From positions 1 to 63,858 of the forward strand of contig CAMAUX010000030.1 in the NCBI GenBank assembly GCA_945861435.1: a DNA stretch of 63,858 nucleotides, read 5' to 3'. This document shows, piece by piece, positions 1-63,858 of the stretch. A program made the position numbers and the translations under genes. The notes under the pieces are model-generated. The model saw nothing but the letters and a program-made list of their open reading frames with translations. It did not search any database and was not told the origin of the DNA. Numbering within the stretch: the first letter of the stretch is position 1; each line of letters begins with the position of its first letter. Source of the DNA: Chthoniobacter flavus (GTDB lineage: Bacteria > Verrucomicrobiota > Verrucomicrobiia > Chthoniobacterales > Chthoniobacteraceae).

Positions 1-91
1 GCACCAAGTGATCCTCCGGCACCCACTCCCGCAGGTCCGGGGGCATCAGCAACGGAGTATCGCGGTCAACACAGACGAACCTTGCAGCCAT
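1..91 (-). CDS. IS1182-family-like transposase, N-terminal 30 residues only
   Basis: An ATG at 91 opens a frame running off the left edge of the window. The visible protein contains RFVCVDRDTPLLMPPDLREW and then VPEDHLV. This is the characteristic N-terminus of DDE transposases of the IS1182/IS5-like group, where the segment precedes the DUF772 domain. The catalytic DDE domain would lie to the left of the window. There is no frameshift or stop within the 30 visible codons, so the gene could be intact. The family assignment rests only on this N-terminal block. Confidence 0.75.
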   Translation of the reverse strand, partial: MAARFVCVDRDTPLLMPPDLREWVPEDHLV

Positions 92-150
92 GCCTAATGA
101 ACCCCGACTCCCCCTCATTCGTTGCGGCGAAAGTCCGACAGGCTGCTAGT
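1..150 (-). mobile_element. Edge of an IS1182-like insertion sequence
   Basis: The window opens inside an element transcribed leftwards. Bases 149 to 130 read CTAGCAGCCTGTCGGACTTT on the minus strand, which resembles the terminal inverted repeat of IS1182-type elements. The transposase start follows about 40 bases further in. Only one end is present, so the inverted repeat pair and target duplication cannot be checked here. The element stops short of a fragment resembling the end of a hicB gene and of moaA. Confidence 0.6.
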
Positions 151-214
151 CGCCGCATGGCATGGATGGCTTATGAGCTCCAGCGCCCGAGCGCCCTGGA
201 CTTGGGGAGGTTGA

Positions 215-270
215 CGCATGCCCGTTCCCTTCGAATGTCGCGAGTGGGGTGCGGCTGGTTTGGGCAGGTG
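215..270 (-). pseudogene. Remnant of the 3' end of a hicB-like gene
   Basis: The minus strand here is nearly the same as the 3' end of the hicB gene at 30893-31099: 24 of the first 25 bases around the stop region match, and the similarity extends weakly past the stop. In frame it reads A-x-T..PLATFEGNGHA against ARTGQPLLTTFEVNGHA in the intact gene, but the stop codon is lost and nothing upstream resembles HicB because moaA ends at 284. It is probably a scar from an older toxin-antitoxin insertion, or a shared 3' flank. Confidence 0.4.
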
Positions 271-283
271 GTTGAGCGAGAAC

Positions 284-1312
<1,029 letters not shown>

Positions 1313-1376
1313 GGGTGCGCCAGCCTTGATGAGGGGGCGTGTGTGGGCAAGCAGGATGCGGAGTGGGAGCCCCGGG

Positions 1377-3650
<2,274 letters not shown>

Positions 3651-3877
3651 GGTTGGGTGGAAGCGGCGAATGATGGAGGGGCTTTTCGGGGAGTCAACCG
3701 CGGGTGTGATGTGGAAGCGATTTCGGCGGTTGTTGGGAAGCGCTGGGGGCGAGGTTTTTCCGATGAGGCGGCAGGGGCTCTCTGCGAGCGTGCAGGCTTG
3801 TTTGCGGGCGCAGGGGTTGGTTTTCTGCGCGGCCGTCTGACGTGGATTCCCACGCCATGGGCGGAATGGAGGAGATT

Positions 3878-5608
3878 ATGAAAAAGATGATATGGATGGG
3901 TGTGTTGGGTAGCTTGGGTTGCAGTGCGCTGGCTGTGCTGGCGCCGGTGAGTGGGGACACGTGTGTTTCCGCCGCTTCCGTCGCGCGCAAGCAGGTGACT
4001 GGTGCGGGCGTCTCGTTATCGGTGGCTGCGGCTCCGGCGGGTTCGGTTGCGGTGTCGTACTTGCGGTTCAATCTTGCGGGGCTTCCGCCGGGGGTCAGTG
4101 GGGCGGATGTGGGGCGCGCAACGCTTTGGCTGTACCCGAGCATTGTGAGGGCAGCCGGGGAGGTGACGGTGCACAGTCTTCAAGAGCAATGGGAGGAGGG
4201 GACGTTGAGAACTTTTCTCGGACTGGGCACGAGCGCACCGGCTGCGCGGATGGCGATTGGGCTCAAGGATGTGAAAACGCCTGTAGCGGTGGATTTGACC
4301 TCGTTAGTGCGAGCGTGGGTGGACGGTGGGGTGCCGAATCTTGGCATCGCACTGGCGGCCGTGGGTACGGAGGCGGGGGGCGGGGCGAAGGTGAGTTTTG
4401 ATTCCAAGGAGTCGTCGGTTTCGGGTCGGCATCCGTTTGTGGAGATCACGCTCGGTGCGCGTGCGGGACAGGCTGGGGCGGAAGGGCCGAGAGGACCGGC
4501 AGGGCCCGTGGGTGCGGTGGGGCCAGTGGGGTCGGTGGGAGCAGTGGGCCCCATGGGTCCGAGGGGTGCGGTAGGTGCGGATGGAGCTCCCGGGCCGGTG
4601 GGGCCGATGGGTGCTGTGGGCCCGACGGGGCGCGATGGCGCAACGGGGCCGCAAGGGGTTGCGGGTCCGATGGGGAGGACCGGGTGGTCTGCGAGTCGGC
4701 TTGCGGCGCGACGGTGGTTTGACGTGGACACGACGTTGGTGCCGACCGCGCTGGGTTCCGCGGTCCGGCCGCTGGGTGTGGTGTCGGACGGCGATTACGT
4801 GTGGGTGGCGCTGTCGGGATCCTCATCTGTGCGGAAGTTTCGGAGGGACGGTGCGGCGGTGCTGCGGGTGACATCCCTTGGATCCACGGTGTATTGGGCG
4901 GAAGGGTGCAGTGGGGCGCCGAGCTACCTTGCGCTGACTGGGGATTTGTTGTGGGTGAGTCGCAAGGGGGCGAACTCTGTGAGCGCGTATGATGCGGACT
5001 CCGGGGGTGCCAGTCCTCTGGCGACAGTCGGTGGTGCGTCAGCTGGGTTTGCAGGGCCTGGGCACCTGTGTTTTGACGGGACGTTTGTCTGGGTTGCCAA
5101 CGAGGACGGTGGTGCGCTGAGCAAGATCCAAGTGGTGGATCGCACGCTGCAGGGATCCGTGAAGGTGACAGCGCCACGGGGCATGGTTTTCGATGGGAGT
5201 GCGCTGTGGGCGTGCTCGTTCACGGGCAATGCGGTGGTGAAGATCAATCCATCCAACGGTGAGGTGCTCGGGATGTTCGCGGTGGGGGCGGGGCCGACTG
5301 AGGTGGCGTTCGATGGGAGTACGCTGTGGGTTTGCAATAGTGGGGGAAACTCGGTGACGCGACTGGGGAGGGATGGATCGGTGTTGGGGACGTTTGCGGT
5401 GGGCAGTCTGCCGACGGCGATCGTGTGCGACGGGCGATCGGTGTGGGTGGCGAACGCCGGCAACCACACGGTGAGTCTTCTGGATGTCGACACGGGCGCT
5501 GCGCTTGGCAGTTACCCGAGCGGGGGGACTCAACCTGGAGGCCTTGCATTCGACGGGCGGCACGTCTGGATCAGCAACTGGGGTGACGGAGCATTCACGC
5601 GCCGTTAG
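3878..5608 (+). CDS. Secreted collagen-like protein with DNRLRE-type and beta-propeller domains
   Basis: The ATG at 3878 has a strong GGAGGAG just upstream; a GTG at 3842 is in frame but less likely. The 576-residue product starts with a signal peptide ([12 protein letters not shown]..., hydrophobic to about residue 24). Residues about 30-190 resemble a DNRLRE domain ([19 protein letters not shown]). Residues about 200-270 are an uninterrupted Gly-X-Y run of roughly 23 triplets, rich in GPxG and GAVGP, as in bacterial collagen-like proteins. The C-terminal half has six or so YVTN/NHL-like blades repeating LWVxNxGxNSVxxx. It is probably an extracellular adhesin or matrix protein; no enzymatic motif is seen. 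It stands alone before tRNA-Leu. Confidence 0.8.
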
Positions 5609-5751
5609 GCGCTTGAGCGGGGAATGGAGGGAGGAAGAGGGCGTTGCTGCGGTGCGTTGCGGTGGGATTTGGAGGGGATTGTGTTTCGCCGCTTTCCACG
5701 CGGGTGGTTCTCGCTCAGGATTTGAGGGTCGCCTGGATTCTCAGCGGAAAC

Positions 5752-5836
5752 GCCGGTGTGGTGAAATGGCAGACACAACGGACTTAAAATCCGTTGGCGC
5801 GAAAGCGCCGTGCGGGTTCGAGTCCCGCCACCGGTA
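5752..5836 (+). tRNA. tRNA-Leu (anticodon UAA)
   Basis: An 85-nt cloverleaf. The acceptor strand GCCGGTG pairs with CACCGGT at 5829-5835, with a terminal G-U. The anticodon stem ACGGA/TCCGT encloses loop CTTAAAA, giving anticodon TAA. The long variable arm GGCGCGAAAGCGCC is typical of leucine tRNAs, and the T arm GCGGGTTCGAGTCCCGC is canonical. CCA is not encoded. Confidence 0.96.
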
Positions 5837-5875
5837 CCCGTGGTGAGGCTGCGTTGCAGCCATGCTGCGAGGGGT

Positions 5876-6805
5876 TCAGACCAGGGCGTGGACGTGGGCG
5901 GTGGCGGCGCTCGCGAGGCCGGAAAGGTTGTAGCCCCCTTCAAGTACACTGACAACGCGGCCACCGGCCGTTTCGTCGGCGAGTTTGCGGACGAGAAGGG
6001 TGAGATCGGCGAAATCTTTGTCCGTGAGTTGGAAGCGGCCGAGAGGGTCGCCCTCCCGGGAATCGAATCCGGCGCTGATGAGGACGAGTTCCGGGCGGAA
6101 GTGTTTCATTGCGGGGAGGAGTTTGTTTTCGAATGCGTCGAAGATCTCGGCGCGGCCGCTGCCTGCGGGGAGGGGGCAGTTGCAGGTGGTGCCTTTGCCG
6201 GGGCCGGCGCCGGTTTCCTGGGCGAGACCGGTGCCCGGGTACCATGGGTGCTGATGGGTGCTGAAGAAGAAGACGGTGCCGTCGTTGTAGAAGATGTCCT
6301 GGGTGCCGTTGCCGTGGTGGACGTCCCAGTCGAGGATGAGGACGCGGCCGATGCCGAGGCGGCGTTGGGCGTGGCGTGCGGCGATGGCGATGTTGTTGAG
6401 GAGACAGAAGCCCATGCCGACGGAGGCGCTGGCGTGGTGGCCTGGTGGGCGAACGAGGCAGAAGGCGGTCTTGGCGTCGCCCTTGATGACGGCTTCTGTG
6501 GCGGCAATGGCGCATCCGGCGGCGGCTTTGGCGGCTGACCAAGAGGCTTTGCAGATCTGGGTGTCGCCGGTGCTGAGGTGATCGTAACCGGCTTCGACTT
6601 CATGCTGGGCGAGTGCGAGGTAGACGGGGGTATGGACGAGGGCGAGGTCTTCTGTGGTGACTGCGCGTGCCGGAATGCGCTTGGCGGTGGCGAGGGTGCC
6701 GCTGCGTTCGAGTGCGTGAAGGACGCTTTGGTAACGGGCAACTTGTTCGGGATGGCCGGGACCCGGGTCGTGCGTGCTGCAGAGTGCGTCTGTGACGAAG
6801 AGCAT
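5876..6805 (-). CDS. Histone deacetylase / acetoin utilisation (AcuC-like) family protein
   Basis: A 309-residue zinc-dependent deacetylase-fold enzyme. The metal and catalytic motifs are all present: HDPGPGHPEQ near the start, LVRPPGHHA with the catalytic His pair, DWDVHHGNGTQDIFY with Asp/His metal ligands, and SAGFDSREGDP with the second Asp ligand. The ATG at 6805 was chosen because the family signature LFVTDALCSTHDPG begins right after it; a longer frame to 7048 adds 81 residues overlapping gpmI in the opposite direction. The substrate in bacteria is uncertain (acetylated lysines, acetylpolyamines or other amides). It is divergent from gpmI, with 129 bp between starts. Confidence 0.93.
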   Translation of the reverse strand: MLFVTDALCSTHDPGPGHPEQVARYQSVLHALERSGTLATAKRIPARAVTTEDLALVHTPVYLALAQHEVEAGYDHLSTGDTQICKASWSAAKAAAGCAIAATEAVIKGDAKTAFCLVRPPGHHASASVGMGFCLLNNIAIAARHAQRRLGIGRVLILDWDVHHGNGTQDIFYNDGTVFFFSTHQHPWYPGTGLAQETGAGPGKGTTCNCPLPAGSGRAEIFDAFENKLLPAMKHFRPELVLISAGFDSREGDPLGRFQLTDKDFADLTLLVRKLADETAGGRVVSVLEGGYNLSGLASAATAHVHALV

Positions 6806-6934
6806 GGGAGGCGAGGATGTTGGTGAGGTTAAGGAGTTTTGAGTGGCGCGGACAAGAAAAGGCAGGAGGGTGTGGGTGTGGAAAACGGGCTCGCGCGTGG
6901 GGCAGTCGGGTGCTTGAGTGACGCACTTTTTCTT

Positions 6935-8470
6935 ATGGCAAAACCTCTTGTGCTCATTATTCGCGACGGTTGGGGGGAAAATCCCGGTGGCCGCGCCCAG
7001 GCGGAACTTAACGGGGACGCGACGTTGCTGGCGCGCACGCCGTTTCATGACATGCTTTATGCAAAGTATCCGCAGGGGCGCTTGAGCGCGAGCGGGATGG
7101 ACGTGGGATTGCCGGAGGGGCAGATGGGGAACTCAGAGGTGGGGCACTTGAACCTTGGCGCCGGCCGGATCGTTTATCAGGACCTGACGAGGATCAACAA
7201 GGCGATCGCTGATGGAGAGATTGCGGGAAAAGCGGTTTTGAAGGAGGCGTTTGAGAAGGCGCGCGGTGGGCGCTTGCACCTGCTGGGGTTGGTTTCGGAC
7301 GGGGGTGTGCACAGTCATCAGAATCACTTGGTGGCGCTGGCGCAGGCGGCGCACGCGGCGGGGGTGGGGGATATTTTGGTGCACGCGATCACGGACGGCC
7401 GGGACACGTCGCCGACGGGGGGGGCGGCATCGCTGACTTTTGTTCAGGAAGCGCTTCAGAAGTGTGGTGCGCGGGTGGCGACTGCCGTGGGTCGATATTT
7501 TGCGATGGATCGGGACAAGCGTTGGGAGCGCAACAAACTGGCATGGGATGCGATCGTGCTGGGGCGCGGTGAGTTCTCTGCGGAAGCGCCCGGAGAAGCG
7601 GTGGCGGCGCGGTATGCGAAGGGGGAGACGGATGAGTTCCTGCAGCCGTTGATTTTTGATCTGCCGGATCAGGCGCGGATGCGGGATGGGGATGTGATTT
7701 TGTATTTCAACTTCCGAGCGGACCGGGCGCGTCAGCTGAGCGAGGCGTTTCTGCAGCCCGGGTTCAGCGGTTTTGAGCGGGAGGTGACGCCTGCGCTGCA
7801 TTACGTGACGCTGACGGAGTACGACCGCAATTACGGGTGTCCGGTGGTGTTTGGGCCGCAGTCGCTGGCGAACATTCTTGGCGAGGTGGTGAGCAGGGCG
7901 GGGCTCAGCCAGTTGCGCATTGCGGAGACGGAGAAGTACCCGCACGTGACGTATTTTTTCAACGGTGGTGTGGAGACGCAGTATCCCGGGGAGGAGCGCT
8001 TGATCGTGCCGTCGCCGAAGGATGTGGCGACGTATGATTTGAAGCCGCAGATGAGTGCTCCGCAGGTGACGCGGGAGGTGGTGGGGAAGCTTGGGGAGTT
8101 TGATCTGGTGATTTTGAACTTTGCCAATCCGGACATGGTGGGTCACACGGGGGTGGTGGAGGCTGGGGTGAAGGCGGTGGAGACGATCGACGGCTGCGTG
8201 CGCGAGGTGGTGGAGCGGACGCTGGAGCTTGGGGGGCGTTTGCTGATCACCGCCGACCACGGCAATTGCGAGCAGATGCGCAACCCCGATGGTTCGCCGC
8301 ACACGGCGCACACGACGAATCTGGTGCATGTGCTCTATGTGGGGGCTGATGCGGCGGGGTTCCAGTGTCGCAATGGGATTCTGGCGGATGTGGCGCCGAC
8401 GTTGCTGGCGCTGCTGGGGATCGCGCAGCCCGAGGAGATGACGGGGCGGACGCTGGTGGTGCCTAGGTAG
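6935..8470 (+). CDS. gpmI: 2,3-bisphosphoglycerate-independent phosphoglycerate mutase
   Basis: Glycolytic interconversion of 3- and 2-phosphoglycerate by a two-manganese enzyme of the alkaline phosphatase superfamily. IIRDGWG at the N-terminus holds the first metal Asp. QMGNSEVGHLNLGAGRIVYQ holds the serine nucleophile that is transiently phosphorylated. NFRADRARQLS and ITADHGNCEQM (C-terminal metal ligands) are also present. At 511 residues it matches the family length. The ATG at 6935 begins the conserved N-terminus; upstream in-frame codons look non-coding. It appears monocistronic, with 440 bp of apparently empty sequence downstream. Confidence 0.97.
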   Translation: MAKPLVLIIRDGWGENPGGRAQAELNGDATLLARTPFHDMLYAKYPQGRLSASGMDVGLPEGQMGNSEVGHLNLGAGRIVYQDLTRINKAIADGEIAGKAVLKEAFEKARGGRLHLLGLVSDGGVHSHQNHLVALAQAAHAAGVGDILVHAITDGRDTSPTGGAASLTFVQEALQKCGARVATAVGRYFAMDRDKRWERNKLAWDAIVLGRGEFSAEAPGEAVAARYAKGETDEFLQPLIFDLPDQARMRDGDVILYFNFRADRARQLSEAFLQPGFSGFEREVTPALHYVTLTEYDRNYGCPVVFGPQSLANILGEVVSRAGLSQLRIAETEKYPHVTYFFNGGVETQYPGEERLIVPSPKDVATYDLKPQMSAPQVTREVVGKLGEFDLVILNFANPDMVGHTGVVEAGVKAVETIDGCVREVVERTLELGGRLLITADHGNCEQMRNPDGSPHTAHTTNLVHVLYVGADAAGFQCRNGILADVAPTLLALLGIAQPEEMTGRTLVVPR

Positions 8471-8910
8471 GCGAAGCTGTCTCTGGGCGCGGGAGTTGGG
8501 ATCGAGATGCAGCGTGGATTCTCTGCTTCTGGGGCGGGGTTCTCGTGATCAGATCGGGCGTTTCCGATGGGCCCATTGGATCCAAAGTCTGCAGGGGTGG
8601 TGCTGAACGGGCGGGATGAATTTGCTTTCTGACTGCTTGCTGTTGGGGGGCGTGGTGAATGGGGGTTGTCGGCCTGGGGGCCAGTGGGGTAGATGGGGGA
8701 GCGGGGTTCGTGATCGGGATGTCTTTATTTGCCGTCATCTTGCAGCACGCCCTACACCCTACGCTGTAAGCCCTACGTGATGCTTTCCACGCGGCGTTTT
8801 TGCATGGTTGTTCCACTGGGTTAGTTTCGGGTTGTTGAGAAGGGGGCGCGGGGGCGAGTGTTCTCTATGAATTGTGTAGAGGGTGAATTTGTTGGGAGGA
8901 GGACGCAGGT
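8471..8910 (+). other. Intergenic stretch without a recognisable gene
   Basis: No frame here shows a plausible start, family motif or coding-like composition, and no strong RNA fold or repeat unit was noticed. The last part must contain the promoter and leader of the gene starting at 8911. GGGAGGAGGACGCAGGT at 8893-8909 just before that ATG contains a purine-rich ribosome binding site. Confidence 0.4.
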
Positions 8911-9583
8911 ATGAGGCGGGTTCAGCTTTGGGTCTTGTTGTGCGTGTCGTTGGCAATGGTGGAATTTTGAGCACAGGAACCGGTTGAAGGATGGGCAGAC
9001 GTATTCGCTGTGGGTATCGGAGGCGGAGGTGGCGCCTGAGGGGGGGAGCTTGAAGGCACCGGATCTTGTTGCGCTCGTGGAGTGGAGGGGGAAGTTGGTG
9101 TTTGAGTCTGCCGTTTCGCGCGGGGCGCTGGTTGGCCACTGGGAGCCGTTTGTAATGCGTGGGGGTGATCTGATTGGCGGAGGTCCTGTGAATACCAGTG
9201 CGGTACAGAATGTGGGGCGAGTGCGGCTGCAGTCAGGGGAGTCGGTGGTGGTGGGGGTTTTTGATGAGAGGTTGGTATCTAGGAGGTTTTTGGGTGGTTT
9301 TGAGGTGCCCTTGGCGGTGCTGCATCTTGGGGTGAACGAGATCAAGGGCGGTGGGTGGGTGAGTCGGTTGCAGATCACCGTGGCTCCGGAGGACGGCAAT
9401 CTGCCAAAGGAAGTGCCGCGGTTCGCGGTGGCGCATGGGGTGAGGGAATTGTCCGAGATGCCTGCATCGATGAAGGATCGGTTCGCGCGCACGAATGAGA
9501 GGTTGGAGGACTTGGTGCGGCAGGGAGTGGAGCGGGGCAAGGAGTTGCTGGACAAGGTGCTGGGGGGAGGAGAGGAACGGTGA
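8911..9583 (+). pseudogene. Secreted protein of unknown function with a +1 frameshift after codon 19
   Basis: From ATG 8911, preceded by GGAGGA, the frame encodes a signal-peptide-like MRRVQLWVLLCVSLAMVEF and meets TGA at 8968. One base over, an open frame continues without a stop to 9583 (FEHRNRLKDGQTYSLWVSEA...). The junction is TTT-TGA inside a run of four T; deletion of one T would join the frames as VEFEHRNRLKDG. A TTG start at 8984 is an alternative but would lack a signal peptide. The body (about 200 residues) has a C2-like pattern (VVVGVFDERLVSRRFLGGFEV) and a charged C-terminal helix. Whether this is a true mutation, a sequencing error or programmed slippage cannot be decided here. 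Confidence 0.6.
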
Positions 9584-9774
9584 TGGGATTATCTGGATCG
9601 ACTGGGATCGAATTTGGGGTGGGTGCGGCGGCGTTCGCGATTGCGACGTTTGCTGGCATGGCCGGCGCGTGGCTCGAGGGCAGGTGTTCACCGGCTCGGG
9701 GCGTTGAGACTGTTGTGGCCGAGGGGAGGGGTTTTGGTGCGGGCATGGGGCGTTTGCCTTTAGATCACGTATGA
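9583..9774 (+). CDS. Small single-pass membrane protein (63 residues)
   Basis: The ATG at 9583 overlaps the stop of the preceding gene (TGATG), and its own stop overlaps the ATG of the alcohol dehydrogenase at 9771 (ATGA), so translation is probably coupled on both sides. The only visible feature is a hydrophobic alanine-rich segment near residues 12-30 (VGAAAFAIATFAGMAGAWL) that could span the membrane. There is no family I recognise. The tight packing argues that it is real, while the weakly constrained C-terminal half leaves doubt. Confidence 0.5.
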   Translation: MGLSGSTGIEFGVGAAAFAIATFAGMAGAWLEGRCSPARGVETVVAEGRGFGAGMGRLPLDHV

Positions 9775-10871
9775 AGGCGCGTGCGGCGGTCGCGGATGGC
9801 GCGGGGTTCTGGAGCCTTGAGGAGGTGGAGGTGGGGGCGCCCGGTCCTGGGGAGGTGTTGGTGGAGATGCGAGCCGCTGGGATTTGTCATACCGATCATG
9901 CATCGCTGTGCTGGGGGCGGCCGTTGGTGATGGGGCATGAGGGGGCGGGGGTGGTGCTTGCGGTGGGTGAAGGCGTGAACGCGGTGAGTGTGGGGGCGCG
10001 GGTGGTGCTGAACTGGGCGGTGCCATGCGGGGTGTGTCCGCAGTGCGGACGCGGGGATGCGGTGCTGTGCGAACGGACGCGTCCGGCGCGGGTGCTGGAG
10101 CGCACCGAAGGGCATGCGAGGGCGGAGGGGACGCTTTGGCGGGGTGTGCCGGTGGAGCGGTCTTTTAATCTGGGGACGCTCTCCACGCATACGCTGGTGA
10201 GGGCGGAGGCGGTGACGGCGATTCCGGAGTCCGTGCCATGGGCTTCGGCGTGCATCGTGGGGTGCGGGGTGATGACGGGGTTTGGCTCAGTGGTGAATGC
10301 GGCGAAAGTGACGGCGGGTAGCAGCGTGGTGGTGCTGGGGTGCGGGGGGGTGGGACTCAATGTGCTGCAGGGAGCCCGGATTGCTGGTGCCACGGTGCGC
10401 ATCGCGGTGGATGCGAGGAAGGGTGCGCTGGAGAATGCGCGGCGTTTTGGTGCGACGCACGGGATTCTCAGCGACGCCGGGGATGTCGAATTCGAGGGGT
10501 TGATGGCGCAGGTGCAGGCGCTCACCGGGGGGCGCGGTGCCGACTATGCGTTTGAGGCGACGAGTGTGCCTGCGCTTGCGTTTGCGCCGCTGCGCCTCGT
10601 GCGCGATGGGGGGATGGCGTTGCAGGTGAGCGGGATCAACGATGGGGTGCGTGTGCCGATGCCTTGGTTCATGTGGAACAAGACGTACGTGACGCCGTTG
10701 TACGGCGGGTGCGTGCCGGGGCGGGATTTTCCGCGGATCTTCGGGCACTACGGGCGCGGGGAGTTGCTATTGGATGAGCTGGTAACGCGGACGTACAGAC
10801 TCGAGGAGCTTGGGGCGGCGATGGCCGATATGCTCGAGGGGAGGAATGCGAAGGGGGTTGTGGTGTTTTGA
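9771..10871 (+). CDS. Zinc-dependent alcohol dehydrogenase (MDR family)
   Basis: A 366-residue medium-chain dehydrogenase. Catalytic zinc ligands are Cys39 (in GICHTDHASL), His56-Glu57 (GHEGAG) and Cys165 (GCGVMTGFG). The structural zinc lobe has Cys86, Cys89, Cys92 and Cys100. The Rossmann motif GCGGVG lies at 190-195, followed by an Asp in VDARK that favours NAD over NADP. The pattern is closest to class III-like or aryl/benzyl alcohol dehydrogenases; the natural substrate is not readable from sequence. It overlaps the small membrane protein by 4 bp and converges on batE across a satellite repeat. Confidence 0.93.
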   Translation: MKARAAVADGAGFWSLEEVEVGAPGPGEVLVEMRAAGICHTDHASLCWGRPLVMGHEGAGVVLAVGEGVNAVSVGARVVLNWAVPCGVCPQCGRGDAVLCERTRPARVLERTEGHARAEGTLWRGVPVERSFNLGTLSTHTLVRAEAVTAIPESVPWASACIVGCGVMTGFGSVVNAAKVTAGSSVVVLGCGGVGLNVLQGARIAGATVRIAVDARKGALENARRFGATHGILSDAGDVEFEGLMAQVQALTGGRGADYAFEATSVPALAFAPLRLVRDGGMALQVSGINDGVRVPMPWFMWNKTYVTPLYGGCVPGRDFPRIFGHYGRGELLLDELVTRTYRLEELGAAMADMLEGRNAKGVVVF

Positions 10872-10876
10872 GCGGG

Positions 10877-11016
10877 GTGGAGTAGAGAGTAAAAGTAAGA
10901 GGAAGAAGTCGGAGTAGGAGTAAGAGTAAAAAGCAGGAGCCCGCTGCTCTTACTCTTACTCTTACTCTTACTCTTACTCTTACTCCCTGCTCCCTGCTCC
11001 CTGCTCCCGCAGTGCG
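10877..11016. repeat. Purine/pyrimidine satellite between convergent genes
   Basis: The left half is a purine-rich run built on GAGTAAGAG-like units. The right half has about six tandem ACTCTT hexamers followed by three CCCTGCT heptamers. The halves are roughly complementary, so the transcript from either side could fold into a long imperfect hairpin around the CGGAGCCCGCTGCTC centre region. It lies exactly between the stops of the convergent adh and batE genes and may act as a bidirectional terminator. Related hexamers fill 39874-40302. Confidence 0.75.
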
Positions 11017-11019
11017 CGT

Positions 11020-11790
11020 TTAGCGGGCGCCGATGGGGAGGAGTTCCTCGAGGGACGCGGAGGGAAGCCAGCCTTGGGAATCGTTGGGCAGGGTGCAGTA
11101 AGTCCAATCCCCGCGCACGGAGAGGATATGGACGGGAGTTCCTGCCGTGAGTTGTGCGGCAATGCTGGCGCGGTCGGCTGGGGCGAGGCGCGCGGTGGCT
11201 TGTGCCGTGGTCACGAGGGCGATGGAGTCTTCGCGGATATTGTGCACCAAGAGGATGCCGCACGTGGCGGAGCCAACCAAAGACGCAAGGGTGATGAGCG
11301 AGGCGGCGATGGTACGCCGGGTGCGCGCGAGGAGGAGGAAGGCGATGGACGCGAGAAGGGCCCAGAGGGAGAGGGCGGTGCCGAGGGTGGCGAGGTCGCG
11401 GGCGGGTTTGGAGTGGAGGGGCGCTGTCCAGTCGCGCGGAGGGTTTGGGGTGCCGGAACGTTCGAGGGCGATGTGGAGGTTATCCGCAGCCTGTCGATGG
11501 GTGGGCGCAATCCAGAGGGTGCGTTGATAGAGGAGTGCGGCGCGGCCCAGAGCGCCGGAGCGGAACTCGGTGTTGGCGAGGTTGAAGAGGAGGGTGGGGT
11601 TCCAGCCTTGGGTGGCCAGCAGCTGATCGTAGGCCTGTTTGGCGGCGGGGAAGTCGCCGCGATCGTAGGCGCTGCACGCTTGATCAAAGGGGTTGGCGTC
11701 GGCCGCCCTTGCTGGAGCCGGCACGAGCAGGAGCACGAGCAGGCAGCAGAGAGCGAGCGGGAGGCGGCGGAGGAAGTCAGCTATTGCCAT
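11020..11790 (-). CDS. batE: BatE-like TPR and SH3 domain protein
   Basis: A 256-residue last gene of the Bat operon. It has a signal peptide (LALCCLLVLLLVPAPARA), two or three TPR motifs (about residues 34-110, FNLANTEFRSGALGRAALLY), two transmembrane helices around residues 133-180, and a C-terminal bacterial SH3 domain (LTAGTPVHILSVRGDWTYC). BatE proteins are believed to work with BatA-D in the periplasm; their molecular role is unsettled. Its start overlaps the end of batD by 14 bp, which indicates coupled translation. Confidence 0.85.
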   Translation of the reverse strand: MAIADFLRRLPLALCCLLVLLLVPAPARAADANPFDQACSAYDRGDFPAAKQAYDQLLATQGWNPTLLFNLANTEFRSGALGRAALLYQRTLWIAPTHRQAADNLHIALERSGTPNPPRDWTAPLHSKPARDLATLGTALSLWALLASIAFLLLARTRRTIAASLITLASLVGSATCGILLVHNIREDSIALVTTAQATARLAPADRASIAAQLTAGTPVHILSVRGDWTYCTLPNDSQGWLPSASLEELLPIGAR

Positions 11791-13639
11791 GCGGGGACTC
11801 GATGGTGGTGAGCAGGGCGAGGATTTTTTCGCGTTCCTGTTCGCTGAGGGTGGTGGTGCGTCCCGATTGGGAGTGGCCGGCGTAGGCTAGTTCGGCGTGG
11901 GTGTTGAGGAGGTCGGCGAGAGCCTGGCGTTTTTGCGGAGGCAGGGAGGAATCGTCGCGCAGGGGGCCGAGGTCGAAGGTGAGTGGATCGCGTCCCGAGG
12001 CGAGGGCGAAGTGTGTGCGGGCGAAGTCGACTGCTCCTTGGAAGAAGGCGGTGCGGTTCTGCTCCGTGGCGAGAGCGGAGAGAAGGCGGCGTTTTTGCGT
12101 CTGAAGGTGCTTGGATCGGTTGGCGCTGTTGTTGGGGCGGCAGCAGCGGGTGAGCACCCATGCGCCAAGGGCCGCGGATGGGAGGAGTTGGGCGAGGAGG
12201 AATGCGCGTGAGGTGTAGAGGGGTTGGAGGGATGCGGTGGGAGGAAGGGGGTCGTAGAGGATGCCGTGGATGTCGTTGGGAACGGTAGCGGGCGGGGGTT
12301 GTGGGGGCTGGGAGTTGGCGGCGGTCGATGGCGTTGCGCCGGAGGTGGAGGTCTGTGCAGGAGAGGTGCCTTCGATCTGGAGCGGGAGGGGATTGCTAGT
12401 GAGGGTGATGTAGCGGGCTTTTTCGGGATCGAAGTAGGAAAACTCAAAGAGAGGCGCCTTGGATTGTGGGGAATCGGGGATGACGGCGATTTCGAACTGT
12501 TTGCTGCCGCTGGTGCCCAGTTCATTGCCGGGTTGGAATTGGGTGTTTGGTGGGTAGGTGCGCCAGCCCTTTTGTTCGATGAGTTCTGGGGCGGAGACGC
12601 GGTCGAAGTTACCGCGGCCTTCGACGACGAACTTCATGGTGATGGGGTCGCCGACGGCGGCCTTGAGCGGGGTTGCTTGTGTGTGAAGTTCAAAGGAGCC
12701 GATGGCGCCGGAGAAACTTTTGGGGCGGCCAGTGACGGGGAGGGGCTTGACCTCGAGTTGGACGACGGGTGCAGCAATACGGTACTGGCGCAAGGAGCCG
12801 CCGGAGAGGACTTGGCCGAAGAACATGTCGAAGAGGCCGCCGCCTTGGGAAGGGCGCTCGTTGGGGTTTTGAGCGAGGAAGGGGACTTCTGCCGGGCCGA
12901 TGGAGAGGGTGCCGGCGCGGCTTGGGCTGAGGGCGGTACGGAAGATGGCTGCGTCGTAGAAGACGCCGTTGGCTTGCCTGTAGCGGTTGTACTTTTGGGG
13001 GTTGGGGATTTTTTCGGCGGTGAAGCCTTCGCCCTGAATGACGGGGCGGTGTTCGATATCCCATGTGATGCGGGAGTCGACGTGGAGCCGGAGTTCCACC
13101 TCCACGGGTTCGCCGATGTAGGCTTCTTTTTTTGGAAGGACGAGTTCGGCAAAGGCGCTGCTCGTCTGTTGCGGATCGGCTGATGCGGCGCCGGTGGGTG
13201 GCGGGTTCTGGCCCGCATTGGGAGGCTGAGGGGCGGGGGCTGGGGGGAGGACGGAAACTTGGAGAGGTTGCGTGGTGATCTGGCCGGCGTTGGTTTCGAT
13301 CGGGATGGCGGGAATGGTGTGGGTGCCCTCGGCGAGTGGGCGGACTTCAAAGGTGAGTTGAAGGGTTTGTGTGCGGCCGTTGTTGTCGAGGCGGAACTGC
13401 TGGGATTGGCCTCGGTAGGTGATCTGGAGGCCGGGGACGTTGAATTCGGGAAGCCGCATTTTTCCGGCGTCGGTCACGGTGAGGACGAGGAGGGTGATGT
13501 CGTCGAGGGTGATGCGGTCTTTGGCGAGGCGGGTGCTCACGGTGGGGTTGGCCGCATGGGTGTGCGCGACCAGGAGCAGCAGGGCAAGGAGTGGCCCGAG
13601 GAGGTTGCGCAGGTGCGAGAGGAATGCCGCCGGGTTCAT
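11777..13639 (-). CDS. batD: BatD family protein
   Basis: A 620-residue membrane-anchored periplasmic protein. The ATG at 13639 opens a signal peptide (LLGPLLALLLLVAHTHA). The BatD body consists of immunoglobulin-like beta domains (VSTRLAKDRITLDDITLLVL, VPGLQITYRGQSQQF, FAELVLPKKEAYIGEPVEVE). A proline/threonine-rich linker precedes a single transmembrane helix (AFLLAQLLPSAALGAWVL) and a cytoplasmic helical tail. It lies between batB-batC (38 bp upstream) and batE (14-bp overlap). The family is linked to aerotolerance in Bacteroides, but the mechanism is unknown. Confidence 0.88.
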   Translation of the reverse strand: MNPAAFLSHLRNLLGPLLALLLLVAHTHAANPTVSTRLAKDRITLDDITLLVLTVTDAGKMRLPEFNVPGLQITYRGQSQQFRLDNNGRTQTLQLTFEVRPLAEGTHTIPAIPIETNAGQITTQPLQVSVLPPAPAPQPPNAGQNPPPTGAASADPQQTSSAFAELVLPKKEAYIGEPVEVELRLHVDSRITWDIEHRPVIQGEGFTAEKIPNPQKYNRYRQANGVFYDAAIFRTALSPSRAGTLSIGPAEVPFLAQNPNERPSQGGGLFDMFFGQVLSGGSLRQYRIAAPVVQLEVKPLPVTGRPKSFSGAIGSFELHTQATPLKAAVGDPITMKFVVEGRGNFDRVSAPELIEQKGWRTYPPNTQFQPGNELGTSGSKQFEIAVIPDSPQSKAPLFEFSYFDPEKARYITLTSNPLPLQIEGTSPAQTSTSGATPSTAANSQPPQPPPATVPNDIHGILYDPLPPTASLQPLYTSRAFLLAQLLPSAALGAWVLTRCCRPNNSANRSKHLQTQKRRLLSALATEQNRTAFFQGAVDFARTHFALASGRDPLTFDLGPLRDDSSLPPQKRQALADLLNTHAELAYAGHSQSGRTTTLSEQEREKILALLTTIESPHGNS

Positions 13640-13676
13640 CAGAAAGAGAGCGTGAAAGAGGTCGGTGGGAGGATGC

Positions 13677-15743
13677 TTACCAATCGCGCAAGACACGGGT
13701 GCGGAGGCGCTGGTCGCGGTTCATGAGTTGGACGCGCTGATCCTGATTGCGGAGGCTTTCCAGGAGAGCCTTGGCTTGCTGAGGGGTCATCCGGCCTTCG
13801 GATGCGGCCTGTGCTTCCTCGGCCTGTTGGGCGCGGTCGCGCTGTTGCTGGTCGTACTGGGGGTTGTCCTTCATCTCGCCGGAAGGGGGTGGGGTGCCTT
13901 CCGGAGTCTGGTTCTGCGGGTTCTGGGGTGACTGGGAATTTTGGGAGTCCTTGGAGTTTTGAGAATCCTGAGGCTGCTCTTTTCCGTCCTGTTTTTGAGG
14001 GTTGGCGGAGTCCTTGGAATCCTCCTTGTCCTTGGGGTTCTGCTGGTCGCCGGACTGCTGTGGATCCTTCTGATCCTTTTGGTCCCCCTGGTCCTTTTGA
14101 TCTTTTTGATCCTTCTGATCTTTCTGATCTTTCTGGCCGTTTTGATCCTTGTTCTGCTGGTCCTTGGAATCCTTGTTGTCCTTCTCGTTTTTGTCGTCCT
14201 TGTCGTTCTTCTTCTGGTCTTTGTCGTCCTTCTTATCCTTCTGGTCCTTGGAGTCCTGCGGGGGTTCCTGTTCGGCTTGTTCCAGGAGTTGGCGGACCAC
14301 GTCACGGTTATGGGCGGCGTCTGGGTGGTCGGGTTGGATTTGGAGGGCTTGGTCGTAGTGTTGGAGGGCGTTTTTCCATTCCTGGATTTTCGCGTCGCGC
14401 TGGGACTGTGTTGAGCCGCGCTGGTAGAGGGTGTTGCCGAGGTTGTATTCGGCGAGGGTGCGGATGGTGGGGTCTTCGGCGCGGATGGCTTCGCTGAAGG
14501 AGCGCAGAGCGGTGTCCATGTCGCCGGCCTTGTAGGCGGCGCTACCGAGGCCGAAGTGGAGCGCGGGGGAATGGGGTTGGCGGCTGAGCTGTTTCTGGAA
14601 CTGCTCTACGGATTGTTGGAATTGATCCTTTTGGTAGGACTCGAGGGCGGGGTTTTTTGCGTGGAGGTAAGGGGTGGGGAGGAGCAGGGCGATGAGCAGA
14701 GCTGCGGCTGCGGTGGGTGCGGGGGAGGACATGGGAGATTGGCGTTTGCGGTCACCGACGAGGTAGGCGAGGAGGAGGAGGAAGAGGCCGGAGGCGAGGG
14801 GCCAGTGGTAGCGCTCGATGGGGCGGCGGGAGGTTTTGGCGTCGATGTCGTGTTCGGTCATTTGAGCGAGGCCTTCATGGACGAGGCGTTGGGCGACAGC
14901 GGGTCCGTTGTCCATACGAGCATAGAAGCCGCCGGTGATTTGGGCAATTTTGTTGAGGGCGTCCTCGTCGAGGCGACTCTTGACGATCTGGCCGGCGGAG
15001 TCCTTGAGGAATTCCGTGCCGCGCGGGGTTTTGATCGGGATGAGGGAGCCTTCTTGGGAGCCGAGGCCGACGGTGAAGACGCGCATGTTGCCTGCGACTT
15101 TGTGAGCGGCGGTTTCGCTGGCTTTTTCGAGGTCCTCGCCGTCGGTGAAGATGACGAGGGCGCGGTGATCGCTTTCGCCTTTGCCGAAGGCTTGGTCTGC
15201 GAGTTCGATGGCGGCGGCGAGGTTGGTGCCGCCTTGGGGGACGATGTCGGTGTCGAGTTCCTGAAGGGACTGGATGATGGCGCTGTGGTCGATGGTGAGC
15301 GGGGCTTGGAGGAAGGCGGTGCCGGCGAAGGCGATGAGGCCGACGCGGTCGCCACCGAGAGCGGAGAGGAGATCTTGGGTGGCCATTTTGGCGCGGGTGA
15401 GGCGGTCCGGAGCCAGATCGGTGGCGAGCATGCTTTTGGAGGTGTCGATGGCGATGAGGAGATCGCGGCCTTTGCGTTGGGCCTGCTGCCAGTCGAAGCC
15501 CCAGCGTGGTTGAGCGGTGGCGAGGGTGAGGAGGGCGAGCGCTGCGCAGAGGAGGGAGAACTGGAGGCGGCGGCGCGGGGTGGCGGAGGGGTCGACGAGG
15601 CGGTGGGCGAGGCGCTGGGAGACGAGGCTGTGGAGGAGGATGCGTCGGCGGTTTTCGTTGCGCAGGAAGAGGACGAGGAGGAGGGGCAGGGCAGCGAGGG
15701 CCCAGAGGCAGAGGGGTGCACCGAAGGAGAGGGGCGACGTCAT
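13677..15743 (-). CDS. batB: BatB-BatC fusion: VWA domain, TPR domain and long Lys/Asp/Gln tail
   Basis: A 688-residue protein. Residues 1-330 are BatB: two N-terminal membrane helices, a von Willebrand A domain with MIDAS motif IDTSKS and VIFTDGEDLEKA, and a third helix. A short linker and another hydrophobic segment (TAAAALLIALLLPTPYLHA) look like the vestigial signal peptide of BatC. Then come TPRs (about residues 355-480) and about 140 residues dominated by Lys, Asp, Gln, Asn and Ser (KDQKDQ repeats). In many bacteria batB and batC are separate genes. The start ATG 15743 overlaps the batA stop by 4 bp. Confidence 0.87.
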   Translation of the reverse strand: MTSPLSFGAPLCLWALAALPLLLVLFLRNENRRRILLHSLVSQRLAHRLVDPSATPRRRLQFSLLCAALALLTLATAQPRWGFDWQQAQRKGRDLLIAIDTSKSMLATDLAPDRLTRAKMATQDLLSALGGDRVGLIAFAGTAFLQAPLTIDHSAIIQSLQELDTDIVPQGGTNLAAAIELADQAFGKGESDHRALVIFTDGEDLEKASETAAHKVAGNMRVFTVGLGSQEGSLIPIKTPRGTEFLKDSAGQIVKSRLDEDALNKIAQITGGFYARMDNGPAVAQRLVHEGLAQMTEHDIDAKTSRRPIERYHWPLASGLFLLLLAYLVGDRKRQSPMSSPAPTAAAALLIALLLPTPYLHAKNPALESYQKDQFQQSVEQFQKQLSRQPHSPALHFGLGSAAYKAGDMDTALRSFSEAIRAEDPTIRTLAEYNLGNTLYQRGSTQSQRDAKIQEWKNALQHYDQALQIQPDHPDAAHNRDVVRQLLEQAEQEPPQDSKDQKDKKDDKDQKKNDKDDKNEKDNKDSKDQQNKDQNGQKDQKDQKDQKDQKDQGDQKDQKDPQQSGDQQNPKDKEDSKDSANPQKQDGKEQPQDSQNSKDSQNSQSPQNPQNQTPEGTPPPSGEMKDNPQYDQQQRDRAQQAEEAQAASEGRMTPQQAKALLESLRNQDQRVQLMNRDQRLRTRVLRDW

Positions 15744-16753
15744 GGGATGCGGCGCAGGAGGGATTGGGAGAGGAGGAGTTGGAGGAGGAGCAGGGCGGAG
15801 CCTGCGGCGGTGAGCCACGGGAAGAGTTCGCGCCACTGGGTGTAGCGATCGAGTTCGACGGTGGATTTTTCGAGTTTGTCGATTTGGGCGAAGATCTCTT
15901 CGAGGGACTTGCTATCGGTGGCGCGGAAGAACTGGCCGTCGCCGATCTTGGCGATTTTTTTGAGGGCCTCCTCGTCGACCTCTACTTTGACCTGGCGATA
16001 GATGGTGCGGCCGAACGGGTCTTGGACGGGGACGGGGGCGTAACCGCGGGATCCGATGCAGATGGCGTAGATTTTGATGCCGAGTGCTTTGGCGGCTTCG
16101 GCGGCGGTGTTGGGGGTGATTTTGCCGCTGTTGTTGTCGCCGTCGGTGAGGAGGAGGATGATTTTGCTTTTGGATTCCTTGTCCTTGAGGCGGTTGGAGG
16201 CGGAGGCGAGGGCGGAGCCGATGGCGGTGCCGTCTTCGACGAGGCCGATTTCGATGCGTTCGAGGTTTTTGAAGAGCCAGTCGTGGTCGAGGGTGAGCGG
16301 GCTGACGAGGTAGGGTTTACCGGCGAAGGCGAGGAGGCCGATGCGGTCGGTGGGGCGGCCTTCGATGAAGGCCTGGGTGATGCGTTTGACGGCGTCGATG
16401 CGCTTGGCTCGTGTGGCGCCGATCTGGAAGTCCTCGGCGAGCATGGAGCGCGAGACATCGAGGGCGAGCATGATGTCGATGCCGCTGGCTTGGACGCGGT
16501 TGAAGGTGCGGCCCATGCGAGGGCGGGCGAGGGCGAGGATGAGGAGTGCGGCGGCGAGAAGCAGGAGGGAGGCAAGGAGGCGGCCTGAGCGTGCGGAGCG
16601 GACGCGGCCGAGACCTTGGAGAATTTGGAGGGAGGAGAAGAGGATGGCGGGGGCGCGCCCGGTGCGACCGCGCAGCCATGCGAGCAGAGGGAGGATGCCC
16701 AGGAGGAGGAGCACCCATGGGTATGCGAACTCGAATGTGTCGGATTCGCTCAT
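15740..16753 (-). CDS. batA: BatA VWA-domain membrane protein
   Basis: A 337-residue protein with two N-terminal transmembrane helices (YPWVLLLLGILPLLAWL and LLASLLLLAAALLILAL), a von Willebrand A domain with the metal-ion site ALDVSRS and LLTDGDNNSG, and a C-terminal membrane helix (LFPWLTAAGSALLLLQLLL). This is the standard BatA architecture. ATGA overlaps tie it to DUF4381 upstream and to batB-batC downstream. VWA proteins with a neighbouring MoxR ATPase are thought to be remodelled or assembled by that ATPase. Confidence 0.92.
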   Translation of the reverse strand: MSESDTFEFAYPWVLLLLGILPLLAWLRGRTGRAPAILFSSLQILQGLGRVRSARSGRLLASLLLLAAALLILALARPRMGRTFNRVQASGIDIMLALDVSRSMLAEDFQIGATRAKRIDAVKRITQAFIEGRPTDRIGLLAFAGKPYLVSPLTLDHDWLFKNLERIEIGLVEDGTAIGSALASASNRLKDKESKSKIILLLTDGDNNSGKITPNTAAEAAKALGIKIYAICIGSRGYAPVPVQDPFGRTIYRQVKVEVDEEALKKIAKIGDGQFFRATDSKSLEEIFAQIDKLEKSTVELDRYTQWRELFPWLTAAGSALLLLQLLLSQSLLRRIP

Positions 16754-17412
16754 GGGCGTGCGGCTTGGACAAAGGCGCGTGCGGCGGAGAGGAGCTGGGC
16801 GCTGTCGTCACGCGAGGCGTCGATGCGTGCGAACTTGATGAGGTCGCACTTTTCGAGGAATTGGGCGAGGAGGGTTTGGTCGCCTTGATCGAAGCGGCTG
16901 GAGTGGGAGAGGGATTCGAGGAATTCGAAGGAAGTCTGGTGGAGGGCTTGGAGGCGGTAGTGGGTTTCGATGAAGCGGCGGAGCACGTCGGAGACGGCGA
17001 TGCTGAAGGCGTAGGGAGCCTGATGATCGACGGTCGGGGCGAGGCTTTCGAGTGCGCGCAGGGCGATGGCGATGGCGCTTTCGGGCAGGGGAGGCGGGCG
17101 GTTGCGAATGCGCCGGATGAGCCACCATGCAAGGAGGGCAGTGAGGAGGAGGACGGCGCAGAGGGCGGATGCGACCATCCATGGAGGGTAGGGGAGGACG
17201 TCGATGGGGGGGGCGATGTCCTTGAGTTCGAGGCCTTGGGGGAGTGGTGCAGCGGGAGCGGCGGCTGTGACGTTCGGGGCGGCGGCTGCTGCGGATGGAG
17301 TGGTTTTTGGGGCGGGTTCGGCCTTGATCGCTGCGTGCAGAGGAGCGGCCAGGGAGGCTGCGAGCAGGAGCAGCGCGGTGCGGGGGTGGAGGCGGTGGGC
17401 GTGGTGCGTCAT
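16750..17412 (-). CDS. DUF4381 family membrane protein of the MoxR-Bat operon
   Basis: A 220-residue protein with an N-terminal signal peptide (ALLLLAASLAAPLHA), an Ala/Pro-rich linker, one transmembrane helix near residue 85 (MVASALCAVLLLTALLAWWL) and a helical cytoplasmic domain. That domain carries the family pattern YAFSIAVSDVLRRFIETHY followed by TSFEFLESL and LAQFLEKCDLIKFA. DUF4381 proteins occur almost only between the DUF58 and BatA genes, as here, with 4-bp overlaps on both sides. The molecular function is unknown. Confidence 0.85.
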   Translation of the reverse strand: MTHHAHRLHPRTALLLLAASLAAPLHAAIKAEPAPKTTPSAAAAAPNVTAAAPAAPLPQGLELKDIAPPIDVLPYPPWMVASALCAVLLLTALLAWWLIRRIRNRPPPLPESAIAIALRALESLAPTVDHQAPYAFSIAVSDVLRRFIETHYRLQALHQTSFEFLESLSHSSRFDQGDQTLLAQFLEKCDLIKFARIDASRDDSAQLLSAARAFVQAARP

Positions 17413-18296
17413 CGCTGGAGGAGCCTGCGCTCGCGGGTGCGGAAGAAGGATCGGAGTGCGGGGAGGTAGTCCTGGTGGGTGCGCAGGGAGATGGTGTCGA
17501 TGCGGCGTTTGCGCAATTGGTGGAGGCGGGATTGTTCGCGTTTGAGGACGGCCTTGCGGTAGGCGAGGCGGGTGGAGGCGTCGGAGGTGTTGACCTCGAG
17601 TTGGAGGCCGGTCTCGGCGTCCTCGAGGGTGACGCGGCCGACGTCGGGGAGTTCGTCCTCGCGGGGGTCGATGATGGGGACGGCGACGAGGTCGTGACGG
17701 CGGCTGGTGGCGGTGAGTTCGCGGGAGAAATCCGGGGCTTGGAAATCGGAGAGGAGGAAGACGACGGAGCGGCGGTGGAGGATGTGGTTGAGGTAGGAGA
17801 GGGCGATGCCTGGTGCGGTGCCGCGATGTTTGGGTTCGAAGAAGAGGACTTCGCGGATGATGCGCAGGACGTGGGAGCGGCCTTTGCGCGGGGGGAGGAC
17901 GAGTTCGACTTTGTCGGAGAAGAGGAGGAGGCCGACGCGGTCCTGATTGCGCATGGCGCTGAAGGCGAGGAGGCAGGCGATTTCAGCGGCGAGTTCGCGT
18001 TTGCTGAGGTTGACGCTGCCGTAGAGGCCGGAGGCGCTGACATCGACGACGAGCATGACGGTGAGCTCGCGTTCCTCGGTGAACTTTTTGACGTAGGGCT
18101 CGTCGTAGCGAGCGGTGACGTTCCAGTCGATGGTGCGCACTTCGTCGCCGGGTTGGTATTCGCGGACCTCTTCGAAGTTCATGCCACGGCCCTTGAAGAC
18201 GCTGCGGTACTGGCCCGCGAGCGCGGCGTCGATGATGCCACGGGTCTTGAGTTCGAGGCGTCGGATTTTGCGAAGGATGTCGCGTGGGGATTCCAT
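17409..18296 (-). CDS. DUF58 domain protein
   Basis: A 295-residue cytoplasmic protein of the VWA-like DUF58 family. The hallmarks are near the middle: GRGMNFEEVREYQPGDEVRT followed by IDWNVTARYDEPYVKKFTEE, then the degenerate MIDAS segment MLVVDVSAS. DUF58 proteins pair with MoxR ATPases and may act as their adaptors. The ATG at 18296 opens the conserved SPRDILRKIRRLELKTRG. Its stop overlaps the DUF4381 start by 4 bp; moxR lies 57 bp upstream. Confidence 0.93.
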   Translation of the reverse strand: MESPRDILRKIRRLELKTRGIIDAALAGQYRSVFKGRGMNFEEVREYQPGDEVRTIDWNVTARYDEPYVKKFTEERELTVMLVVDVSASGLYGSVNLSKRELAAEIACLLAFSAMRNQDRVGLLLFSDKVELVLPPRKGRSHVLRIIREVLFFEPKHRGTAPGIALSYLNHILHRRSVVFLLSDFQAPDFSRELTATSRRHDLVAVPIIDPREDELPDVGRVTLEDAETGLQLEVNTSDASTRLAYRKAVLKREQSRLHQLRKRRIDTISLRTHQDYLPALRSFFRTRERRLLQR

Positions 18297-18353
18297 GCGG
18301 GAGGCCGTGGGGTGGCTGCGTCGGGGCTGGTGCCTTGGGCTAGGGGCTAACGC

Positions 18354-19343
18354 CTAGGGGACGGGGAGTCCGGCGAAGATGCGGTGGACGAGGGTTTCGC
18401 TGGTGAGATCCTCGGCTTCGGCTTCGTAGCTGACCATGACGCGGTGGCGGAGGACATCGAGGCCGATGCTTTTGACGTCCTGCGGGGTGACGTAGCCGCG
18501 GCCGGAGAGGTAAGCGCGGGCCCTGGCGGCGAGTGTGAGGGCGATGGTGGCGCGCGGGGATGCGCCGTAGCGGATGAGGCCCTCGAGGTTGTTGAGTCGG
18601 TAGGAGGCGGGTTCGCGGGTGGCGAAGACGATGTCGACGATGTAGTCCTTCACGCGGTCGTCGATGTAGACTTGGTTGACGAGTTCGCGTGCACGGAGGA
18701 TTTCCTGGGGTTCGATGACGGGGTTGACGTCGAGGCGCGGGGTGCTTGTCCCCATCAAATCGAGGATGGAGCGCTCTTCGGCCTTGGTGGGGTAGCCGAC
18801 CTTGAGTTTGAGAAGGAAGCGGTCGAGCTGGGCTTCGGGAAGTTGGTAGGTGCCTTCCTGTTCGAGGGGGTTTTGGGTGGCGAGGACGAGGAAGGGGTCG
18901 GCGAGTTTGTAGGTCTGGTCGCCGATGGTGACCTGGCGTTCCTGCATGGCCTCCAGCAATGCGCTCTGGACCTTGGCGGGAGCGCGGTTGATTTCGTCGG
19001 CGAGGATGAGGTTGGAGAAGAGGGGGCCGCGTTTGGTGGAGAATTCGCCGGTGCGCGGGTTGTAGATGAGGGTGCCGATGAGGTCGGCCGGGAGGAGGTC
19101 CGGTGTGAACTGGATGCGCTGGAATCCTGTGTGGATGCAGCCTGCGAGGGTTTTGACGGTGAGGGTTTTAGCAAGGCCCGGAACGCCTTCCAGCAGGACA
19201 TGGCCGTTGGTGAGAAGGCCCACGAGAAGGCCGTCGACCAGACAACGTTGGCCGACCACGACGCGGCCGACTTCGTTTTGGACCGATTGAACCCAGAGGC
19301 TGGACTGCTGGATGGTTTGGGTGAGTTCCTGAGTGTTCGACAT
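18354..19343 (-). CDS. moxR: MoxR-family AAA+ ATPase
   Basis: A 329-residue AAA+ ATPase of the MoxR/RavA class. The Walker A region is GHVLLEGVPGLAKTLTVK, Walker B is LILADEINRAPAKVQSALLE, sensor 1 is FLVLATQNPLEQEGTYQLPE, and the arginine-finger/lid segment follows (EAQLDRF). It is probably a chaperone-like remodeller for the VWA and DUF58 proteins encoded downstream on the same strand. It is the first gene of the operon, with the promoter in the 96 bp between it and the LPS gene end. Confidence 0.95.
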   Translation of the reverse strand: MSNTQELTQTIQQSSLWVQSVQNEVGRVVVGQRCLVDGLLVGLLTNGHVLLEGVPGLAKTLTVKTLAGCIHTGFQRIQFTPDLLPADLIGTLIYNPRTGEFSTKRGPLFSNLILADEINRAPAKVQSALLEAMQERQVTIGDQTYKLADPFLVLATQNPLEQEGTYQLPEAQLDRFLLKLKVGYPTKAEERSILDLMGTSTPRLDVNPVIEPQEILRARELVNQVYIDDRVKDYIVDIVFATREPASYRLNNLEGLIRYGASPRATIALTLAARARAYLSGRGYVTPQDVKSIGLDVLRHRVMVSYEAEAEDLTSETLVHRIFAGLPVP

Positions 19344-19439
19344 GGTGAAAGAAAGGGGTGGAAGTTGGGGCGGGGTGGTTTTCGGAAGGGGCGGGAAGGA
19401 TTCGGACCGTGGGATGGGACGCTAGGGAACTGATTTTGT

Positions 19440-21506
19440 TCAAACGGTATGCGCCGGTGGGATGGGGTCGGCTGGTTGGGACGCAGTGGAGGTGGGGTGG
19501 AGGACTGGTGGGGGGAGGAGGGCGCGCGAGCGGTCCGAGGGGAGGGCGAGGAGCTCGTCGATGGCGGCGAGGACCATGGGGACTGTGACGGCGTGCATGC
19601 AGCGGAAGTCGATGGGGCAGGTGCGCAGGAAGCAGGGGCTGCATTCGACATGCTTGCGCAGCACCCTGTGGGGGCTGCCGAGTGGGCCGGTGAGTTCGGG
19701 TTCTGTGGAGCCGAAGATGGCGACCACGGGCACGCCGAGTGCCGCGGCAAGGTGCATGGTGCCGGTGTCGTTGGTTACCAGAAGGTCGCAGGAGCGCAGG
19801 TGGTCGATGAGTTCTGCGAGGGTGGTGCGGCCCACGAGATCCTCGCCGGTATCGGCCTGTTCGAGGATGTGCTGGGCGATGGGGCGGTCCTTGGCGACGC
19901 CGAAGACTTTCCAGTGTGCGCCGAGGCCGTGCTGGGTTTGTTGGAGGACGTCGCCAAAACGCTCGGGCATCCAGCGCTTGGCAGGGCCGTACTCGGCGCC
20001 CGGGCAGAGGCCGAGGACGGGTTTGCGTTTTTGTGGAGCGGCGGAGGAGGTTGGGGAAGTGGAAGCCGGGGCTGCGGCAGTGACGGTGGCAGTGGCTGCG
20101 GGAGTGACGGAGGCTCCTGCAGCGGCGGTGGCGGCTTCGATATCGGCGCCAATGTGCCTTGCGAGTGCGAGGTAGTGGTGGACCTGGTGCTTGGGCTTGG
20201 CCGCGGGAGTTTTAGTTGCCGGGGAATAAATCTGGTTGAGGAGGTAGCGGCGGCGGTGTCCGGCGTAGCCCACGCGGCGGTGGATGCCTGCGAGGAAGAC
20301 CTCAAGGGCGCTGCGCAGGGAGTTGGGAAAGAGGACGGCAGCGTCGAAGCGCCCGCGGATCTTGCGAGCGACGCCGAAGACGGAGTCCCGGGCTTCGATG
20401 CAAATGACCTCGTCGACTTCAGCGACTGCGCGCCAGAAGTCTGCGAGCTTTGCCGGGGTGAGGATGGCGAGGTGGAGGTCGGGGCGTCCGTGCTTCATTG
20501 CGCGCACGGCGGGCAGGCTCATGACGGCGTCGCCGAGCCAGTTGGTGGCGCGCACGAGGAGGCGGAAGGGTTGGGGTGGGCAGGAGGGGGGCAGCATGGA
20601 GGGATCCGGGAGGACAACACCGCGTTTGTAGTCACTCAAGAGAAACCGGGGGCGCGGGGTTTTCCAGCGGTTATGGACCCAGAACCAGTCGGCGGGCTGG
20701 TGGCGGATCATGGATTCGAGGGCTTGGTTGACCTGTGCGGTGACGATGGCCGGGTCGGTGGCGACGGGGGCGATGGGCGGGCTGATGCGCACGATCCAGC
20801 GTCCGTGTGCTGCGGTGTATACGGCGACGGGCAGGAGTGCGGCGCCGGTGCGCAGCGCCATGATGGCGGGGAGCGGGGTGGTGGATGCGAGGCGGCCGAA
20901 GAGCGGGCACCAGAGGCCGGCGTCGCCTGCGTGCTGGTCGGCGAGGACTCCGGCAGCGCCCCCCTGGCGCAGGAGTTGCATGGCCCCTTGAAACCCTTCC
21001 TTGCGTTCGAAGAGTTGGAGGCCGAGGCGGGCCCGGTGGCGGCGGACGTCGGCGTCCATGTGCGGGTTGCTGAGGCGCTGGTAGAGGGTGCCGCTGGGGC
21101 CCGGGAAGATGAGGGGCCAGATTTGTGCGAGGAGTTCCCAGTTGCCGAGATGGCAGAGGATCGGGATGTAGCCGCGCTTTTCGGAAAGGAGTGCCTCCAC
21201 GTGTTCGTAACCCTCGAGAGTCACGCAGGCGCGGACCTTTTCTGGAGGCAGGAGTGCCACGCGGGTGCTGCTGAAGAGGTTGGCCCCCAGATGGGCGAAG
21301 GACTTCCGGGCGAGGCGATGCCTGTCCCTTTCGGGCATGGAGGGGAAGGCGATGGCGAGGTTGTGACGCACGAGGCGCCGGTATTTTGGCGACGCTGCGT
21401 GGCCCAGAATGCCGAGCAGCGATCCCAGCCGGGAGCAGAGGCTGGGCGGGAGGAGCCCGAGAAGGAAGGCGACGGTCTTGTAGAGAAGGAAGGCGAGGCG
21501 ATCCAT
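19440..21506 (-). CDS. Fusion of LpxL/HtrB-type acyltransferase and GT9 heptosyltransferase-like domain
   Basis: A 688-residue bifunctional-looking protein. Residues 1-300 form a lipid A acyltransferase: an N-terminal hydrophobic anchor, the catalytic HX4E motif HLGNWE (His119, Glu124), and GVLADQHAGDAG. Residues about 315-660 form a glycosyltransferase family 9 domain (LLVRATNWLGDAVMSLPAVR; LGLCPGAEYGPAKRWMPERF; LVTNDTGTMHLAAALGVPVV), as in LPS heptosyltransferase II. An Ala/Thr/Pro-rich insertion (about residues 455-500) interrupts the GT9 domain between its two lobes. Start ATG 21506 overlaps the upstream lipoprotein stop (TGATG). The role is inferred as outer-membrane glycolipid assembly. 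Confidence 0.9.
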   Translation of the reverse strand: MDRLAFLLYKTVAFLLGLLPPSLCSRLGSLLGILGHAASPKYRRLVRHNLAIAFPSMPERDRHRLARKSFAHLGANLFSSTRVALLPPEKVRACVTLEGYEHVEALLSEKRGYIPILCHLGNWELLAQIWPLIFPGPSGTLYQRLSNPHMDADVRRHRARLGLQLFERKEGFQGAMQLLRQGGAAGVLADQHAGDAGLWCPLFGRLASTTPLPAIMALRTGAALLPVAVYTAAHGRWIVRISPPIAPVATDPAIVTAQVNQALESMIRHQPADWFWVHNRWKTPRPRFLLSDYKRGVVLPDPSMLPPSCPPQPFRLLVRATNWLGDAVMSLPAVRAMKHGRPDLHLAILTPAKLADFWRAVAEVDEVICIEARDSVFGVARKIRGRFDAAVLFPNSLRSALEVFLAGIHRRVGYAGHRRRYLLNQIYSPATKTPAAKPKHQVHHYLALARHIGADIEAATAAAGASVTPAATATVTAAAPASTSPTSSAAPQKRKPVLGLCPGAEYGPAKRWMPERFGDVLQQTQHGLGAHWKVFGVAKDRPIAQHILEQADTGEDLVGRTTLAELIDHLRSCDLLVTNDTGTMHLAAALGVPVVAIFGSTEPELTGPLGSPHRVLRKHVECSPCFLRTCPIDFRCMHAVTVPMVLAAIDELLALPSDRSRALLPPPVLHPTSTASQPADPIPPAHTV

Positions 21507-23164
21507 CACGGGGCCCGAAGGCTGGAGCCGGAGGCGGCGGGTGGGCGCTGCTTCCAGTACATGTTTTTAAGGGGATGCTCGTCGATGACGTTGGCGGCGA
21601 CACCGCCCAGTCGCGCGGGGTCGTAGAATTGGATGCCGACGTAATAGAAGAGCGGGCAGAGGGGGGCGTCGTTGAGGAGGAGGGATTCGGCTTCGTGAAA
21701 GACGGCGAAGCGTTTGACGGGATCGAGCTCAGCCGCGGCTTGGGCGATGAGGGTGTCGTAGCGCGGGGCGGACCAGCCGGTGCGGTTGTTGCCGCCGTTG
21801 GTGACGAACATGTCGAGGAAGGTGTTGGGGTCCTTGTAGTCGCCCACCCATGTGGAGCGGCACAGGTCGTAATCGAGGGAACTGAGCGAGTTCAGGTACA
21901 CCTTCCATTCCTGCTGGGTGAGCTGGATGCGGATGCCGAGTTCGCGCTGGAAGGTGGACTGGAGCTCCACGCCGATGGATTGGTCGAGTTCGCTGTCGCC
22001 CTTGTAGAGGTAGTAGACGAGGGGGAAGCCGGAGCCGCCGGGGTATCCGGCTTCGGCGAGAAGTTTGCGCGCCCGTTCGGGATCGCGCGCGGGCCCGTGA
22101 GGTGGCTGGTAGCCGGCGGTGTCCGGTGGGACAAGGCTGTGAGCCGGGGGTTCGCCGGCGCGGGTGATTTTTTCGGTGAGGTAGGGTTTGTCGACGACCA
22201 GGGAGAAGGCGAGGCGCACGCGCGGATCGTTGAAGGGTTTGCGCGTGCAGTTGAAGCGCACGAAGTAGTTGCCGAGAAAGGGGGCGGCGTGGAAGTCGGG
22301 CCTGTGCTTGAGTTCTTCCATGAGCATGGAGGGAGCGAGACCCTTGTCCATGAGGAGGTCGGCGGCACCGGTGGCGTAGAAGTTGAAGGCCGTCATGGGC
22401 TTGGCCGCCGGGAGGACGTCGATGGTGCGCATGCCGACGTGGTCGGCGTTCCAGTAGAGGGGGTTTTTGGTGAGGCGGATCCGGTCAAAGAGCCGCCATT
22501 CGGTGAGGACAAATGCGCCATTGCCGATGAGGCGTCCGGGGCGGGTGAAGCTCTGGCCGGCTTTCTCGTATTTCTCCACCGAGGGGATGTGGACGGGGAG
22601 CAGGGTGGAGAAGGCGCACAGGTCGATCCAGAACGGCGTGGGGTTCTCGAGGGTGACGACGAGCGTGTGCGCGTCCGGGGCTTTGAGGCCGACCTCTGCG
22701 AAATCCTTGATACGGCCTTCGTTGTAGGCCTTGGCGTTGCGGATGTAGTGGAGTTGGTAGGAGTATTCAGCGGCCGTCTCCGGACGGAGGGTCCGTTGCC
22801 AGGAACGCAGAAAGTCCGTGGAGGTGACGGGATCGCCATTGCTCCAGCGCGCATTGGAGCGGAGGTGGAAGGTGTACGTGCGCCCGTCGGTGCTCAGGTC
22901 CCAGCGCTCCGCCACTCCGGGGCGGGCGGTGCCGGTTTCGTCGTACGCGGTGAGTCCCTCGTAGAGTGCGTAGGCGATGCGGCCCTCGGGTTGGCCCGTG
23001 ATGACGGCCGGGTCCACGGTCTCGGGTTCCGCGCCGTTGAGCAGGACGAGGTCGGCGCGGTCGAGGCTGCGACTGCACGACACCAGCGTGAGTGCGGCTG
23101 CGCAGGACAACAGGATGCGGAGGATGGTGGCGGGGTGGCGCACGAGAAGCAATGCAGCTTGCAT
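21506..23164 (-). CDS. Oligopeptide-binding lipoprotein (OppA-like, SBP family 5)
   Basis: A 552-residue periplasmic solute-binding lipoprotein. The N-terminal signal ends in the lipobox LVSC. SBP_bac_5 hallmarks follow: LVLLNGAEPETVDPAV, RIAYALYEGLTAYDETG, GVAERWDLSTDGRTYTFHLR and WSNGDPVTSTDFLRSWQR. The ATG at 23164 was chosen because it opens this signal peptide; the frame extends 101 codons further upstream but that overlaps floA. No permease or ATPase genes lie beside it, so it is an orphan binding protein here, translationally coupled to the LPS fusion gene. It is divergent from floA with 121 bp between starts. Confidence 0.92.
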   Translation of the reverse strand: MQAALLLVRHPATILRILLSCAAALTLVSCSRSLDRADLVLLNGAEPETVDPAVITGQPEGRIAYALYEGLTAYDETGTARPGVAERWDLSTDGRTYTFHLRSNARWSNGDPVTSTDFLRSWQRTLRPETAAEYSYQLHYIRNAKAYNEGRIKDFAEVGLKAPDAHTLVVTLENPTPFWIDLCAFSTLLPVHIPSVEKYEKAGQSFTRPGRLIGNGAFVLTEWRLFDRIRLTKNPLYWNADHVGMRTIDVLPAAKPMTAFNFYATGAADLLMDKGLAPSMLMEELKHRPDFHAAPFLGNYFVRFNCTRKPFNDPRVRLAFSLVVDKPYLTEKITRAGEPPAHSLVPPDTAGYQPPHGPARDPERARKLLAEAGYPGGSGFPLVYYLYKGDSELDQSIGVELQSTFQRELGIRIQLTQQEWKVYLNSLSSLDYDLCRSTWVGDYKDPNTFLDMFVTNGGNNRTGWSAPRYDTLIAQAAAELDPVKRFAVFHEAESLLLNDAPLCPLFYYVGIQFYDPARLGGVAANVIDEHPLKNMYWKQRPPAASGSSLRAP

Positions 23165-23285
23165 CAAAGGAGGCCGGCGTCCAAGGGGGTTCTGGCGGTT
23201 CCCTGAGGTGATTTCGCGGGGCTGAGAGGGCAGCGGAAAGGAACTCGCCTTAAGGGGGTGGGTTCGGATTATCGTTAGCGGACCT

Positions 23286-24287
23286 ATGCCAAACTTCATC
23301 CTCGGGTTCCTCGGTCTGGTGGTGTTCGTCTTCGCGATCATCCTCTTTAACTTCTTCGGTCTGTGGCTGCGCGCGCGGATCTCGGGGGCGCCGTTGAGTC
23401 TTGGCCGATTGATTGCGATGCGGCTGCGCGGTGTGCCCCTGGCGCAGATCGTGGATGCGCGCATCACGGCGGTGAAGGCGGGGCTGCCTGTGGAGACCGA
23501 TCCGCTGGAGGCCCATTACCTTGCGGGTGGCAATGTGAACGAGGTGATCCTTGCGCTCATTGCAGCGGAGAAGTCCGGGATCGCGCTCACCTTTGACCAG
23601 GCGACCGGCATCGATCTGGCCACGAAGGGGACGGGCAAGACCGTGCTCGATGCCGTGAAGACGAGCATCAACCCGAGGGTCATCGACTGTCCCAATCCTG
23701 CCAGTGGCAAGCAGACGATCGACGGCGTGGCCAAGGACGGCATCGGCGTGAAAGCCAAGGCGCGCGTGACCGTGCGCACGAACCTCACGCAGTTCGTGGG
23801 CGGCGCCACGGAGGAGACGGTGGTGGCGCGGGTGGGCGAGGGGATCGTGAGCGCGATCGGCTCGGCGGACAGTTACAAGCTGGTGCTGGAAAATCCCGAC
23901 CGCATTTCCAAGGCGGTGCTGGCCAAGGGGCTCGATAGCGGGACGGCGTTCGAGATCCTGTCCATCGACATTGCGGATGTGGACATCGGCGAGAACATTG
24001 GTGCCAAACTTCAGGCCGAGCAGGCCGACGCCGACAAGCGTGTGGCCCAGGCGAAGGCGGAGGTGCGGCGCGCAGCCGCGGTGGCCGTGGAGCAGGAGAT
24101 GCGCGCGCGTACCCAGGAGATGCGCGCAAAGGTGGTGGAGGCCGAGGCCCAGATTCCGCAGGCCATGGCCGAGGCGTTCCGTTCCGGCAACCTTGGGATC
24201 ATGGATTACACGCGGCTCAAGAATATCCAGGCCGACACCGGGATGCGGGAGTCCATTGCCGGGACCGAGCCGAGGACCGAGGAGTAG
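23286..24287 (+). CDS. floA: Flotillin-like protein FloA
   Basis: A 333-residue membrane-microdomain scaffold of the UPF0365/YqfA family. It has an N-terminal membrane hairpin (residues 4-28, [20 protein letters not shown]), a PHB/SPFH-like domain with [20 protein letters not shown] and [19 protein letters not shown], and an Ala/Glu/Gln-rich coiled coil (about residues 240-300, [20 protein letters not shown]) ending in [18 protein letters not shown]. The length and ending match FloA. It is followed after 3 bp by a small membrane protein gene, so the two form an operon ending at the tRNA gene. Confidence 0.96.
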
Positions 24288-24290
24288 GCG

Positions 24291-24914
24291 ATGAGCGGCC
24301 TTGGAATGGAGCTCGCTGCGACCGACTGGGGGATCACCTCGTTCGTTGTTTTCGCGGTGGTGTTTGTCATCAAACTTCTCCTTCGCAAGAGCGAGGAGGC
24401 GTCGACGGAAGCGCCCCGTAAGTCGGCGCGCAAACCCGTGGAGGCGGGTGAAGAGCGGGCCCGGCGGTTGATGGAGGCACTGGGTCTCCCGGTGGAAGGC
24501 GCACCGGTGCCGCGGGTGGAACGGGCGGGTCCTCCTGCGTTTCCGGGTCGGGCGAAGATGGCGCCGCGTCAACCCGTTGGGCAGGGGGCGCCTGTTGTTC
24601 CGCCAAAGAACGCTCCGCACCATGGGAGTCCGGTTTCGGTGGCGCCACCGGTGGTGCCCGATGGGATGGAGGAGGCCTTTGGAAGCGCAGGGAAGGGCGG
24701 TTGGAACACGGTGAGTTCGCGGGTGGACGCGTTCGCGCAGGAAGCGCCAGAGCAGGTGAAAACGGGCCGTTCTGTGAGCACCGCGAAGTTTCCGGTGCGC
24801 CGGCTTTTGGGGAATCGGGGGGCGTTGCGAGAGGCGATGGTTTTGCGTGAGATTCTTGGTCCGCCTCGGGGCTTGCAAAGTCCGCAAGAGGCTTCTAGGG
24901 TGTTTGGCTCTTGA
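24291..24914 (+). CDS. Membrane-anchored protein of unknown function, co-transcribed with floA
   Basis: A 207-residue product with one N-terminal membrane helix (ITSFVVFAVVFVIKLLL, about residues 15-32), a long Pro/Ala/Gly-rich disordered middle, and a short conserved-looking C-terminal helix with ALREAMVLREILGPPRGL. I do not know a named family, but similar C-terminal motifs occur beside floA in related bacteria as I recall them. The 3-bp spacing suggests a FloA partner or cargo. It ends 1 bp before tRNA-Leu, so the tRNA may be processed from the same transcript. Confidence 0.75.
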   Translation: MSGLGMELAATDWGITSFVVFAVVFVIKLLLRKSEEASTEAPRKSARKPVEAGEERARRLMEALGLPVEGAPVPRVERAGPPAFPGRAKMAPRQPVGQGAPVVPPKNAPHHGSPVSVAPPVVPDGMEEAFGSAGKGGWNTVSSRVDAFAQEAPEQVKTGRSVSTAKFPVRRLLGNRGALREAMVLREILGPPRGLQSPQEASRVFGS

Positions 24915-24915
24915 A

Positions 24916-24999
24916 GCCGGCGTGGCGGAACTGGCAGACGCGCTAGACTCAAAATCTGGTATCCGCAAGGGTGTGTGGGTTCGAGCCCCTCCGCCGGCA
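24916..24999 (+). tRNA. tRNA-Leu (anticodon CAA)
   Basis: An 84-nt leucine tRNA. The acceptor strand GCCGGCG pairs fully with CGCCGGC at 24992-24998. The anticodon stem CTAGA/TCTGG, with loop CTCAAAA, gives anticodon CAA. A long variable arm is present, and the T loop is TTCGAGC. CCA is not encoded. It marks the left border of the accessory island with phage remnants, and tRNA genes are common integration sites. Confidence 0.95.
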
Positions 25000-25011
25000 C
25001 TTCTTAAAAAA

Positions 25012-25041
25012 CCGCAAACCCTCTTTGGATGAGGGTTGCGG
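25012..25041 (+). terminator. Hairpin directly after tRNA-Leu
   Basis: CCGCAAACCCTC (25012-25023) pairs with GAGGGTTGCGG (25031-25041) with one bulged A around a 7-base loop. It sits 12 bases after the tRNA. The A-rich tract before it (TTAAAAAA) would serve termination from the opposite strand better than from the tRNA, so its role is uncertain. Its right arm is also the first segment of the dispersed repeat that follows. Confidence 0.45.
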
Positions 25042-25171
25042 GGCGGTTCGGGGGGCGGGTGGGAGGTGGCGGAAAGGGTGCTGTCTCGCGGGTCCGACTT
25101 GGTGCCCTGGTGCCTTTGTGTGTGCTGTCAGGTGCAGGTTCTCACACCAAGGCACTAAGCTCACCAAGCTG
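25028..25171 (+). repeat. Dispersed hairpin repeat, copy 1 (left edge of island)
   Basis: About 144 bp starting GATGAGGGTTGCGGGGCGG and ending CTCACCAAGCTG. Copies 2 and 3 are at 32536-32677 and 32964-33105. The 3' part holds an inverted repeat: GGTGCCTTTGTGTG pairs imperfectly with CACACCAAGGCAC after a loop of about 15 bases. This copy is more diverged than the other two, which are nearly the same as each other. It truncates the phage gene that follows. Confidence 0.85.
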
Positions 25172-25197
25172 CAAAAAACGGAGATTTTGCCTGTCCC

Positions 25198-25611
25198 TTG
25201 CGGACGACCCCGGAGGTCGCCAAGGATCTCCTCGTCGACTCGGGGCAGGCCAGTCAGCTCCAGTACCGGCAGGTGCAGAGCGACATCGGCCTCATGATGC
25301 TCGGCAACGAGGCCCTCTACACGGAGAACGACCCCGCCGCCCCTGCCAAGCTCTCCATGGCCCAGCAGATCCTCGGCAAGAACCCCAAGGCGCAATCCGC
25401 GCTCAAGGCCGACCCGGTGTTCCAGCAACTCTTTGGCAACTACATCAAAAACCTGCAGATGAGCGCCACCCAGCAGCAGAACGCCACCATCGGCCGACTC
25501 GGTGTCAGCCCGGCACCCCTCCAGGCCGAAAGGGCCATGCCGCAGGGGTCGCAGGAAGAGGCGCAGGGGGGCCTCCAGCACGGCCCAGCAGAGGATGCCC
25601 GGGAGCAATGA
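25198..25611 (+). pseudogene. C-terminal fragment of a phage portal-like protein
   Basis: An open frame enters from the repeat and ends at 25611 (about 137 residues), with no convincing start of its own; the TTG at 25198 is only the first permissible codon. The visible part is helical and Gln-rich (QASQLQYRQVQSDIGLMMLG; LFGNYIKNLQMSATQQQNAT) and ends in a disordered tail. This resembles the C-terminal end of portal proteins from podovirus-like phages. Its stop overlaps the next small gene (ATGATG), an arrangement typical of phage structural operons. Taken with the capsid and scaffold fragments further right, it is read as a prophage fossil. Confidence 0.5.
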
Positions 25612-25853
25612 TGCGCGAACTCACCCCCGCCGAGATCGAAGCCGTGGCCAAGGGCGGGCCGCTCTGGGACATCGTCACCGAGGCCGTGCACGTCTCGCTG
25701 GAGAACGAAGTCGAGCAGGCCCTCAGCCCCGATATCGGCGGCGAGGACCGCGCCTATTGCGCCGGGCGCGCAGCCGCCATCCGCGACCTTGCTGGTTCGC
25801 TGCAGGTGTTGAGGGAGAACGCCCGTCTCCACCTCGAGGCGCAGGGCTGCTAG
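25608..25853 (+). CDS. Small phage-type protein (81 residues)
   Basis: The ATG at 25608 overlaps the stop of the portal-like fragment by 4 bp (a second ATG follows at 25611). The acidic, helical product starts MMRELTPAEIEAVAKGG and contains AYCAGRAAAIRDLAGSLQVL. Similar short proteins often follow the portal gene in phage head modules, but I cannot name the family. It is intact although its upstream partner is truncated. No cognate downstream gene remains; the minus-strand cassette starts about 110 bp on. Confidence 0.55.
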   Translation: MMRELTPAEIEAVAKGGPLWDIVTEAVHVSLENEVEQALSPDIGGEDRAYCAGRAAAIRDLAGSLQVLRENARLHLEAQGC

Positions 25854-25962
25854 GCGCGGACCGAGGGGGGCGGGGCGCGGTGGCCCGGAGCTTTCACTCA
25901 ACCAATATAGCGAAGCGCCCTGTTAAAGCCGATATTACGACTTCGGTATTGGAGGTTTTTGA

Positions 25963-26172
25963 TTACTTCACCATCCGCTTCTGACTACCCGAGTGCGTGC
26001 AGATTACCGTCCACCCATCAGCTCGAGTTACATGGATTTCATCCCCCATCAAGACGGCGCTCACAGCCCGCTGCGTTCCGGTTCCGGTTCCCCATGAGTA
26101 AAGGCCCGATCCGGCTGAGTTGTAGACTTTGACTTGTCCATTTTCGACTTTGACGATTGCTGCTTGTGACAT
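25963..26172 (-). CDS. Small beta-rich protein of unknown function (69 residues)
   Basis: The ATG at 26172 begins MSQAAIVKVENGQVKVYNSA. The sequence alternates in short beta strands with a Gly/Ser/Thr-rich turn (GSGLYSWGTGTGTQ) and ends basic (SGSQKRMVK). The pattern resembles small WD-like or beta-sandwich single-repeat proteins, but I do not recognise a family. It is the last gene of a minus-strand cassette, 10 bp after the 57-residue gene. By eye the base composition is less GC-rich than the flanking chromosome, which fits acquisition by transfer. Confidence 0.6.
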   Translation of the reverse strand: MSQAAIVKVENGQVKVYNSAGSGLYSWGTGTGTQRAVSAVLMGDEIHVTRADGWTVICTHSGSQKRMVK

Positions 26173-26182
26173 GGTGGTTGGT

Positions 26183-26356
26183 TTATTTCTTGGAGGCGGT
26201 TTTGTTCTCATCCACACGTTGCCTCTCAGCGTGCGACGAGGGTTTGTTCCAAATTATGAACCCGTCGGACATCTCCACACTTTCGATGCGTCGTTGCTGC
26301 TGGAACCACTCAGTCGTGTACTTCTTAGCCCCGAACAATGAATTAAATAATCCCAT
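26183..26356 (-). CDS. Small charged protein of unknown function (57 residues)
   Basis: The ATG at 26356 opens a 57-codon frame: MGLFNSLFGAKKYTTEWFQQ, then QRRIESVEMSDGFIIWNKPS and a charged tail. The start MGLFxSLFG with an amphipathic helix resembles N-termini of small secretion-system or phage proteins, but there is no family I can assign. It lies between the 421-residue gene (66 bp away) and the 69-residue gene (10 bp), so all are probably one transcript. Coding character is supported by the clean frame, its position and the lack of stops, not by homology. Confidence 0.55.
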   Translation of the reverse strand: MGLFNSLFGAKKYTTEWFQQQRRIESVEMSDGFIIWNKPSSHAERQRVDENKTASKK

Positions 26357-26422
26357 ATTGAAAGTTCCCGAATGATGTTTGGTTCACGCTGGAAAGCTCT
26401 TTGCTATTGGAGTTTCTCTTCC

Positions 26423-27688
26423 TCAATACCCATCCATGAACAAGACCTGCTCGACCTGACGCAGGCTCCAACTCCGTCGACCACGCCGCTTCGGCGAGAG
26501 TTGGTTCATTTGGCTTCGGATCGCGCGGACAAAGGTGCTGCCAGCGAACTGGGCCGCCCAAGAGCCGTATCCGTTGGGCCAGCGAAGAAAGAGACGGCGC
26601 GGACGTGTCCCTGCATCGCGGCCGTTTACGTAGCCCAGCCCCTTGAGCTCCTGCGGCACGGATTTCAGCCCTTTGGCATGGCAGATCTGGTCGAGACGAC
26701 TTAGCACGGAGGTCGCCACCCGGCTGTCCCAGATCACTTCCGGCGCGGCGGAGCCCGCAGTGGCCATCGCCACCACCTTCGTCCAACCGCTGCTCATTGG
26801 AGCCCGCTGGCATCGTACCTTCTTCGCCGCACTTTCAAGCACCGAGCGCACGGTCGCCGCAGCCGGCTCTCGATAGCCCACGCCACCCCACTTAAAAACC
26901 GCCACAGACAGACTCACCGCCTCCTCACACTGTGCTTGCGTCCATGTCCGATCGGCCTGAACTGCGGCAAAGAGCGGGCGGAAGCGCCTCTCAAAATCCG
27001 CAGTCTTTACTGCGTTGGCCGAAGGGCCCACAGACGGATTGGGCCAGAAATATCCCGCCAGGCGGGCATGCCAACCTCGGTGGGGCGCGTCGACAGTTTC
27101 CCGGCGGTAGCGTGGAAGGTAAGGGTCTCCTTCAATCGCCTCGATCACTGCCTTGGCCCACCCGGCCAGCGCGCCTGGGGGAGGCGCACTCACGACCGAA
27201 GGCCCCTCCTTTACGAGCCCGCCTTCTGATCCGAGCAGTACGGTCTCGATCCCTTTATTGCCCGCCACCTCCCAGTCCGACTCAATGACTGCCTCCATTG
27301 CGCTGATGAGCTGCGCGCGGTGCTCCACGGGTTGGCGGTCCCAATAGGCCACCGCCTCTGGTCGCAGAACGGCACCTTCAACCAATCTCTTTTTTCCAAC
27401 GCAGGAAGCGCGTTGGAGCCAGCTCTCGTTGGCGCGCATAAACGGGTTTGTCGCCTGCATCGTATTGCGGTAGCGGACAGGCAGGAGCATCCGGCAGAGG
27501 ACGTCGACCCCGCCCTCTCTGCCCTTCGCCAGCTGATCGCGCAGCTTGATGGCCTGCATCCCTCGAGGGAGCGCCGCCGTGCGCCAGTCCGCAGGGGGAT
27601 GAAAGCGGTGGATCCAGACGATCCACGCGGCAACAAATTGTTCCAGGGGGACACTGGCGTTGGCTGCGTGAGGGAATACGAGATTCAT
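26423..27688 (-). CDS. Unrecognised 421-residue protein, possibly with a glycosylase-like HhH fold
   Basis: The ATG at 27688 (a GTG at 27703 is in frame) starts MNLVFPHAANASVPLEQFVA. The protein is helical with many Trp and Arg. About residues 300-345 read SGWTKVVAMATAGSAA then EVIWDSRVATSVLSRL. The pattern Lys...hydrophobic...(Y/W)DSRVA followed by a helix resembles the core of OGG-like helix-hairpin-helix proteins that occur in some bacterial defence operons. That comparison is inference from a single motif. There is no signal peptide or transmembrane helix. It heads the minus-strand cassette together with the Cys/His protein at 27760-27966. Function is unknown. Confidence 0.6.
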   Translation of the reverse strand: MNLVFPHAANASVPLEQFVAAWIVWIHRFHPPADWRTAALPRGMQAIKLRDQLAKGREGGVDVLCRMLLPVRYRNTMQATNPFMRANESWLQRASCVGKKRLVEGAVLRPEAVAYWDRQPVEHRAQLISAMEAVIESDWEVAGNKGIETVLLGSEGGLVKEGPSVVSAPPPGALAGWAKAVIEAIEGDPYLPRYRRETVDAPHRGWHARLAGYFWPNPSVGPSANAVKTADFERRFRPLFAAVQADRTWTQAQCEEAVSLSVAVFKWGGVGYREPAAATVRSVLESAAKKVRCQRAPMSSGWTKVVAMATAGSAAPEVIWDSRVATSVLSRLDQICHAKGLKSVPQELKGLGYVNGRDAGTRPRRLFLRWPNGYGSWAAQFAGSTFVRAIRSQMNQLSPKRRGRRSWSLRQVEQVLFMDGY

Positions 27689-27759
27689 GGGGGGGGATGA
27701 CACATGGTTTCGTGTTTCGATTGCGGGATCTGAACCGGGATGGCGTCAAGCCGTGCGGC

Positions 27760-27966
27760 TCACCGTCCGGTCGCGGGAGCGCCCCGCATGTGAATTTTGC
27801 TGACCGGATTGACGTGACAGCCCTGCCCATGGTCGGTTGATCCACAGTACCCGCATCTTGACGGATCTTCGGGATGGAAATGCACTCCATGAGGACCGTA
27901 CCTGCACCCCTTGCCGCGGTCCCTTGATCCACAATACATGCAGCGTGTCTGCTGGTTTATGGCCAT
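27760..27966 (-). CDS. Tandem Cys/His-knuckle protein (68 residues)
   Basis: The ATG at 27966 opens MAINQQTRCMYCGSRDRGKG. Two copies of one motif follow: CMYCGSRDRGKGCRYGPHG with VHFHP, and CGYCGSTDHGQGCHVNP with IHMR. Each has the form C-x2-C-G-S-x4-G-x-G-C-x4/3-P-...-H-x-H/M, well suited to bind one zinc ion. Such CxYCGSxxxGxGCxxxP motifs recur at the ends of larger bacterial proteins; here two stand alone. It lies about 70 bp upstream of the 421-residue gene on the same strand and may be its partner, for example a nucleic-acid or protein-binding module. Confidence 0.65.
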   Translation of the reverse strand: MAINQQTRCMYCGSRDRGKGCRYGPHGVHFHPEDPSRCGYCGSTDHGQGCHVNPVSKIHMRGAPATGR

Positions 27967-28353
27967 AGAGGTCGCATATATTATATGCAGAGTTTTGGGC
28001 AACTCTATTTAATGAAAGTCTGAAGTCTCGGTGGGCGCTTTGCTTGAAGGGTGCAGGGAAATGCGTGCTTGGCTGTTCCGGTTTTGCTTAACCCAGTTTC
28101 CGGTTAGCTATTGAGGACTGCAAGTCCGAGTGACCACTGGCAAGGGCTGCGCTTCCAACTCCGGCGTGGCATCCGACTCCGCAGTCCCCAATAGGACTCG
28201 GTGAGATGCCCACAGTGGGGTTTGGGCAAAAAGAGGCAGCGGCGGCCTCTCATGCAGCGGGTGATGCACAATTGACGCTTCCTGTGAACGTGTTGTAGGT
28301 TTGCAATGCTTCTCCGTCTTAACCAAGGAGGGAAGACGCAACCACCCCGCTGT
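27967..28353. other. Non-coding stretch between divergent genes
   Basis: No credible gene is seen on either strand. The sequence next to the Cys/His gene is AT-rich for this genome (TATATTATATG at 27977-27987, then CTATTTAATGAAAG) and is the likely promoter region for the minus-strand cassette. CCAAGGAGGGAAG at 28323-28335 lies 18 bases before the SAM-FGE start and contains a ribosome-binding-like GGAGG, although the spacing is long. Confidence 0.45.
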
Positions 28354-29409
28354 ATGGACACAAAGCTAAGATCAATTTTGGCAAGGGAACAACTCCAACA
28401 CCTGCTTGCCGTGTTTACGGATCAAAGCATCACGGACTCGATCTTGGGGGAATTGACGGAGGCCGATCTGAAGGAGTTGGGGGTTGATAAACTCGGGGAC
28501 CGGAAGAGGCTGCATGTGGCGTTCAGGGCTGTTGAAAGCGATGAATTACCTCCCGTTTCCGAGTCCAAGCCAGCAGCCAAGCCAGCACCCAAGCCAGCAC
28601 CCAAGCCAGCACCCAAGCCAGCACCCAAGCCAGCACCCAAGCCAGCACCCAAGCCAGCACCCAAGCCAGCACCCAAGCCAGCGGCCAAGCCAGCGGCCAA
28701 GGCGGCCGTGCCCGCCAATTTTTGCAGGGTGGAGGGAGGCAAGCTGCCTGCTTCTTCCGAGCTTGGAGCCGTAGCCGTGAGCACTTTTTATATTGGGAAG
28801 TATCCCGTGAGATGGAGTGAATTTGTGGAGGTGCGGAACTGGGCCGCCGCCCACGGGTACTATAGTGGGCAAGCGGGTTCTGGGGGGAGGGATAACTATC
28901 CGGTGACGAATGTGAACTGGTTTCAGGCGTTGAAGTGGTGCAATGCGCGCAGCGAGATGGAGAGCAAAACGCCGGTGTACAAGAATGCCAAAGGGGATGT
29001 GTATCGGACTGGAGAAGAGGTTCCTGTGGTGAATGCGTCCGCGAACGGGTACCGGTTGCCGAGCGAGAAAGAGTGGGAGTGGGCAGCGCGAGGTGGTACG
29101 CAGACGCATGGGTACGCTTACAGCGGAAGCGAGGACATCAACGAGGTGGCGTGGTACGACGGTAACGCCAATCGTCAAATACATGTGGTGGGCGCGAAGG
29201 CGGCGAATGAGTTGGGGATCCACGATATGAGCGGGAATGCGTGGGAGTGGTGCTTTGACGATAACAGTCCGGGCACGAACCGGGTGATCCGTGGCGGGAG
29301 CTGGTCCTACCCCGCGTGGATCTGCGCGGTGGGGTACCGGGACAACTACTTCCCGAACCTCAGCAACAACGACTTCGGGTTCCGGCTGGCTCTGAGTTCA
29401 GTTCCCTGA
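28354..29409 (+). CDS. SAM domain - (PAPK)n linker - FGE/C-type-lectin-like protein
   Basis: A 351-residue protein. Residues 1-60 are a SAM-like helical domain (LGELTEADLKELGVDKLGDR). Residues about 70-118 are a Lys/Pro/Ala repeat linker. The rest is a formylglycine-generating-enzyme (SUMF1) fold: FYIGKYPVRWSEFVEVRNW, GYRLPSEKEWEWAARGG, GIHDMSGNAWEWCFDD and RVIRGGSW...GFRLALSSVP. The paired catalytic cysteines of true FGE are absent (only one Cys in the last segment), so sulfatase activation is unlikely and ligand binding is more plausible. The last 25 codons are rich in NNC codons, as in targets of diversity-generating retroelements. It sits between phage remnants. Confidence 0.85.
   Translation: MDTKLRSILAREQLQHLLAVFTDQSITDSILGELTEADLKELGVDKLGDRKRLHVAFRAVESDELPPVSESKPAAKPAPKPAPKPAPKPAPKPAPKPAPKPAPKPAPKPAAKPAAKAAVPANFCRVEGGKLPASSELGAVAVSTFYIGKYPVRWSEFVEVRNWAAAHGYYSGQAGSGGRDNYPVTNVNWFQALKWCNARSEMESKTPVYKNAKGDVYRTGEEVPVVNASANGYRLPSEKEWEWAARGGTQTHGYAYSGSEDINEVAWYDGNANRQIHVVGAKAANELGIHDMSGNAWEWCFDDNSPGTNRVIRGGSWSYPAWICAVGYRDNYFPNLSNNDFGFRLALSSVP
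28566..28705 (+). repeat. 12-bp minisatellite inside the SAM-FGE gene
   Basis: The unit AAGCCAGCACCC (Lys-Pro-Ala-Pro) is repeated about nine times without change, flanked by AAGCCAGC(A/G)GCC variants. Near-perfect identity at the DNA level, including third positions, points to recent expansion by slippage. The linker length is therefore likely to vary between strains. It stays in frame because the unit is 12 bp. Confidence 0.9.
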
Positions 29410-29780
29410 TCGGCCTGAGCACAGCAGAGCAGAGCGGAGCGGGGTGGACGGAGCGGCCGCAGCGAGGGACGAGCGGAGGGAGCGGAGGACATGCCGCGGC
29501 GCGGAGCCAGCGGGAGGCGCGTGGAGTGGCGAATGGAGGCGGGGTGCGGGGGCCTTGGGCCCCCGCTGAAGGTTGCTGGATTCAACGCCCGCCCCCCCGG
29601 CTAGCCGCGCCCATCTCCTGCGCGATGCCCCAAAAAGGCACTTGTCGTCTATAGCGCAGACCCCCACTGGGGGAGGCAAGCCCGCATGCGCATTCGCGCG
29701 TGATGCGGGGCCCAAGCCACCCGGGTGCTTCCCAACCCGGAGCCGCAGCACCATGGGCCTCTTGCGGTCCACCCAAACGC
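29410..29780 (+). other. Non-coding stretch with a strong hairpin after the FGE gene
   Basis: No gene is seen. A purine-rich AGAGCAGAGCGGAGCGGGG-type run follows the stop. At 29547-29565, CGGGGGCC-TTG-GGCCCCCG forms a perfect 8-bp stem with a 3-base loop. It has no T tract, so it is not a standard terminator; it could be a site for recombination or RNA stability. The remainder looks like the upstream flank of the phage scaffold-like gene at 29781. No template-repeat-like copy of the FGE 3' end was found here. Confidence 0.5.
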
Positions 29781-30224
29781 ATGGATAACACACCAACGGG
29801 CGCACTCGGGGAGCCCGCCGCAGTCACCCCCGTGGCAAAAGCAATCGGCCTCCTGGACCACGCCAAACTGGCCGCGGTTCTCAAGAAGACTTTTGATGAA
29901 AAAACGCCGGACCCACCGGCGCCGGAGCAGTGTCCGCAGGATCTTTCCCAGTCGCCAGAACCGACAAACGCAGACGCAAGCGGAGACGCCGCGCCCGCAC
30001 ACGCACAGGCATCCGAGCCCACATCCGAGCCGGCGGGGCAGGATGAGCCCGGAGAGCAGGACGACGCAGCGACCACGGACGATGCGCACGGGCCCGCCGA
30101 ACCACAGAGCTTTCAGAAGCGGGTCAATAAACTCGTCGCCGCCAAAAAAGCGGCGGAGGAAGGCCTGCCGCGGAACGGCGGCAGCGATTCTGTACAAGCG
30201 CGGGGCCTTTGTGGACTGGGCTGA
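29781..30224 (+). CDS. Phage scaffold-like protein, N-terminal portion, probably truncated
   Basis: The ATG at 29781 starts MDNTPTGALGEPAAVTPVAK, followed by IGLLDHAKLAAVLKKTFDEK, a long acidic Pro/Ala/Asp/Glu-rich disordered middle and a basic helix (QSFQKRVNKLVAAKKAAEEG). In head modules of podovirus-like phages such acidic proteins with a C-terminal QKRxNKLxAxKK coiled coil lie between portal and capsid genes, and here the order is the same. The last 20 residues (RNGGSDSVQARGLCGLG) lose the heptad pattern and run to within 23 bp of the phd-like gene, so the 3' part is probably deleted. The function is inferred from position and composition. Confidence 0.5.
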   Translation: MDNTPTGALGEPAAVTPVAKAIGLLDHAKLAAVLKKTFDEKTPDPPAPEQCPQDLSQSPEPTNADASGDAAPAHAQASEPTSEPAGQDEPGEQDDAATTDDAHGPAEPQSFQKRVNKLVAAKKAAEEGLPRNGGSDSVQARGLCGLG

Positions 30225-30247
30225 TTGGTCGTGGCAATGTTTGCCCC

Positions 30248-30475
30248 ATGAAAGAGATCGCTGTATCCGAGGCCAAATCGCGATTTTCCCAACTGCTGAG
30301 AGAGGCCGCCGCGGGTGAGGTTTTTGTGATCACGCGCAATGGGCAGAGGATGGCTGAGCTTCGCGCCTGCTCATCGCAAAAGCCTGTCCGGCGACGGGGC
30401 ATGATGAAATCGGAGTTTGCGCCCATCCCGGCGGATTTTAACGAAGCATTGGATGTTTTTGCTGAGTATCGGTGA
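30248..30475 (+). CDS. Phd/YefM-family antitoxin
   Basis: A 75-residue antitoxin. The N-terminal MKEIAVSEAKSRFSQLLREA and VFVITRNGQRMAEL are the Phd/YefM DNA-binding fold, and the C-terminal tail (GMMKSEFAPIPADFNEALDV) would wrap the toxin. The ATG at 30248 is preceded by a short leader after the phage fragment. Its stop overlaps the GTG of the PIN toxin remnant, the usual toxin-antitoxin arrangement. The antitoxin looks intact although its toxin is broken. Confidence 0.87.
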   Translation: MKEIAVSEAKSRFSQLLREAAAGEVFVITRNGQRMAELRACSSQKPVRRRGMMKSEFAPIPADFNEALDVFAEYR

Positions 30476-30864
30476 GAGTTCTCCTCGCCACCTGCGCGCT
30501 CATCTGGTTTTTGCGGGCCGATGGGGAGTGATCCGAACGGGCGGCTGAACTCATTGAAAACAGTGAGACGGACGCATTTGTCAGTGTGGTGAGCATCTGG
30601 GAGATCGCGATCAAGGCATCGATCGGCAAACTTCGAGCGCCGGCGGGATTTGAGGATTCCTTGGAGGAGAAATTAATCGCCTCGGGATTCCAGATCCTGC
30701 CGATGGAGTTCCGGCATGCGTCTGGGGTTTATGGGTTGCCCCCCGTCCATAGCGATCCGTTTGACAGACTGCTGATATCGCAGTGTAAGGCGGAGAAGTT
30801 GACTGCGATTACCAACGACGCGCACTGGGGAGATCCCGGGTACGGCATATCCGTGTTTTGGTAA
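30472..30864 (+). pseudogene. PIN-domain (VapC-like) toxin, inactivated
   Basis: From GTG 30472 the frame reads VRVLLATCALIWFLRADGE, then a TGA at 30529-30531, then continues in the same frame to 30864 (SERAAELIENSETDAFVSVV ... SIWEIAIKASIGKL ... DPFDRLLISQCKAEKLTAIT ... HWGDPGYGISVFW). This is a complete PIN ribonuclease apart from two defects: the in-frame stop at codon 20, and Ala in place of the first catalytic Asp (LLATCALIW where the family has LLDTxALIW). Later acidic residues (WE, DPFDR) remain. Restart at a downstream GTG (30586) would give a fragment without the N-terminal strand. Confidence 0.85.
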
Positions 30865-30892
30865 GCATCCCAGCGCGCTTCCGGGGGGTAGT

Positions 30893-31099
30893 TCAAGCAT
30901 GCCCGTTCACTTCGAATGTCGTGAGCAGGGGTTGGCCGGTTCGGGCAATGGGGAACTCCTCGAGATAGAGAGCCGTCGCGTCGCGCAGGTTGGCGATGGC
31001 ATCGTCGACTGACGTGCCTTGGGTGGTGGTGCCTGTCTCCGGGTTGAACGCCACAAACCCACCTTCCTCTACTGGGATGAGAACAGCGGTGAGAACCAT
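30893..31099 (-). CDS. hicB: HicB-family antitoxin, solitary
   Basis: A 68-residue protein beginning MVLTAVLIPVEEGGFVAFNP, followed by ETGTTTQGTSVDDAIANLRD and ending LLTTFEVNGHA. This is the compact RNase H-like HicB fold that neutralises HicA mRNA interferases. No HicA frame (a short basic protein with the GSHHxx motif) is present on either side: the PIN remnant ends 28 bp downstream and the upstream 200 bp encode nothing similar. It is therefore an orphan antitoxin or the remainder of a degraded pair. The 3' end is echoed at 215-270. Confidence 0.85.
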   Translation of the reverse strand: MVLTAVLIPVEEGGFVAFNPETGTTTQGTSVDDAIANLRDATALYLEEFPIARTGQPLLTTFEVNGHA

Positions 31100-31306
31100 C
31101 CATCAGCTCTGCTGCAAGGTTGCAATGAGTCAATGGGAGAGGCTCACTCCGTCCTCCAGTGGGCAGCCGCTGGTGGCCGAATCGTTGCCGTGTGGAGGAT
31201 GGTCCTCGGTGAAGGACAAGCCTCTGAACGCGCCGTGCGTTGGAGGACTGCCTTGGGACAAATGGCGTGTCCTGCGCGGCGCACTTTTTCGGGCGGTAGC
31301 GCATAG

Positions 31307-31819
31307 GCACCCGACTCGGCCAAGGCCATCATCGGCCTCAAGCGCGACATGGAGGCCACCTTCTCCTCCAACCAAACCGCGCAGGCCGACGACGGCACCA
31401 ACCCGTACCGCACCGGCGGCATGCTGCGCTGGGTCGCAGCCTCCGACTCCAACAACAGCGCCGACGTCAACCTCACCTCCGGCAGCACGGTCTCCATCCC
31501 CGCACAGTTCACCAGCCGCTCCGGTGCCATCCTCACAGGCGCCAACGCCTCGGGCATGACGGACACCAACGTCCAAACCCTCCTGCAGGCCATCTACAAC
31601 GCCGCCGGCCAGTACAAAACCTTCGACGCCATCGTGGGGCCCGACGTGAAGCGCGCCTTCACCAGCCTCCTGAGCACCAGCTCCCTCTCCACGATCTCCA
31701 ACGCCACCAACACCCTTGCCCGTGGATGCATCTCAATGCATCTCAAAGTGCATCAGCGTTTCTTGCCCCCGCCCCTTCACGCTCACCGCCCGCCTCAGCT
31801 GACCACTTCCACACGCTGA
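31307..31819 (+). pseudogene. Internal fragment of a phage major capsid protein (DUF5309/SU10-like)
   Basis: The frame enters after an in-frame TAG at 31304 and encodes DSAKAIIGLKRDMEATFSSN, then QTAQADDGTNPYRTGGMLRW, then TDTNVQTLLQAIYNAAGQYK and FDAIVGPDVKRAFTSLL. KRDMEa..xNQ...A followed by a glycine-rich GGML.W segment and an xxVGPxxKRAF motif is the pattern of SU10-type podovirus capsid proteins. Homology-like sequence stops near 31725; the remaining codons to 31819 are rearranged sequence. Both the N- and C-terminal parts are missing. It lies in the expected position after portal and scaffold fragments. Confidence 0.6.
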
Positions 31820-31829
31820 CCGCCCCGCC

Positions 31830-32087
31830 TCACTTCGCGCGGATGCGTACGAAGGCCTTGTTAGTGGGCAGACTGGTGAGGGGCAGGGAATTGGCCTGAA
31901 ACTTCGTCCAAGTCACAAGATCGCTGCTCTGCTCGATGTCGTAGTTCAGCACGAACGTCCCATTCACATTGCGGGTGAGCACGAGGTTCCCCACCGCCAT
32001 GTCCTGAATTTGTCCGGGCTGAATGGTCAAGCGGCCGCCGCCGCTTGGCTGATCGGGCGCCCGCCGGCATTGCCCGATGTTTTTCAA
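31830..32087 (-). pseudogene. C-terminal fragment of a secreted or tail-type protein
   Basis: On the minus strand a frame ends ...FVLNYDIEQSSDLVTWTKFQ then ANSLPLTSLPTNKAFVRIRAK. The segment xYxIExSsDLxTWT...FxRxxAK is a common C-terminal beta module of large secreted or phage tail proteins in verrucomicrobia-like genomes. Upstream of about 32055 the sequence no longer fits, and no signal or start is plausible, so only the 3' end remains. It is opposite in orientation to the other phage fragments and could come from a host exoprotein instead. Confidence 0.4.
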
Positions 32088-32192
32088 CTCGCGGGCGGCC
32101 TGATGCTCGGTGTAACAGACGACGATTCATTCCCGATTGCAGCGGCCTCGAAAATTGGCGGCGGCGGTGGGATCCAAGTGAGGCGAAAACAC

Positions 32193-32540
32193 ATGCCACT
32201 TCCCGCAGACCAAATCCGAGCCTGTCTCAGCTCTGTTGGAGCATTGATCGAGAAGCGGCGTCCGAAGCCCGAGGTTCGACATTTGGTTGATCTGAAGGCC
32301 GAGATTACAGGGCAGGAGGTGATCTTATCGGAAGTAAGGCCGAGTTATACTGATCCTGCGCTGAAGCTCGATCATCCGGTTGCAAAGGTCAGATGGATCG
32401 GAGCCCAGAATCGGTGGAGGGTGTACTGGAGGCGTGCCGATCTGAAATGGCACGTTTATGCGCCGGGCGCGCACCTCTCGGATATCGAGTCAATCATGGG
32501 GGAGATTGATCGGGACCCAGTTTGTTGCTTTTGGGGATGA
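32193..32540 (+). CDS. DUF3024 family protein
   Basis: A 115-residue small cytoplasmic protein. The ATG at 32193 begins MPLPADQIRACLSSVGALIE and is followed by VRHLVDLKAEITGQEVILSE, VAKVRWIGAQNRWRVYWRRA and DLKWHVYAPGAHLSDIESIM, ending EIDRDPVCCFWG. This matches DUF3024 throughout, including the terminal FWG. The biochemical role of the family is unknown. The gene is complete, and repeat copy 2 begins within its last codons (32536), at the right edge of the accessory island. Confidence 0.85.
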   Translation: MPLPADQIRACLSSVGALIEKRRPKPEVRHLVDLKAEITGQEVILSEVRPSYTDPALKLDHPVAKVRWIGAQNRWRVYWRRADLKWHVYAPGAHLSDIESIMGEIDRDPVCCFWG

Positions 32541-32677
32541 GGGTTGCGGGGCGGTTCGGGGGCGGGCGGGAGGTGGCGGAGAGGGTGCTGTCTCGCGGGT
32601 CTGCCTTGGTGCCATGGTGCCTTTGTGTGAGCTTCAGGTGCGGGTTCTCACACCAAGGCACCAAGCTCACCAAGCTG
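32536..32677 (+). repeat. Dispersed hairpin repeat, copy 2 (right edge of island)
   Basis: This copy has the same start (GATGAGGGTTGCGGGGCGG) and end (CTCACCAAGCTG) as copies 1 and 3. Near the 3' end, GGTGCCTTTGTGTGAG and CTCACACCAAGGCACC form a 16-bp stem with a single mismatch around a 15-base loop. It overlaps the stop region of the DUF3024 gene. Confidence 0.85.
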
Positions 32678-32932
32678 ATTCCCGGGGTTATTTCGGTTCT
32701 GGGTCGACGGCTTCTACGCGGACTTCCGCCAGATCGAAGTGGTCGTCCATAAACGCGCCAGAGGGCATGACGACGATGCGGCCGGCGTTGCGCAGGGTTT
32801 CGCGCCAGCCAAAGCCCAGTGCACTGCGCACCCAACCGGCGGCCCGCGCCTGGTCATCGGTCCAGCCGAAGTCGGCCTCCACGCTGAAATTGGCGAAGTC
32901 GTTTTCCGTGCGCTCGGTGGTTTCACGGTGCC
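32536..32932. repeat. 397-bp tandem duplicate of the 3' end of the glycosidase-like gene plus flank
   Basis: Bases 32536-32932 correspond to 32964-33360 at an offset of 428 bp, with only a handful of differences noticed. The duplicated block contains the hairpin repeat and about 245 bp of the 3' coding end of the gene at 33116-34981. This left copy is a headless fragment, separated from the next copy by about 31 bp (AATGGGGTCAGCGG...). The duplication is probably recent. Confidence 0.9.
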
Positions 32933-32963
32933 GAATGGGGTCAGCGGTCTTCCGGCGAGGGGG

Positions 32964-33105
32964 GATGAGGGTTGCGGGGCGGTTCGGGGGCGGGCGGGAG
33001 GTGGCGGAGAGGGTGCTGTCTCGCGGGTCTGCCATGGTGCCATGATGCCTTTGTGTGAGGTTCAGGTGCGGGTTCTCACACCAAGGCACCAAGCTCACCA
33101 AGCTG
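32964..33105 (+). repeat. Dispersed hairpin repeat, copy 3
   Basis: This is the third copy, almost the same as copy 2 and part of the 397-bp duplication. It ends 10 bp before the stop of the glycosidase-like gene on the opposite strand, so the stem-loop may also serve as its transcription end. Confidence 0.85.
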
Positions 33106-33115
33106 ATTCCCGGGG

Positions 33116-34981
33116 TTATTTCGGTTCTGGGTCGACGGCTTCTACGCGGACTTCCGCCAGATCGAAGTGGTCGTCCACAAACGCGCCAGAGGGCATGACG
33201 ACGATGCGGCCGGCGTTGCGCAGGGTTTCGCGCCAACCAAAGCCCAGTGCACTGCGCACCCAACCGGCGGCCCGCGCCTGGTCATCGGTCCAGCCGAAGT
33301 CGGCCTCCACGCTGAAATTGGCGAAGTCGTTTTCCGTGCGCTCGGTGGTTTCACGGTGCCATTGCGCGACGTCCTTGGCGAAGATCTCGAAACGCACCGT
33401 CGCCCCCGGTTTGGGCGTGCGCACGCGGGCGGAGAGGCGGACCCCTTTTCCCCCGAAGTGCTGTGTCCAATCACCGGCGAAGACGGTTCCATAAGCAAAG
33501 GGCCTGAGTCCCGCTTTGCGAGTGATCGTGACTGCGCCGGCGCCCGGAGCGGATTCCATCGAGTCCGCTCCCTTCCAGCCTTCCGGGACGCTTTGGAATC
33601 CCACCCGGGCGGCGCGTGTTTGCACGGGTTTGGGTTCGAAGGGTGTTTCTTTGCGCGGATGGAACGCTTCGTCCGCCAGCTTCGCCCCGTGGATTCCGTA
33701 AACAACGGCGCCTGGTTGGATGCGGATCTTCAAGCGGATCAGTTCCGTGGATTCGCGTTGTTGTGTGAAGGTGAAATCTCCCTTGCCGGTCAGACGGATC
33801 TCACCCGTGGGGCGGAGCAGAGTGGTGACGACTTCCGCGCCGCTGGCGCTGGTTGGGCGGTATCCGGCGAAGCCGTCTTCGGGGAGTGTGGCGCGGCACA
33901 GAGCTCCGGATCGTTTCCATCCGGAGTGGACGGTGGGACTGCCTCCGTAAAAGAGCACATGCCTTCCGTTCTCGAGCACGGGCGGTCCGGCCTGTGCATA
34001 AATGCAGCCGCTGTCATACGAAGCGTCGGGGCCGTTCGCGAGCAGGGGGTGTCCGGGTGCGACGCGCTCCCAGTGGACGGAATCGGGGCTCCACGCCAGT
34101 TCGCAGTCCACTTTGCGTCCGCCGGCCACGTGATACATCATGAGGTAACCGAGGTAGCCGTTGGCGTAGGGGAACACGGTGAGGGCGTAGGTTTGCGAGG
34201 CGCGGCCCTCTTCGATCGAGCTCCGCAGCACGACGCCGTCTGCGCGCCAGTGGAGGAAATCATCGCTTTCCAATCGGGTGACCAAACGTTCTCCGAGGAA
34301 GAGTTTGGTGAACCACAGGAATTTGCCGCTCCACGGGTCGCGGAACGCATTGTTGTGGGTATCGCCCTGGGTGGGTTTGAAGCCGGTGGGTTCGAGGGCG
34401 TCGCCCCAATGGATTCCATCGGTGCTGAAGCGCACGCGGGGTTTTCCCAGGCCGACATCGTGGACCATTTTATAACGGCGGGAAGGGTCTGGGTCAGCGT
34501 CATCGCGGAACACGCCGGCATTGGGGCAGTCGCGTGCGAGGATGTTATTGGCGGCATCGTCGGCGAATCGATGCAAGCCCAGCGCGGGGCGTTCCCATTG
34601 GATGCCGTCGGTGGACGTGGCGTAGAGAAGATACCAACCCACGTTGTGGATCGTGGAGGGGGCGTCCATTTTGGCGATGGCGTCGGCATCCGCGAGGACG
34701 TCCTTGTACCAGAGCTTCCACTGTCGTGCGGCGGGATCCCACGAGAGGTTGGGATAGTAATTGTTTGTGGCGTTCTCCCACGGTCGATCGCTTGGGAGCA
34801 GTGGGTTTCGTGCATCGCGCTCCGGGGTTCCCACGGTGAGTTCGGCGCCGGAAACGGACTCCACGACACGGCGGTCGAGGAGCAGGAGGTGGTCGCGCGC
34901 GGGGCGATGCTGGACGGTTTGCGCCGACAAAGTCCCGGCGAAGACTGTGAGCAGGACGGTGGTTTTGAAAGCAGTGGTCAT
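33116..34981 (-). CDS. Secreted glycosidase-like five-bladed propeller protein
   Basis: A 621-residue exported protein. The ATG at 34981 opens a signal peptide (MTTAFKTTVLLTVFAGTLSA). About residues 30-370 have the repeated pattern of GH32/GH43/GH117-like beta-propellers: YYPNLSWDPAARQWKLWYKD, YLLYATSTDGIQWERP, VRFSTDGIHWGDAL and LAWSPDSVHWERVAPG. The C-terminal 250 residues are beta-rich and may bind carbohydrate. No catalytic acid triad can be assigned with confidence, so the substrate is unknown. Its last 80 codons are duplicated just downstream. Confidence 0.75.
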   Translation of the reverse strand: MTTAFKTTVLLTVFAGTLSAQTVQHRPARDHLLLLDRRVVESVSGAELTVGTPERDARNPLLPSDRPWENATNNYYPNLSWDPAARQWKLWYKDVLADADAIAKMDAPSTIHNVGWYLLYATSTDGIQWERPALGLHRFADDAANNILARDCPNAGVFRDDADPDPSRRYKMVHDVGLGKPRVRFSTDGIHWGDALEPTGFKPTQGDTHNNAFRDPWSGKFLWFTKLFLGERLVTRLESDDFLHWRADGVVLRSSIEEGRASQTYALTVFPYANGYLGYLMMYHVAGGRKVDCELAWSPDSVHWERVAPGHPLLANGPDASYDSGCIYAQAGPPVLENGRHVLFYGGSPTVHSGWKRSGALCRATLPEDGFAGYRPTSASGAEVVTTLLRPTGEIRLTGKGDFTFTQQRESTELIRLKIRIQPGAVVYGIHGAKLADEAFHPRKETPFEPKPVQTRAARVGFQSVPEGWKGADSMESAPGAGAVTITRKAGLRPFAYGTVFAGDWTQHFGGKGVRLSARVRTPKPGATVRFEIFAKDVAQWHRETTERTENDFANFSVEADFGWTDDQARAAGWVRSALGFGWRETLRNAGRIVVMPSGAFVDDHFDLAEVRVEAVDPEPK

Positions 34982-35246
34982 GGGGGGTAATGCTTTTCGC
35001 AAGTCTGTGGTGAGCCATGGCGCGGTGCTATCTCAAAGGGGCTGATCATTAGATGGGCTGAGCATGCACGGGCGGAATTCTGGCTGCGGGTCCCGGTGAG
35101 GCCGCATCGGTGAAGGGTTTGAAGTGCAGGGCTGGGAGGTGGTGGGGGCGGTAAAGTCGCGGGTGTAATAATAAAAAAACTAACGAGTGAGGTGCTTAAC
35201 CCGCTTGTAAAAGGGGGCGGGGGACGAGCAATTGGTGGATAGCCCC

Positions 35247-37106
35247 ATGAACCAATTCAAACTCACGCTCCCGGCGCTGTTGCTGCCCGGTATCACCGCC
35301 CTGTCAGCATTCGCTGCCGATACGCCCACTCCAAAGCCGGCTGTTCCTGAGGCTAGGAAACCTGCGGTGCCAGCGATCGTCCCGACCGAGGGCGATGTGC
35401 ATTACGGAGATCACGAGCGGCAGGTGTTGGATTTCTACCAGGCAAAGGCGGGGAGGCCCACGCCGCTGCTGTTCTTCATCCACGGAGGCGGATGGGTCAA
35501 GGGGGACAAGAAGGGGCTCTCCGGAGCAACGGTGAAACAGTATCTCGATGCGGGGATTTCCGTGGTCTCGATCAACTATCGTTATTCATGGCAGGCGCAG
35601 ATCGCGGGCGTGAAGCCGCCGGTAAAGGCGCCGCTGGAGGATGCGGCACGGGCGCTGCAATTTGTGCGCAGCAAGGCAGTGGAGTGGAACATCGACAAGA
35701 ATCGCATCGGTGCGAGCGGGGGCAGTGCGGGGGCGTGTTCGTCGCTGTGGCTGGCATTTCATCCAGACATGGCGGAACCGAAGAGTGCCGATCTCGTGGC
35801 GCGGGAATCGACGCGGCTTTGGTGTGCGGCGGTGGATGGGGCGCAGACTTCGCTGGATCCGAAACAACTGGTGGAGTGGACGCCGAACAGTCGCTACGGC
35901 GGGCATGCGTTTGGGTTCATGGATCCGGCCGATATCAAGACGCGGGACACGCGGTTTGCGGAGTTTCTGGCGCATCGCGAGGAGGTGTTGCCGTGGATTC
36001 AGGAGTATTCGCCGATTCAGCACGTCACCTCGGATGATCCGGCGGTTTATCTGCATTACAGTGCGGCGCCCGCGCTTGGGCAGGAGCAGAAGGATCCCAC
36101 GCACACGGCGAACTATGGCGTGAAGTTGCAGGAGAAGTGCAGGGAGGTGGGTGTGCCGTGCGAACTGGTTTATCCGGGCGCGCCCGATGCGAGGCACGCG
36201 ACGACGACGGCGTTTTTGATCGATGCGCTCAAGGGGACGCCCAAGCCGCCGATGCCGCCGACGCATGCCAACCTGCGTTACGGTGCGCATGAGCGCAACG
36301 TGCTGGATTTCTACCAGGCGAAGTCGGACAAGCCGACGCCGCTGGCCTTTTACATTCATGGCGGAGGCTGGATGGCCGGGGACAAGCACACGGTGGGACG
36401 CGTGAAGACGTATCTCGACGTTGGGATCTCGGTGGTCGCGGTCAATTACCGCTACATCTCGCAGGCGCAGGAGGTCTCGCCGCCGGTGAAGGCGCCGATG
36501 CACGACGTCGCGCGTGCCCTTCAACTGGTGCGCAGCAAGGCGAAGGAGTGGAATATCGATAAGACGCGCATCGGTGCATTTGGCGGGAGCGCGGGGGCGT
36601 GCACGAGCCTGTGGCTGGCGTTTCACGACGATCTGGCGGATGCAAAAAGCGATGACCCGGTGGCGCGCGAATCCACGCGCGTGTGGTGCGCGGCTGTGAA
36701 CGGTGCGCAGACCACACTCGATCCGGTGCAGATGAGGGAGTGGACTCCAAACAGTGGTTACGGGGGGCACGCGTTCGCCAGAGCGGGTGAATTCAAGAGC
36801 TTCGATGACTTCGTGGCCGCGAGGGAGCGCATCCTGCCGTGGATCGCGGAGTACTCGCCCTATGCGCTGGTGACGAGCGACGACGCGCCGGTGTATCTGA
36901 CGTTTAGTTCACCGCCGGCCATCGGGCAGATCGAGAAGGACCCGACGCATACGGCGAACTTTGGTGTGAAGTTGCAGGAGCACTGCAGGCAATTGGGCGT
37001 GCCGTGCGAGTTGAATTACCCCGGCGCTCCGGAGTCCAAGCATGTGTCGATCGAGGCGTATCTGATCGAGAAGCTGAAGGCTTCCGGAGAGCCGGCGGTC
37101 CGGTGA
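35247..37106 (+). CDS. Secreted tandem alpha/beta-hydrolase (two BD-FAE-like esterase domains)
   Basis: A 619-residue protein with a signal peptide (LPALLLPGITALSAFA) and two homologous hydrolase domains, about residues 45-320 and 325-615. Each has YGxHERxVLDFYQAK, the oxyanion motif HGGGW, an inverted-context nucleophile GGSAGA, EYSP.....SDD holding the likely acid residue, and a C-terminal His (DARHATTT and ESKHVSIE). Domain order and motif spacing are the same in both halves, so this is an internal duplication with both sites apparently active. Likely substrates are acetylated or feruloylated polysaccharides (inference). Start ATG 35247; divergent from the glycosidase-like gene. Confidence 0.87.
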   Translation: MNQFKLTLPALLLPGITALSAFAADTPTPKPAVPEARKPAVPAIVPTEGDVHYGDHERQVLDFYQAKAGRPTPLLFFIHGGGWVKGDKKGLSGATVKQYLDAGISVVSINYRYSWQAQIAGVKPPVKAPLEDAARALQFVRSKAVEWNIDKNRIGASGGSAGACSSLWLAFHPDMAEPKSADLVARESTRLWCAAVDGAQTSLDPKQLVEWTPNSRYGGHAFGFMDPADIKTRDTRFAEFLAHREEVLPWIQEYSPIQHVTSDDPAVYLHYSAAPALGQEQKDPTHTANYGVKLQEKCREVGVPCELVYPGAPDARHATTTAFLIDALKGTPKPPMPPTHANLRYGAHERNVLDFYQAKSDKPTPLAFYIHGGGWMAGDKHTVGRVKTYLDVGISVVAVNYRYISQAQEVSPPVKAPMHDVARALQLVRSKAKEWNIDKTRIGAFGGSAGACTSLWLAFHDDLADAKSDDPVARESTRVWCAAVNGAQTTLDPVQMREWTPNSGYGGHAFARAGEFKSFDDFVAARERILPWIAEYSPYALVTSDDAPVYLTFSSPPAIGQIEKDPTHTANFGVKLQEHCRQLGVPCELNYPGAPESKHVSIEAYLIEKLKASGEPAVR

Positions 37107-37150
37107 TACGCCATCGGGTTCGATCGCCGGTGGGAGCGCCCGTGCCCGCG

Positions 37151-37783
37151 TTATTGTGGTTGAGGCGTCGGCTGGGATTCCTCTGTGGATGAGGCTTTCC
37201 AAGTGCCTGGCATCAGCGCGTACTTGATCAGGGCGAGGACTTCGCGCAGGGAGCCGCGCATCCGGGATACGACGCCATAGGTGCTTCCCACGGCATCCAC
37301 GGAGCTGAAGCAGCGCGCGAAGATCAGCCGGGCGCGCAGGACATGGTAGGCGTCGGTGACGAGGAGGATCCGCATTTGGGAGGCGTGGGGGAGGGCGGCG
37401 GCGGCGTTGTGGGCATTCTCGGTGGTGGATGTGGAGCGGGTTTCGAGGACCATTGCGGTGGAGGGCAGTCCGAGGTCGGTGGCGAGTTGAGCGGAGGCCT
37501 CGGCTTCCGCAGGGGGGAAATCGCCGACGCCACCGGTGAAGACGACCTTTGGAGCCATGCCCTGCCTCCAGAGGTCCACGGCCTTGCGCACCCGCCACTC
37601 AAGCGCCGGAGAGGGTTTGCCGTCGGGATAAACTCTGCAGCCCGCGACGATGATGGCGTCGTAGGTTCCGATGGGGCGGCGTGTTTTCCCCCACGTGTCG
37701 AGAGCGAGCGCCGCAAGAGCCCATGCGAGAGCGAGCGCGATCAGGAGGGTTTTGATGGGACGTCGAATCGGGACAGCGGACAT
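37151..37783 (-). CDS. YdcF/SanA-family (DUF218) membrane protein
   Basis: A 210-residue protein with one N-terminal membrane helix (IKTLLIALALAWALAALAL) and a DUF218 domain: YDAIIVAGCRVYPDGKPSPA, RKAVDLWRQGMAPKVVFTGG, METRSTSTTENA-like VLETRSTSTTENAHNA, and ILLVTDAYHVLRARLIF. These proteins are linked to cell-envelope or vancomycin-barrier functions in other bacteria, but the reaction is unknown. The ATG at 37783 precedes the membrane helix; the frame continues 94 codons upstream only through repeat sequence. It is convergent with the tandem esterase, with 44 bp between stops. Confidence 0.85.
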   Translation of the reverse strand: MSAVPIRRPIKTLLIALALAWALAALALDTWGKTRRPIGTYDAIIVAGCRVYPDGKPSPALEWRVRKAVDLWRQGMAPKVVFTGGVGDFPPAEAEASAQLATDLGLPSTAMVLETRSTSTTENAHNAAAALPHASQMRILLVTDAYHVLRARLIFARCFSSVDAVGSTYGVVSRMRGSLREVLALIKYALMPGTWKASSTEESQPTPQPQ

Positions 37784-37837
37784 GGGGGGAGAGGCGGGGT
37801 GGTGTTTGGATCCTACTGGAAGGAAAGCGTGGGGGAA

Positions 37838-37875
37838 TGGCGGTGAGTGGCGGTGAGTGGCGGTGAGTGGCGGTT
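37838..37875. repeat. 10-bp tandem repeat upstream of the YdcF-family gene
   Basis: The unit CGGTGAGTGG is repeated three times exactly (37841-37870), with partial units on both sides. It lies 55-90 bp upstream of the start of the DUF218 gene, so copy-number change could affect its promoter. Confidence 0.8.
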
Positions 37876-37940
37876 GAGATCGGCGTTGGTTCGGTGGGGT
37901 TCGGTCTCGGTAGAGATGGGAGTGGGGGGCGCGAAGCGAA

Positions 37941-38107
37941 GCCGATAGGGACAGGGAAGATTTTCTCTGATCATCGGGCTTCTCGCGCCCGCTGCCGGGG
38001 CGCGTCGCGTGGTGGGATGAAATCCGGTGGTTCCCTTCGTCCGCGATGCGGACTGCGTCCACCACCGGCTAATCGCTTTCATGCCTCCGGCATGAGGAGG
38101 GAGTTGG
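37941..38107 (+). repeat. REP-like palindromic element, copy 1
   Basis: The element starts GCCGATAGGGACAGGGAAG ATTTTCTCT and ends GAGGAGGGAGTTGG. It contains three nested palindromes: CCGGTGGT with ACCACCGG, GTCCGC-GAT-GCGGAC inside it, and CATGCC-TCC-GGCATG after it. It is non-coding. Copies follow at 38170 and, more diverged, at 38409 and 63630. Confidence 0.88.
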
Positions 38108-38169
38108 GCGGATGCGGCAACGCATGGTGGGCGGGGCGGGGGGGCGATGGAGACCGGGGAGCCGATGGA

Positions 38170-38337
38170 GCCGATAGGGACAGGGAATATTTTCTCTTAT
38201 CATCGTGATTCTCGGCGCCCGCTGCCGGGGCGCGTCGCGTGGTGGGATAAAATCCGGTGGTTCCCTTCGTCCGCGATGCGGACTGCGTCCACCACCGGCT
38301 AATCGCTTTCATGCCTCCGGCATGAGGAGGGAGTTGG
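38170..38337 (+). repeat. REP-like palindromic element, copy 2
   Basis: Nearly the same as copy 1 over its whole length, including all three palindromes and the GATAGGGACAGGGAA leader. It is separated from copy 1 by about 60 bp of G-rich sequence that is itself partly repeated after copy 2. Confidence 0.88.
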
Positions 38338-38408
38338 ACGTATTCGGCAACGGCTGGAGGGCGGGGTGGGGGGCGATGGAGACCGGGGGAGCCGATAGGG
38401 ACGATGAA

Positions 38409-38642
38409 GCCGATAGGGACAGATGAAGCCGATAGGGACAGGGAAGATTTTCTCTTAATGAAGCCGATAGGGACAGGGAAGATTTTCTCTTATCATCGTG
38501 ACTCTCGGCGCCGGCTGCCGTGGCGCCTTGCGTGTGGGTATGCGATGCGGTGGTTCACTGCGTTCGCGTTGCGCGGACTGCGGTCACCGATCGGCTAATC
38601 TGCGTCCACCACCGGCTTTCATGCCTCCGGCATGGCGGAGGT
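38409..38642 (+). repeat. REP-like element, copy 3, with multiplied leader
   Basis: The leader GATGAAGCCGATAGGGACAG is present three times in a row (38403-38490), two of them with ATTTTCTCTTA. The palindromic body that follows is diverged: CACCGATCGGCTAATC replaces part of the first stem, and a second CCACCACCGGC is inserted before CATGCCTCCGGCATG. It ends 8 bp before the stop of the beta-lactamase-fold gene on the other strand. Confidence 0.8.
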
Positions 38643-38649
38643 GCGCGGG

Positions 38650-39831
38650 TTATTTGGCGAAGGCTGCGGCGGCGGATTCTTGGAATGCCTGGCGCATCTC
38701 GGAGGCGTCGCCGTTTTTGAGGCCGGCGCGCTGGATCATGAGGATGTAGACGAGGTTCTTTTTGGGATCGGCCCAGCTCTGGGTGCCATAGGCGCCGCCG
38801 TGTCCGAAGGTGCCGGCAGAGAGCATTGAGGTGATGCCCGTGGGTTCTTTGACTACTTGGAAACCAAGGCCCCAGCTCATTCCGTCGACGAAGCCGGTCT
38901 TGATGTCGCCGGTCTGGGTGCGGGTCATGAGCGCGGCGGTTTCGGGCTTGAGGAGGCGTTGGCCGTCCAAGGCGCCGTTGTTGAGTATCATCTGGTAGAA
39001 GCGGGCGGCGTCGCGTGCGGTGGAGAAGAGGCCGCCGGCGGGATAAGCGGTGCGCTGGCGGTTGGAGAGGCCGCCTTTGGTGAGGTAGACGTCGGTTTCT
39101 TCGAGAGCGCCGGAGGTGCCGGACTTGTAGCTTGTGGCGATGTGTGCGCGTTGTTTTTCGGAAGGCCAGAAGGTGGTGTCGCGCATCTGCAGGGGGTCGA
39201 GGACGCGGGTTTGGAGGAAGTCCGCGAAGGAGGTGCCGCTGAGAACCTCGACGATGCGGCCGAGGGTGTTGATGCCGGGGTTGCAGTAGGCCCATTTGCT
39301 GCCGGGCGGGAATTGGAGGGGTTCGCGGGCGCAGAGTGCGGTGAGTTGGGCGAGCGTGGAGTCGATGGCGGGGGCGTTGACGTTGGCCAGCCCGCTGGTG
39401 TGGGTGAGAAGGTCGCGCACGGTGATGGGGCGCGCGGGGGGTATCAGACGGTCGCCGTCCTTGAGTTGGAGTGTCTTGAATTCGGGGAGGTGTTTTTCGA
39501 CGGGATCTTCGATGGAGAGGCGGCCCTCGTCGGCGAGGATGAGGACGCAGACGGCCGTCATGGGTTTGGTCATGGAGGCGATCCAGAAGAGGTCGTCAGT
39601 GCGCATGGGGCGGGCCGAGGCGATGTCGGCTAGGCCGACGGCGCTGTGGTGGAGAATCTCGGTGGGGGAGGCGACGAGGGTGACGGCGCCGGAGAGGGTG
39701 TGCGCGTTGACGAGTTCCTTGAGCCGGGCGTCGATGGCGGGCGCGTTGCGGGTCTGCGCGTGGAGCGGGGCGACACTGCAGATGAGGAGCGCAGCGGCGA
39801 GTGTGGAGCGGAGGTGGCGGAGGAGTTTCAT
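38650..39831 (-). CDS. Secreted serine hydrolase of the beta-lactamase class C / esterase family
   Basis: A 393-residue exported protein. The ATG at 39831 opens a signal peptide (STLAAALLICSVAPLHA). Catalytic motifs of the class C fold are clear: SMTK (Ser-x-x-Lys) within FWIASMTKPMTAVCVLIL, YCN (Tyr-x-Asn) in WAYCNPGINTLGRIVEVL, and HGG in FGHGGAYG near the C-terminus. Such proteins are usually esterases, D-aminopeptidases or transesterases; beta-lactam hydrolysis cannot be claimed. Its start faces the satellite array at 39874 and its 3' end abuts the REP-like cluster. Confidence 0.92.
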   Translation of the reverse strand: MKLLRHLRSTLAAALLICSVAPLHAQTRNAPAIDARLKELVNAHTLSGAVTLVASPTEILHHSAVGLADIASARPMRTDDLFWIASMTKPMTAVCVLILADEGRLSIEDPVEKHLPEFKTLQLKDGDRLIPPARPITVRDLLTHTSGLANVNAPAIDSTLAQLTALCAREPLQFPPGSKWAYCNPGINTLGRIVEVLSGTSFADFLQTRVLDPLQMRDTTFWPSEKQRAHIATSYKSGTSGALEETDVYLTKGGLSNRQRTAYPAGGLFSTARDAARFYQMILNNGALDGQRLLKPETAALMTRTQTGDIKTGFVDGMSWGLGFQVVKEPTGITSMLSAGTFGHGGAYGTQSWADPKKNLVYILMIQRAGLKNGDASEMRQAFQESAAAAFAK

Positions 39832-39873
39832 GGGGGTGGGGGTTGGGTGCGAAGGGGGGGCGAGCGGCGGGCA

Positions 39874-40302
39874 TTGACTCTTACTCGTACTCACGATTGG
39901 CGGTGCTTCTGAGGGAGTAGGAGTAGGAGGTGGGAGCAGCTGGCGTTGACTCTTACTCGTACTCTTTACTTTTACTCGTACTCACGATTGGCGGTGCTTC
40001 TGAGGGAGTAGGAGTAGGAGGTGGGAGCAGCGGGCATTGACTCTTACTCGTACTCACGACCGGCGGTGCTTCTGAAGGAGTAGGAGGTGGGATCAGCGCG
40101 CATCGACTCTTACTCGTACTCTTTACTTTTACTCGTACTCACGATCGGCGGTGCTTCTGAGGGAGTAGGAGGTGGGATCAGCGCGCATCGACTCTTACTC
40201 ATACTCTTTACTTTTACTCGTACTCACGATTGGCGGTGCTTCTGCGGGAGTAGGAGTAGGAGTAGGAGTAGGAGTAAGAGTAAGAGTAAGAGCAGGGACG
40301 CA
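39874..40302. repeat. Satellite array of about five units, 65-110 bp each
   Basis: Each unit begins TGACTCTTACTCGTACTC, sometimes continues TTTACTTTTACTCGTACTC, then reads ACGATTGGCGGTGCTTCTG, a purine run GGGAGTAGGAGTAGGAGG and TGGGAGCAGC. Unit starts are near 39875, 39946, 40037, 40104 and 40189. Pyrimidine and purine runs within a unit are complementary and could pair. The last unit overlaps the 3' end of the ThiF-like gene (stop at 40195) and encodes its tail. Confidence 0.85.
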
Positions 40303-41073
40303 CACGGAACAGCCCGGGCGCTGGCGCAGGGTGAGACGTTCGAATCGCATGCTGCCTAGATCCATCCTTAAAAGGGTTCCGGCGAGTGGTTGGGCGAGGC
40401 CGGTGATGATCTTCACGACTTCCACGGCGCCCATGCAGGCAACCGTGCCAGAGACGGCGCCAAGGACGGGGAAACGGCGGCGCCATTCCGGAGAGGGCTC
40501 GGGATAGAGGCAGGCGAGGCAGCCGGTGCGACCGGGTAGGAAGGTGGTGAGATGCGCCTCGAGCGCGTACATGGCGCACTCGACCATGGGCTTTTTCAAT
40601 TGAACGGAGGCGCGGTTGAGAGCGAGGCGTTCTTCGAAAAGCGGGGCGGCGTCGACGATGACGTCGGCTTGTTGTGCGAGCGCTGAGGCGTTGGAGTCGG
40701 AGATGTTGTCTTGGACCCCAACGAGGTGGATGCGGGGGTTGAGTTCACGGAGCCTGCGCAGGATGTTTTCGATGCGGGGCTTGCCGAGGTGGTCGTGGGT
40801 TTGGAGGAGCTGGCGGTTGAGGTCTGAGGGTTTGAGCGTGCCGCCGTGTGCAAGGATGAGGCGTCCGACGCCGGCTGCGGCGAGTTGGAGCGCGACGAGG
40901 CCGCCGAGGCCGCCCACGCGCGAGATGAGTACGGTGGCGGCTTTGAGCCTGCGCTGGGCGTCCTCGCCGAAGCCTGGGAGGTCGAGCTGCCATGCGTAGG
41001 TGGCGCGTTCCTCGTCGGTGAGTTCGGGGAGCGTTGCGGAGTGCGGCTGCGGCTTGTGCTGAGGGTCAGACAT
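40195..41073 (-). CDS. ThiF/MoeB/HesA-like adenylyltransferase with repeat-encoded tail
   Basis: A 292-residue E1-like enzyme. The Rossmann ATP loop is SRVGGLGGLVALQLAAAGVG, and SDLNRQLLQTHDHLGKPR is the conserved Asn-Arg-Gln segment. The usual DxD acid pair after the loop is replaced by AHGGT, which is unusual. Zinc ligands are GCLAC and CSVC. Context with a Mod-like transporter suggests MoeB-type activation of molybdopterin synthase, but other sulfur-carrier roles are possible. The last 30 residues or so (LTLTLTPTPTPTPTP, then SKSKEYE) are encoded by the satellite array and are not family sequence. The gene starts 6 bp after the ATPase gene. Confidence 0.82.
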   Translation of the reverse strand: MSDPQHKPQPHSATLPELTDEERATYAWQLDLPGFGEDAQRRLKAATVLISRVGGLGGLVALQLAAAGVGRLILAHGGTLKPSDLNRQLLQTHDHLGKPRIENILRRLRELNPRIHLVGVQDNISDSNASALAQQADVIVDAAPLFEERLALNRASVQLKKPMVECAMYALEAHLTTFLPGRTGCLACLYPEPSPEWRRRFPVLGAVSGTVACMGAVEVVKIITGLAQPLAGTLLRMDLGSMRFERLTLRQRPGCSVCVPALTLTLTPTPTPTPTPAEAPPIVSTSKSKEYE

Positions 41074-41079
41074 CAGACG

Positions 41080-41730
41080 TCAGGCATCCCTTGGGACTTC
41101 GTGAATGCGCCCGTCCTCAAGCCTGAGCAGGAGGTCTGCGAGACGGCGGGCTTCGGCGAGGTGGTGGGTGATGTGGAGGACGGTGACGGCGGTGGCACGC
41201 TGGACGTTTTGGAGGAGGGTCATGAGATCCTCGCGTGTGTCGTCATCGAGAGCGGAGAGGGGTTCGTCGAGAAGCAGCACTTGGGGGCGCGCGGCGAGTG
41301 CGCGTCCGAGTGCGACGCGCTGGCGTTCGCCGCCGGAAAGGCCGTCCGGCTTGCGAGTGAGCAGGTGGGCGATGCCGAGAGCGTCTGAGAGTTCCTGGAC
41401 GCGCGTGTGGATTTCGGTTTCCGGGCGGCGGCGGAGACGCAGGGCGAAGGCGAGCTGGTCGGCGACGGTGTGGGTGGGGAAGAGTGCGCCATCCTGTGGG
41501 ACGTAGCCGATGCCGCGCTGGCCTGGTGGGAGGTGGGTGATTTCTTTGGGGCCAATCCAGATGCGGCCGGCGGTGGGGGAACGCAGTCCGCAGAGGAGTT
41601 CGAGGAGGGTGGTTTTGCCGTGACCTGTGCGGCCCATGAGCACGGCGTAACGGCCCTCGGGAACGGCGAGGTTGAGGCCGGAGAACCCGAAGGCACCGGC
41701 GCGCCATGCGAGGTTCTCGATGCGGATCAT
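41080..41730 (-). CDS. ABC transporter ATPase (ModC-like, without TOBE domain)
   Basis: A 216-residue nucleotide-binding subunit. Walker A is GRTGHGKTT, the Q-loop is YVPQDGALFP, the signature is LSGGERQRVALGRALAARPQ, Walker B is LLLDEPLSALD, and the switch His is in THHLAEA. It is short compared with ModC (about 350 residues) because it lacks the C-terminal molybdate-sensing TOBE domain. It overlaps the permease gene by 4 bp. The molybdate/tungstate assignment comes from its neighbours. Confidence 0.88.
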   Translation of the reverse strand: MIRIENLAWRAGAFGFSGLNLAVPEGRYAVLMGRTGHGKTTLLELLCGLRSPTAGRIWIGPKEITHLPPGQRGIGYVPQDGALFPTHTVADQLAFALRLRRRPETEIHTRVQELSDALGIAHLLTRKPDGLSGGERQRVALGRALAARPQVLLLDEPLSALDDDTREDLMTLLQNVQRATAVTVLHITHHLAEARRLADLLLRLEDGRIHEVPRDA

Positions 41731-42563
41731 AGGCGTTCGCCGGCCATGCGCACGGCGGTGAGAACGAGGACGGCGAGTGCGACCATGAGGAGGCTGACGG
41801 CGATGGCGGCTTCGAGGTTGCCGACGCTGAGCTCGAGCCAGACGGAGGTGGGTAGCACTTCGGTCTTCATGCGGGTGGCGCCTGCGAAGACGAGGATGGG
41901 GCCGAATTCACCGAGGCTGCGGGCCCATGCGATGCTGGCTGCGGCGAACATGCCGCGGCTTGCGGCGGGGAGGGTGACGCGGCAGACGGCGGTGGCGCGA
42001 GAGCAGCCGAGGGTCATGGCGACTTCTTCGGGTCTTGCGGAGAGGTGGTCGAAGGTGCCGCGCATGGTGCGCACGGCGAAGGCAGTGCCGATGACGCATT
42101 GGGCCAGAACGACTCCGGCGATGGTGTAGGTGAAGGGGATGGCTTTTTCGATGAGTTTGCCGGCGGGGGTCTGGAAGAAGATGAGCAGGCAGAGGCCGAC
42201 GACCATGGGCGGAAGGACGATGGGGATGTCGAGTGCGGCGTCCAGCCATGCCTTGCCTGGAAAGCGGCCGCGGGAAAGAAGATAGCCGACGGGGACGGCG
42301 ACGAGGAGCGAGAGGAGTGCGGAGAGTGTGCAGCTCAGAAGGCTGAGTCCAAACGCGTAGCGGATCTGGCGCGAGCCGAGGGCGTGGAGAAGGTCGGAGG
42401 GGGAGCTGTGGAGGGCGGTGGCGCCGAGCAGGCTCAGGAGGAAGAGGAGATAGGCGGCGGTGATGAGGCCTGTGACGATCCAGAGGGGATCGGGGAGGAG
42501 AGGGCGTGAGGAACGCGGCGTGCTCGGAGTGCGCGGGGTGTCGCGACTTTCACCGGGACGCAT
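41727..42563 (-). CDS. ABC transporter permease (ModB-like)
   Basis: A 278-residue inner-membrane permease with five or six helices (LWIVTGLITAAYLLFLLSLL, LLSCTLSALLSLLVAVPVGY and others) and the binding-protein-dependent transport loop ARSLGEFGPILVFAG, which is the ModB/CysT-type EAA motif. The ATG at 42563 is preferred; an ATG at 42671 would add 36 Gly/Pro-rich residues overlapping the upstream gene. The frame is open far further upstream, but that sequence is only the reverse reading of the binding-protein gene. It pairs with the ATPase and tandem binding protein. Confidence 0.85.
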   Translation of the reverse strand: MRPGESRDTPRTPSTPRSSRPLLPDPLWIVTGLITAAYLLFLLSLLGATALHSSPSDLLHALGSRQIRYAFGLSLLSCTLSALLSLLVAVPVGYLLSRGRFPGKAWLDAALDIPIVLPPMVVGLCLLIFFQTPAGKLIEKAIPFTYTIAGVVLAQCVIGTAFAVRTMRGTFDHLSARPEEVAMTLGCSRATAVCRVTLPAASRGMFAAASIAWARSLGEFGPILVFAGATRMKTEVLPTSVWLELSVGNLEAAIAVSLLMVALAVLVLTAVRMAGERL

Positions 42564-42619
42564 TGTGGGTGCGCCAGGGCGGCCCTCGTTTGGTTCAGCG
42601 CGCCCCTCGTTGCCGGAGG

Positions 42620-44188
42620 TCACGGGTGTTCCGCCGGGCTGGCTTTCTGGTCCTTGTTGGGGCGCAGCCATTCGGGGACTTCGATTTTTGCGCTTTCGAT
42701 TTTCACCTCTTCGCCGCGCCATTGGAAACCTGCGGCCTCGAAGCGTGAGCGGTGTTCGCGCAGGAATTCGAGGAGGCGGTCGGCGAGATGGCGGTTGGGG
42801 GAATCGGCGCGGATGCTGAAGGGTTGGACGGCGCGGGCGCCGGGATGGCCGATGGGGAGGAAGTCGAGGTGTTCCTGCTGGGGGATGGCGTTGACCTTGT
42901 AGACGATGGCGGCGTCGAGCGCGCCGGCGCGCAATTGGTTGATGAGGAAATCGGCGGTGGGGACTTCGACGGCGACGTTTTTCTGGACGGCCTCGACCAT
43001 GTCGATGGTGGAGAGGATGCCGCGGGTCATGAAGCCGAGGGTGCTTTGTTCGGCGTTGCAGAGGCCGACGCGCAGGCCGGGTCTTGCGAGGTCGGCGACG
43101 GAGGCAATGCCGGCGGGGTTGCCTTTCTTCACCGCGACACCGATCTCCGTTTCTGTGAGGACGAGGGTTTCCGGGAAGAACTTTGCGACGGGAGGCACGA
43201 AGCAGAGGTCGCAGGCGTAGTAGGCGTCTGGGAATTTGGGGTCGGTGGAATCGGCCATGGCTTTCATGGAGGCGCAGAGGACGCCGCAGCCGTTGAAGAC
43301 GGTGGTGACGCGGACGCCTTCGCGTTCGGAGAAGTCGTGGAGGAGGGATTCGATGGCGGGCCGGTTGACGCCGCCGCTGTAGAGGACGAGTTCGGGGGTG
43401 GGCGTCCAGCGGTCGCCGGCGGTGGGAGTGAAGCCCATTTCTTGGAGGATCTTTCCGCCTCGGTCTGGAGCTGCGAGGTAGCGTGCGAAGCGCAGGGCGG
43501 CCGGGCTTTGAGTGGAAGCGGAGAGCACGGCGATGCTGGCGGACTCGAGGTTTTCGGAGAGGACCGGGAGTTGGACGGCTTCGAGGTTGGGGAATTGAGC
43601 GACGGTGGAATCCCAGACGATGGCGGCGTCGACGGCGCCGAGGCTGAGGTCGCTTGCGATGTCGTTGACGGTGGGTTTGGTGACGATGGCGCGGCTGGCG
43701 AGGGCCTCGTAACGATCGCCAAGAACGGATTTGGTGATGCGCCCGACGGCGGCGGATTCCGGATTGGTGAGAGCGAGACGGACGCCTTCGGCTTGGATGC
43801 TCTCGAGTGTGGTGAGTTGTTTGGGGTTGCCCTTGGGGACTGCGAGCACGGGGCGTTGGAGGGCGACGGGGATGACCTCGCGCAGGAGTCTCTGGCGACG
43901 ACCCTCCTCGATGGCGATGCTGTCGGCAGCGAGGAAGAGGTCGCCGCGGCGTGCGGTTTGAATGGCGCTCAGCAGTGTGGCGGTGCCGCCGTACTGGAGT
44001 TGGACTTCGACACCGGTCTCGGTCTTGAACTGGGCAGCCACCACTTCGACCGGGGTTTTGAAACCTGCGGCGCAGTAGACGACGACGGCTCCACCCGTGG
44101 AGGGAGCGAGGAGATCGCGGACGACGAGGAGCCCGCCCGCCCCAAGGAGCGCGAGGACGGCGGAGACGATGATGAGGGTTTTTTTCAC
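42620..44188 (-). CDS. Membrane-anchored binding protein with two ModA-like domains
   Basis: A 522-residue protein with a single N-terminal helix (LIIVSAVLALLGAGGLLVV) and two type-II periplasmic-binding domains. Domain 1 (about residues 33-265) has VVVYCAAGFKTPVEVVAAQF, GDLFLAADS and VNDIASDLSLGAVDAAIVWD. Domain 2 (about 270-500) repeats the plan: LVLYSGGVNRPAIESLLHDF, AYYACDLCF and TADFLINQLRAGALDAAIVY. Domain 2 also has four cysteines in two pairs (NGCGVLC, ACDLC). The start is GTG 44188, overlapping the upstream stop (GTGA). The doubled domain may raise capture at the permease or bind two ligands. Confidence 0.85.
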   Translation of the reverse strand: MKKTLIIVSAVLALLGAGGLLVVRDLLAPSTGGAVVVYCAAGFKTPVEVVAAQFKTETGVEVQLQYGGTATLLSAIQTARRGDLFLAADSIAIEEGRRQRLLREVIPVALQRPVLAVPKGNPKQLTTLESIQAEGVRLALTNPESAAVGRITKSVLGDRYEALASRAIVTKPTVNDIASDLSLGAVDAAIVWDSTVAQFPNLEAVQLPVLSENLESASIAVLSASTQSPAALRFARYLAAPDRGGKILQEMGFTPTAGDRWTPTPELVLYSGGVNRPAIESLLHDFSEREGVRVTTVFNGCGVLCASMKAMADSTDPKFPDAYYACDLCFVPPVAKFFPETLVLTETEIGVAVKKGNPAGIASVADLARPGLRVGLCNAEQSTLGFMTRGILSTIDMVEAVQKNVAVEVPTADFLINQLRAGALDAAIVYKVNAIPQQEHLDFLPIGHPGARAVQPFSIRADSPNRHLADRLLEFLREHRSRFEAAGFQWRGEEVKIESAKIEVPEWLRPNKDQKASPAEHP

Positions 44189-45237
44189 GGGGTGGATCGC
44201 CTCCGCCACGCGAGGAGCAGAGGCAGTCCTGCACCCAGGATCAGCCACAGCCGCCAGCGCGTGGTGGAAGGCTTCTCCCTCTTCGCAGGGGTATTGCCCG
44301 GAGTAAAGACGACAGTCTGCGGTGTGACGCTTTGCGCGGGAGGGGTGGAGGGCGAGTCGGTGGCGGCGATGCGCTCCTGTTCGGCTTTTTGGAGGCCGGC
44401 CTGCCAGTCGGCGGTCATGAGCAGATCCCAGCCGGGGTTGAGGTTCTTGACCTCGCAGGAGCAGGCACTGAGCAGGAACATGGTGGCTTCCTCGATGGTG
44501 CTTTCTTCGGGTGAAGCCCATGCGCCGAGGACGCGTCCGCGTCCGAAGACGAGGGCGGCGAAGGGTTGGTCAGCGGGGAGGGGGTCGAGGCCTGCGGGAC
44601 CCGCGAGCATGCGCAGGAAGGAGGCTTCGGCGGGATCCTTGCGTTCGATGCGCAGGAGGGAGAGTTGGATGCGCAGTGCGGGGCCGGGGCCGAGTTTGCT
44701 GGTGGGATCGTTGGGATCGATGCGCGGGAGCGCGGCGGCCTGTTCGAGGAAGCGGAGGCGTTTTTCGATGAGCGCGGCGGCCTCGTTGTCTGCGTCGGCG
44801 TTGCCCGAATGCACAAGGATCCAGACGGCGGAATGGCCGGCGAGAATGCGCTTCTGCAGTTCGCGGCGCGCGGGCGAGTCGGTGAGTTCGGCGAAGCGTG
44901 CGGCATCGAGTGAGCCGTTCCAGAAGAGGTGCCGCTCGCGGGTGGGACGTGTGGGATGGAAGAGGCGGGCTTCGCGGCCGGGTTCGTTGGAGGGGGAGGC
45001 TTCGAGGTTGAGGGCGCCGTTCTGGCCGAGGTTGCGGAGGACGGTGGCGAGCGGTTCCTCGCCGAAGACGGCGGTGGCGGCTTCGAGGTGGAAGGAATCG
45101 GCGGGCCAGCGGTCGAGGGCGTAGCGGAAGACGGGCACGGAGCAGGCGCGTGCCGGTGCTGCGGCGAGGAGGATGCAGAGAGCGAGGGCGGCGAGGAGTA
45201 GGCCGGTGGCGCGGTGCATGGGGATGCGGGATGGCAT
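44185..45237 (-). CDS. Secreted/membrane protein of unknown function in the Mod-like operon
   Basis: A 350-residue product with a signal peptide (LLLAALALCILLAAAPARA) directly followed by CSVPVFRYALDRWPADSFHL, a segment I recall as conserved at the start of planctomycete and verrucomicrobial hypothetical proteins. The middle is mixed alpha/beta (LAGHSAVWILVHSGNADADN; LPADQPFAALVFGRGRVLGA) with FLLSACSCEVKNLNPGWDLL, and the C-terminus is a single membrane helix (LWLILGAGLPLLLAW). Signal peptide plus C-terminal anchor suggest a periplasmic domain held in the membrane. It is 2 bp downstream of the PQQ/LamG gene and overlaps the binding-protein start. A thiol or redox role is possible from the cysteines. 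Confidence 0.7.
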   Translation of the reverse strand: MPSRIPMHRATGLLLAALALCILLAAAPARACSVPVFRYALDRWPADSFHLEAATAVFGEEPLATVLRNLGQNGALNLEASPSNEPGREARLFHPTRPTRERHLFWNGSLDAARFAELTDSPARRELQKRILAGHSAVWILVHSGNADADNEAAALIEKRLRFLEQAAALPRIDPNDPTSKLGPGPALRIQLSLLRIERKDPAEASFLRMLAGPAGLDPLPADQPFAALVFGRGRVLGAWASPEESTIEEATMFLLSACSCEVKNLNPGWDLLMTADWQAGLQKAEQERIAATDSPSTPPAQSVTPQTVVFTPGNTPAKREKPSTTRWRLWLILGAGLPLLLAWRRRSTP

Positions 45238-45239
45238 GG

Positions 45240-48200
45240 CTACTTTTTCTCGCGGCCGTAACACTGGACCTTGCCGTCGGTGGTGCTCACGAAGATGCGT
45301 CCGTTGGCGATGGCCATGCCGTCCCAGACGGGTGGGCGTTCGAGGGTGAACTCGCCGCTGACCTCGCCGCTTGTGGTGTCGACCATCTGGAGCACGCCGC
45401 CGCGATCGCCGCGCAGTGCGGCATCTTGTTCGGCGAGGTCGCGGTGAATGGCGGGATCTTTTTGGGCGAGACGTTCGAAGGCGTACTCTTCGTTGACGAG
45501 ATCGGGTGGGCCGGCGAGGAGGACGTGGGAACCTGCCATGGCCATGGCCTGTGTCATGACGGGCACGTAGCGGTTCCAGTCAAATTGGACAAAGGTGCCG
45601 TTGTTGTTTTTTGCGTCGGGTTTGCCGCCGCGTTTGGAGGGAGTGGCCTTGGCGGTGCGGAACCAGAGTGCGCCGCTGTTCTTGCCCTTGCCGGCTTGGA
45701 GGCCTGAGACGACGCCGTCCGCGGGTGTGGGTGAGACGTCGCGTGCGTCGCCCTTGTCGAAGGAGCAGGCGAGCACGGGATCCTTGGCTGCGCGGGCATC
45801 GGCGACGGTGGCGCGCTGGCGGATTTCCTCCGGGGAGAGTGCGCGGAAGTAGAGGGCGAGTTCGTCGATGAGGCCGCTGAAGCCGAAACCGGCTGGGTAA
45901 TCACCGACCTCGCCACCGTTGTCGATGCCGACCTCGAGCGCCTGCTTGGGGCGTGTTTTGAGAAGACCGGGAGCGGTGGCGTCTGCGGTTGGAATACCAT
46001 CGACGTAGACGCGCATGGAGCGGTCGGAGTCGAGGACGGCGGCCACGTGGTGCCAGCCTTCGCTGAGCGGATTCTTGGCGATGGCGGTGGTGAGATGGGA
46101 TTCGGAGCGCAGATAGAACATGGGCACGCCATCTCGGAGGGCGAGTGCGTAGCCGGTCTGCGGTCCGCCATGGGCGAGGATGACGCCGTCGCGACCATCT
46201 GGCAGCACCCACGCCTCGATGGTGATGGGCTTGCCGGTGGGATCGAGTTTTTGAGCATCCGGGAATCGGACGCCGGGGAAGGTTTTTGCGGCAGTAGCGG
46301 CTTTGCGTGTCTGGCCCTCGCCGCCTTGGATTTCGACGTCGGGCGGGGTGCGGTCTGCGGAGAAGAGCTGGTGCTCCATGGTGGTGGTCCACTTGTAGTA
46401 CTGGGGTTCGCGGCCGTAGCCGAAGACCTTGTCCTTGTTGAAGACGAGGATGCGCCCGGCGGGAGCGTACTTGCCGGCTTGGTAGTAGCCGTTGTGGCCG
46501 CCGGCGAAGTTGCGACCGTAGACCCAGTAGCTGCGGTGGAACCAGGAGTCGTCGAGGAAGCCCATGGGAGCGATGAGGTGGGTGCCTTCGCCGCGCTGTG
46601 TGCCGCCCTGTTCCATGGCGTTGCCGGAGACGGGACCGATGTCGACGCGCTTGCCGTCGGGGCCGATTTTTTGGGTGCGCAGGAAGGTCCATTTGCCGTC
46701 GCTGGAAAGGATGTCGTTGAGACCCACGGGCATCTGGAGGGTTTTGATGCGCTCCTGAAGATCGCGGCCGGTGTCGGGATCTTTGTCGTCGTAGAGTTCC
46801 TCGGCGAGTTTGCGTCCCGTGGCGGCGTCGAGTTTGAAGAAGCGCAGGCCGCCATCGAGGAAGACGGAGCGGCCGGAGACGAAGCTCACGTGGTTGTTCT
46901 CCACGAGCACGGAACCGTGGATGGGCCACACGCCTTCGAGGAGTTCGAGGGCCATGTGTTTGCGGTCGGCGGTGGCGCGGTATTTCCACGCGAGTGCGCC
47001 GTCTTCCGCGCGCAGGGAGTAGAGGCAGCCGTCGGTGCCGCCGAAGAGGACGTAGCCGTTCCAGTAGGTGGGCGGGGAATCGACGGGGCCGCCGGCGATG
47101 AAGTGCCAGAGGGGTTTGCCGGTCTGCACGTCGAGGGCGTGGATGGTGTGGGCGTCGATCTGGGAGACGAACACGCGGCCTGCTGCGACGGTGACGGGGC
47201 TGAGGCGTCCTTCAAAGGGCAGCTCCCATGCCTTGCCGAGATCGGGCAGGAGTTTCTGGTCGGTGAAGCCGCTGCGGCCCTCGTCGTGGCGGTAGGTGGG
47301 CCAGTCGAGCGGGCCTGCGGCTGCGAGGGTGGCCTTTTGGTAAGCGGGTCCGATTTCGAGGCGCTCGGTTTCCGGCGGTGCGGACGGGTGCGGGGTGGCG
47401 GCGGCCGGGGCGAGGGCGTTGAGGCCGTCGAGTTTTGCCTCGGGATAGCAGGCGCAGTTGTGGGGGCCTGCGTAGAGGAGGCCGTTGGAGGGCATGGAGC
47501 CGTAGAGGCAGGCGCCGCGCACCCAGTGGTTGATGTCCCAGTGTTTGGCAGTGAAGTCGACAAACTCGATGCCGGTGCGCGACGGGAGGATGAAGCGTTC
47601 GGTGGCCTTGGCGATGTAGCAGCGGTGATGGAACCAGTAGGTGTCCACGTCCGGTTGGAACTGGCTCTTGGCTTCACCGGTGAGCGGGTCGCGTCCGATG
47701 AATTCGCCGGACATGTTTCCGGAGGTGGTGGGTGCGTTCCAGACGAGGCCGCCGGCGACGATGAGATCTTCGGGGGAACGGTAGCCGGATTTGTTGTGCG
47801 GAGATTTCCAAAGTTCCTTGCCCGAGTCAGCGTCGACGCCCTTCATCGAGCCGTCGCCGCCGGCGTAGAGGACGACCTTTTCGTGAAGGACGACGCGGGG
47901 GCCGTAGTTGTATTCGAAGAGTTTGCGTTTGGTGGCATCGCCGGCCCAGCGCTGCTGGCCGTCCTTGGCGTTGAGGCAGAGGAGTTTTTCGCCGTCGTGG
48001 TACACGACGCGCTGGCCATCGGTGCTGAGGGTGAGCGGGGCGACCTTGCCGGTTTTTTTCCAGAGGATGCGTCCTGATGCGGAGTCGACGGCTATGAGGT
48101 CGCGCGGTTGTTCGTCCCAGTTGAATTCGGTTTCCACGCGCTTCTGGTCGCCGGTGTTGAGCTTGGGAGCGAAGTCCTCGAGTGCCCATGGTTTGGGGTT

Positions 48201-49199
48201 CACGAGAAGGAAGAGCACGCCGTCCACATGGAGGATTTCCTCGGTGCGTGTGGTGCCTTCGTAGGTGTGGAGGGTTTTGCCCGTGGCGCCATCGAGGCAG
48301 GAGACGGGGGCGGCGATGCCGAGGGTGACGTAGACCTTGGAGCCATCGGCCACCAGGCGGCGTGCGAGTTGGGTCGGGCCGGACTTGAGCGGCCAGAGAT
48401 GCGGCTGCCAGTTTTCGATCGGTTGCTTCCAGAGGACGGAGCCGTTGAAAGCATCGCGGGCTGTGAGTGCCCAGTGGGAGGGGAGGAGGGCGGAGATGCG
48501 CGAGCCCTCATCCATGATGTAGAAGAGGCGGCCGCCGGCGGAGACCTGGGCGCTGAGGCTCGACATGCGGTCGTGATGCCGCGACCAGCGCGGACTGCCC
48601 ACCCATTGAAGGCGTTCGGGCGGTGCGACGATGGTGTCGTGCGACGTGGCGTTGCCCTTGGCGCTGTAATAGTAGTGGGTCCAGTCGTCCATGGCGGATG
48701 GACGGGGCTTGGTGAATTTCTCCCAGTGGCCTGCTTTTTTGACGTACGCGACGCCGTTGGGCACGAGCACCCGCTCGATCTCGTCCTTTGCGGGACCTTC
48801 TGCGTCCTCGATGACGAGGAGGTTCACCAAGTTGTCGATGTACGGGAGGAGCCCGCCCTTCCAGTGTTCGATGCTGACGGGGCCGTAGATTTTCTCGGCG
48901 AGCAACCTTTCGCGTGCGGCTGCGACGATGGCGGGATCGCGCTGAAGGCCTTGGACCCGGTAGCTGTCGCTGGCGCGGAGCGCTGCGGTGAGGGTGGCGT
49001 CGCCGCAACCGATGTGGACCACAAAGCCTCCCTGCACGGCGGTGGTGCTGAGGATCTCCGCGGCCTGTGTTTTGGTTGCTGGATTGGCCGGCGGATTAGG
49101 CGCGGGATTGGCGGCGTTGAGTTGGGCGTTTACGAGCAGGATGCCAAAGGCGAGAGCGGGGAGGGCGCCGGCGAAGATCGGGCGGGTGATGCGGGTCAT
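45240..49199 (-). CDS. Exported giant: methyltransferase-like, PQQ-propeller and LamG domains
   Basis: A 1319-residue protein. A signal peptide (IFAGALPALAFGILLVNAQL) is followed by a class I methyltransferase-like motif (VVHIGCGDATLTAALRASDS, about residues 55-150), odd for an exported protein. PQQ-type beta-propeller repeats fill about residues 230-800 (AFNGSVLWKQPIENW, LCLNAKDGQQRWAGD, HALDVQTGKPLWHF, YSLRAEDGALAWKY). A LamG/concanavalin-like domain lies near residues 990-1160 (GWHHVAAVLDSDRSMRVYVD, SGLIDELALYFRALSPEEIR). It ends with another propeller strand. ATG 49199 starts the signal peptide. It heads the Mod-like operon. Confidence 0.82.
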   Translation of the reverse strand: MTRITRPIFAGALPALAFGILLVNAQLNAANPAPNPPANPATKTQAAEILSTTAVQGGFVVHIGCGDATLTAALRASDSYRVQGLQRDPAIVAAARERLLAEKIYGPVSIEHWKGGLLPYIDNLVNLLVIEDAEGPAKDEIERVLVPNGVAYVKKAGHWEKFTKPRPSAMDDWTHYYYSAKGNATSHDTIVAPPERLQWVGSPRWSRHHDRMSSLSAQVSAGGRLFYIMDEGSRISALLPSHWALTARDAFNGSVLWKQPIENWQPHLWPLKSGPTQLARRLVADGSKVYVTLGIAAPVSCLDGATGKTLHTYEGTTRTEEILHVDGVLFLLVNPKPWALEDFAPKLNTGDQKRVETEFNWDEQPRDLIAVDSASGRILWKKTGKVAPLTLSTDGQRVVYHDGEKLLCLNAKDGQQRWAGDATKRKLFEYNYGPRVVLHEKVVLYAGGDGSMKGVDADSGKELWKSPHNKSGYRSPEDLIVAGGLVWNAPTTSGNMSGEFIGRDPLTGEAKSQFQPDVDTYWFHHRCYIAKATERFILPSRTGIEFVDFTAKHWDINHWVRGACLYGSMPSNGLLYAGPHNCACYPEAKLDGLNALAPAAATPHPSAPPETERLEIGPAYQKATLAAAGPLDWPTYRHDEGRSGFTDQKLLPDLGKAWELPFEGRLSPVTVAAGRVFVSQIDAHTIHALDVQTGKPLWHFIAGGPVDSPPTYWNGYVLFGGTDGCLYSLRAEDGALAWKYRATADRKHMALELLEGVWPIHGSVLVENNHVSFVSGRSVFLDGGLRFFKLDAATGRKLAEELYDDKDPDTGRDLQERIKTLQMPVGLNDILSSDGKWTFLRTQKIGPDGKRVDIGPVSGNAMEQGGTQRGEGTHLIAPMGFLDDSWFHRSYWVYGRNFAGGHNGYYQAGKYAPAGRILVFNKDKVFGYGREPQYYKWTTTMEHQLFSADRTPPDVEIQGGEGQTRKAATAAKTFPGVRFPDAQKLDPTGKPITIEAWVLPDGRDGVILAHGGPQTGYALALRDGVPMFYLRSESHLTTAIAKNPLSEGWHHVAAVLDSDRSMRVYVDGIPTADATAPGLLKTRPKQALEVGIDNGGEVGDYPAGFGFSGLIDELALYFRALSPEEIRQRATVADARAAKDPVLACSFDKGDARDVSPTPADGVVSGLQAGKGKNSGALWFRTAKATPSKRGGKPDAKNNNGTFVQFDWNRYVPVMTQAMAMAGSHVLLAGPPDLVNEEYAFERLAQKDPAIHRDLAEQDAALRGDRGGVLQMVDTTSGEVSGEFTLERPPVWDGMAIANGRIFVSTTDGKVQCYGREKK

Positions 49200-49326
49200 G
49201 GGGAGGTGTAACTTTTGAAACCCCGGGGGTGTCGGGAAGTTGCGGATGAACTGGGGTGGATGGGGGTGCAGGGCATTTGGGATTTGGATGGGCGTGGCTT
49301 TGCGGTGGCGGTAGGCATGGGGATCG

Positions 49327-50466
49327 ATGGACTCGTCCGATCCAGTGGATTTTCGCAGTCGGTTAAAGGAGGTGGCGTTGGTGTTCCTGCGTCTGGGATT
49401 CACGGCGTTTGGGGGGCCTGCGGCGCATGTGGCGCTCATGGAGGAGGAGTTCGTGCGGCGAAGACGCTGGGTGCGCTCTGACGAGTTTTTGGATCTGGTC
49501 GGTGCCACGCAGCTCATCCCGGGGCCGAACTCGACGGAGATGGCGATTCATCTGGGGCACAGGCGTGCAGGGGCCGCGGGGTTGGTGGTGGCGGGAGCGG
49601 CGTTCATCCTGCCCTCGATGTTGCTGGTGGGTGTGCTGGCGTGGGCTTACGAGCGCTACGGTGGGCTGCCGCAGATGGCTGGGATTCTGCGCGGGGTGAA
49701 GCCGGTGATCGTTGCGGTGATCGCTCAGGCGTTTTGGAATCTTGGACGCACTGCGATCAAAAACCGGTTGCTGGCGGGAGTGGGCATCGCGGCGGGTGGG
49801 CTCGCTTTTTTGGGAGTGGATCAGCTCCTGCTTCTCGCGGTGGCGGGGATGGTGCCGGTGGTGGCATCGATGCCGGTGAAGCGTGGCGTGCAGGGGCGCG
49901 GACTCGTGATGGCGTCGGCGCTTCCGCTGGCGGGGATGGGCGCTCCGGCTGGGTTTGGCTTGTGGGCGCTGTTCCTGTTTTTTCTCAAAGTGGGATCTGT
50001 GCTTTTTGGGAGCGGTTATGTGCTCTTTGCCTTTCTGCACGCGGACTTGGTGGAGGGCATGCATTGGCTCACCGAGGGGCAGCTCGCGGATGCGATCGCG
50101 GTGGGGCAGGTGACGCCGGGCCCGATTTTCACGAGTGCGACGTTCATTGGTTATGTGCTCGGTGGCCCGGCGGGAGCGGTGGTGGCGACTGTGGGAATCT
50201 TCCTGCCGGCGTTTGTCTTCGTGGCGTTGAGCGGGCCGCTGATCCCGCGGATTCGGGCATCGAGGGTTGCGGGGCTTTTTTTGGACGGGGTGAATGCGGG
50301 CTCTCTTGCGCTGATGGGCGTGGTGAGCTGGCATCTGGGCCGTGCTGCGCTGGTGGATGCGACCACCGTGGGATTGTGCGTGCTGGCTGGTGTGCTGCTG
50401 TTGCGCTTCCGGGTGAACTCGGCGTGGGTGGTGGTGGGGGGTGGTGTGTTGGGGCTGTTGGTGTAG
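49327..50466 (+). CDS. chrA: Chromate ion transporter ChrA (two-domain CHR)
   Basis: A 379-residue, roughly ten-helix membrane protein. The N-terminal CHR domain has LRLGFTAFGGPAAHVALMEE and LDLVGATQLIPGPNSTEMAI. The C-terminal domain repeats the plan with FFLKVGSVLFGSGYVLFAFL and DAIAVGQVTPGPIFTSATFI. The FGGP and PGP motifs are diagnostic of CHR antiporters that export chromate; other substrates are possible. ATG 49327 is supported by the conserved region starting within 20 residues. It is divergent from the PQQ/LamG gene with 127 bp between them. Confidence 0.95.
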   Translation: MDSSDPVDFRSRLKEVALVFLRLGFTAFGGPAAHVALMEEEFVRRRRWVRSDEFLDLVGATQLIPGPNSTEMAIHLGHRRAGAAGLVVAGAAFILPSMLLVGVLAWAYERYGGLPQMAGILRGVKPVIVAVIAQAFWNLGRTAIKNRLLAGVGIAAGGLAFLGVDQLLLLAVAGMVPVVASMPVKRGVQGRGLVMASALPLAGMGAPAGFGLWALFLFFLKVGSVLFGSGYVLFAFLHADLVEGMHWLTEGQLADAIAVGQVTPGPIFTSATFIGYVLGGPAGAVVATVGIFLPAFVFVALSGPLIPRIRASRVAGLFLDGVNAGSLALMGVVSWHLGRAALVDATTVGLCVLAGVLLLRFRVNSAWVVVGGGVLGLLV

Positions 50467-50516
50467 GCGGGCTGAGACGATGGGGTGGTTCCTGAAGCCG
50501 AGGGCAAGGTCGGCAC

Positions 50517-51833
50517 TTGCAATCGCGTGGTGGGCTGTGGACGGTTTGCCGCGTGCGTCGTCCTGTTCTGCGAGTGCTGCCGTTGCTGCTTTGTTTTTTT
50601 GCCGCTGCTGCGGGGTTGAGGGCGGATCCTCCGATGGCGCGCCGTGTTCTGGAGCCGCAGACTGCGGCGGAGGCGTGGAATGTGATCCGGTTGGCGACAG
50701 GGAATGTGGATGCACTCCTTGCGGAGGAACGGCTTGGGGAGATTCCCGTGCAGATTTCGCTGTGCAGTCCGGCGTTGCGGGCGTTGCCCGGGTTGGCGAC
50801 GCGTCCGCAGGCTGTTGGAAAACTGGAGGCGCAGATGAAGCGTGCATTCACTTCGCTCAACGCGGTGGCTGCTGCGGCGCAGCAGAGGAACGGAGCGGGG
50901 GCAAAGGGGGCGCTTGCGAGTTTGCGTTTGGTGCTGGGCGAGTTGGCGGGCTGTTTTGACGCGAAGGTGACGGAGGCGGACATCTTCCTGTGTCCGATGC
51001 ATGCGGATTGTCTCGCGGAGAATGCGAAGACGCCGTGTGCCAAGTGCGGGATGGACATGGTGCGGAGGCGGATTCCTGCGAGTTTCATTTACACGAAACC
51101 CGGCGAGCCGACGGTGCGGATGACGGTGCAGGCGGACGCTCCGGTGGAGGCGGGCAGAGCGATGGCGGTGAAGGTGTGGTTGCGGCGGGCGGACGGTTCA
51201 GCGGTGACGCGGGACGATCTGATGGTGATGCACACGGAGCCCATCCATCTGTTGATCGAGGAGCCTGGCCTTGGGGATTATCACCACGAACATCCTGCGC
51301 CGACGGGCATTCCCGGTGAGTACGTGTTCACGTTCACGCCCAAAAAGACCGTTGCTTACAGGATCTGGGCCGACATCGTGCCGATGGCGACGGGGGTGCA
51401 GGAGTTGCCTTTTGCCGACCTGCCTTCGGAAGGGAAGGGCGGTGTAGTGGAAGCGGGGGCGGACCGGTTTATTTCGACGGTCGGCGGTTACCAGTTCGCG
51501 CTGACGTTTCCGACGGGTGGTGGGCTTGCGACCAAGGCGGGGCAGGCGCGGCCGATGGGTGTGACGGTGACGGATGAGGAGGGCAGGCCGGTGACGACGC
51601 TGGAGCCGGTGATGAACGCGTTCTGTCATCTTGTGGGTTTTTATGACGATTACCGCACGGTGGTGCATCTGCATCCGACCGGGGGTGATGTGTTGAATGC
51701 GGATCTGCGGGGCGGGCCTTCGCTGGGCTTCCTGCTGTATGCGCCGCGTGCTGGATTCATGCGGCTGTACTGTCAGGTGCGCATTGGTGGGCGGATGATT
51801 TTTGCGCCCTTCGATGTGAACGTGGAGCCGTGA
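50517..51833 (+). CDS. Exported heavy-metal-binding-domain protein
   Basis: About 438 residues from TTG 50517; a GTG at 50553 is an equally plausible start because it directly precedes the signal peptide (VLPLLLCFFAAAAGLRA). A helical domain is followed near residue 160 by the HMBD signature FLCPMHADCLAENAKTPCAKCGMDM-type motif (CPMH then CAKCGM), which binds copper or similar ions in P-type ATPase and efflux adaptor N-termini. The rest is beta-rich and His-rich (HTEPIHLLIEEPGLGDYHHE; AFCHLVGFYDDYRTVVHLHP). It is probably a periplasmic copper-binding protein. It begins 50 bp after chrA on the same strand. Confidence 0.8.
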   Translation: MQSRGGLWTVCRVRRPVLRVLPLLLCFFAAAAGLRADPPMARRVLEPQTAAEAWNVIRLATGNVDALLAEERLGEIPVQISLCSPALRALPGLATRPQAVGKLEAQMKRAFTSLNAVAAAAQQRNGAGAKGALASLRLVLGELAGCFDAKVTEADIFLCPMHADCLAENAKTPCAKCGMDMVRRRIPASFIYTKPGEPTVRMTVQADAPVEAGRAMAVKVWLRRADGSAVTRDDLMVMHTEPIHLLIEEPGLGDYHHEHPAPTGIPGEYVFTFTPKKTVAYRIWADIVPMATGVQELPFADLPSEGKGGVVEAGADRFISTVGGYQFALTFPTGGGLATKAGQARPMGVTVTDEEGRPVTTLEPVMNAFCHLVGFYDDYRTVVHLHPTGGDVLNADLRGGPSLGFLLYAPRAGFMRLYCQVRIGGRMIFAPFDVNVEP

Positions 51834-51836
51834 GGG

Positions 51837-52487
51837 TTACTTGGAGACGACGTCGTCGGCGGTCCACATACGGCGGTCGGGGCCCGCGGAACGCACTTCC
51901 ATGGAGGTCTTGGAGAGTTGATGGAAGAAGTAGGGAGTGCCCCAGCGGTCGACGAGTTCGCCCTGTTCGTTGAGTTCCTGGCCTTCGGGCGGTCCGAGTC
52001 GTGCGCCAGCGGGGTTGTCGCCGGTGACGGCGCGCATGATCTCCGCGTTGGAGCCCACGGGGTTCTCGCCCATCCGTGTGCGGAAATCGCGGAGCATGGA
52101 GTGGATGCGTTCCAGTTCGACACGGCCTTCCAGTTGCGGTGTGGGCCGGGCGTTCTGTGGTGGAGCGGCCACGGGAGCCTGCGGCTGCTGGAGGAGCGGG
52201 GTCGTAGTGCGGACCATGGGCATGCCGGGTGTGACGGCACTGGTGATGGAAGCCGGAGGGGGCGGTGGAGTCGGACGCGCATCCGGGGGCGCAGGATCCT
52301 TTGCCGGAGGTGGATTGGGCGCGGAGGGCGTGGTGATCGCCGGGGTCGTGGATGGTGCCGGGAGGGGCTGGGATTCCGGAGTGGAGGCGGCGGGCGGCGG
52401 TGGTGTCGGGCGTTTGGTCTCGATCCAGAGTGCGAGAAAACCGGCGGCGAGGAGGGCTGCGAAAATGGAGGCCTTGCGCAGGTTCAT
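51837..52487 (-). CDS. Pseudopilin-like membrane-anchored protein
   Basis: A 216-residue product with an N-terminal helix (ASIFAALLAAGFLALWIETK), a long Pro/Ala/Thr-rich linker and a C-terminal domain ending WGTPYFFHQLSKTSMEVRSA followed by GPDRRMWTADDVVSK. The last block is the GspG-like pattern WGxPYxF......RSAGPDxxxxTxDD of type II secretion major pseudopilins, without the N-terminal prepilin cleavage site. Such proteins commonly follow DUF1501 and DUF1800 genes in planctomycetes and verrucomicrobia. It is the third gene of that operon here, 35 bp after DUF1501. Confidence 0.75.
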   Translation of the reverse strand: MNLRKASIFAALLAAGFLALWIETKRPTPPPPAASTPESQPLPAPSTTPAITTPSAPNPPPAKDPAPPDARPTPPPPPASITSAVTPGMPMVRTTTPLLQQPQAPVAAPPQNARPTPQLEGRVELERIHSMLRDFRTRMGENPVGSNAEIMRAVTGDNPAGARLGPPEGQELNEQGELVDRWGTPYFFHQLSKTSMEVRSAGPDRRMWTADDVVSK

Positions 52488-52522
52488 GGGGGCAGGGCGT
52501 TGGCGTGGACTGGCTTTGAGCG

Positions 52523-54016
52523 CTAGAGCATGAAGCCGAGGTCCGAGGAGGTGAATCGGCTGAGGTTGGGGAAGACGGCGGCGATGTTGCCGGAATCGAC
52601 GCCGAACCATTTGGCGATGGTGGCGGAGTACTGGTCGACGGCGAGGGTGGGGATCCAGCGTCCGAGTCCCGTGTCGTCGGGGCCGTTGATGGCGAAGGTG
52701 GGGAGTTTGCCGTAGGTGCGTCCGCCTTTGACGGCGCCGCCCATGATGAGGTGATGGGCGCCCCAGCCGTGGTCGCTGCCTTGGCTGTTGGTGGGGAGGG
52801 TGCGAGAGAAGTCGCTGGCGGTGAAGGTGGTGACCTTGTTGCCGATGCCGAGTTGTTCCATGGCGCGTTGGAAGGCGAACATGCAGGCGCTCACTTCATC
52901 GAGGAGTTTGTAATGGGCGCCGCTGGCATTGGTGGGCTGGTCGGTTCCGTTGACGGAGACTTGGGAGGTGTGGGTGTCGTATCCGCCTGCGCCGCAGAAG
53001 AAGGTCTGGCGGGACATGTTGAACTTGCCGGTGGCGGGTGTGGCGGGATTTCCGCGAGCCTCGATGAGGCGTGCGACCATCTTGAGTTGGTTGCCGAGGG
53101 TGGTGTTCGGGAAGGGGACGCTCCAGAAGCTGTCGAGCACGGTGCCTGCGACTGCTGTGTTGAGGAGGTCGCCGACGGCGATGGCGTTCTTGACGACGCC
53201 GGCGTAGGCGTTGCGTTGGAGGTTGGGGTCGGAGAGTGCGAGGATGTTTTTCATCGCCGCGAGGCGCGCGCCGGTGGCGCCCATCTGGTCACCCGTGGCG
53301 ACGACGGCGCCGGAGGTGGAGACTTGGTACTGGGAGACGATGTTGCCGATTTGGAAAGTGTTCGCGCCATTGAGGGACACGGACATGGAGATGTTGCCGT
53401 TGCGGTTGGTGGAGGCGTCGAGGAGGTCGGCGACGCGTCCGGCCCAGCCGGTGGCCGGCGGTGCATCGGGGATGGAGGTCTGCCACTGGGTGACTTGGTC
53501 GCTGTGGGAGAAGAGCTGGGGTGGTTGGTAAAACTTGGAGGTGGAGCTGGTGTATTGAGCGCGGGTGGTGGGGCGCACGAGGGTGCCGACGTTGAAGAGG
53601 ACGGCGAGTTTGTCTTCGCCAAAGAGGGTCTGGAGTTCTGGGCAGGCGGGATGGAAGCCGTAGGTGTGGCCGTCGCTATCGGAATAGGCGGCGCCGGAGG
53701 TGCCGGTCTGGCAGAGGGGGAGAAGGGAGGATTGGGGCAGGGCGAGGTTCGCGCGGATCTGGGTGTATTGGTCGAAGGTGGTGGTGTCGGTGGGGACGAC
53801 CCAGTTGTTGGAGTCATTGCCGCCGGAGAGGAAGATGCAGACGAGGGCCTTGTAATCGGTGCTGCCGGAGGGGATGCCGGACTGCGCCATGGCGGAGTTG
53901 ATGAGGTGGAGGTCGCGGACGGTGTTGGTGAGCGCGAGGGTGCCGACGGCTGCGCAGGAGGCCTGGCGCAGGAAGTCGCGGCGTGTGCGGAGGACGGAGT
54001 TTTTGTCGGTGCGCAT
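52523..54016 (-). CDS. DUF1501 family Tat-exported protein
   Basis: A 497-residue protein. The twin-arginine signal is RTRRDFLRQASCAAVGTLAL. The sulfatase/alkaline-phosphatase-like DUF1501 fold shows in LVCIFLSGGNDSNNWVVPTD, FHPACPELQTLFGEDKLAVL, and the C-terminal GSDHGWGAHHLIMGGAVKGG block, which carries likely metal-binding His and Asp residues. The function is unknown. The constant pairing with DUF1800, starting 5 bp after that gene ends, suggests a shared secreted complex or pathway. Confidence 0.93.
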   Translation of the reverse strand: MRTDKNSVLRTRRDFLRQASCAAVGTLALTNTVRDLHLINSAMAQSGIPSGSTDYKALVCIFLSGGNDSNNWVVPTDTTTFDQYTQIRANLALPQSSLLPLCQTGTSGAAYSDSDGHTYGFHPACPELQTLFGEDKLAVLFNVGTLVRPTTRAQYTSSTSKFYQPPQLFSHSDQVTQWQTSIPDAPPATGWAGRVADLLDASTNRNGNISMSVSLNGANTFQIGNIVSQYQVSTSGAVVATGDQMGATGARLAAMKNILALSDPNLQRNAYAGVVKNAIAVGDLLNTAVAGTVLDSFWSVPFPNTTLGNQLKMVARLIEARGNPATPATGKFNMSRQTFFCGAGGYDTHTSQVSVNGTDQPTNASGAHYKLLDEVSACMFAFQRAMEQLGIGNKVTTFTASDFSRTLPTNSQGSDHGWGAHHLIMGGAVKGGRTYGKLPTFAINGPDDTGLGRWIPTLAVDQYSATIAKWFGVDSGNIAAVFPNLSRFTSSDLGFML

Positions 54017-54021
54017 ACGGC

Positions 54022-57000
54022 TTAACGCTGGATGGTGAAGTCCGGGCTGGTGAGGATGAGGTGGACGATGGCCCGCAGGCGGTCGCGCTTGTGGGTGTCG
54101 GTGGGTGTGGTGGTGCCTTGATTATACTGGACGGCGGAGACGTGGGCGTTGGCCATGCCGGTGGTGGTGGGGACCACGGTGCAGGCGAGCGGGATGGTGA
54201 AGGTGTTGGTGCCCGTCTTGGTGATGGAGCGTGGGGTGGTGGTGCTGTTGAGTGCACCGGCGACGCCGCCGAAGGTTCCGTCGGTGATGCCGCTGATGAG
54301 CACCGAGTCGCCGGTGTTGAGATTATGGGCGCTCGTTGTTGTGACCGTGCATGCGGAGGAACTCAGACCGATGGAGGTGATGGGCGTGGAGACGAAGTTT
54401 TTGATGACGGTCTTTGCGGAGGCTGAGAGCTGGCCGGAACCGAGGAGGGTGGCCATCTGGTCGAGCAGGGTGCTGAGGTTCTGGTTGTGCGTCCACGGGA
54501 CGGTGGCATTGGGCGGGGCGCCGAGTCCGAGATCGGCGGCGGTGGCGGCCATCCAGGGGGTGAAGTCGAGGATGAGGGCGTTGGTGCCGCCCTTGAAGGA
54601 GCTGATTCCGTTGGTGTTGGAGGGGTTGAAGATGCCGTTGTAGACGAAGTTGGATTGGTTGATGACGCTGGTTTCGGAGGTGAGCTGGAACTCCGGGGTG
54701 GTGATGCCTTGGGATGCGAGGGCGCCCGAGAACTTGTAGTCTGGGAGGAAGAAGTTGAAGACGGTGGTGGAGTTGAGCGGGGTCTGCTGGAGGTCGGTGT
54801 CGGTGGAGTCCATTGTGAAGGTGGACTGGCGCGTGGAGACGGTGCCGCTGCGGGTGAGCGGCTGGGTTTTGAGAGGAAAAATGACGACTTGGTTGTCGCT
54901 GTTCATGGCGGCGTTGGCGGCGTCGCGGGCCGCGACGGTGAAGGTGTTGGAATCCGGCACGCTGAGGACGGTGTAAACGAGGTCGTTCTCGGTGGACGTC
55001 TCGTTGAAGGAGGTGGTGTCGCGCGAACCGGTGAAGTTGAGGAACACGGTGTCGCCGACGGAGAGGCCGTGATCGGCCTGCTGGCCGTAGGTGTAGGAAT
55101 TGCTGATGGAGGTGTCGATGGTGATGACGCCGTTGCGGCCGGTGCAGGAGTAGCTGCCCGGGAAGCGAGCAATCATCACGTTTCCGGAGCGGGTGGCGCT
55201 GTCGGGTGCGGTGAGGGTGAAGGTGGTGCCGGAGTAGTTGCCGTTGAGGCTTGGCAGGGTGGCGGAGTTGGAGACGGTGCTTGGGACGTCGTAGGAGTTG
55301 GAGGTGAGGACCTTTTGGACGGTCTTGTCGAAGCCGGCGAGACCGTCGAGGCTGCCGCTGGTGAAGTCGAAGTAGGCGCGGCCATGGTTGGCGTCTGGGA
55401 GGACTTGGGCTGGCGAGGCGTTGGCGTTGTCGCCTGGGAGGTAGTGGCCGGACATGGTGACGGTGACCGCGGTGCCGGTCTGGCTGTAGGAGCCGTTGTA
55501 CCAACCGGGTGCGGCGACTGTGTAGGAGTAGGGCGCGCTGGTGTTGGCGCTGACCACGGTGTAGGTGCCGGCGGTGGGGGCGGGCTTGGCGGGGTCGCCC
55601 GTGGTGTCGGTGAATTCGAGGAAGACGCTGTTGCCCGCGGCCAGTTTGGGGTTGGTGGTGCCGGTGCTGATGGTGATGAGGTTGGTGCCCGACTGGGAGT
55701 AGGTTCCGGAGACATCGGTGGGGCGCAAGGCGCGTGCGGCATGGGCGATCCGGAGGACGGGCTCGCGTTGTTTGCCGTAGGCCGGGATGGCGAGGAGATC
55801 GGAGCTGCGCGCTTCGTAATCGAGGAGGATGGCCTTGAGGACGGCTTTCATGTCGCCGCGGACGCCGGAGCCGTTGTCGTTGAACTTTTGGACGACGCGG
55901 TAGAGGTAGTCGCGCGAGGGGTTGCTGGTGACCATGCGCTGGATGAGCTGGCGGCAGATGAAGGGGCCGGTATTGGGGTGGTTGAAGAGCATGTCATGCA
56001 CCGCGTTGAGCTCCTGGACTGGGAGGGCTTGGTAGGCGGCGCTGGTGTAGTTGGCGCTGATGTGGGTGGCGAAAGGGTCGAGGCCCTGACCGTTCACGGT
56101 GGAAAGGCCGGGGAGCACCTCGTTGTTGAGCACGCGCTTGGGGCCTGTGTAATGGCGGGCGGGCACTACGCGCATGGGGCGGGTCCAGTCTGCGGGAGCG
56201 CTGAAGGAGCTGAGGGCGGGGCCGTCGTAGCCGTAGTACCAGCCGGTGAACACCTGGGCGAGGCCGACGACCTCACGCTGGCTGTAGGTGTCGATGGGCG
56301 AGTCCTTGGAGGTGAGCATCAGCGTGCCGTCGGGCCACATGCGGTAGAGGCCGATGGAGAAGAGCTGTTTGATTTCGCGGGCGTAGTTTTCGTTGGCGCT
56401 GCGGCCGAGGGAGGGGTCGGGCTTGTCGTTGCCCAGCATGTCTAGGTAACGGCCCATGGCGGGAGTGAGCGTGGTGCCGATGAGGATGTCGCGGAAGTTG
56501 CCGAAGGCGTTTGCGGCGAGGGTGTCGTGAAAATGGGCGAGGGCGAGAGCGTTGTCTGCGAGGGGGCCCTGGCCTGAGACCACATGGATTTGGCTCAGGG
56601 CGAAGGCCACGCGCTGGCGGAGTTGATCCTGGCCGGAGACGGCGGTCTTCCACCAGGTGTTGAACTCCAAGTTCACGTCAAAGGAGCCGAAGACATCTGC
56701 GAGTTCGCGGGCGCGCACTTCGCTCAGATGGGATGCGGCAGGCTTGGTGAACTGGTCTTCGATCCATGTGTTGTAGCGACTCGTCGGGATGCCGGAGGCG
56801 GGAACTGAGCCGGATGCGGACAGGGCCTTGAGCGAGGCGATGTCGGGGATGTTGGCGCCGAAGCTGGCTTGAGCGAGGAAGCGTGAGGCGCCGTTGTTTG
56901 TTGCGCTGTCATCGGTCCACGCTAGCGGGGCGGGTGGAGGGGAGAAGGTGCGGGTGCCCTGAGCGAGGGTGTAATTGCCGCGGATTTCGCCGGCTGGATA

Positions 57001-60000
57001 GGCGGCGGTGTGGAGGTTGATGTAGGCCTTGCCCTCGCGAAGGATTTCAAGGATGTCGGCCTTGGTGAGGGTGCCCACGGCCGTGATGGTCCATTTGTAG
57101 GAACCGTAGTTGGGGTCGGCGGGGTTGGTGATGAGGCCGTCGCCGGAGTTCGCCGGGGTGTCGATGTCGTAGACGATGGTGGCGGGTTTGGTGAGATAGG
57201 GATCGGTGTGGATGTGCTGGGAGGTGATGGGGCCGGAGAGTCCGCTGTAGTTGTACTTCATGTACGCGGTGGACTCATCGTCGCTGAGGCGCAGGGTGGA
57301 ACCGCCGACGCCGTTGGTGGCGGCTCCGGATTGGGAAAGCATGGTGGAGACAAAAAGCGTGCCTGGTGTGGAGCCGGCTGCAGGCGCGACGTAAGGGGAG
57401 AGGGCGTATCCGGGCACCACCTCGCTTGGGGCGGTTGTGGAGTCTCCGGGCTTGGCCCAACCGACGGCCAAGTTGTCCACTCCGTCCCCGGCGACTCCTG
57501 CCTTGTGGAGGATCTCGAAGTAATATTTCTGGCCGGCATCGAGGGCGAGCCACGGGGATTTGCGGCTGGCCTCAGTGTTCCATGCACGGGGGGAAGCGGT
57601 GCCTGTCGTGACCCATGCGCGCTTGAATGCGTTCACGGGTTCGCTGTCGTTGGAGATCCAGAGTTCGGCGGCGTTGTTACCCGAGATCCAGAAGTAGTAA
57701 TTGCCCGTGGTGGGAGCGGTGAGGTAGCCGCGGATGCGTGTCCCGTAGTTGTCACCGGAATCTGTGGGGCCTTCGAGGCTGGTGATGTTTGAGGAGCTGG
57801 CGGCGGTGGAGCCTGTGGGAATGGTGGACAAGGTGGTGCCTGCGATCCCGCTCCAGAGTTCGCGCACGACGCTGCCGGTGTTTTCATCCACGTGCAGGTT
57901 GAGGACGGAGGTGCTGGTGCCGGCCGCGTTGCGCAGGGTGATGAGGATCTGGTAGTCGCCCGCTGCGCCTGCCGGTGGAGTGCCGCTGAGCATACCGGTG
58001 GTGCTGTTGAATGTGAGCCACGCGGGGTTGCCGCTCACGGAGGCGGTGGCGCCGTTGGAGAGGGCGATGGAGTGGGCGAAGGGGCCGTTGACGAGGGCGC
58101 TTGCGTCGGTGGGGCTGACATGGGCGGGGCGTGCGACGAGGTCGCTTGAGAGGTTGGAGGGGTAGAGGCGTTCGGCGGGGATGACCTGTTTGGGCTGGCT
58201 CGCGCTCAACCACGAGAGGACGCACTTGGCGTTGTTGGTGTTCTCGAAGAAGTCGAGTTGGATGTCGTAGCGCACGCCTCCAAGGAGGGGGATGCGCACG
58301 TAGCGCTCGTTGCCGTTGGAGTTCCAGTCCTTCATCGGCTTGCCAGCAATGTCCACACTGACATTGCCGGTGCTGTTGTTCGCGTAAGCTCCCGCGCCGA
58401 TGTTGACCGTGAAGGCATTGGTGATCCCGGCGGGCACGGTGGCGGTGGAGGGGGTGACGATCGTGATGTTGCCGGTGCCGGTGGCATAGGTGCCGGTGCC
58501 GTAATTGACGGTGAAGGTGGTCGCGGTGGCTGCGGTGACTGTGTAGAAGCTGCTGGCGAGCGCGTTGAGGTTGCCGCTGGTGGGGTCGAGGGCGAGTTTT
58601 TGCCCGGGTTGGATGGTGTTGGCGGGGACGCCCGTGAGCGCGGAGTAATCGATGACGGTGTCGCCCGTGGTGGCGTTGTAGCTGTAGGTGCCGGTGCCGG
58701 TGGCTTGGAGCGCGGTGATGGGCTGGTTGCGGTTGTCGCTGACGGTGATGTTGCCCGCGGCGCTCAGCAACCCTGTGCCGGCCGTGGGTGCGGCCGTGCA
58801 GTTGGAGGCGATCGAGAAGGTGCGCGAGTCGATGACGGTGACGGTTTGGACGGCGTTGATCGGGCTGGAGAAGGTGCCGCCAGTGACCCCGGTGATGCGC
58901 ACTTTGGCACCTGTGCTCAGGCCGTGGGCCTGGACGGTGCTGATCTGGCAGGGGCTCGTGGCGGAGATGCTCGAGATGGTTGTGGCGGGGGAGAAACTCA
59001 GCGCGCCCACATTGACGGTGAACGTGTTTGCCGAGACGGATTGGATCACATAGGGCAGCGCGCTCAGGGAGCTGAGGCCGCCCGAGGTGGGATCGAGTTC
59101 GACGGTTTCATTCACTGCATAGCTTCCGGCAGTGCGAGTGCCGCCGGCCTGACAGACGACGAGGTTGGTGTAGTCGACAGTGAGGATGCCCGAGGCCGCG
59201 TCGTAATCGTACGTGGGCGAATTGGTGGGGGAGTGGCTGAGGTTGCTGCTGCTGGGATCAATGCGGACGATTTCGCCCGGGGCGAAACTTCCCGCGGGTG
59301 CCGCGAGGGCGGAGTAGTTGACGACGAGGTCGCCGGTGGTGCTGTCGTAGGTGTAGGCGGAGCCGCCGGTGAGAGCGGAGGGCAGCATGCGCAGGGCTTG
59401 CGGTTGGCCGTTGATCCAGAGGGCGACGCCATCGTCGGCTTGGACGACGAAGGTGTACTCCTCGGAGAACTGTGGCTGGACCTGTCCCGTCCAGCGTGCG
59501 GAGAAGGTTTCGGGTTGGATGAAAGCGGCGTCCGGAGTTCCTGCGCCCCAGATGCCGTTGTTGGTGGTGGTGACGGCGGAATCGACTCCGACGCGGCCCG
59601 GGGAGCCGGCGAGTGTGGTGTTTGGGTAGAGGAGGTTGTAGAGGCCGGTGGTGGTGCTTGTGGAGTTGTTGAGGACAAAGCCGCTGCCGGTTGTCGTGCC
59701 TGTGGAGGGGAGGACGGCGGTGAGGGTGGTCGCGGTCTGTGCGGTGACTGCGGTGCCTGTGGTGACTGTGATGAAGCCCGTGCCGATTGCGGTGATCACT
59801 TCGCCCGCTGGCAGGCCGGTTCCGGTGATGGACATGCCGACGGCGAGTCCCGCCGTGGAGGGCACGTTGATGAAGGGACTGCCCGCAGCCGTGGTGGCGC
59901 CGGAAACGGTGATCGGAAATCCGGTGACGGCCACGGTGTAAGTGGTGGTGCCATTCACGGCGGTGATGGCGTAGGTTTTGTTGTGGGTGGATGCCGCACC

Positions 60001-61863
60001 GGGCGTGAAGAGGATGCCCGAGGAGAATGCGAGGGAGACGGAATCGCCGACATTGAAGGTGTGTCCGCCGCTTGGGGTGATGACGGCGTTGCCGGCGGTG
60101 AAGCTGTAGCTGAGCGTTTGGGTGTGGGTGAACTGGTTGGCTTGGGGGATGTTCGCGAACGAGCCGCCATTCACATTCCACTGGAGGCGGCAGCGTGCAT
60201 CGCCGGTGGTCTCCACGTGCTCGACACGCATTTTGTAGCGTTGGGCGGGTGTGGAGGGGACGACGAGGGGGATGGATGCGCTTTGTTTGAAGGTGCCGAC
60301 GGGATCGGCGCCCGGGTTGGTCCAGTTGTGCTCGAGGATCTGGGTGAGGCCATTGCCGGTGTCCAGGAGGACGCGGGCCTTGGTGTCGGCGTCGAGTTGG
60401 AAGATGTAATTACCGGCGGTGCTTGGCTGTAGATAAGTCTCCCACGCTGCGGAGTAATTGTCGGCGGGATTGTTGGGAGCGATGGTTACGGCGTTGGGAG
60501 TTCCGTACTGCCAGTCGAAGTTGACCGTGGGATCGACGCGCTCGAGTGCGGCGGGATGAGGGAAGGACTGGATGCTGAAGCTGCAGGTGCCCGCGTAGCT
60601 TGTGGGCAGGCCGGAGCCGGAGATGGCGACGGTGAAACTCACGCCGGGAGTCACGTCCGTGACGGTGTAATTGAGGTGGTTGAAGGTGGTGGAGTTGAGG
60701 CTGCCCGAGGTGAAGGTGAGCTTCACTTGGTGCCCGACCTGAAGTGCCGGGGTGCCGGTGTACGCGAAGGGGATGACGAGTGAGCTGCCCGTGTACGGAG
60801 TCGATCCGACGCGCGTGAGTGTGAAGGTGCCTGATTGGCCGAAGTTGGCCGCATCCGCCTGGGTCGCATTGGAGGTGTCGTAGTAGCGGCCTAGGAGTCC
60901 CGTGCCGGAGGGCACCGTGGAGCTGTTGATGATGACTGTGGCGTTTGCGGCGCCACTGAGCGTGAGGGGGAATCCGCCCGATGCGGAGCGGGTTGGGGTG
61001 AGCGTCACTGACCTGCCGCCCTTGGGTGCGAGTTGCGGGACGATGGGATTCACGAAGAGATCCATCGTGAGAGCGCCTTGTGCGTCGAAAGAAACGGAGG
61101 CCGGGAGTGCGGAGTAGTCGGAGCCGGGGACGGCGGTGCTGCCGGTGGTCTTCAGGTCGACGGTAAGTGGGAAGAGGTTCTGGGAGCGGGTGAGGGTGAA
61201 TTTGCCAGCGACTGGGCCGTCCTCGGAGGCCAGAGGTGCGGGCGCGCTGATGGTGAGCACGCTGGGGAGCGCGAGTTGGAGGTCGAGATAGTCGACGTCG
61301 TTGGTCCCTGCAATGGTCTGCGCGGTGATAGGGTTGAGCGAAACTGTGCGCTCCGCCCAGTCGCTCACGCCGTCGCCGTCGCTGTCCTTGTCATCGATGC
61401 GGATGCGGTAGAAGGCGCTGCCTGAGGAGGGGATGATGATGGACTTGGTTGCGCCGTCGCCGGTTACTTCGGTGGATTCGAGGGCCCAGATGTTCGGGGT
61501 CCTCAGTGTGGTGGTGGACTCGGCCCGGTAGCGTTTGCCGGCCTCGGTTGGGAAGGAGAGGGTGACGTTTCCTGCGTTCCGGCTCATGGAGGAGACCTTG
61601 ATGGTCTTCGCGGAGCTGAAGGGGTCGGTGCCGGCGAGCATCTCGACGCCGTTATTGATGCCATCGCCATCGCTATCTTGGCTGAGCCAGTTGGGGTCGG
61701 CCATCTGTGCGTCGGTGACTCCGTACCTGAGTTTCCAAACTTTGGCGTTTCTGGTGTCTAATGTTTCAGCACCCTGCGAGTGGGTGGCAGCTGCGATAAA
61801 CAGGATGGCCCGGATCAGTGTGCCGATCCTGAGACGGAGGGATGGGGGAGCGGATGTGCTCAT
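54022..61863 (-). CDS. Giant DUF1800 protein with TSP3, PA14 and CHRD domains
   Basis: A 2613-residue exported protein. The ATG at 61863 opens a signal peptide (TLIRAILFIAAATHSQG). It has two thrombospondin-3-like calcium loops (DSDGDGINNG at 63-72 and DSDGDGVSDW near 160), a Calx-beta-like region, and a PA14 domain from about residue 320 (GLLGRYYDTSNATQADAANF). A second PA14 (about 735-1235) is split by a 340-residue insert. An Ig-like block, a third PA14-like domain, a CHRD domain (about 1500-1637, TSQHIHTDPYL, INLHTAAYPAGEIRGNY) and DUF1800 from about 1655 follow (RFLAQASFGANIPDIASLKA). Repeated beta modules are inserted within PA14 and DUF1800. The function is unknown; it is co-transcribed with DUF1501. 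Confidence 0.88.
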   Translation of the reverse strand: MSTSAPPSLRLRIGTLIRAILFIAAATHSQGAETLDTRNAKVWKLRYGVTDAQMADPNWLSQDSDGDGINNGVEMLAGTDPFSSAKTIKVSSMSRNAGNVTLSFPTEAGKRYRAESTTTLRTPNIWALESTEVTGDGATKSIIIPSSGSAFYRIRIDDKDSDGDGVSDWAERTVSLNPITAQTIAGTNDVDYLDLQLALPSVLTISAPAPLASEDGPVAGKFTLTRSQNLFPLTVDLKTTGSTAVPGSDYSALPASVSFDAQGALTMDLFVNPIVPQLAPKGGRSVTLTPTRSASGGFPLTLSGAANATVIINSSTVPSGTGLLGRYYDTSNATQADAANFGQSGTFTLTRVGSTPYTGSSLVIPFAYTGTPALQVGHQVKLTFTSGSLNSTTFNHLNYTVTDVTPGVSFTVAISGSGLPTSYAGTCSFSIQSFPHPAALERVDPTVNFDWQYGTPNAVTIAPNNPADNYSAAWETYLQPSTAGNYIFQLDADTKARVLLDTGNGLTQILEHNWTNPGADPVGTFKQSASIPLVVPSTPAQRYKMRVEHVETTGDARCRLQWNVNGGSFANIPQANQFTHTQTLSYSFTAGNAVITPSGGHTFNVGDSVSLAFSSGILFTPGAASTHNKTYAITAVNGTTTYTVAVTGFPITVSGATTAAGSPFINVPSTAGLAVGMSITGTGLPAGEVITAIGTGFITVTTGTAVTAQTATTLTAVLPSTGTTTGSGFVLNNSTSTTTGLYNLLYPNTTLAGSPGRVGVDSAVTTTNNGIWGAGTPDAAFIQPETFSARWTGQVQPQFSEEYTFVVQADDGVALWINGQPQALRMLPSALTGGSAYTYDSTTGDLVVNYSALAAPAGSFAPGEIVRIDPSSSNLSHSPTNSPTYDYDAASGILTVDYTNLVVCQAGGTRTAGSYAVNETVELDPTSGGLSSLSALPYVIQSVSANTFTVNVGALSFSPATTISSISATSPCQISTVQAHGLSTGAKVRITGVTGGTFSSPINAVQTVTVIDSRTFSIASNCTAAPTAGTGLLSAAGNITVSDNRNQPITALQATGTGTYSYNATTGDTVIDYSALTGVPANTIQPGQKLALDPTSGNLNALASSFYTVTAATATTFTVNYGTGTYATGTGNITIVTPSTATVPAGITNAFTVNIGAGAYANNSTGNVSVDIAGKPMKDWNSNGNERYVRIPLLGGVRYDIQLDFFENTNNAKCVLSWLSASQPKQVIPAERLYPSNLSSDLVARPAHVSPTDASALVNGPFAHSIALSNGATASVSGNPAWLTFNSTTGMLSGTPPAGAAGDYQILITLRNAAGTSTSVLNLHVDENTGSVVRELWSGIAGTTLSTIPTGSTAASSSNITSLEGPTDSGDNYGTRIRGYLTAPTTGNYYFWISGNNAAELWISNDSEPVNAFKRAWVTTGTASPRAWNTEASRKSPWLALDAGQKYYFEILHKAGVAGDGVDNLAVGWAKPGDSTTAPSEVVPGYALSPYVAPAAGSTPGTLFVSTMLSQSGAATNGVGGSTLRLSDDESTAYMKYNYSGLSGPITSQHIHTDPYLTKPATIVYDIDTPANSGDGLITNPADPNYGSYKWTITAVGTLTKADILEILREGKAYINLHTAAYPAGEIRGNYTLAQGTRTFSPPPAPLAWTDDSATNNGASRFLAQASFGANIPDIASLKALSASGSVPASGIPTSRYNTWIEDQFTKPAASHLSEVRARELADVFGSFDVNLEFNTWWKTAVSGQDQLRQRVAFALSQIHVVSGQGPLADNALALAHFHDTLAANAFGNFRDILIGTTLTPAMGRYLDMLGNDKPDPSLGRSANENYAREIKQLFSIGLYRMWPDGTLMLTSKDSPIDTYSQREVVGLAQVFTGWYYGYDGPALSSFSAPADWTRPMRVVPARHYTGPKRVLNNEVLPGLSTVNGQGLDPFATHISANYTSAAYQALPVQELNAVHDMLFNHPNTGPFICRQLIQRMVTSNPSRDYLYRVVQKFNDNGSGVRGDMKAVLKAILLDYEARSSDLLAIPAYGKQREPVLRIAHAARALRPTDVSGTYSQSGTNLITISTGTTNPKLAAGNSVFLEFTDTTGDPAKPAPTAGTYTVVSANTSAPYSYTVAAPGWYNGSYSQTGTAVTVTMSGHYLPGDNANASPAQVLPDANHGRAYFDFTSGSLDGLAGFDKTVQKVLTSNSYDVPSTVSNSATLPSLNGNYSGTTFTLTAPDSATRSGNVMIARFPGSYSCTGRNGVITIDTSISNSYTYGQQADHGLSVGDTVFLNFTGSRDTTSFNETSTENDLVYTVLSVPDSNTFTVAARDAANAAMNSDNQVVIFPLKTQPLTRSGTVSTRQSTFTMDSTDTDLQQTPLNSTTVFNFFLPDYKFSGALASQGITTPEFQLTSETSVINQSNFVYNGIFNPSNTNGISSFKGGTNALILDFTPWMAATAADLGLGAPPNATVPWTHNQNLSTLLDQMATLLGSGQLSASAKTVIKNFVSTPITSIGLSSSACTVTTTSAHNLNTGDSVLISGITDGTFGGVAGALNSTTTPRSITKTGTNTFTIPLACTVVPTTTGMANAHVSAVQYNQGTTTPTDTHKRDRLRAIVHLILTSPDFTIQR

Positions 61864-62180
61864 CAGCAAAGGGGGCGAGAAAGGCGGCCGAGGGGAATGC
61901 CGTCCGGCTAATGTTTAGTTAGTGATACACGCTGAAATTGTCGAGTCAGGCGGGGGGCTTTGGTTACGCAATAAAATTGCGCATCAGTGCGGCAGGGCTC
62001 AATCACCCCAAAGTGAGTCGCAAAGTGCATTGATTTCAGTCGACCGCGCTGGCGGGGGCGTGGGCAGACCGGGATTGAGGGGGCAGGATCTGGCCGCTGC
62101 TATGGGCGATTGCATTTCCGTGGCGTTGGTTATCGAGGCGCCTCTGTTTGCCTTTTTGTGGGCTAGATCTTAAGTGGGGC
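61864..62180. other. Divergent intergenic region, DUF1800 operon and spmAB
   Basis: No gene is seen. The sequence near 61908-61935 (CTAATGTTTAGTTAGTGATA) is unusually AT-rich for this genome and lies about 50 bp upstream of the DUF1800 start, so it is the best candidate for that promoter. GTTACGCAATAAAATTGCGC at 61962-61981 contains the imperfect inverted repeat TTGCGCA/TGCGTAA-like arms (GCGCAATTTTATTGCGTAAC on the other strand) and could be an operator. Confidence 0.4.
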
Positions 62181-63545
62181 ATGCTTAACTGGATCTGGCT
62201 CGCGTTTCTTCTCGTTGCGGTGCTCGTGGGTGGAGTCACCGGCAGGTTGCCGGAGATGACTAAGGGCGCTTTTGAAACCGCGGAGACGGCGGTGATGAAA
62301 ATCGCTCTGCCGCTGGCGGGGTTGATGGCGATCTGGCTGGGGATCATGCGTCTGGCGGAACGTTCGGGACTCGTGCAGGGGATCGCGCGCCTGCTGCAGC
62401 CGCTGATGCGCCGGCTTTTTCCGGAGGTGCCGCCGGAGCACCCGGCGATGGGGGCGATGGTGATGAACATGGCGGCGAACCTTCTGGGGTTGGGGAATGC
62501 AGCGACGCCTTTGGGACTGCGCGCCATGACGCATCTGGAACGTCTCAATCCGCATCCGGGAACGGCAACCAATGCGATGTGCACGTTCCTCGCAATCAAT
62601 ACGGCGTCGATTCAGTTGGTGCCCACCACGGCGATTGCGCTGCTGGCGGTGGCGGGGTCGGCGAATCCGACGGCGATCGTGCCTACGGCTTTTCTTGCGA
62701 CGGTGTGTGCGGCGACGTGCGGGGTGTTTGCAGCGAAGTTTCTTGAGCGTTTGCCGATGTTCCGGGCGCCTGCGCACGGGGCTGCGGAAGGAGCCTCGCA
62801 GGCGGAAACGGGGGGGGCGAAAGAGGTGAAGGACGAGGTGGTGGAGGTGGAGCGCGTGGAGGTGAAGCCGTTGTCGACAGTGGGCGTTCTTTTGCTGGTG
62901 GGGTTTGTGGCCTGTTTCGTGGTGTTTTTCCTCGGGTTGGCGTTTCCTGGATTGATTCCGTTCGGCGCTGGTGTGGCGGATGCGGCCAAGGCAGGGGCCG
63001 CGCAGGGGCCTGTGTTGCGGAGTCTGTCGGCGGTGTCGGTGCTCGCGGTGCCGTTTCTGCTGACGTTCTTTCCTCTCTACGCGGCATTGCGCGGGGTGAA
63101 GGTGTACGAGCAGTTTGTGGAGGGGGCGCGGGAATCTTTCGGAGTGGCGCAGCGGATCATTCCGTTCCTTGTGGCGATGCTGGTGGCGGTGCGGATGTTG
63201 AGGGAGGCGGGGGTGATTGATTTGATGACACGCACGCTGGGTCCGGTGCTTTCGGCGCTGCATTTTCCGGTGGATCTTCTGCCGATGGTGCTGATGCGCC
63301 CCCTGAGCGGGAGTGCGACGCAGGGGTTGTTTGTGGAGGTGATCAACCGGCTCGGGCCCGACAGTCTGACGAGCCGCATTGCGGGGACGATTTACGGGAG
63401 TACGGAGACGACGTTTTATGTGCTCGCGGTGTATTTTGGGAGCGTCGCGGTGCGGCACACGCGGCATGCGGTGCTGGCCGGGTTGACGGCGGATTTCATC
63501 GCCGTGGTGGCGTCGGTGACGCTCTGTCAGTTGATCTTCGGCTGA
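62181..63545 (+). CDS. SpmA-SpmB fusion, nucleoside-transporter/FeoB-gate family
   Basis: A 454-residue polytopic membrane protein joining two homologous gate domains. The SpmA half (residues 1-200) has AFETAETAVMKIALPLAGLM and NMAANLLGLGNAATPLGLRA with MCTFLAINTASIQLVP. A charged linker (about 205-240) leads to the SpmB half: FVEGARESFGVAQRIIPFLV, PLSGSATQGLFVEVINRLGP and AGTIYGSTETTFYVLAVYFG. SpmA and SpmB are separate in Bacillus, where they affect spore core dehydration; in non-sporulating Gram-negatives the fused form presumably moves another solute. ATG 62181 starts the first helix. Confidence 0.92.
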   Translation: MLNWIWLAFLLVAVLVGGVTGRLPEMTKGAFETAETAVMKIALPLAGLMAIWLGIMRLAERSGLVQGIARLLQPLMRRLFPEVPPEHPAMGAMVMNMAANLLGLGNAATPLGLRAMTHLERLNPHPGTATNAMCTFLAINTASIQLVPTTAIALLAVAGSANPTAIVPTAFLATVCAATCGVFAAKFLERLPMFRAPAHGAAEGASQAETGGAKEVKDEVVEVERVEVKPLSTVGVLLLVGFVACFVVFFLGLAFPGLIPFGAGVADAAKAGAAQGPVLRSLSAVSVLAVPFLLTFFPLYAALRGVKVYEQFVEGARESFGVAQRIIPFLVAMLVAVRMLREAGVIDLMTRTLGPVLSALHFPVDLLPMVLMRPLSGSATQGLFVEVINRLGPDSLTSRIAGTIYGSTETTFYVLAVYFGSVAVRHTRHAVLAGLTADFIAVVASVTLCQLIFG

Positions 63546-63629
63546 TCCGTGGCCGTGATGGACGGGCGGGGTGCGGGTTGTTCGATGCCGGATTGGCGCG
63601 GGGGCGGTTGATCCGGGTGGGGTGGGTTC

Positions 63630-63750
63630 TTGCGCCCGCTGCCGGGGCGCGTCGCATGGTGGGATGAAATCCGGTGGTTCCCTTCGTCCGCGTTGCGGAC
63701 TGCGGTCACCGACCGGCTATTGGGCTTTCATGCCTCCGGCATGGCGGAAT
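63630..63750 (+). repeat. REP-like palindromic element, copy 4
   Basis: This copy lacks the GATAGGGACAGGG leader but keeps the body: CGCCCGCTGCCGGGGCGCGT, GGGATGAAATCCGGTGGTTC, the GTCCGC/GCGGAC hairpin, and CATGCC-TCC-GGCATG. Its middle (GCGGTCACCGACCGGCTA) is like copy 3, so at least two sub-types exist. It lies about 85 bp after the stop of spmAB. Confidence 0.85.
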
Positions 63751-63774
63751 TGTGGGGCGTGAATTGCGCGGGAC

Positions 63775-63843
63775 TGGCGTGGGGTGCAGGCGTGGGGTGC
63801 AGGCGGTGCAGGCGGTGCAGGCGGTGCAGGCGGTGCAGGCGGG
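63775..63843. repeat. 9-bp tandem repeat at the right edge
   Basis: The unit GGTGCAGGC is repeated about five times without change (from about 63797), preceded by two longer TGGGGTGCAGGCG variants. The sequence is G-rich on the plus strand. No gene is seen from 63546 to the end of the window. Confidence 0.85.
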
Positions 63844-63858
63844 GTGGGGCTTGTGGGT

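Follow-up and report, generated by a model that had tools for sequence, protein, structure and literature searches.

The 421-residue protein encoded on the minus strand at 26423..27688 of the window (the whole 63,858-nucleotide stretch of Chthoniobacter flavus DNA that was analysed) belongs to an undescribed protein family. We tentatively read it, with a confidence that falls slightly short of even, as a mobile, putative N-glycosylase in which a winged-helix-like N terminus precedes a C-terminal domain from the superfamily of helix-hairpin-helix glycosylases (OGG1, MutY, DUF2419, Pfam OGG). Its gene is best explained as cargo, acquired horizontally, of a decayed prophage adjoining a tRNA-Leu gene. 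The three small open reading frames beside it are neighbours with an unproven connection to it, the likeliest partner being a zinc-knuckle gene.

Results

Four open reading frames lie on the minus strand between positions 25963 and 28002, as the sequence-only reading had described. The uppermost (27760..28002) encodes a Cys/His protein of only 68 residues from ATG 27966 or 80 residues from TTG 28002, in which the knuckle repeat CxYCGSxxxGxGC occurs twice. After a gap of 71 bases follows the gene of the 421-residue protein, starting with ATG 27688 (a GTG at 27703 would yield 426 residues), then after 66 bases an ORF of 57 residues (26183..26356) and after 10 bases one of 69 residues (25963..26172). 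The 57-residue ORF has no relatives of weight and no independent support as a gene, and its coding status is uncertain; the 69-residue ORF weakly matches phrog_23252, a PHROG family of unknown function (E 3.6e-4). The earlier description of the genes as unrecognised was borne out for the 421-, 57- and 69-residue proteins, for which searches of Pfam and NCBIfam up to E 1 gave no family and the 2023 PADLOC set gave no defence model (best E 0.041). For the Cys/His protein, only a zinc-finger-like match below the cut-off was obtained from Pfam, NCBIfam and PADLOC.

The impression of a composition poorer in GC was also correct. The 1-kb blocks at 26-28 kb have GC contents of 0.574 and 0.614, against 0.595 to 0.682 in the blocks outside the island (before 25 kb and after 38 kb), and the GC3 of the four ORFs amounts to 0.57, 0.64, 0.70 and 0.61, against 0.86 for the ORF at 23286-24287. 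The low GC is not confined to the four ORFs and extends to other blocks of the island, for example 0.568 at 28-29 kb.

At the left edge of the island, a tRNA-Leu (caa) gene on the plus strand (24916..25000) is a possible integration site. It is followed by the left copy of a direct repeat (25027..25171, plus strand), other copies of which lie at about 32533-32677 and 32961-33105. The copies at 25027-25171 and about 32533-32677 may bracket an insert of 7.5 kb, but this is no more than suggested, because both copies on the right are part of a pair of 300-nt repeats. The stretch enclosed by the direct repeats contains an SU10-type major capsid protein fragment on the plus strand (31349..31819; Pfam 1.1e-10, PHROG 1.9e-12), which substantiates the phage pieces reported earlier as a prophage remnant, as well as a Phd-like ORF, a PIN-like ORF and a SAM-FGE protein. 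The Phd/YefM-like antitoxin ORF adjoins the PIN-domain ORF (30209-30864). The protein with a SAM and an FGE-sulfatase domain (28306-29409) is encoded divergently beside the zinc-knuckle gene, and the Lys-Pro-Ala rich linker that joins its two domains is encoded by a twelve-base tandem repeat (28565-28718); in genome G077 (L072, 3757-6055) a SAM-FGE gene is one ORF away from a zinc-knuckle relative. A search of the window for WYL, Sir2, AAA and DUF2779 partners yielded none at E 0.01; one HDAC-like match was obtained at 6017-6439, far from the island.

The sequence-only reading had taken the four ORFs as one cassette and had proposed a survey of gene neighbourhoods. The four genes were found together in no other genome searched, an outcome which that reading had itself named as a refutation and which here applies to the cassette. 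The 421-residue protein matched one of 97 related genomes and one of 387 genomes sampled from the phylum, in both cases its own genome, and a 22-row profile gave the same result for the latter sample. The Cys/His protein matched in 13 of the 97 genomes at E up to 0.01, its own included, seven of the others being below 1e-4; a clear relative was present in nine of the eleven loci examined. None of the other genomes with zinc-knuckle relatives among the 97 contained the 421-residue protein. Matches to the 69- and 57-residue proteins occurred in three and two of the 97 genomes, own genome included, with E-values of 0.003-0.01 in the others; those to the 69-residue protein were rejected as homologues, since by eye they look like chance. 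BLAST of the three small proteins against 22 loci that surround relatives of the 421-residue protein revealed no relative below E 0.27. Zinc-knuckle relatives were also seen near genes which by eye resemble TerC, TerD and TerY (L073) and near HDAC, VWA and NADAR genes (L074). In L075/L087 (genome G006 contig C39) the zinc-knuckle relative is near a NADAR gene, and a Pfam OGG gene is located about 8.3 kb away from it.

The proteins of the 421-residue family comprise about 420-460 residues and bear no Pfam name; two of 22 family rows showed one chance-level Pfam match each. No description of the family was found in the open-access literature, searched by titles and abstract starts for OGG-like proteins in conflict or defence and for the Pfam OGG names. 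A scan of genome contigs identified two relatives, in Rheinheimera and Alishewanella. A three-row profile then matched 43 of 394 genomes of the order of Rheinheimera, this genome included. For the neighbourhood analysis, 20 of the 43 were fetched, Rheinheimera was represented by L002, and L051 and 21 others were left out, as was a second, weaker match in genome G512 (E 3e-7); L032 was left out of alignment A3. The 22-row profile matched three of 398 genomes in a phylum sample, two of them already known, and a five-row profile of the members that keep two candidate catalytic residues (see below) matched five of 25 genomes around G1154, itself included. In BLAST, 19 of the 20 loci aligned with almost the entire window protein, at 27-35% identity, and the twentieth, L025, with its C-terminal part only. 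Full-length identities were 34% for L026, 35% for L027 and 38% for L049. With E up to 0.01 as the limit, neither 50,697 phage records nor 72,556 plasmids contained a relative, and viral contigs, scanned three times, contained none either; plasmid, phage and viral-contig searches with one relative and two alignments as queries likewise returned nothing.

A motif noticed earlier in the large protein, a lysine followed by IWDSRVATSV, is present and comprises the candidate catalytic lysine K304 (codon at 26777..26779, minus strand) and the candidate catalytic aspartate D321 (26726..26728, minus strand, in the IWDSRV motif). Four rows of the 22-row alignment keep both residues, namely the window protein, L002, L003 and L025; in the 18 other rows they are replaced. 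They are kept in L049 and L101-L104 as well, which brings the K/D members to nine including the window, although their presence in L101-L104 is partly built in, these having been found with a profile made from K/D members. All 18 aligned K/D-less members fall on one side of a branch with a support of 93/93, to which a long-branch warning applies. The window copy lies outside the K/D-less branch.

The predicted structure of the whole protein (pLDDT 82.6, pTM 0.59) consists of an N-terminal part of about residues 1-141, a low-confidence linker (141-171) and an OGG/glycosylase-like domain (172-421). Structural matches of residues 1-141 had Z-scores of 3.3-5.3 and included, among others, a DarTG chain, MukBEF/MukEF chains and MarR- or PadR-type regulators; from these matches we read the region as winged-helix-like. 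The C-terminal domain modelled alone (pLDDT 93.3, pTM 0.91) is nearly all helical. Among the 50 VIA-align matches listed for it, 13 start no later than residue 8 and extend to residue 250, and all 13 are glycosylases: six DUF2419 matches (Z 4.0-4.9, 86-147 residues aligned), four of MutY (Z 2.6-3.7, 79-120 residues) and three of OGG1 (Z 3.3-3.7, 125-128 residues), all Z-scores of the domain being below 5, in a range which, according to the program's own note, may mean little. The remaining matches cover part of the domain and include unrelated folds with similar scores, an IP3 receptor reaching Z 4.8. Foldseek gave nothing useful for the whole protein against the PDB or for the domain against the PDB and a viral set, with a best E of 1.6 for the domain, and a profile search of PDB sequences gave chance matches only. 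The comparison with DNA glycosylase folds suggested by the sequence-only reading leaves the helix-hairpin-helix glycosylase fold as a candidate for the domain. In the model of the domain, a short helix at residues 129-138 contains K304, and D321 immediately precedes the helix that follows (151-167); the same order of lysine and aspartate relative to the helices is found in OGG1.

Profile comparison provided a second link to glycosylases. The Pfam OGG reference alignment contained eight PF21790 members, six confirmed by Pfam and two found by that model; a Pfam OGG protein had eight plasmid matches, and seven of these were retrieved, with L090 excluded from A5. Aligned by hhalign with these eight, five K/D members gave a score of 32.1 (P 8e-4) over 145 columns, with the WGG, TK, D and C-terminal motifs in equal order, lysine placed on lysine and aspartate on aspartate. 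None of 200 column shuffles scored as well (mean 13.8, best 24.3), and reversed profiles reached 11.0 and 12.5. With nine K/D members the score rose to 38.3 (P 1e-4; none of 200 shuffles as good, best 19.4) over 81 columns, in an alignment that slips at the aspartate. The HHsearch probability for K/D members was 24-57%. The 18 K/D-less members alone scored 15.7, which is no match, and all 23 members together, the K/D-less included, gave no match of weight. The controls were confined to column shuffles, reversed profiles and the K/D-less members. The pair TK...IxD is thus present in the motif order of Pfam OGG, with the aspartate region slipping in the nine-member run, whereas the G-x-G hairpin that precedes the lysine in Pfam OGG members has not been retained. 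Neither the window protein nor any relative scanned reached the curated cut-off of Pfam OGG, and this model had no match in the window's own genome. The earlier hint of an OGG-like core therefore gains from the profile alignment of the motif with the K...D of Pfam OGG and from the glycosylases among the structural matches (Z below 5); the two families are likely to be distantly homologous, as far as sequence profiles can tell. In the same genus, a Pfam OGG protein (L085, 1435-2625) matches the candidate defence model PDC-S11 with its C-terminal part (E 4.4e-4).

Twelve of the 19 K/D-less loci share a neighbour of about 1148 residues, which we take to be mfd, and three share another neighbourhood. 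In total, 15 of the 19 fetched loci thus have one of two chromosomal neighbourhoods in common and do not lie in islands. Ten neighbour proteins used as queries had no match at E 1e-4 in these 19 loci (L026-L044).

WYL and deacylase genes occurred together at five of the eight K/D loci outside the window, two of the five being nearly identical. In L002 and L003, genes for an HDAC, a WYL protein, a small protein and an AAA protein are on the same strand as the OGG-like gene; L002 also contains a DUF2779 gene and L003 a CARF-RtcR type regulator. In L102, WYL and Sir2 genes share the strand of the OGG-like gene and a small protein is encoded on the other, while in L049 and L101 the WYL and Sir2 genes (two Sir2 in L049, which also has the small protein) are on the opposite strand. 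One further locus, L025, has WYL and AAA neighbours, and L103 and L104 have neither combination; the OGG-like gene of L104 is located beside genes for a LeoBC-like protein and a patatin. Where small proteins were compared, those of L002, L049 and L102 proved mutually alike (0, 2 and 0 of 500 shuffles as good); they have 68-99 residues and share the pattern G..iG.Y.P..d.T....g..ig.GN.L.aLv. The small ORFs of the window were rejected as counterparts, the best pair being reached by 48 of 500 shuffles, and the window copy is without the WYL, Sir2, HDAC and AAA neighbours seen at the relatives. The OGG-like relatives that were scanned with PADLOC (P0005, L049, L102) matched none of its models, and the set used contained none for the HDAC, small and DUF2779 proteins of L002 and L003; other neighbours matched its models WYL, IetA and RtcR. 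The combination of WYL, deacylase and glycosylase found no match in a search of the open-access literature.

Discussion

In the mechanism we propose, the winged-helix-like N-terminal region would bind DNA, and K304 and D321 would form the active site in the manner of K249 and D268, the pair given for human OGG1 (PMC13160076). The enzyme would break the N-glycosidic bond between the sugar and a particular, probably modified, base or nucleotide. Its purpose would be defence against, or competition among, mobile elements; an anti-phage role is something we only infer.

A narrower alternative within the same fold, to which we give a rather low probability, is that the protein acts on nucleotides or nucleosides instead of DNA, as a salvage or signal-destroying N-glycosidase of the DUF2419 kind. 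The best structural matches are indeed to DUF2419 queuosine-5'-phosphate glycosidase (spanning residues 2..250), and some relatives adjoin proteins of the Sir2 family, which uses NAD. The MutY and OGG1 matches, however, are only about one Z unit lower and close to a tie, the N terminus resembles winged-helix DNA binders, and the profile match is to Pfam OGG, the family that the profile comparison covered. The same winged-helix-like N terminus would suit a regulator that binds DNA and whose glycosylase-like domain has degenerated and lost its activity, which is likely the state of the K/D-less members. Lysine and aspartate are missing from all 18 of these that were aligned, and yet the branch is kept in shared chromosomal neighbourhoods; the scaffold therefore seems to be of use without catalysis. 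For the window copy, which retains both residues and branches elsewhere, we consider this reading equally improbable.

Somewhat more plausible, though still unlikely, is that the four genes are unrelated leftovers of a decayed prophage and that the large one is an accessory gene on which selection does not currently act, a view compatible with the enzymatic readings. The nearby capsid fragment, the weak phage match of the 69-residue ORF and the restriction of the four-gene set to this one genome among those searched agree with it. Against it stand the intact frame of the large gene with the family's conserved columns kept, and the searches of phage records, plasmids and viral contigs, which returned no relative.

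Returning to the mobile N-glycosylase, some relatives, lying beside regulators and deacylases, may represent an unrecognised bacterial conflict system. It is conceivable, if doubtful, that Proteobacteria possess an undescribed conflict system whose effector is a K/D member, the OGG-like putative glycosylase, in combination with a WYL regulator, a small protein and a Sir2 or HDAC deacylase, that the window carries a stripped, mobile version of the glycosylase, and that the K/D-less gammaproteobacterial branch is its domesticated, catalytically dead descendant. If true, one more family, as yet unnamed, would employ base excision in bacterial conflicts, and it would come with its own comparison, the mobile branch being apparently active and the branch fixed in chromosomes apparently inactive. 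The pair K304/D321 makes the glycosylase idea directly testable.

Among known glycosylases, the family shares with Pfam OGG (PF21790, putative 8-oxoguanine DNA glycosylase OGG-like protein) the order WGG, TK, IxD and a C-terminal W..rqvE..LF..G, but it is without the GMGP-type hairpin before the lysine and carries an extra winged-helix-like N terminus. The DUF2419 queuosine salvage glycosidase, described as similar to DNA glycosylases (PMC9406330), provided the best-ranked domain-spanning structural matches, and in its solved structures Lys and Asp are mutated according to the structure titles; identity is only 12-16%, however, and the profile search of the PDB gave no sequence match. OGG1 and MutY (HhH-GPD) align over up to 128 residues, with K304 near a helix start and D321 just before the next helix, yet their Z-scores are weak, there is no sequence match, and no hairpin sequence is recognisable in the 421-residue family. 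With the anti-phage DNA glycosylases Brig1 and Brig3 the family would have in common the strategy of removing phage bases, if our reading holds. Brig3 is described as having a mixed alpha/beta fold like AAG, with which a model of Brig1 aligns (PMC13160076), whereas the domain modelled here is nearly all helical. Brig1 and Brig3 being of another fold, the 421-residue family would represent a separate invention of this strategy.
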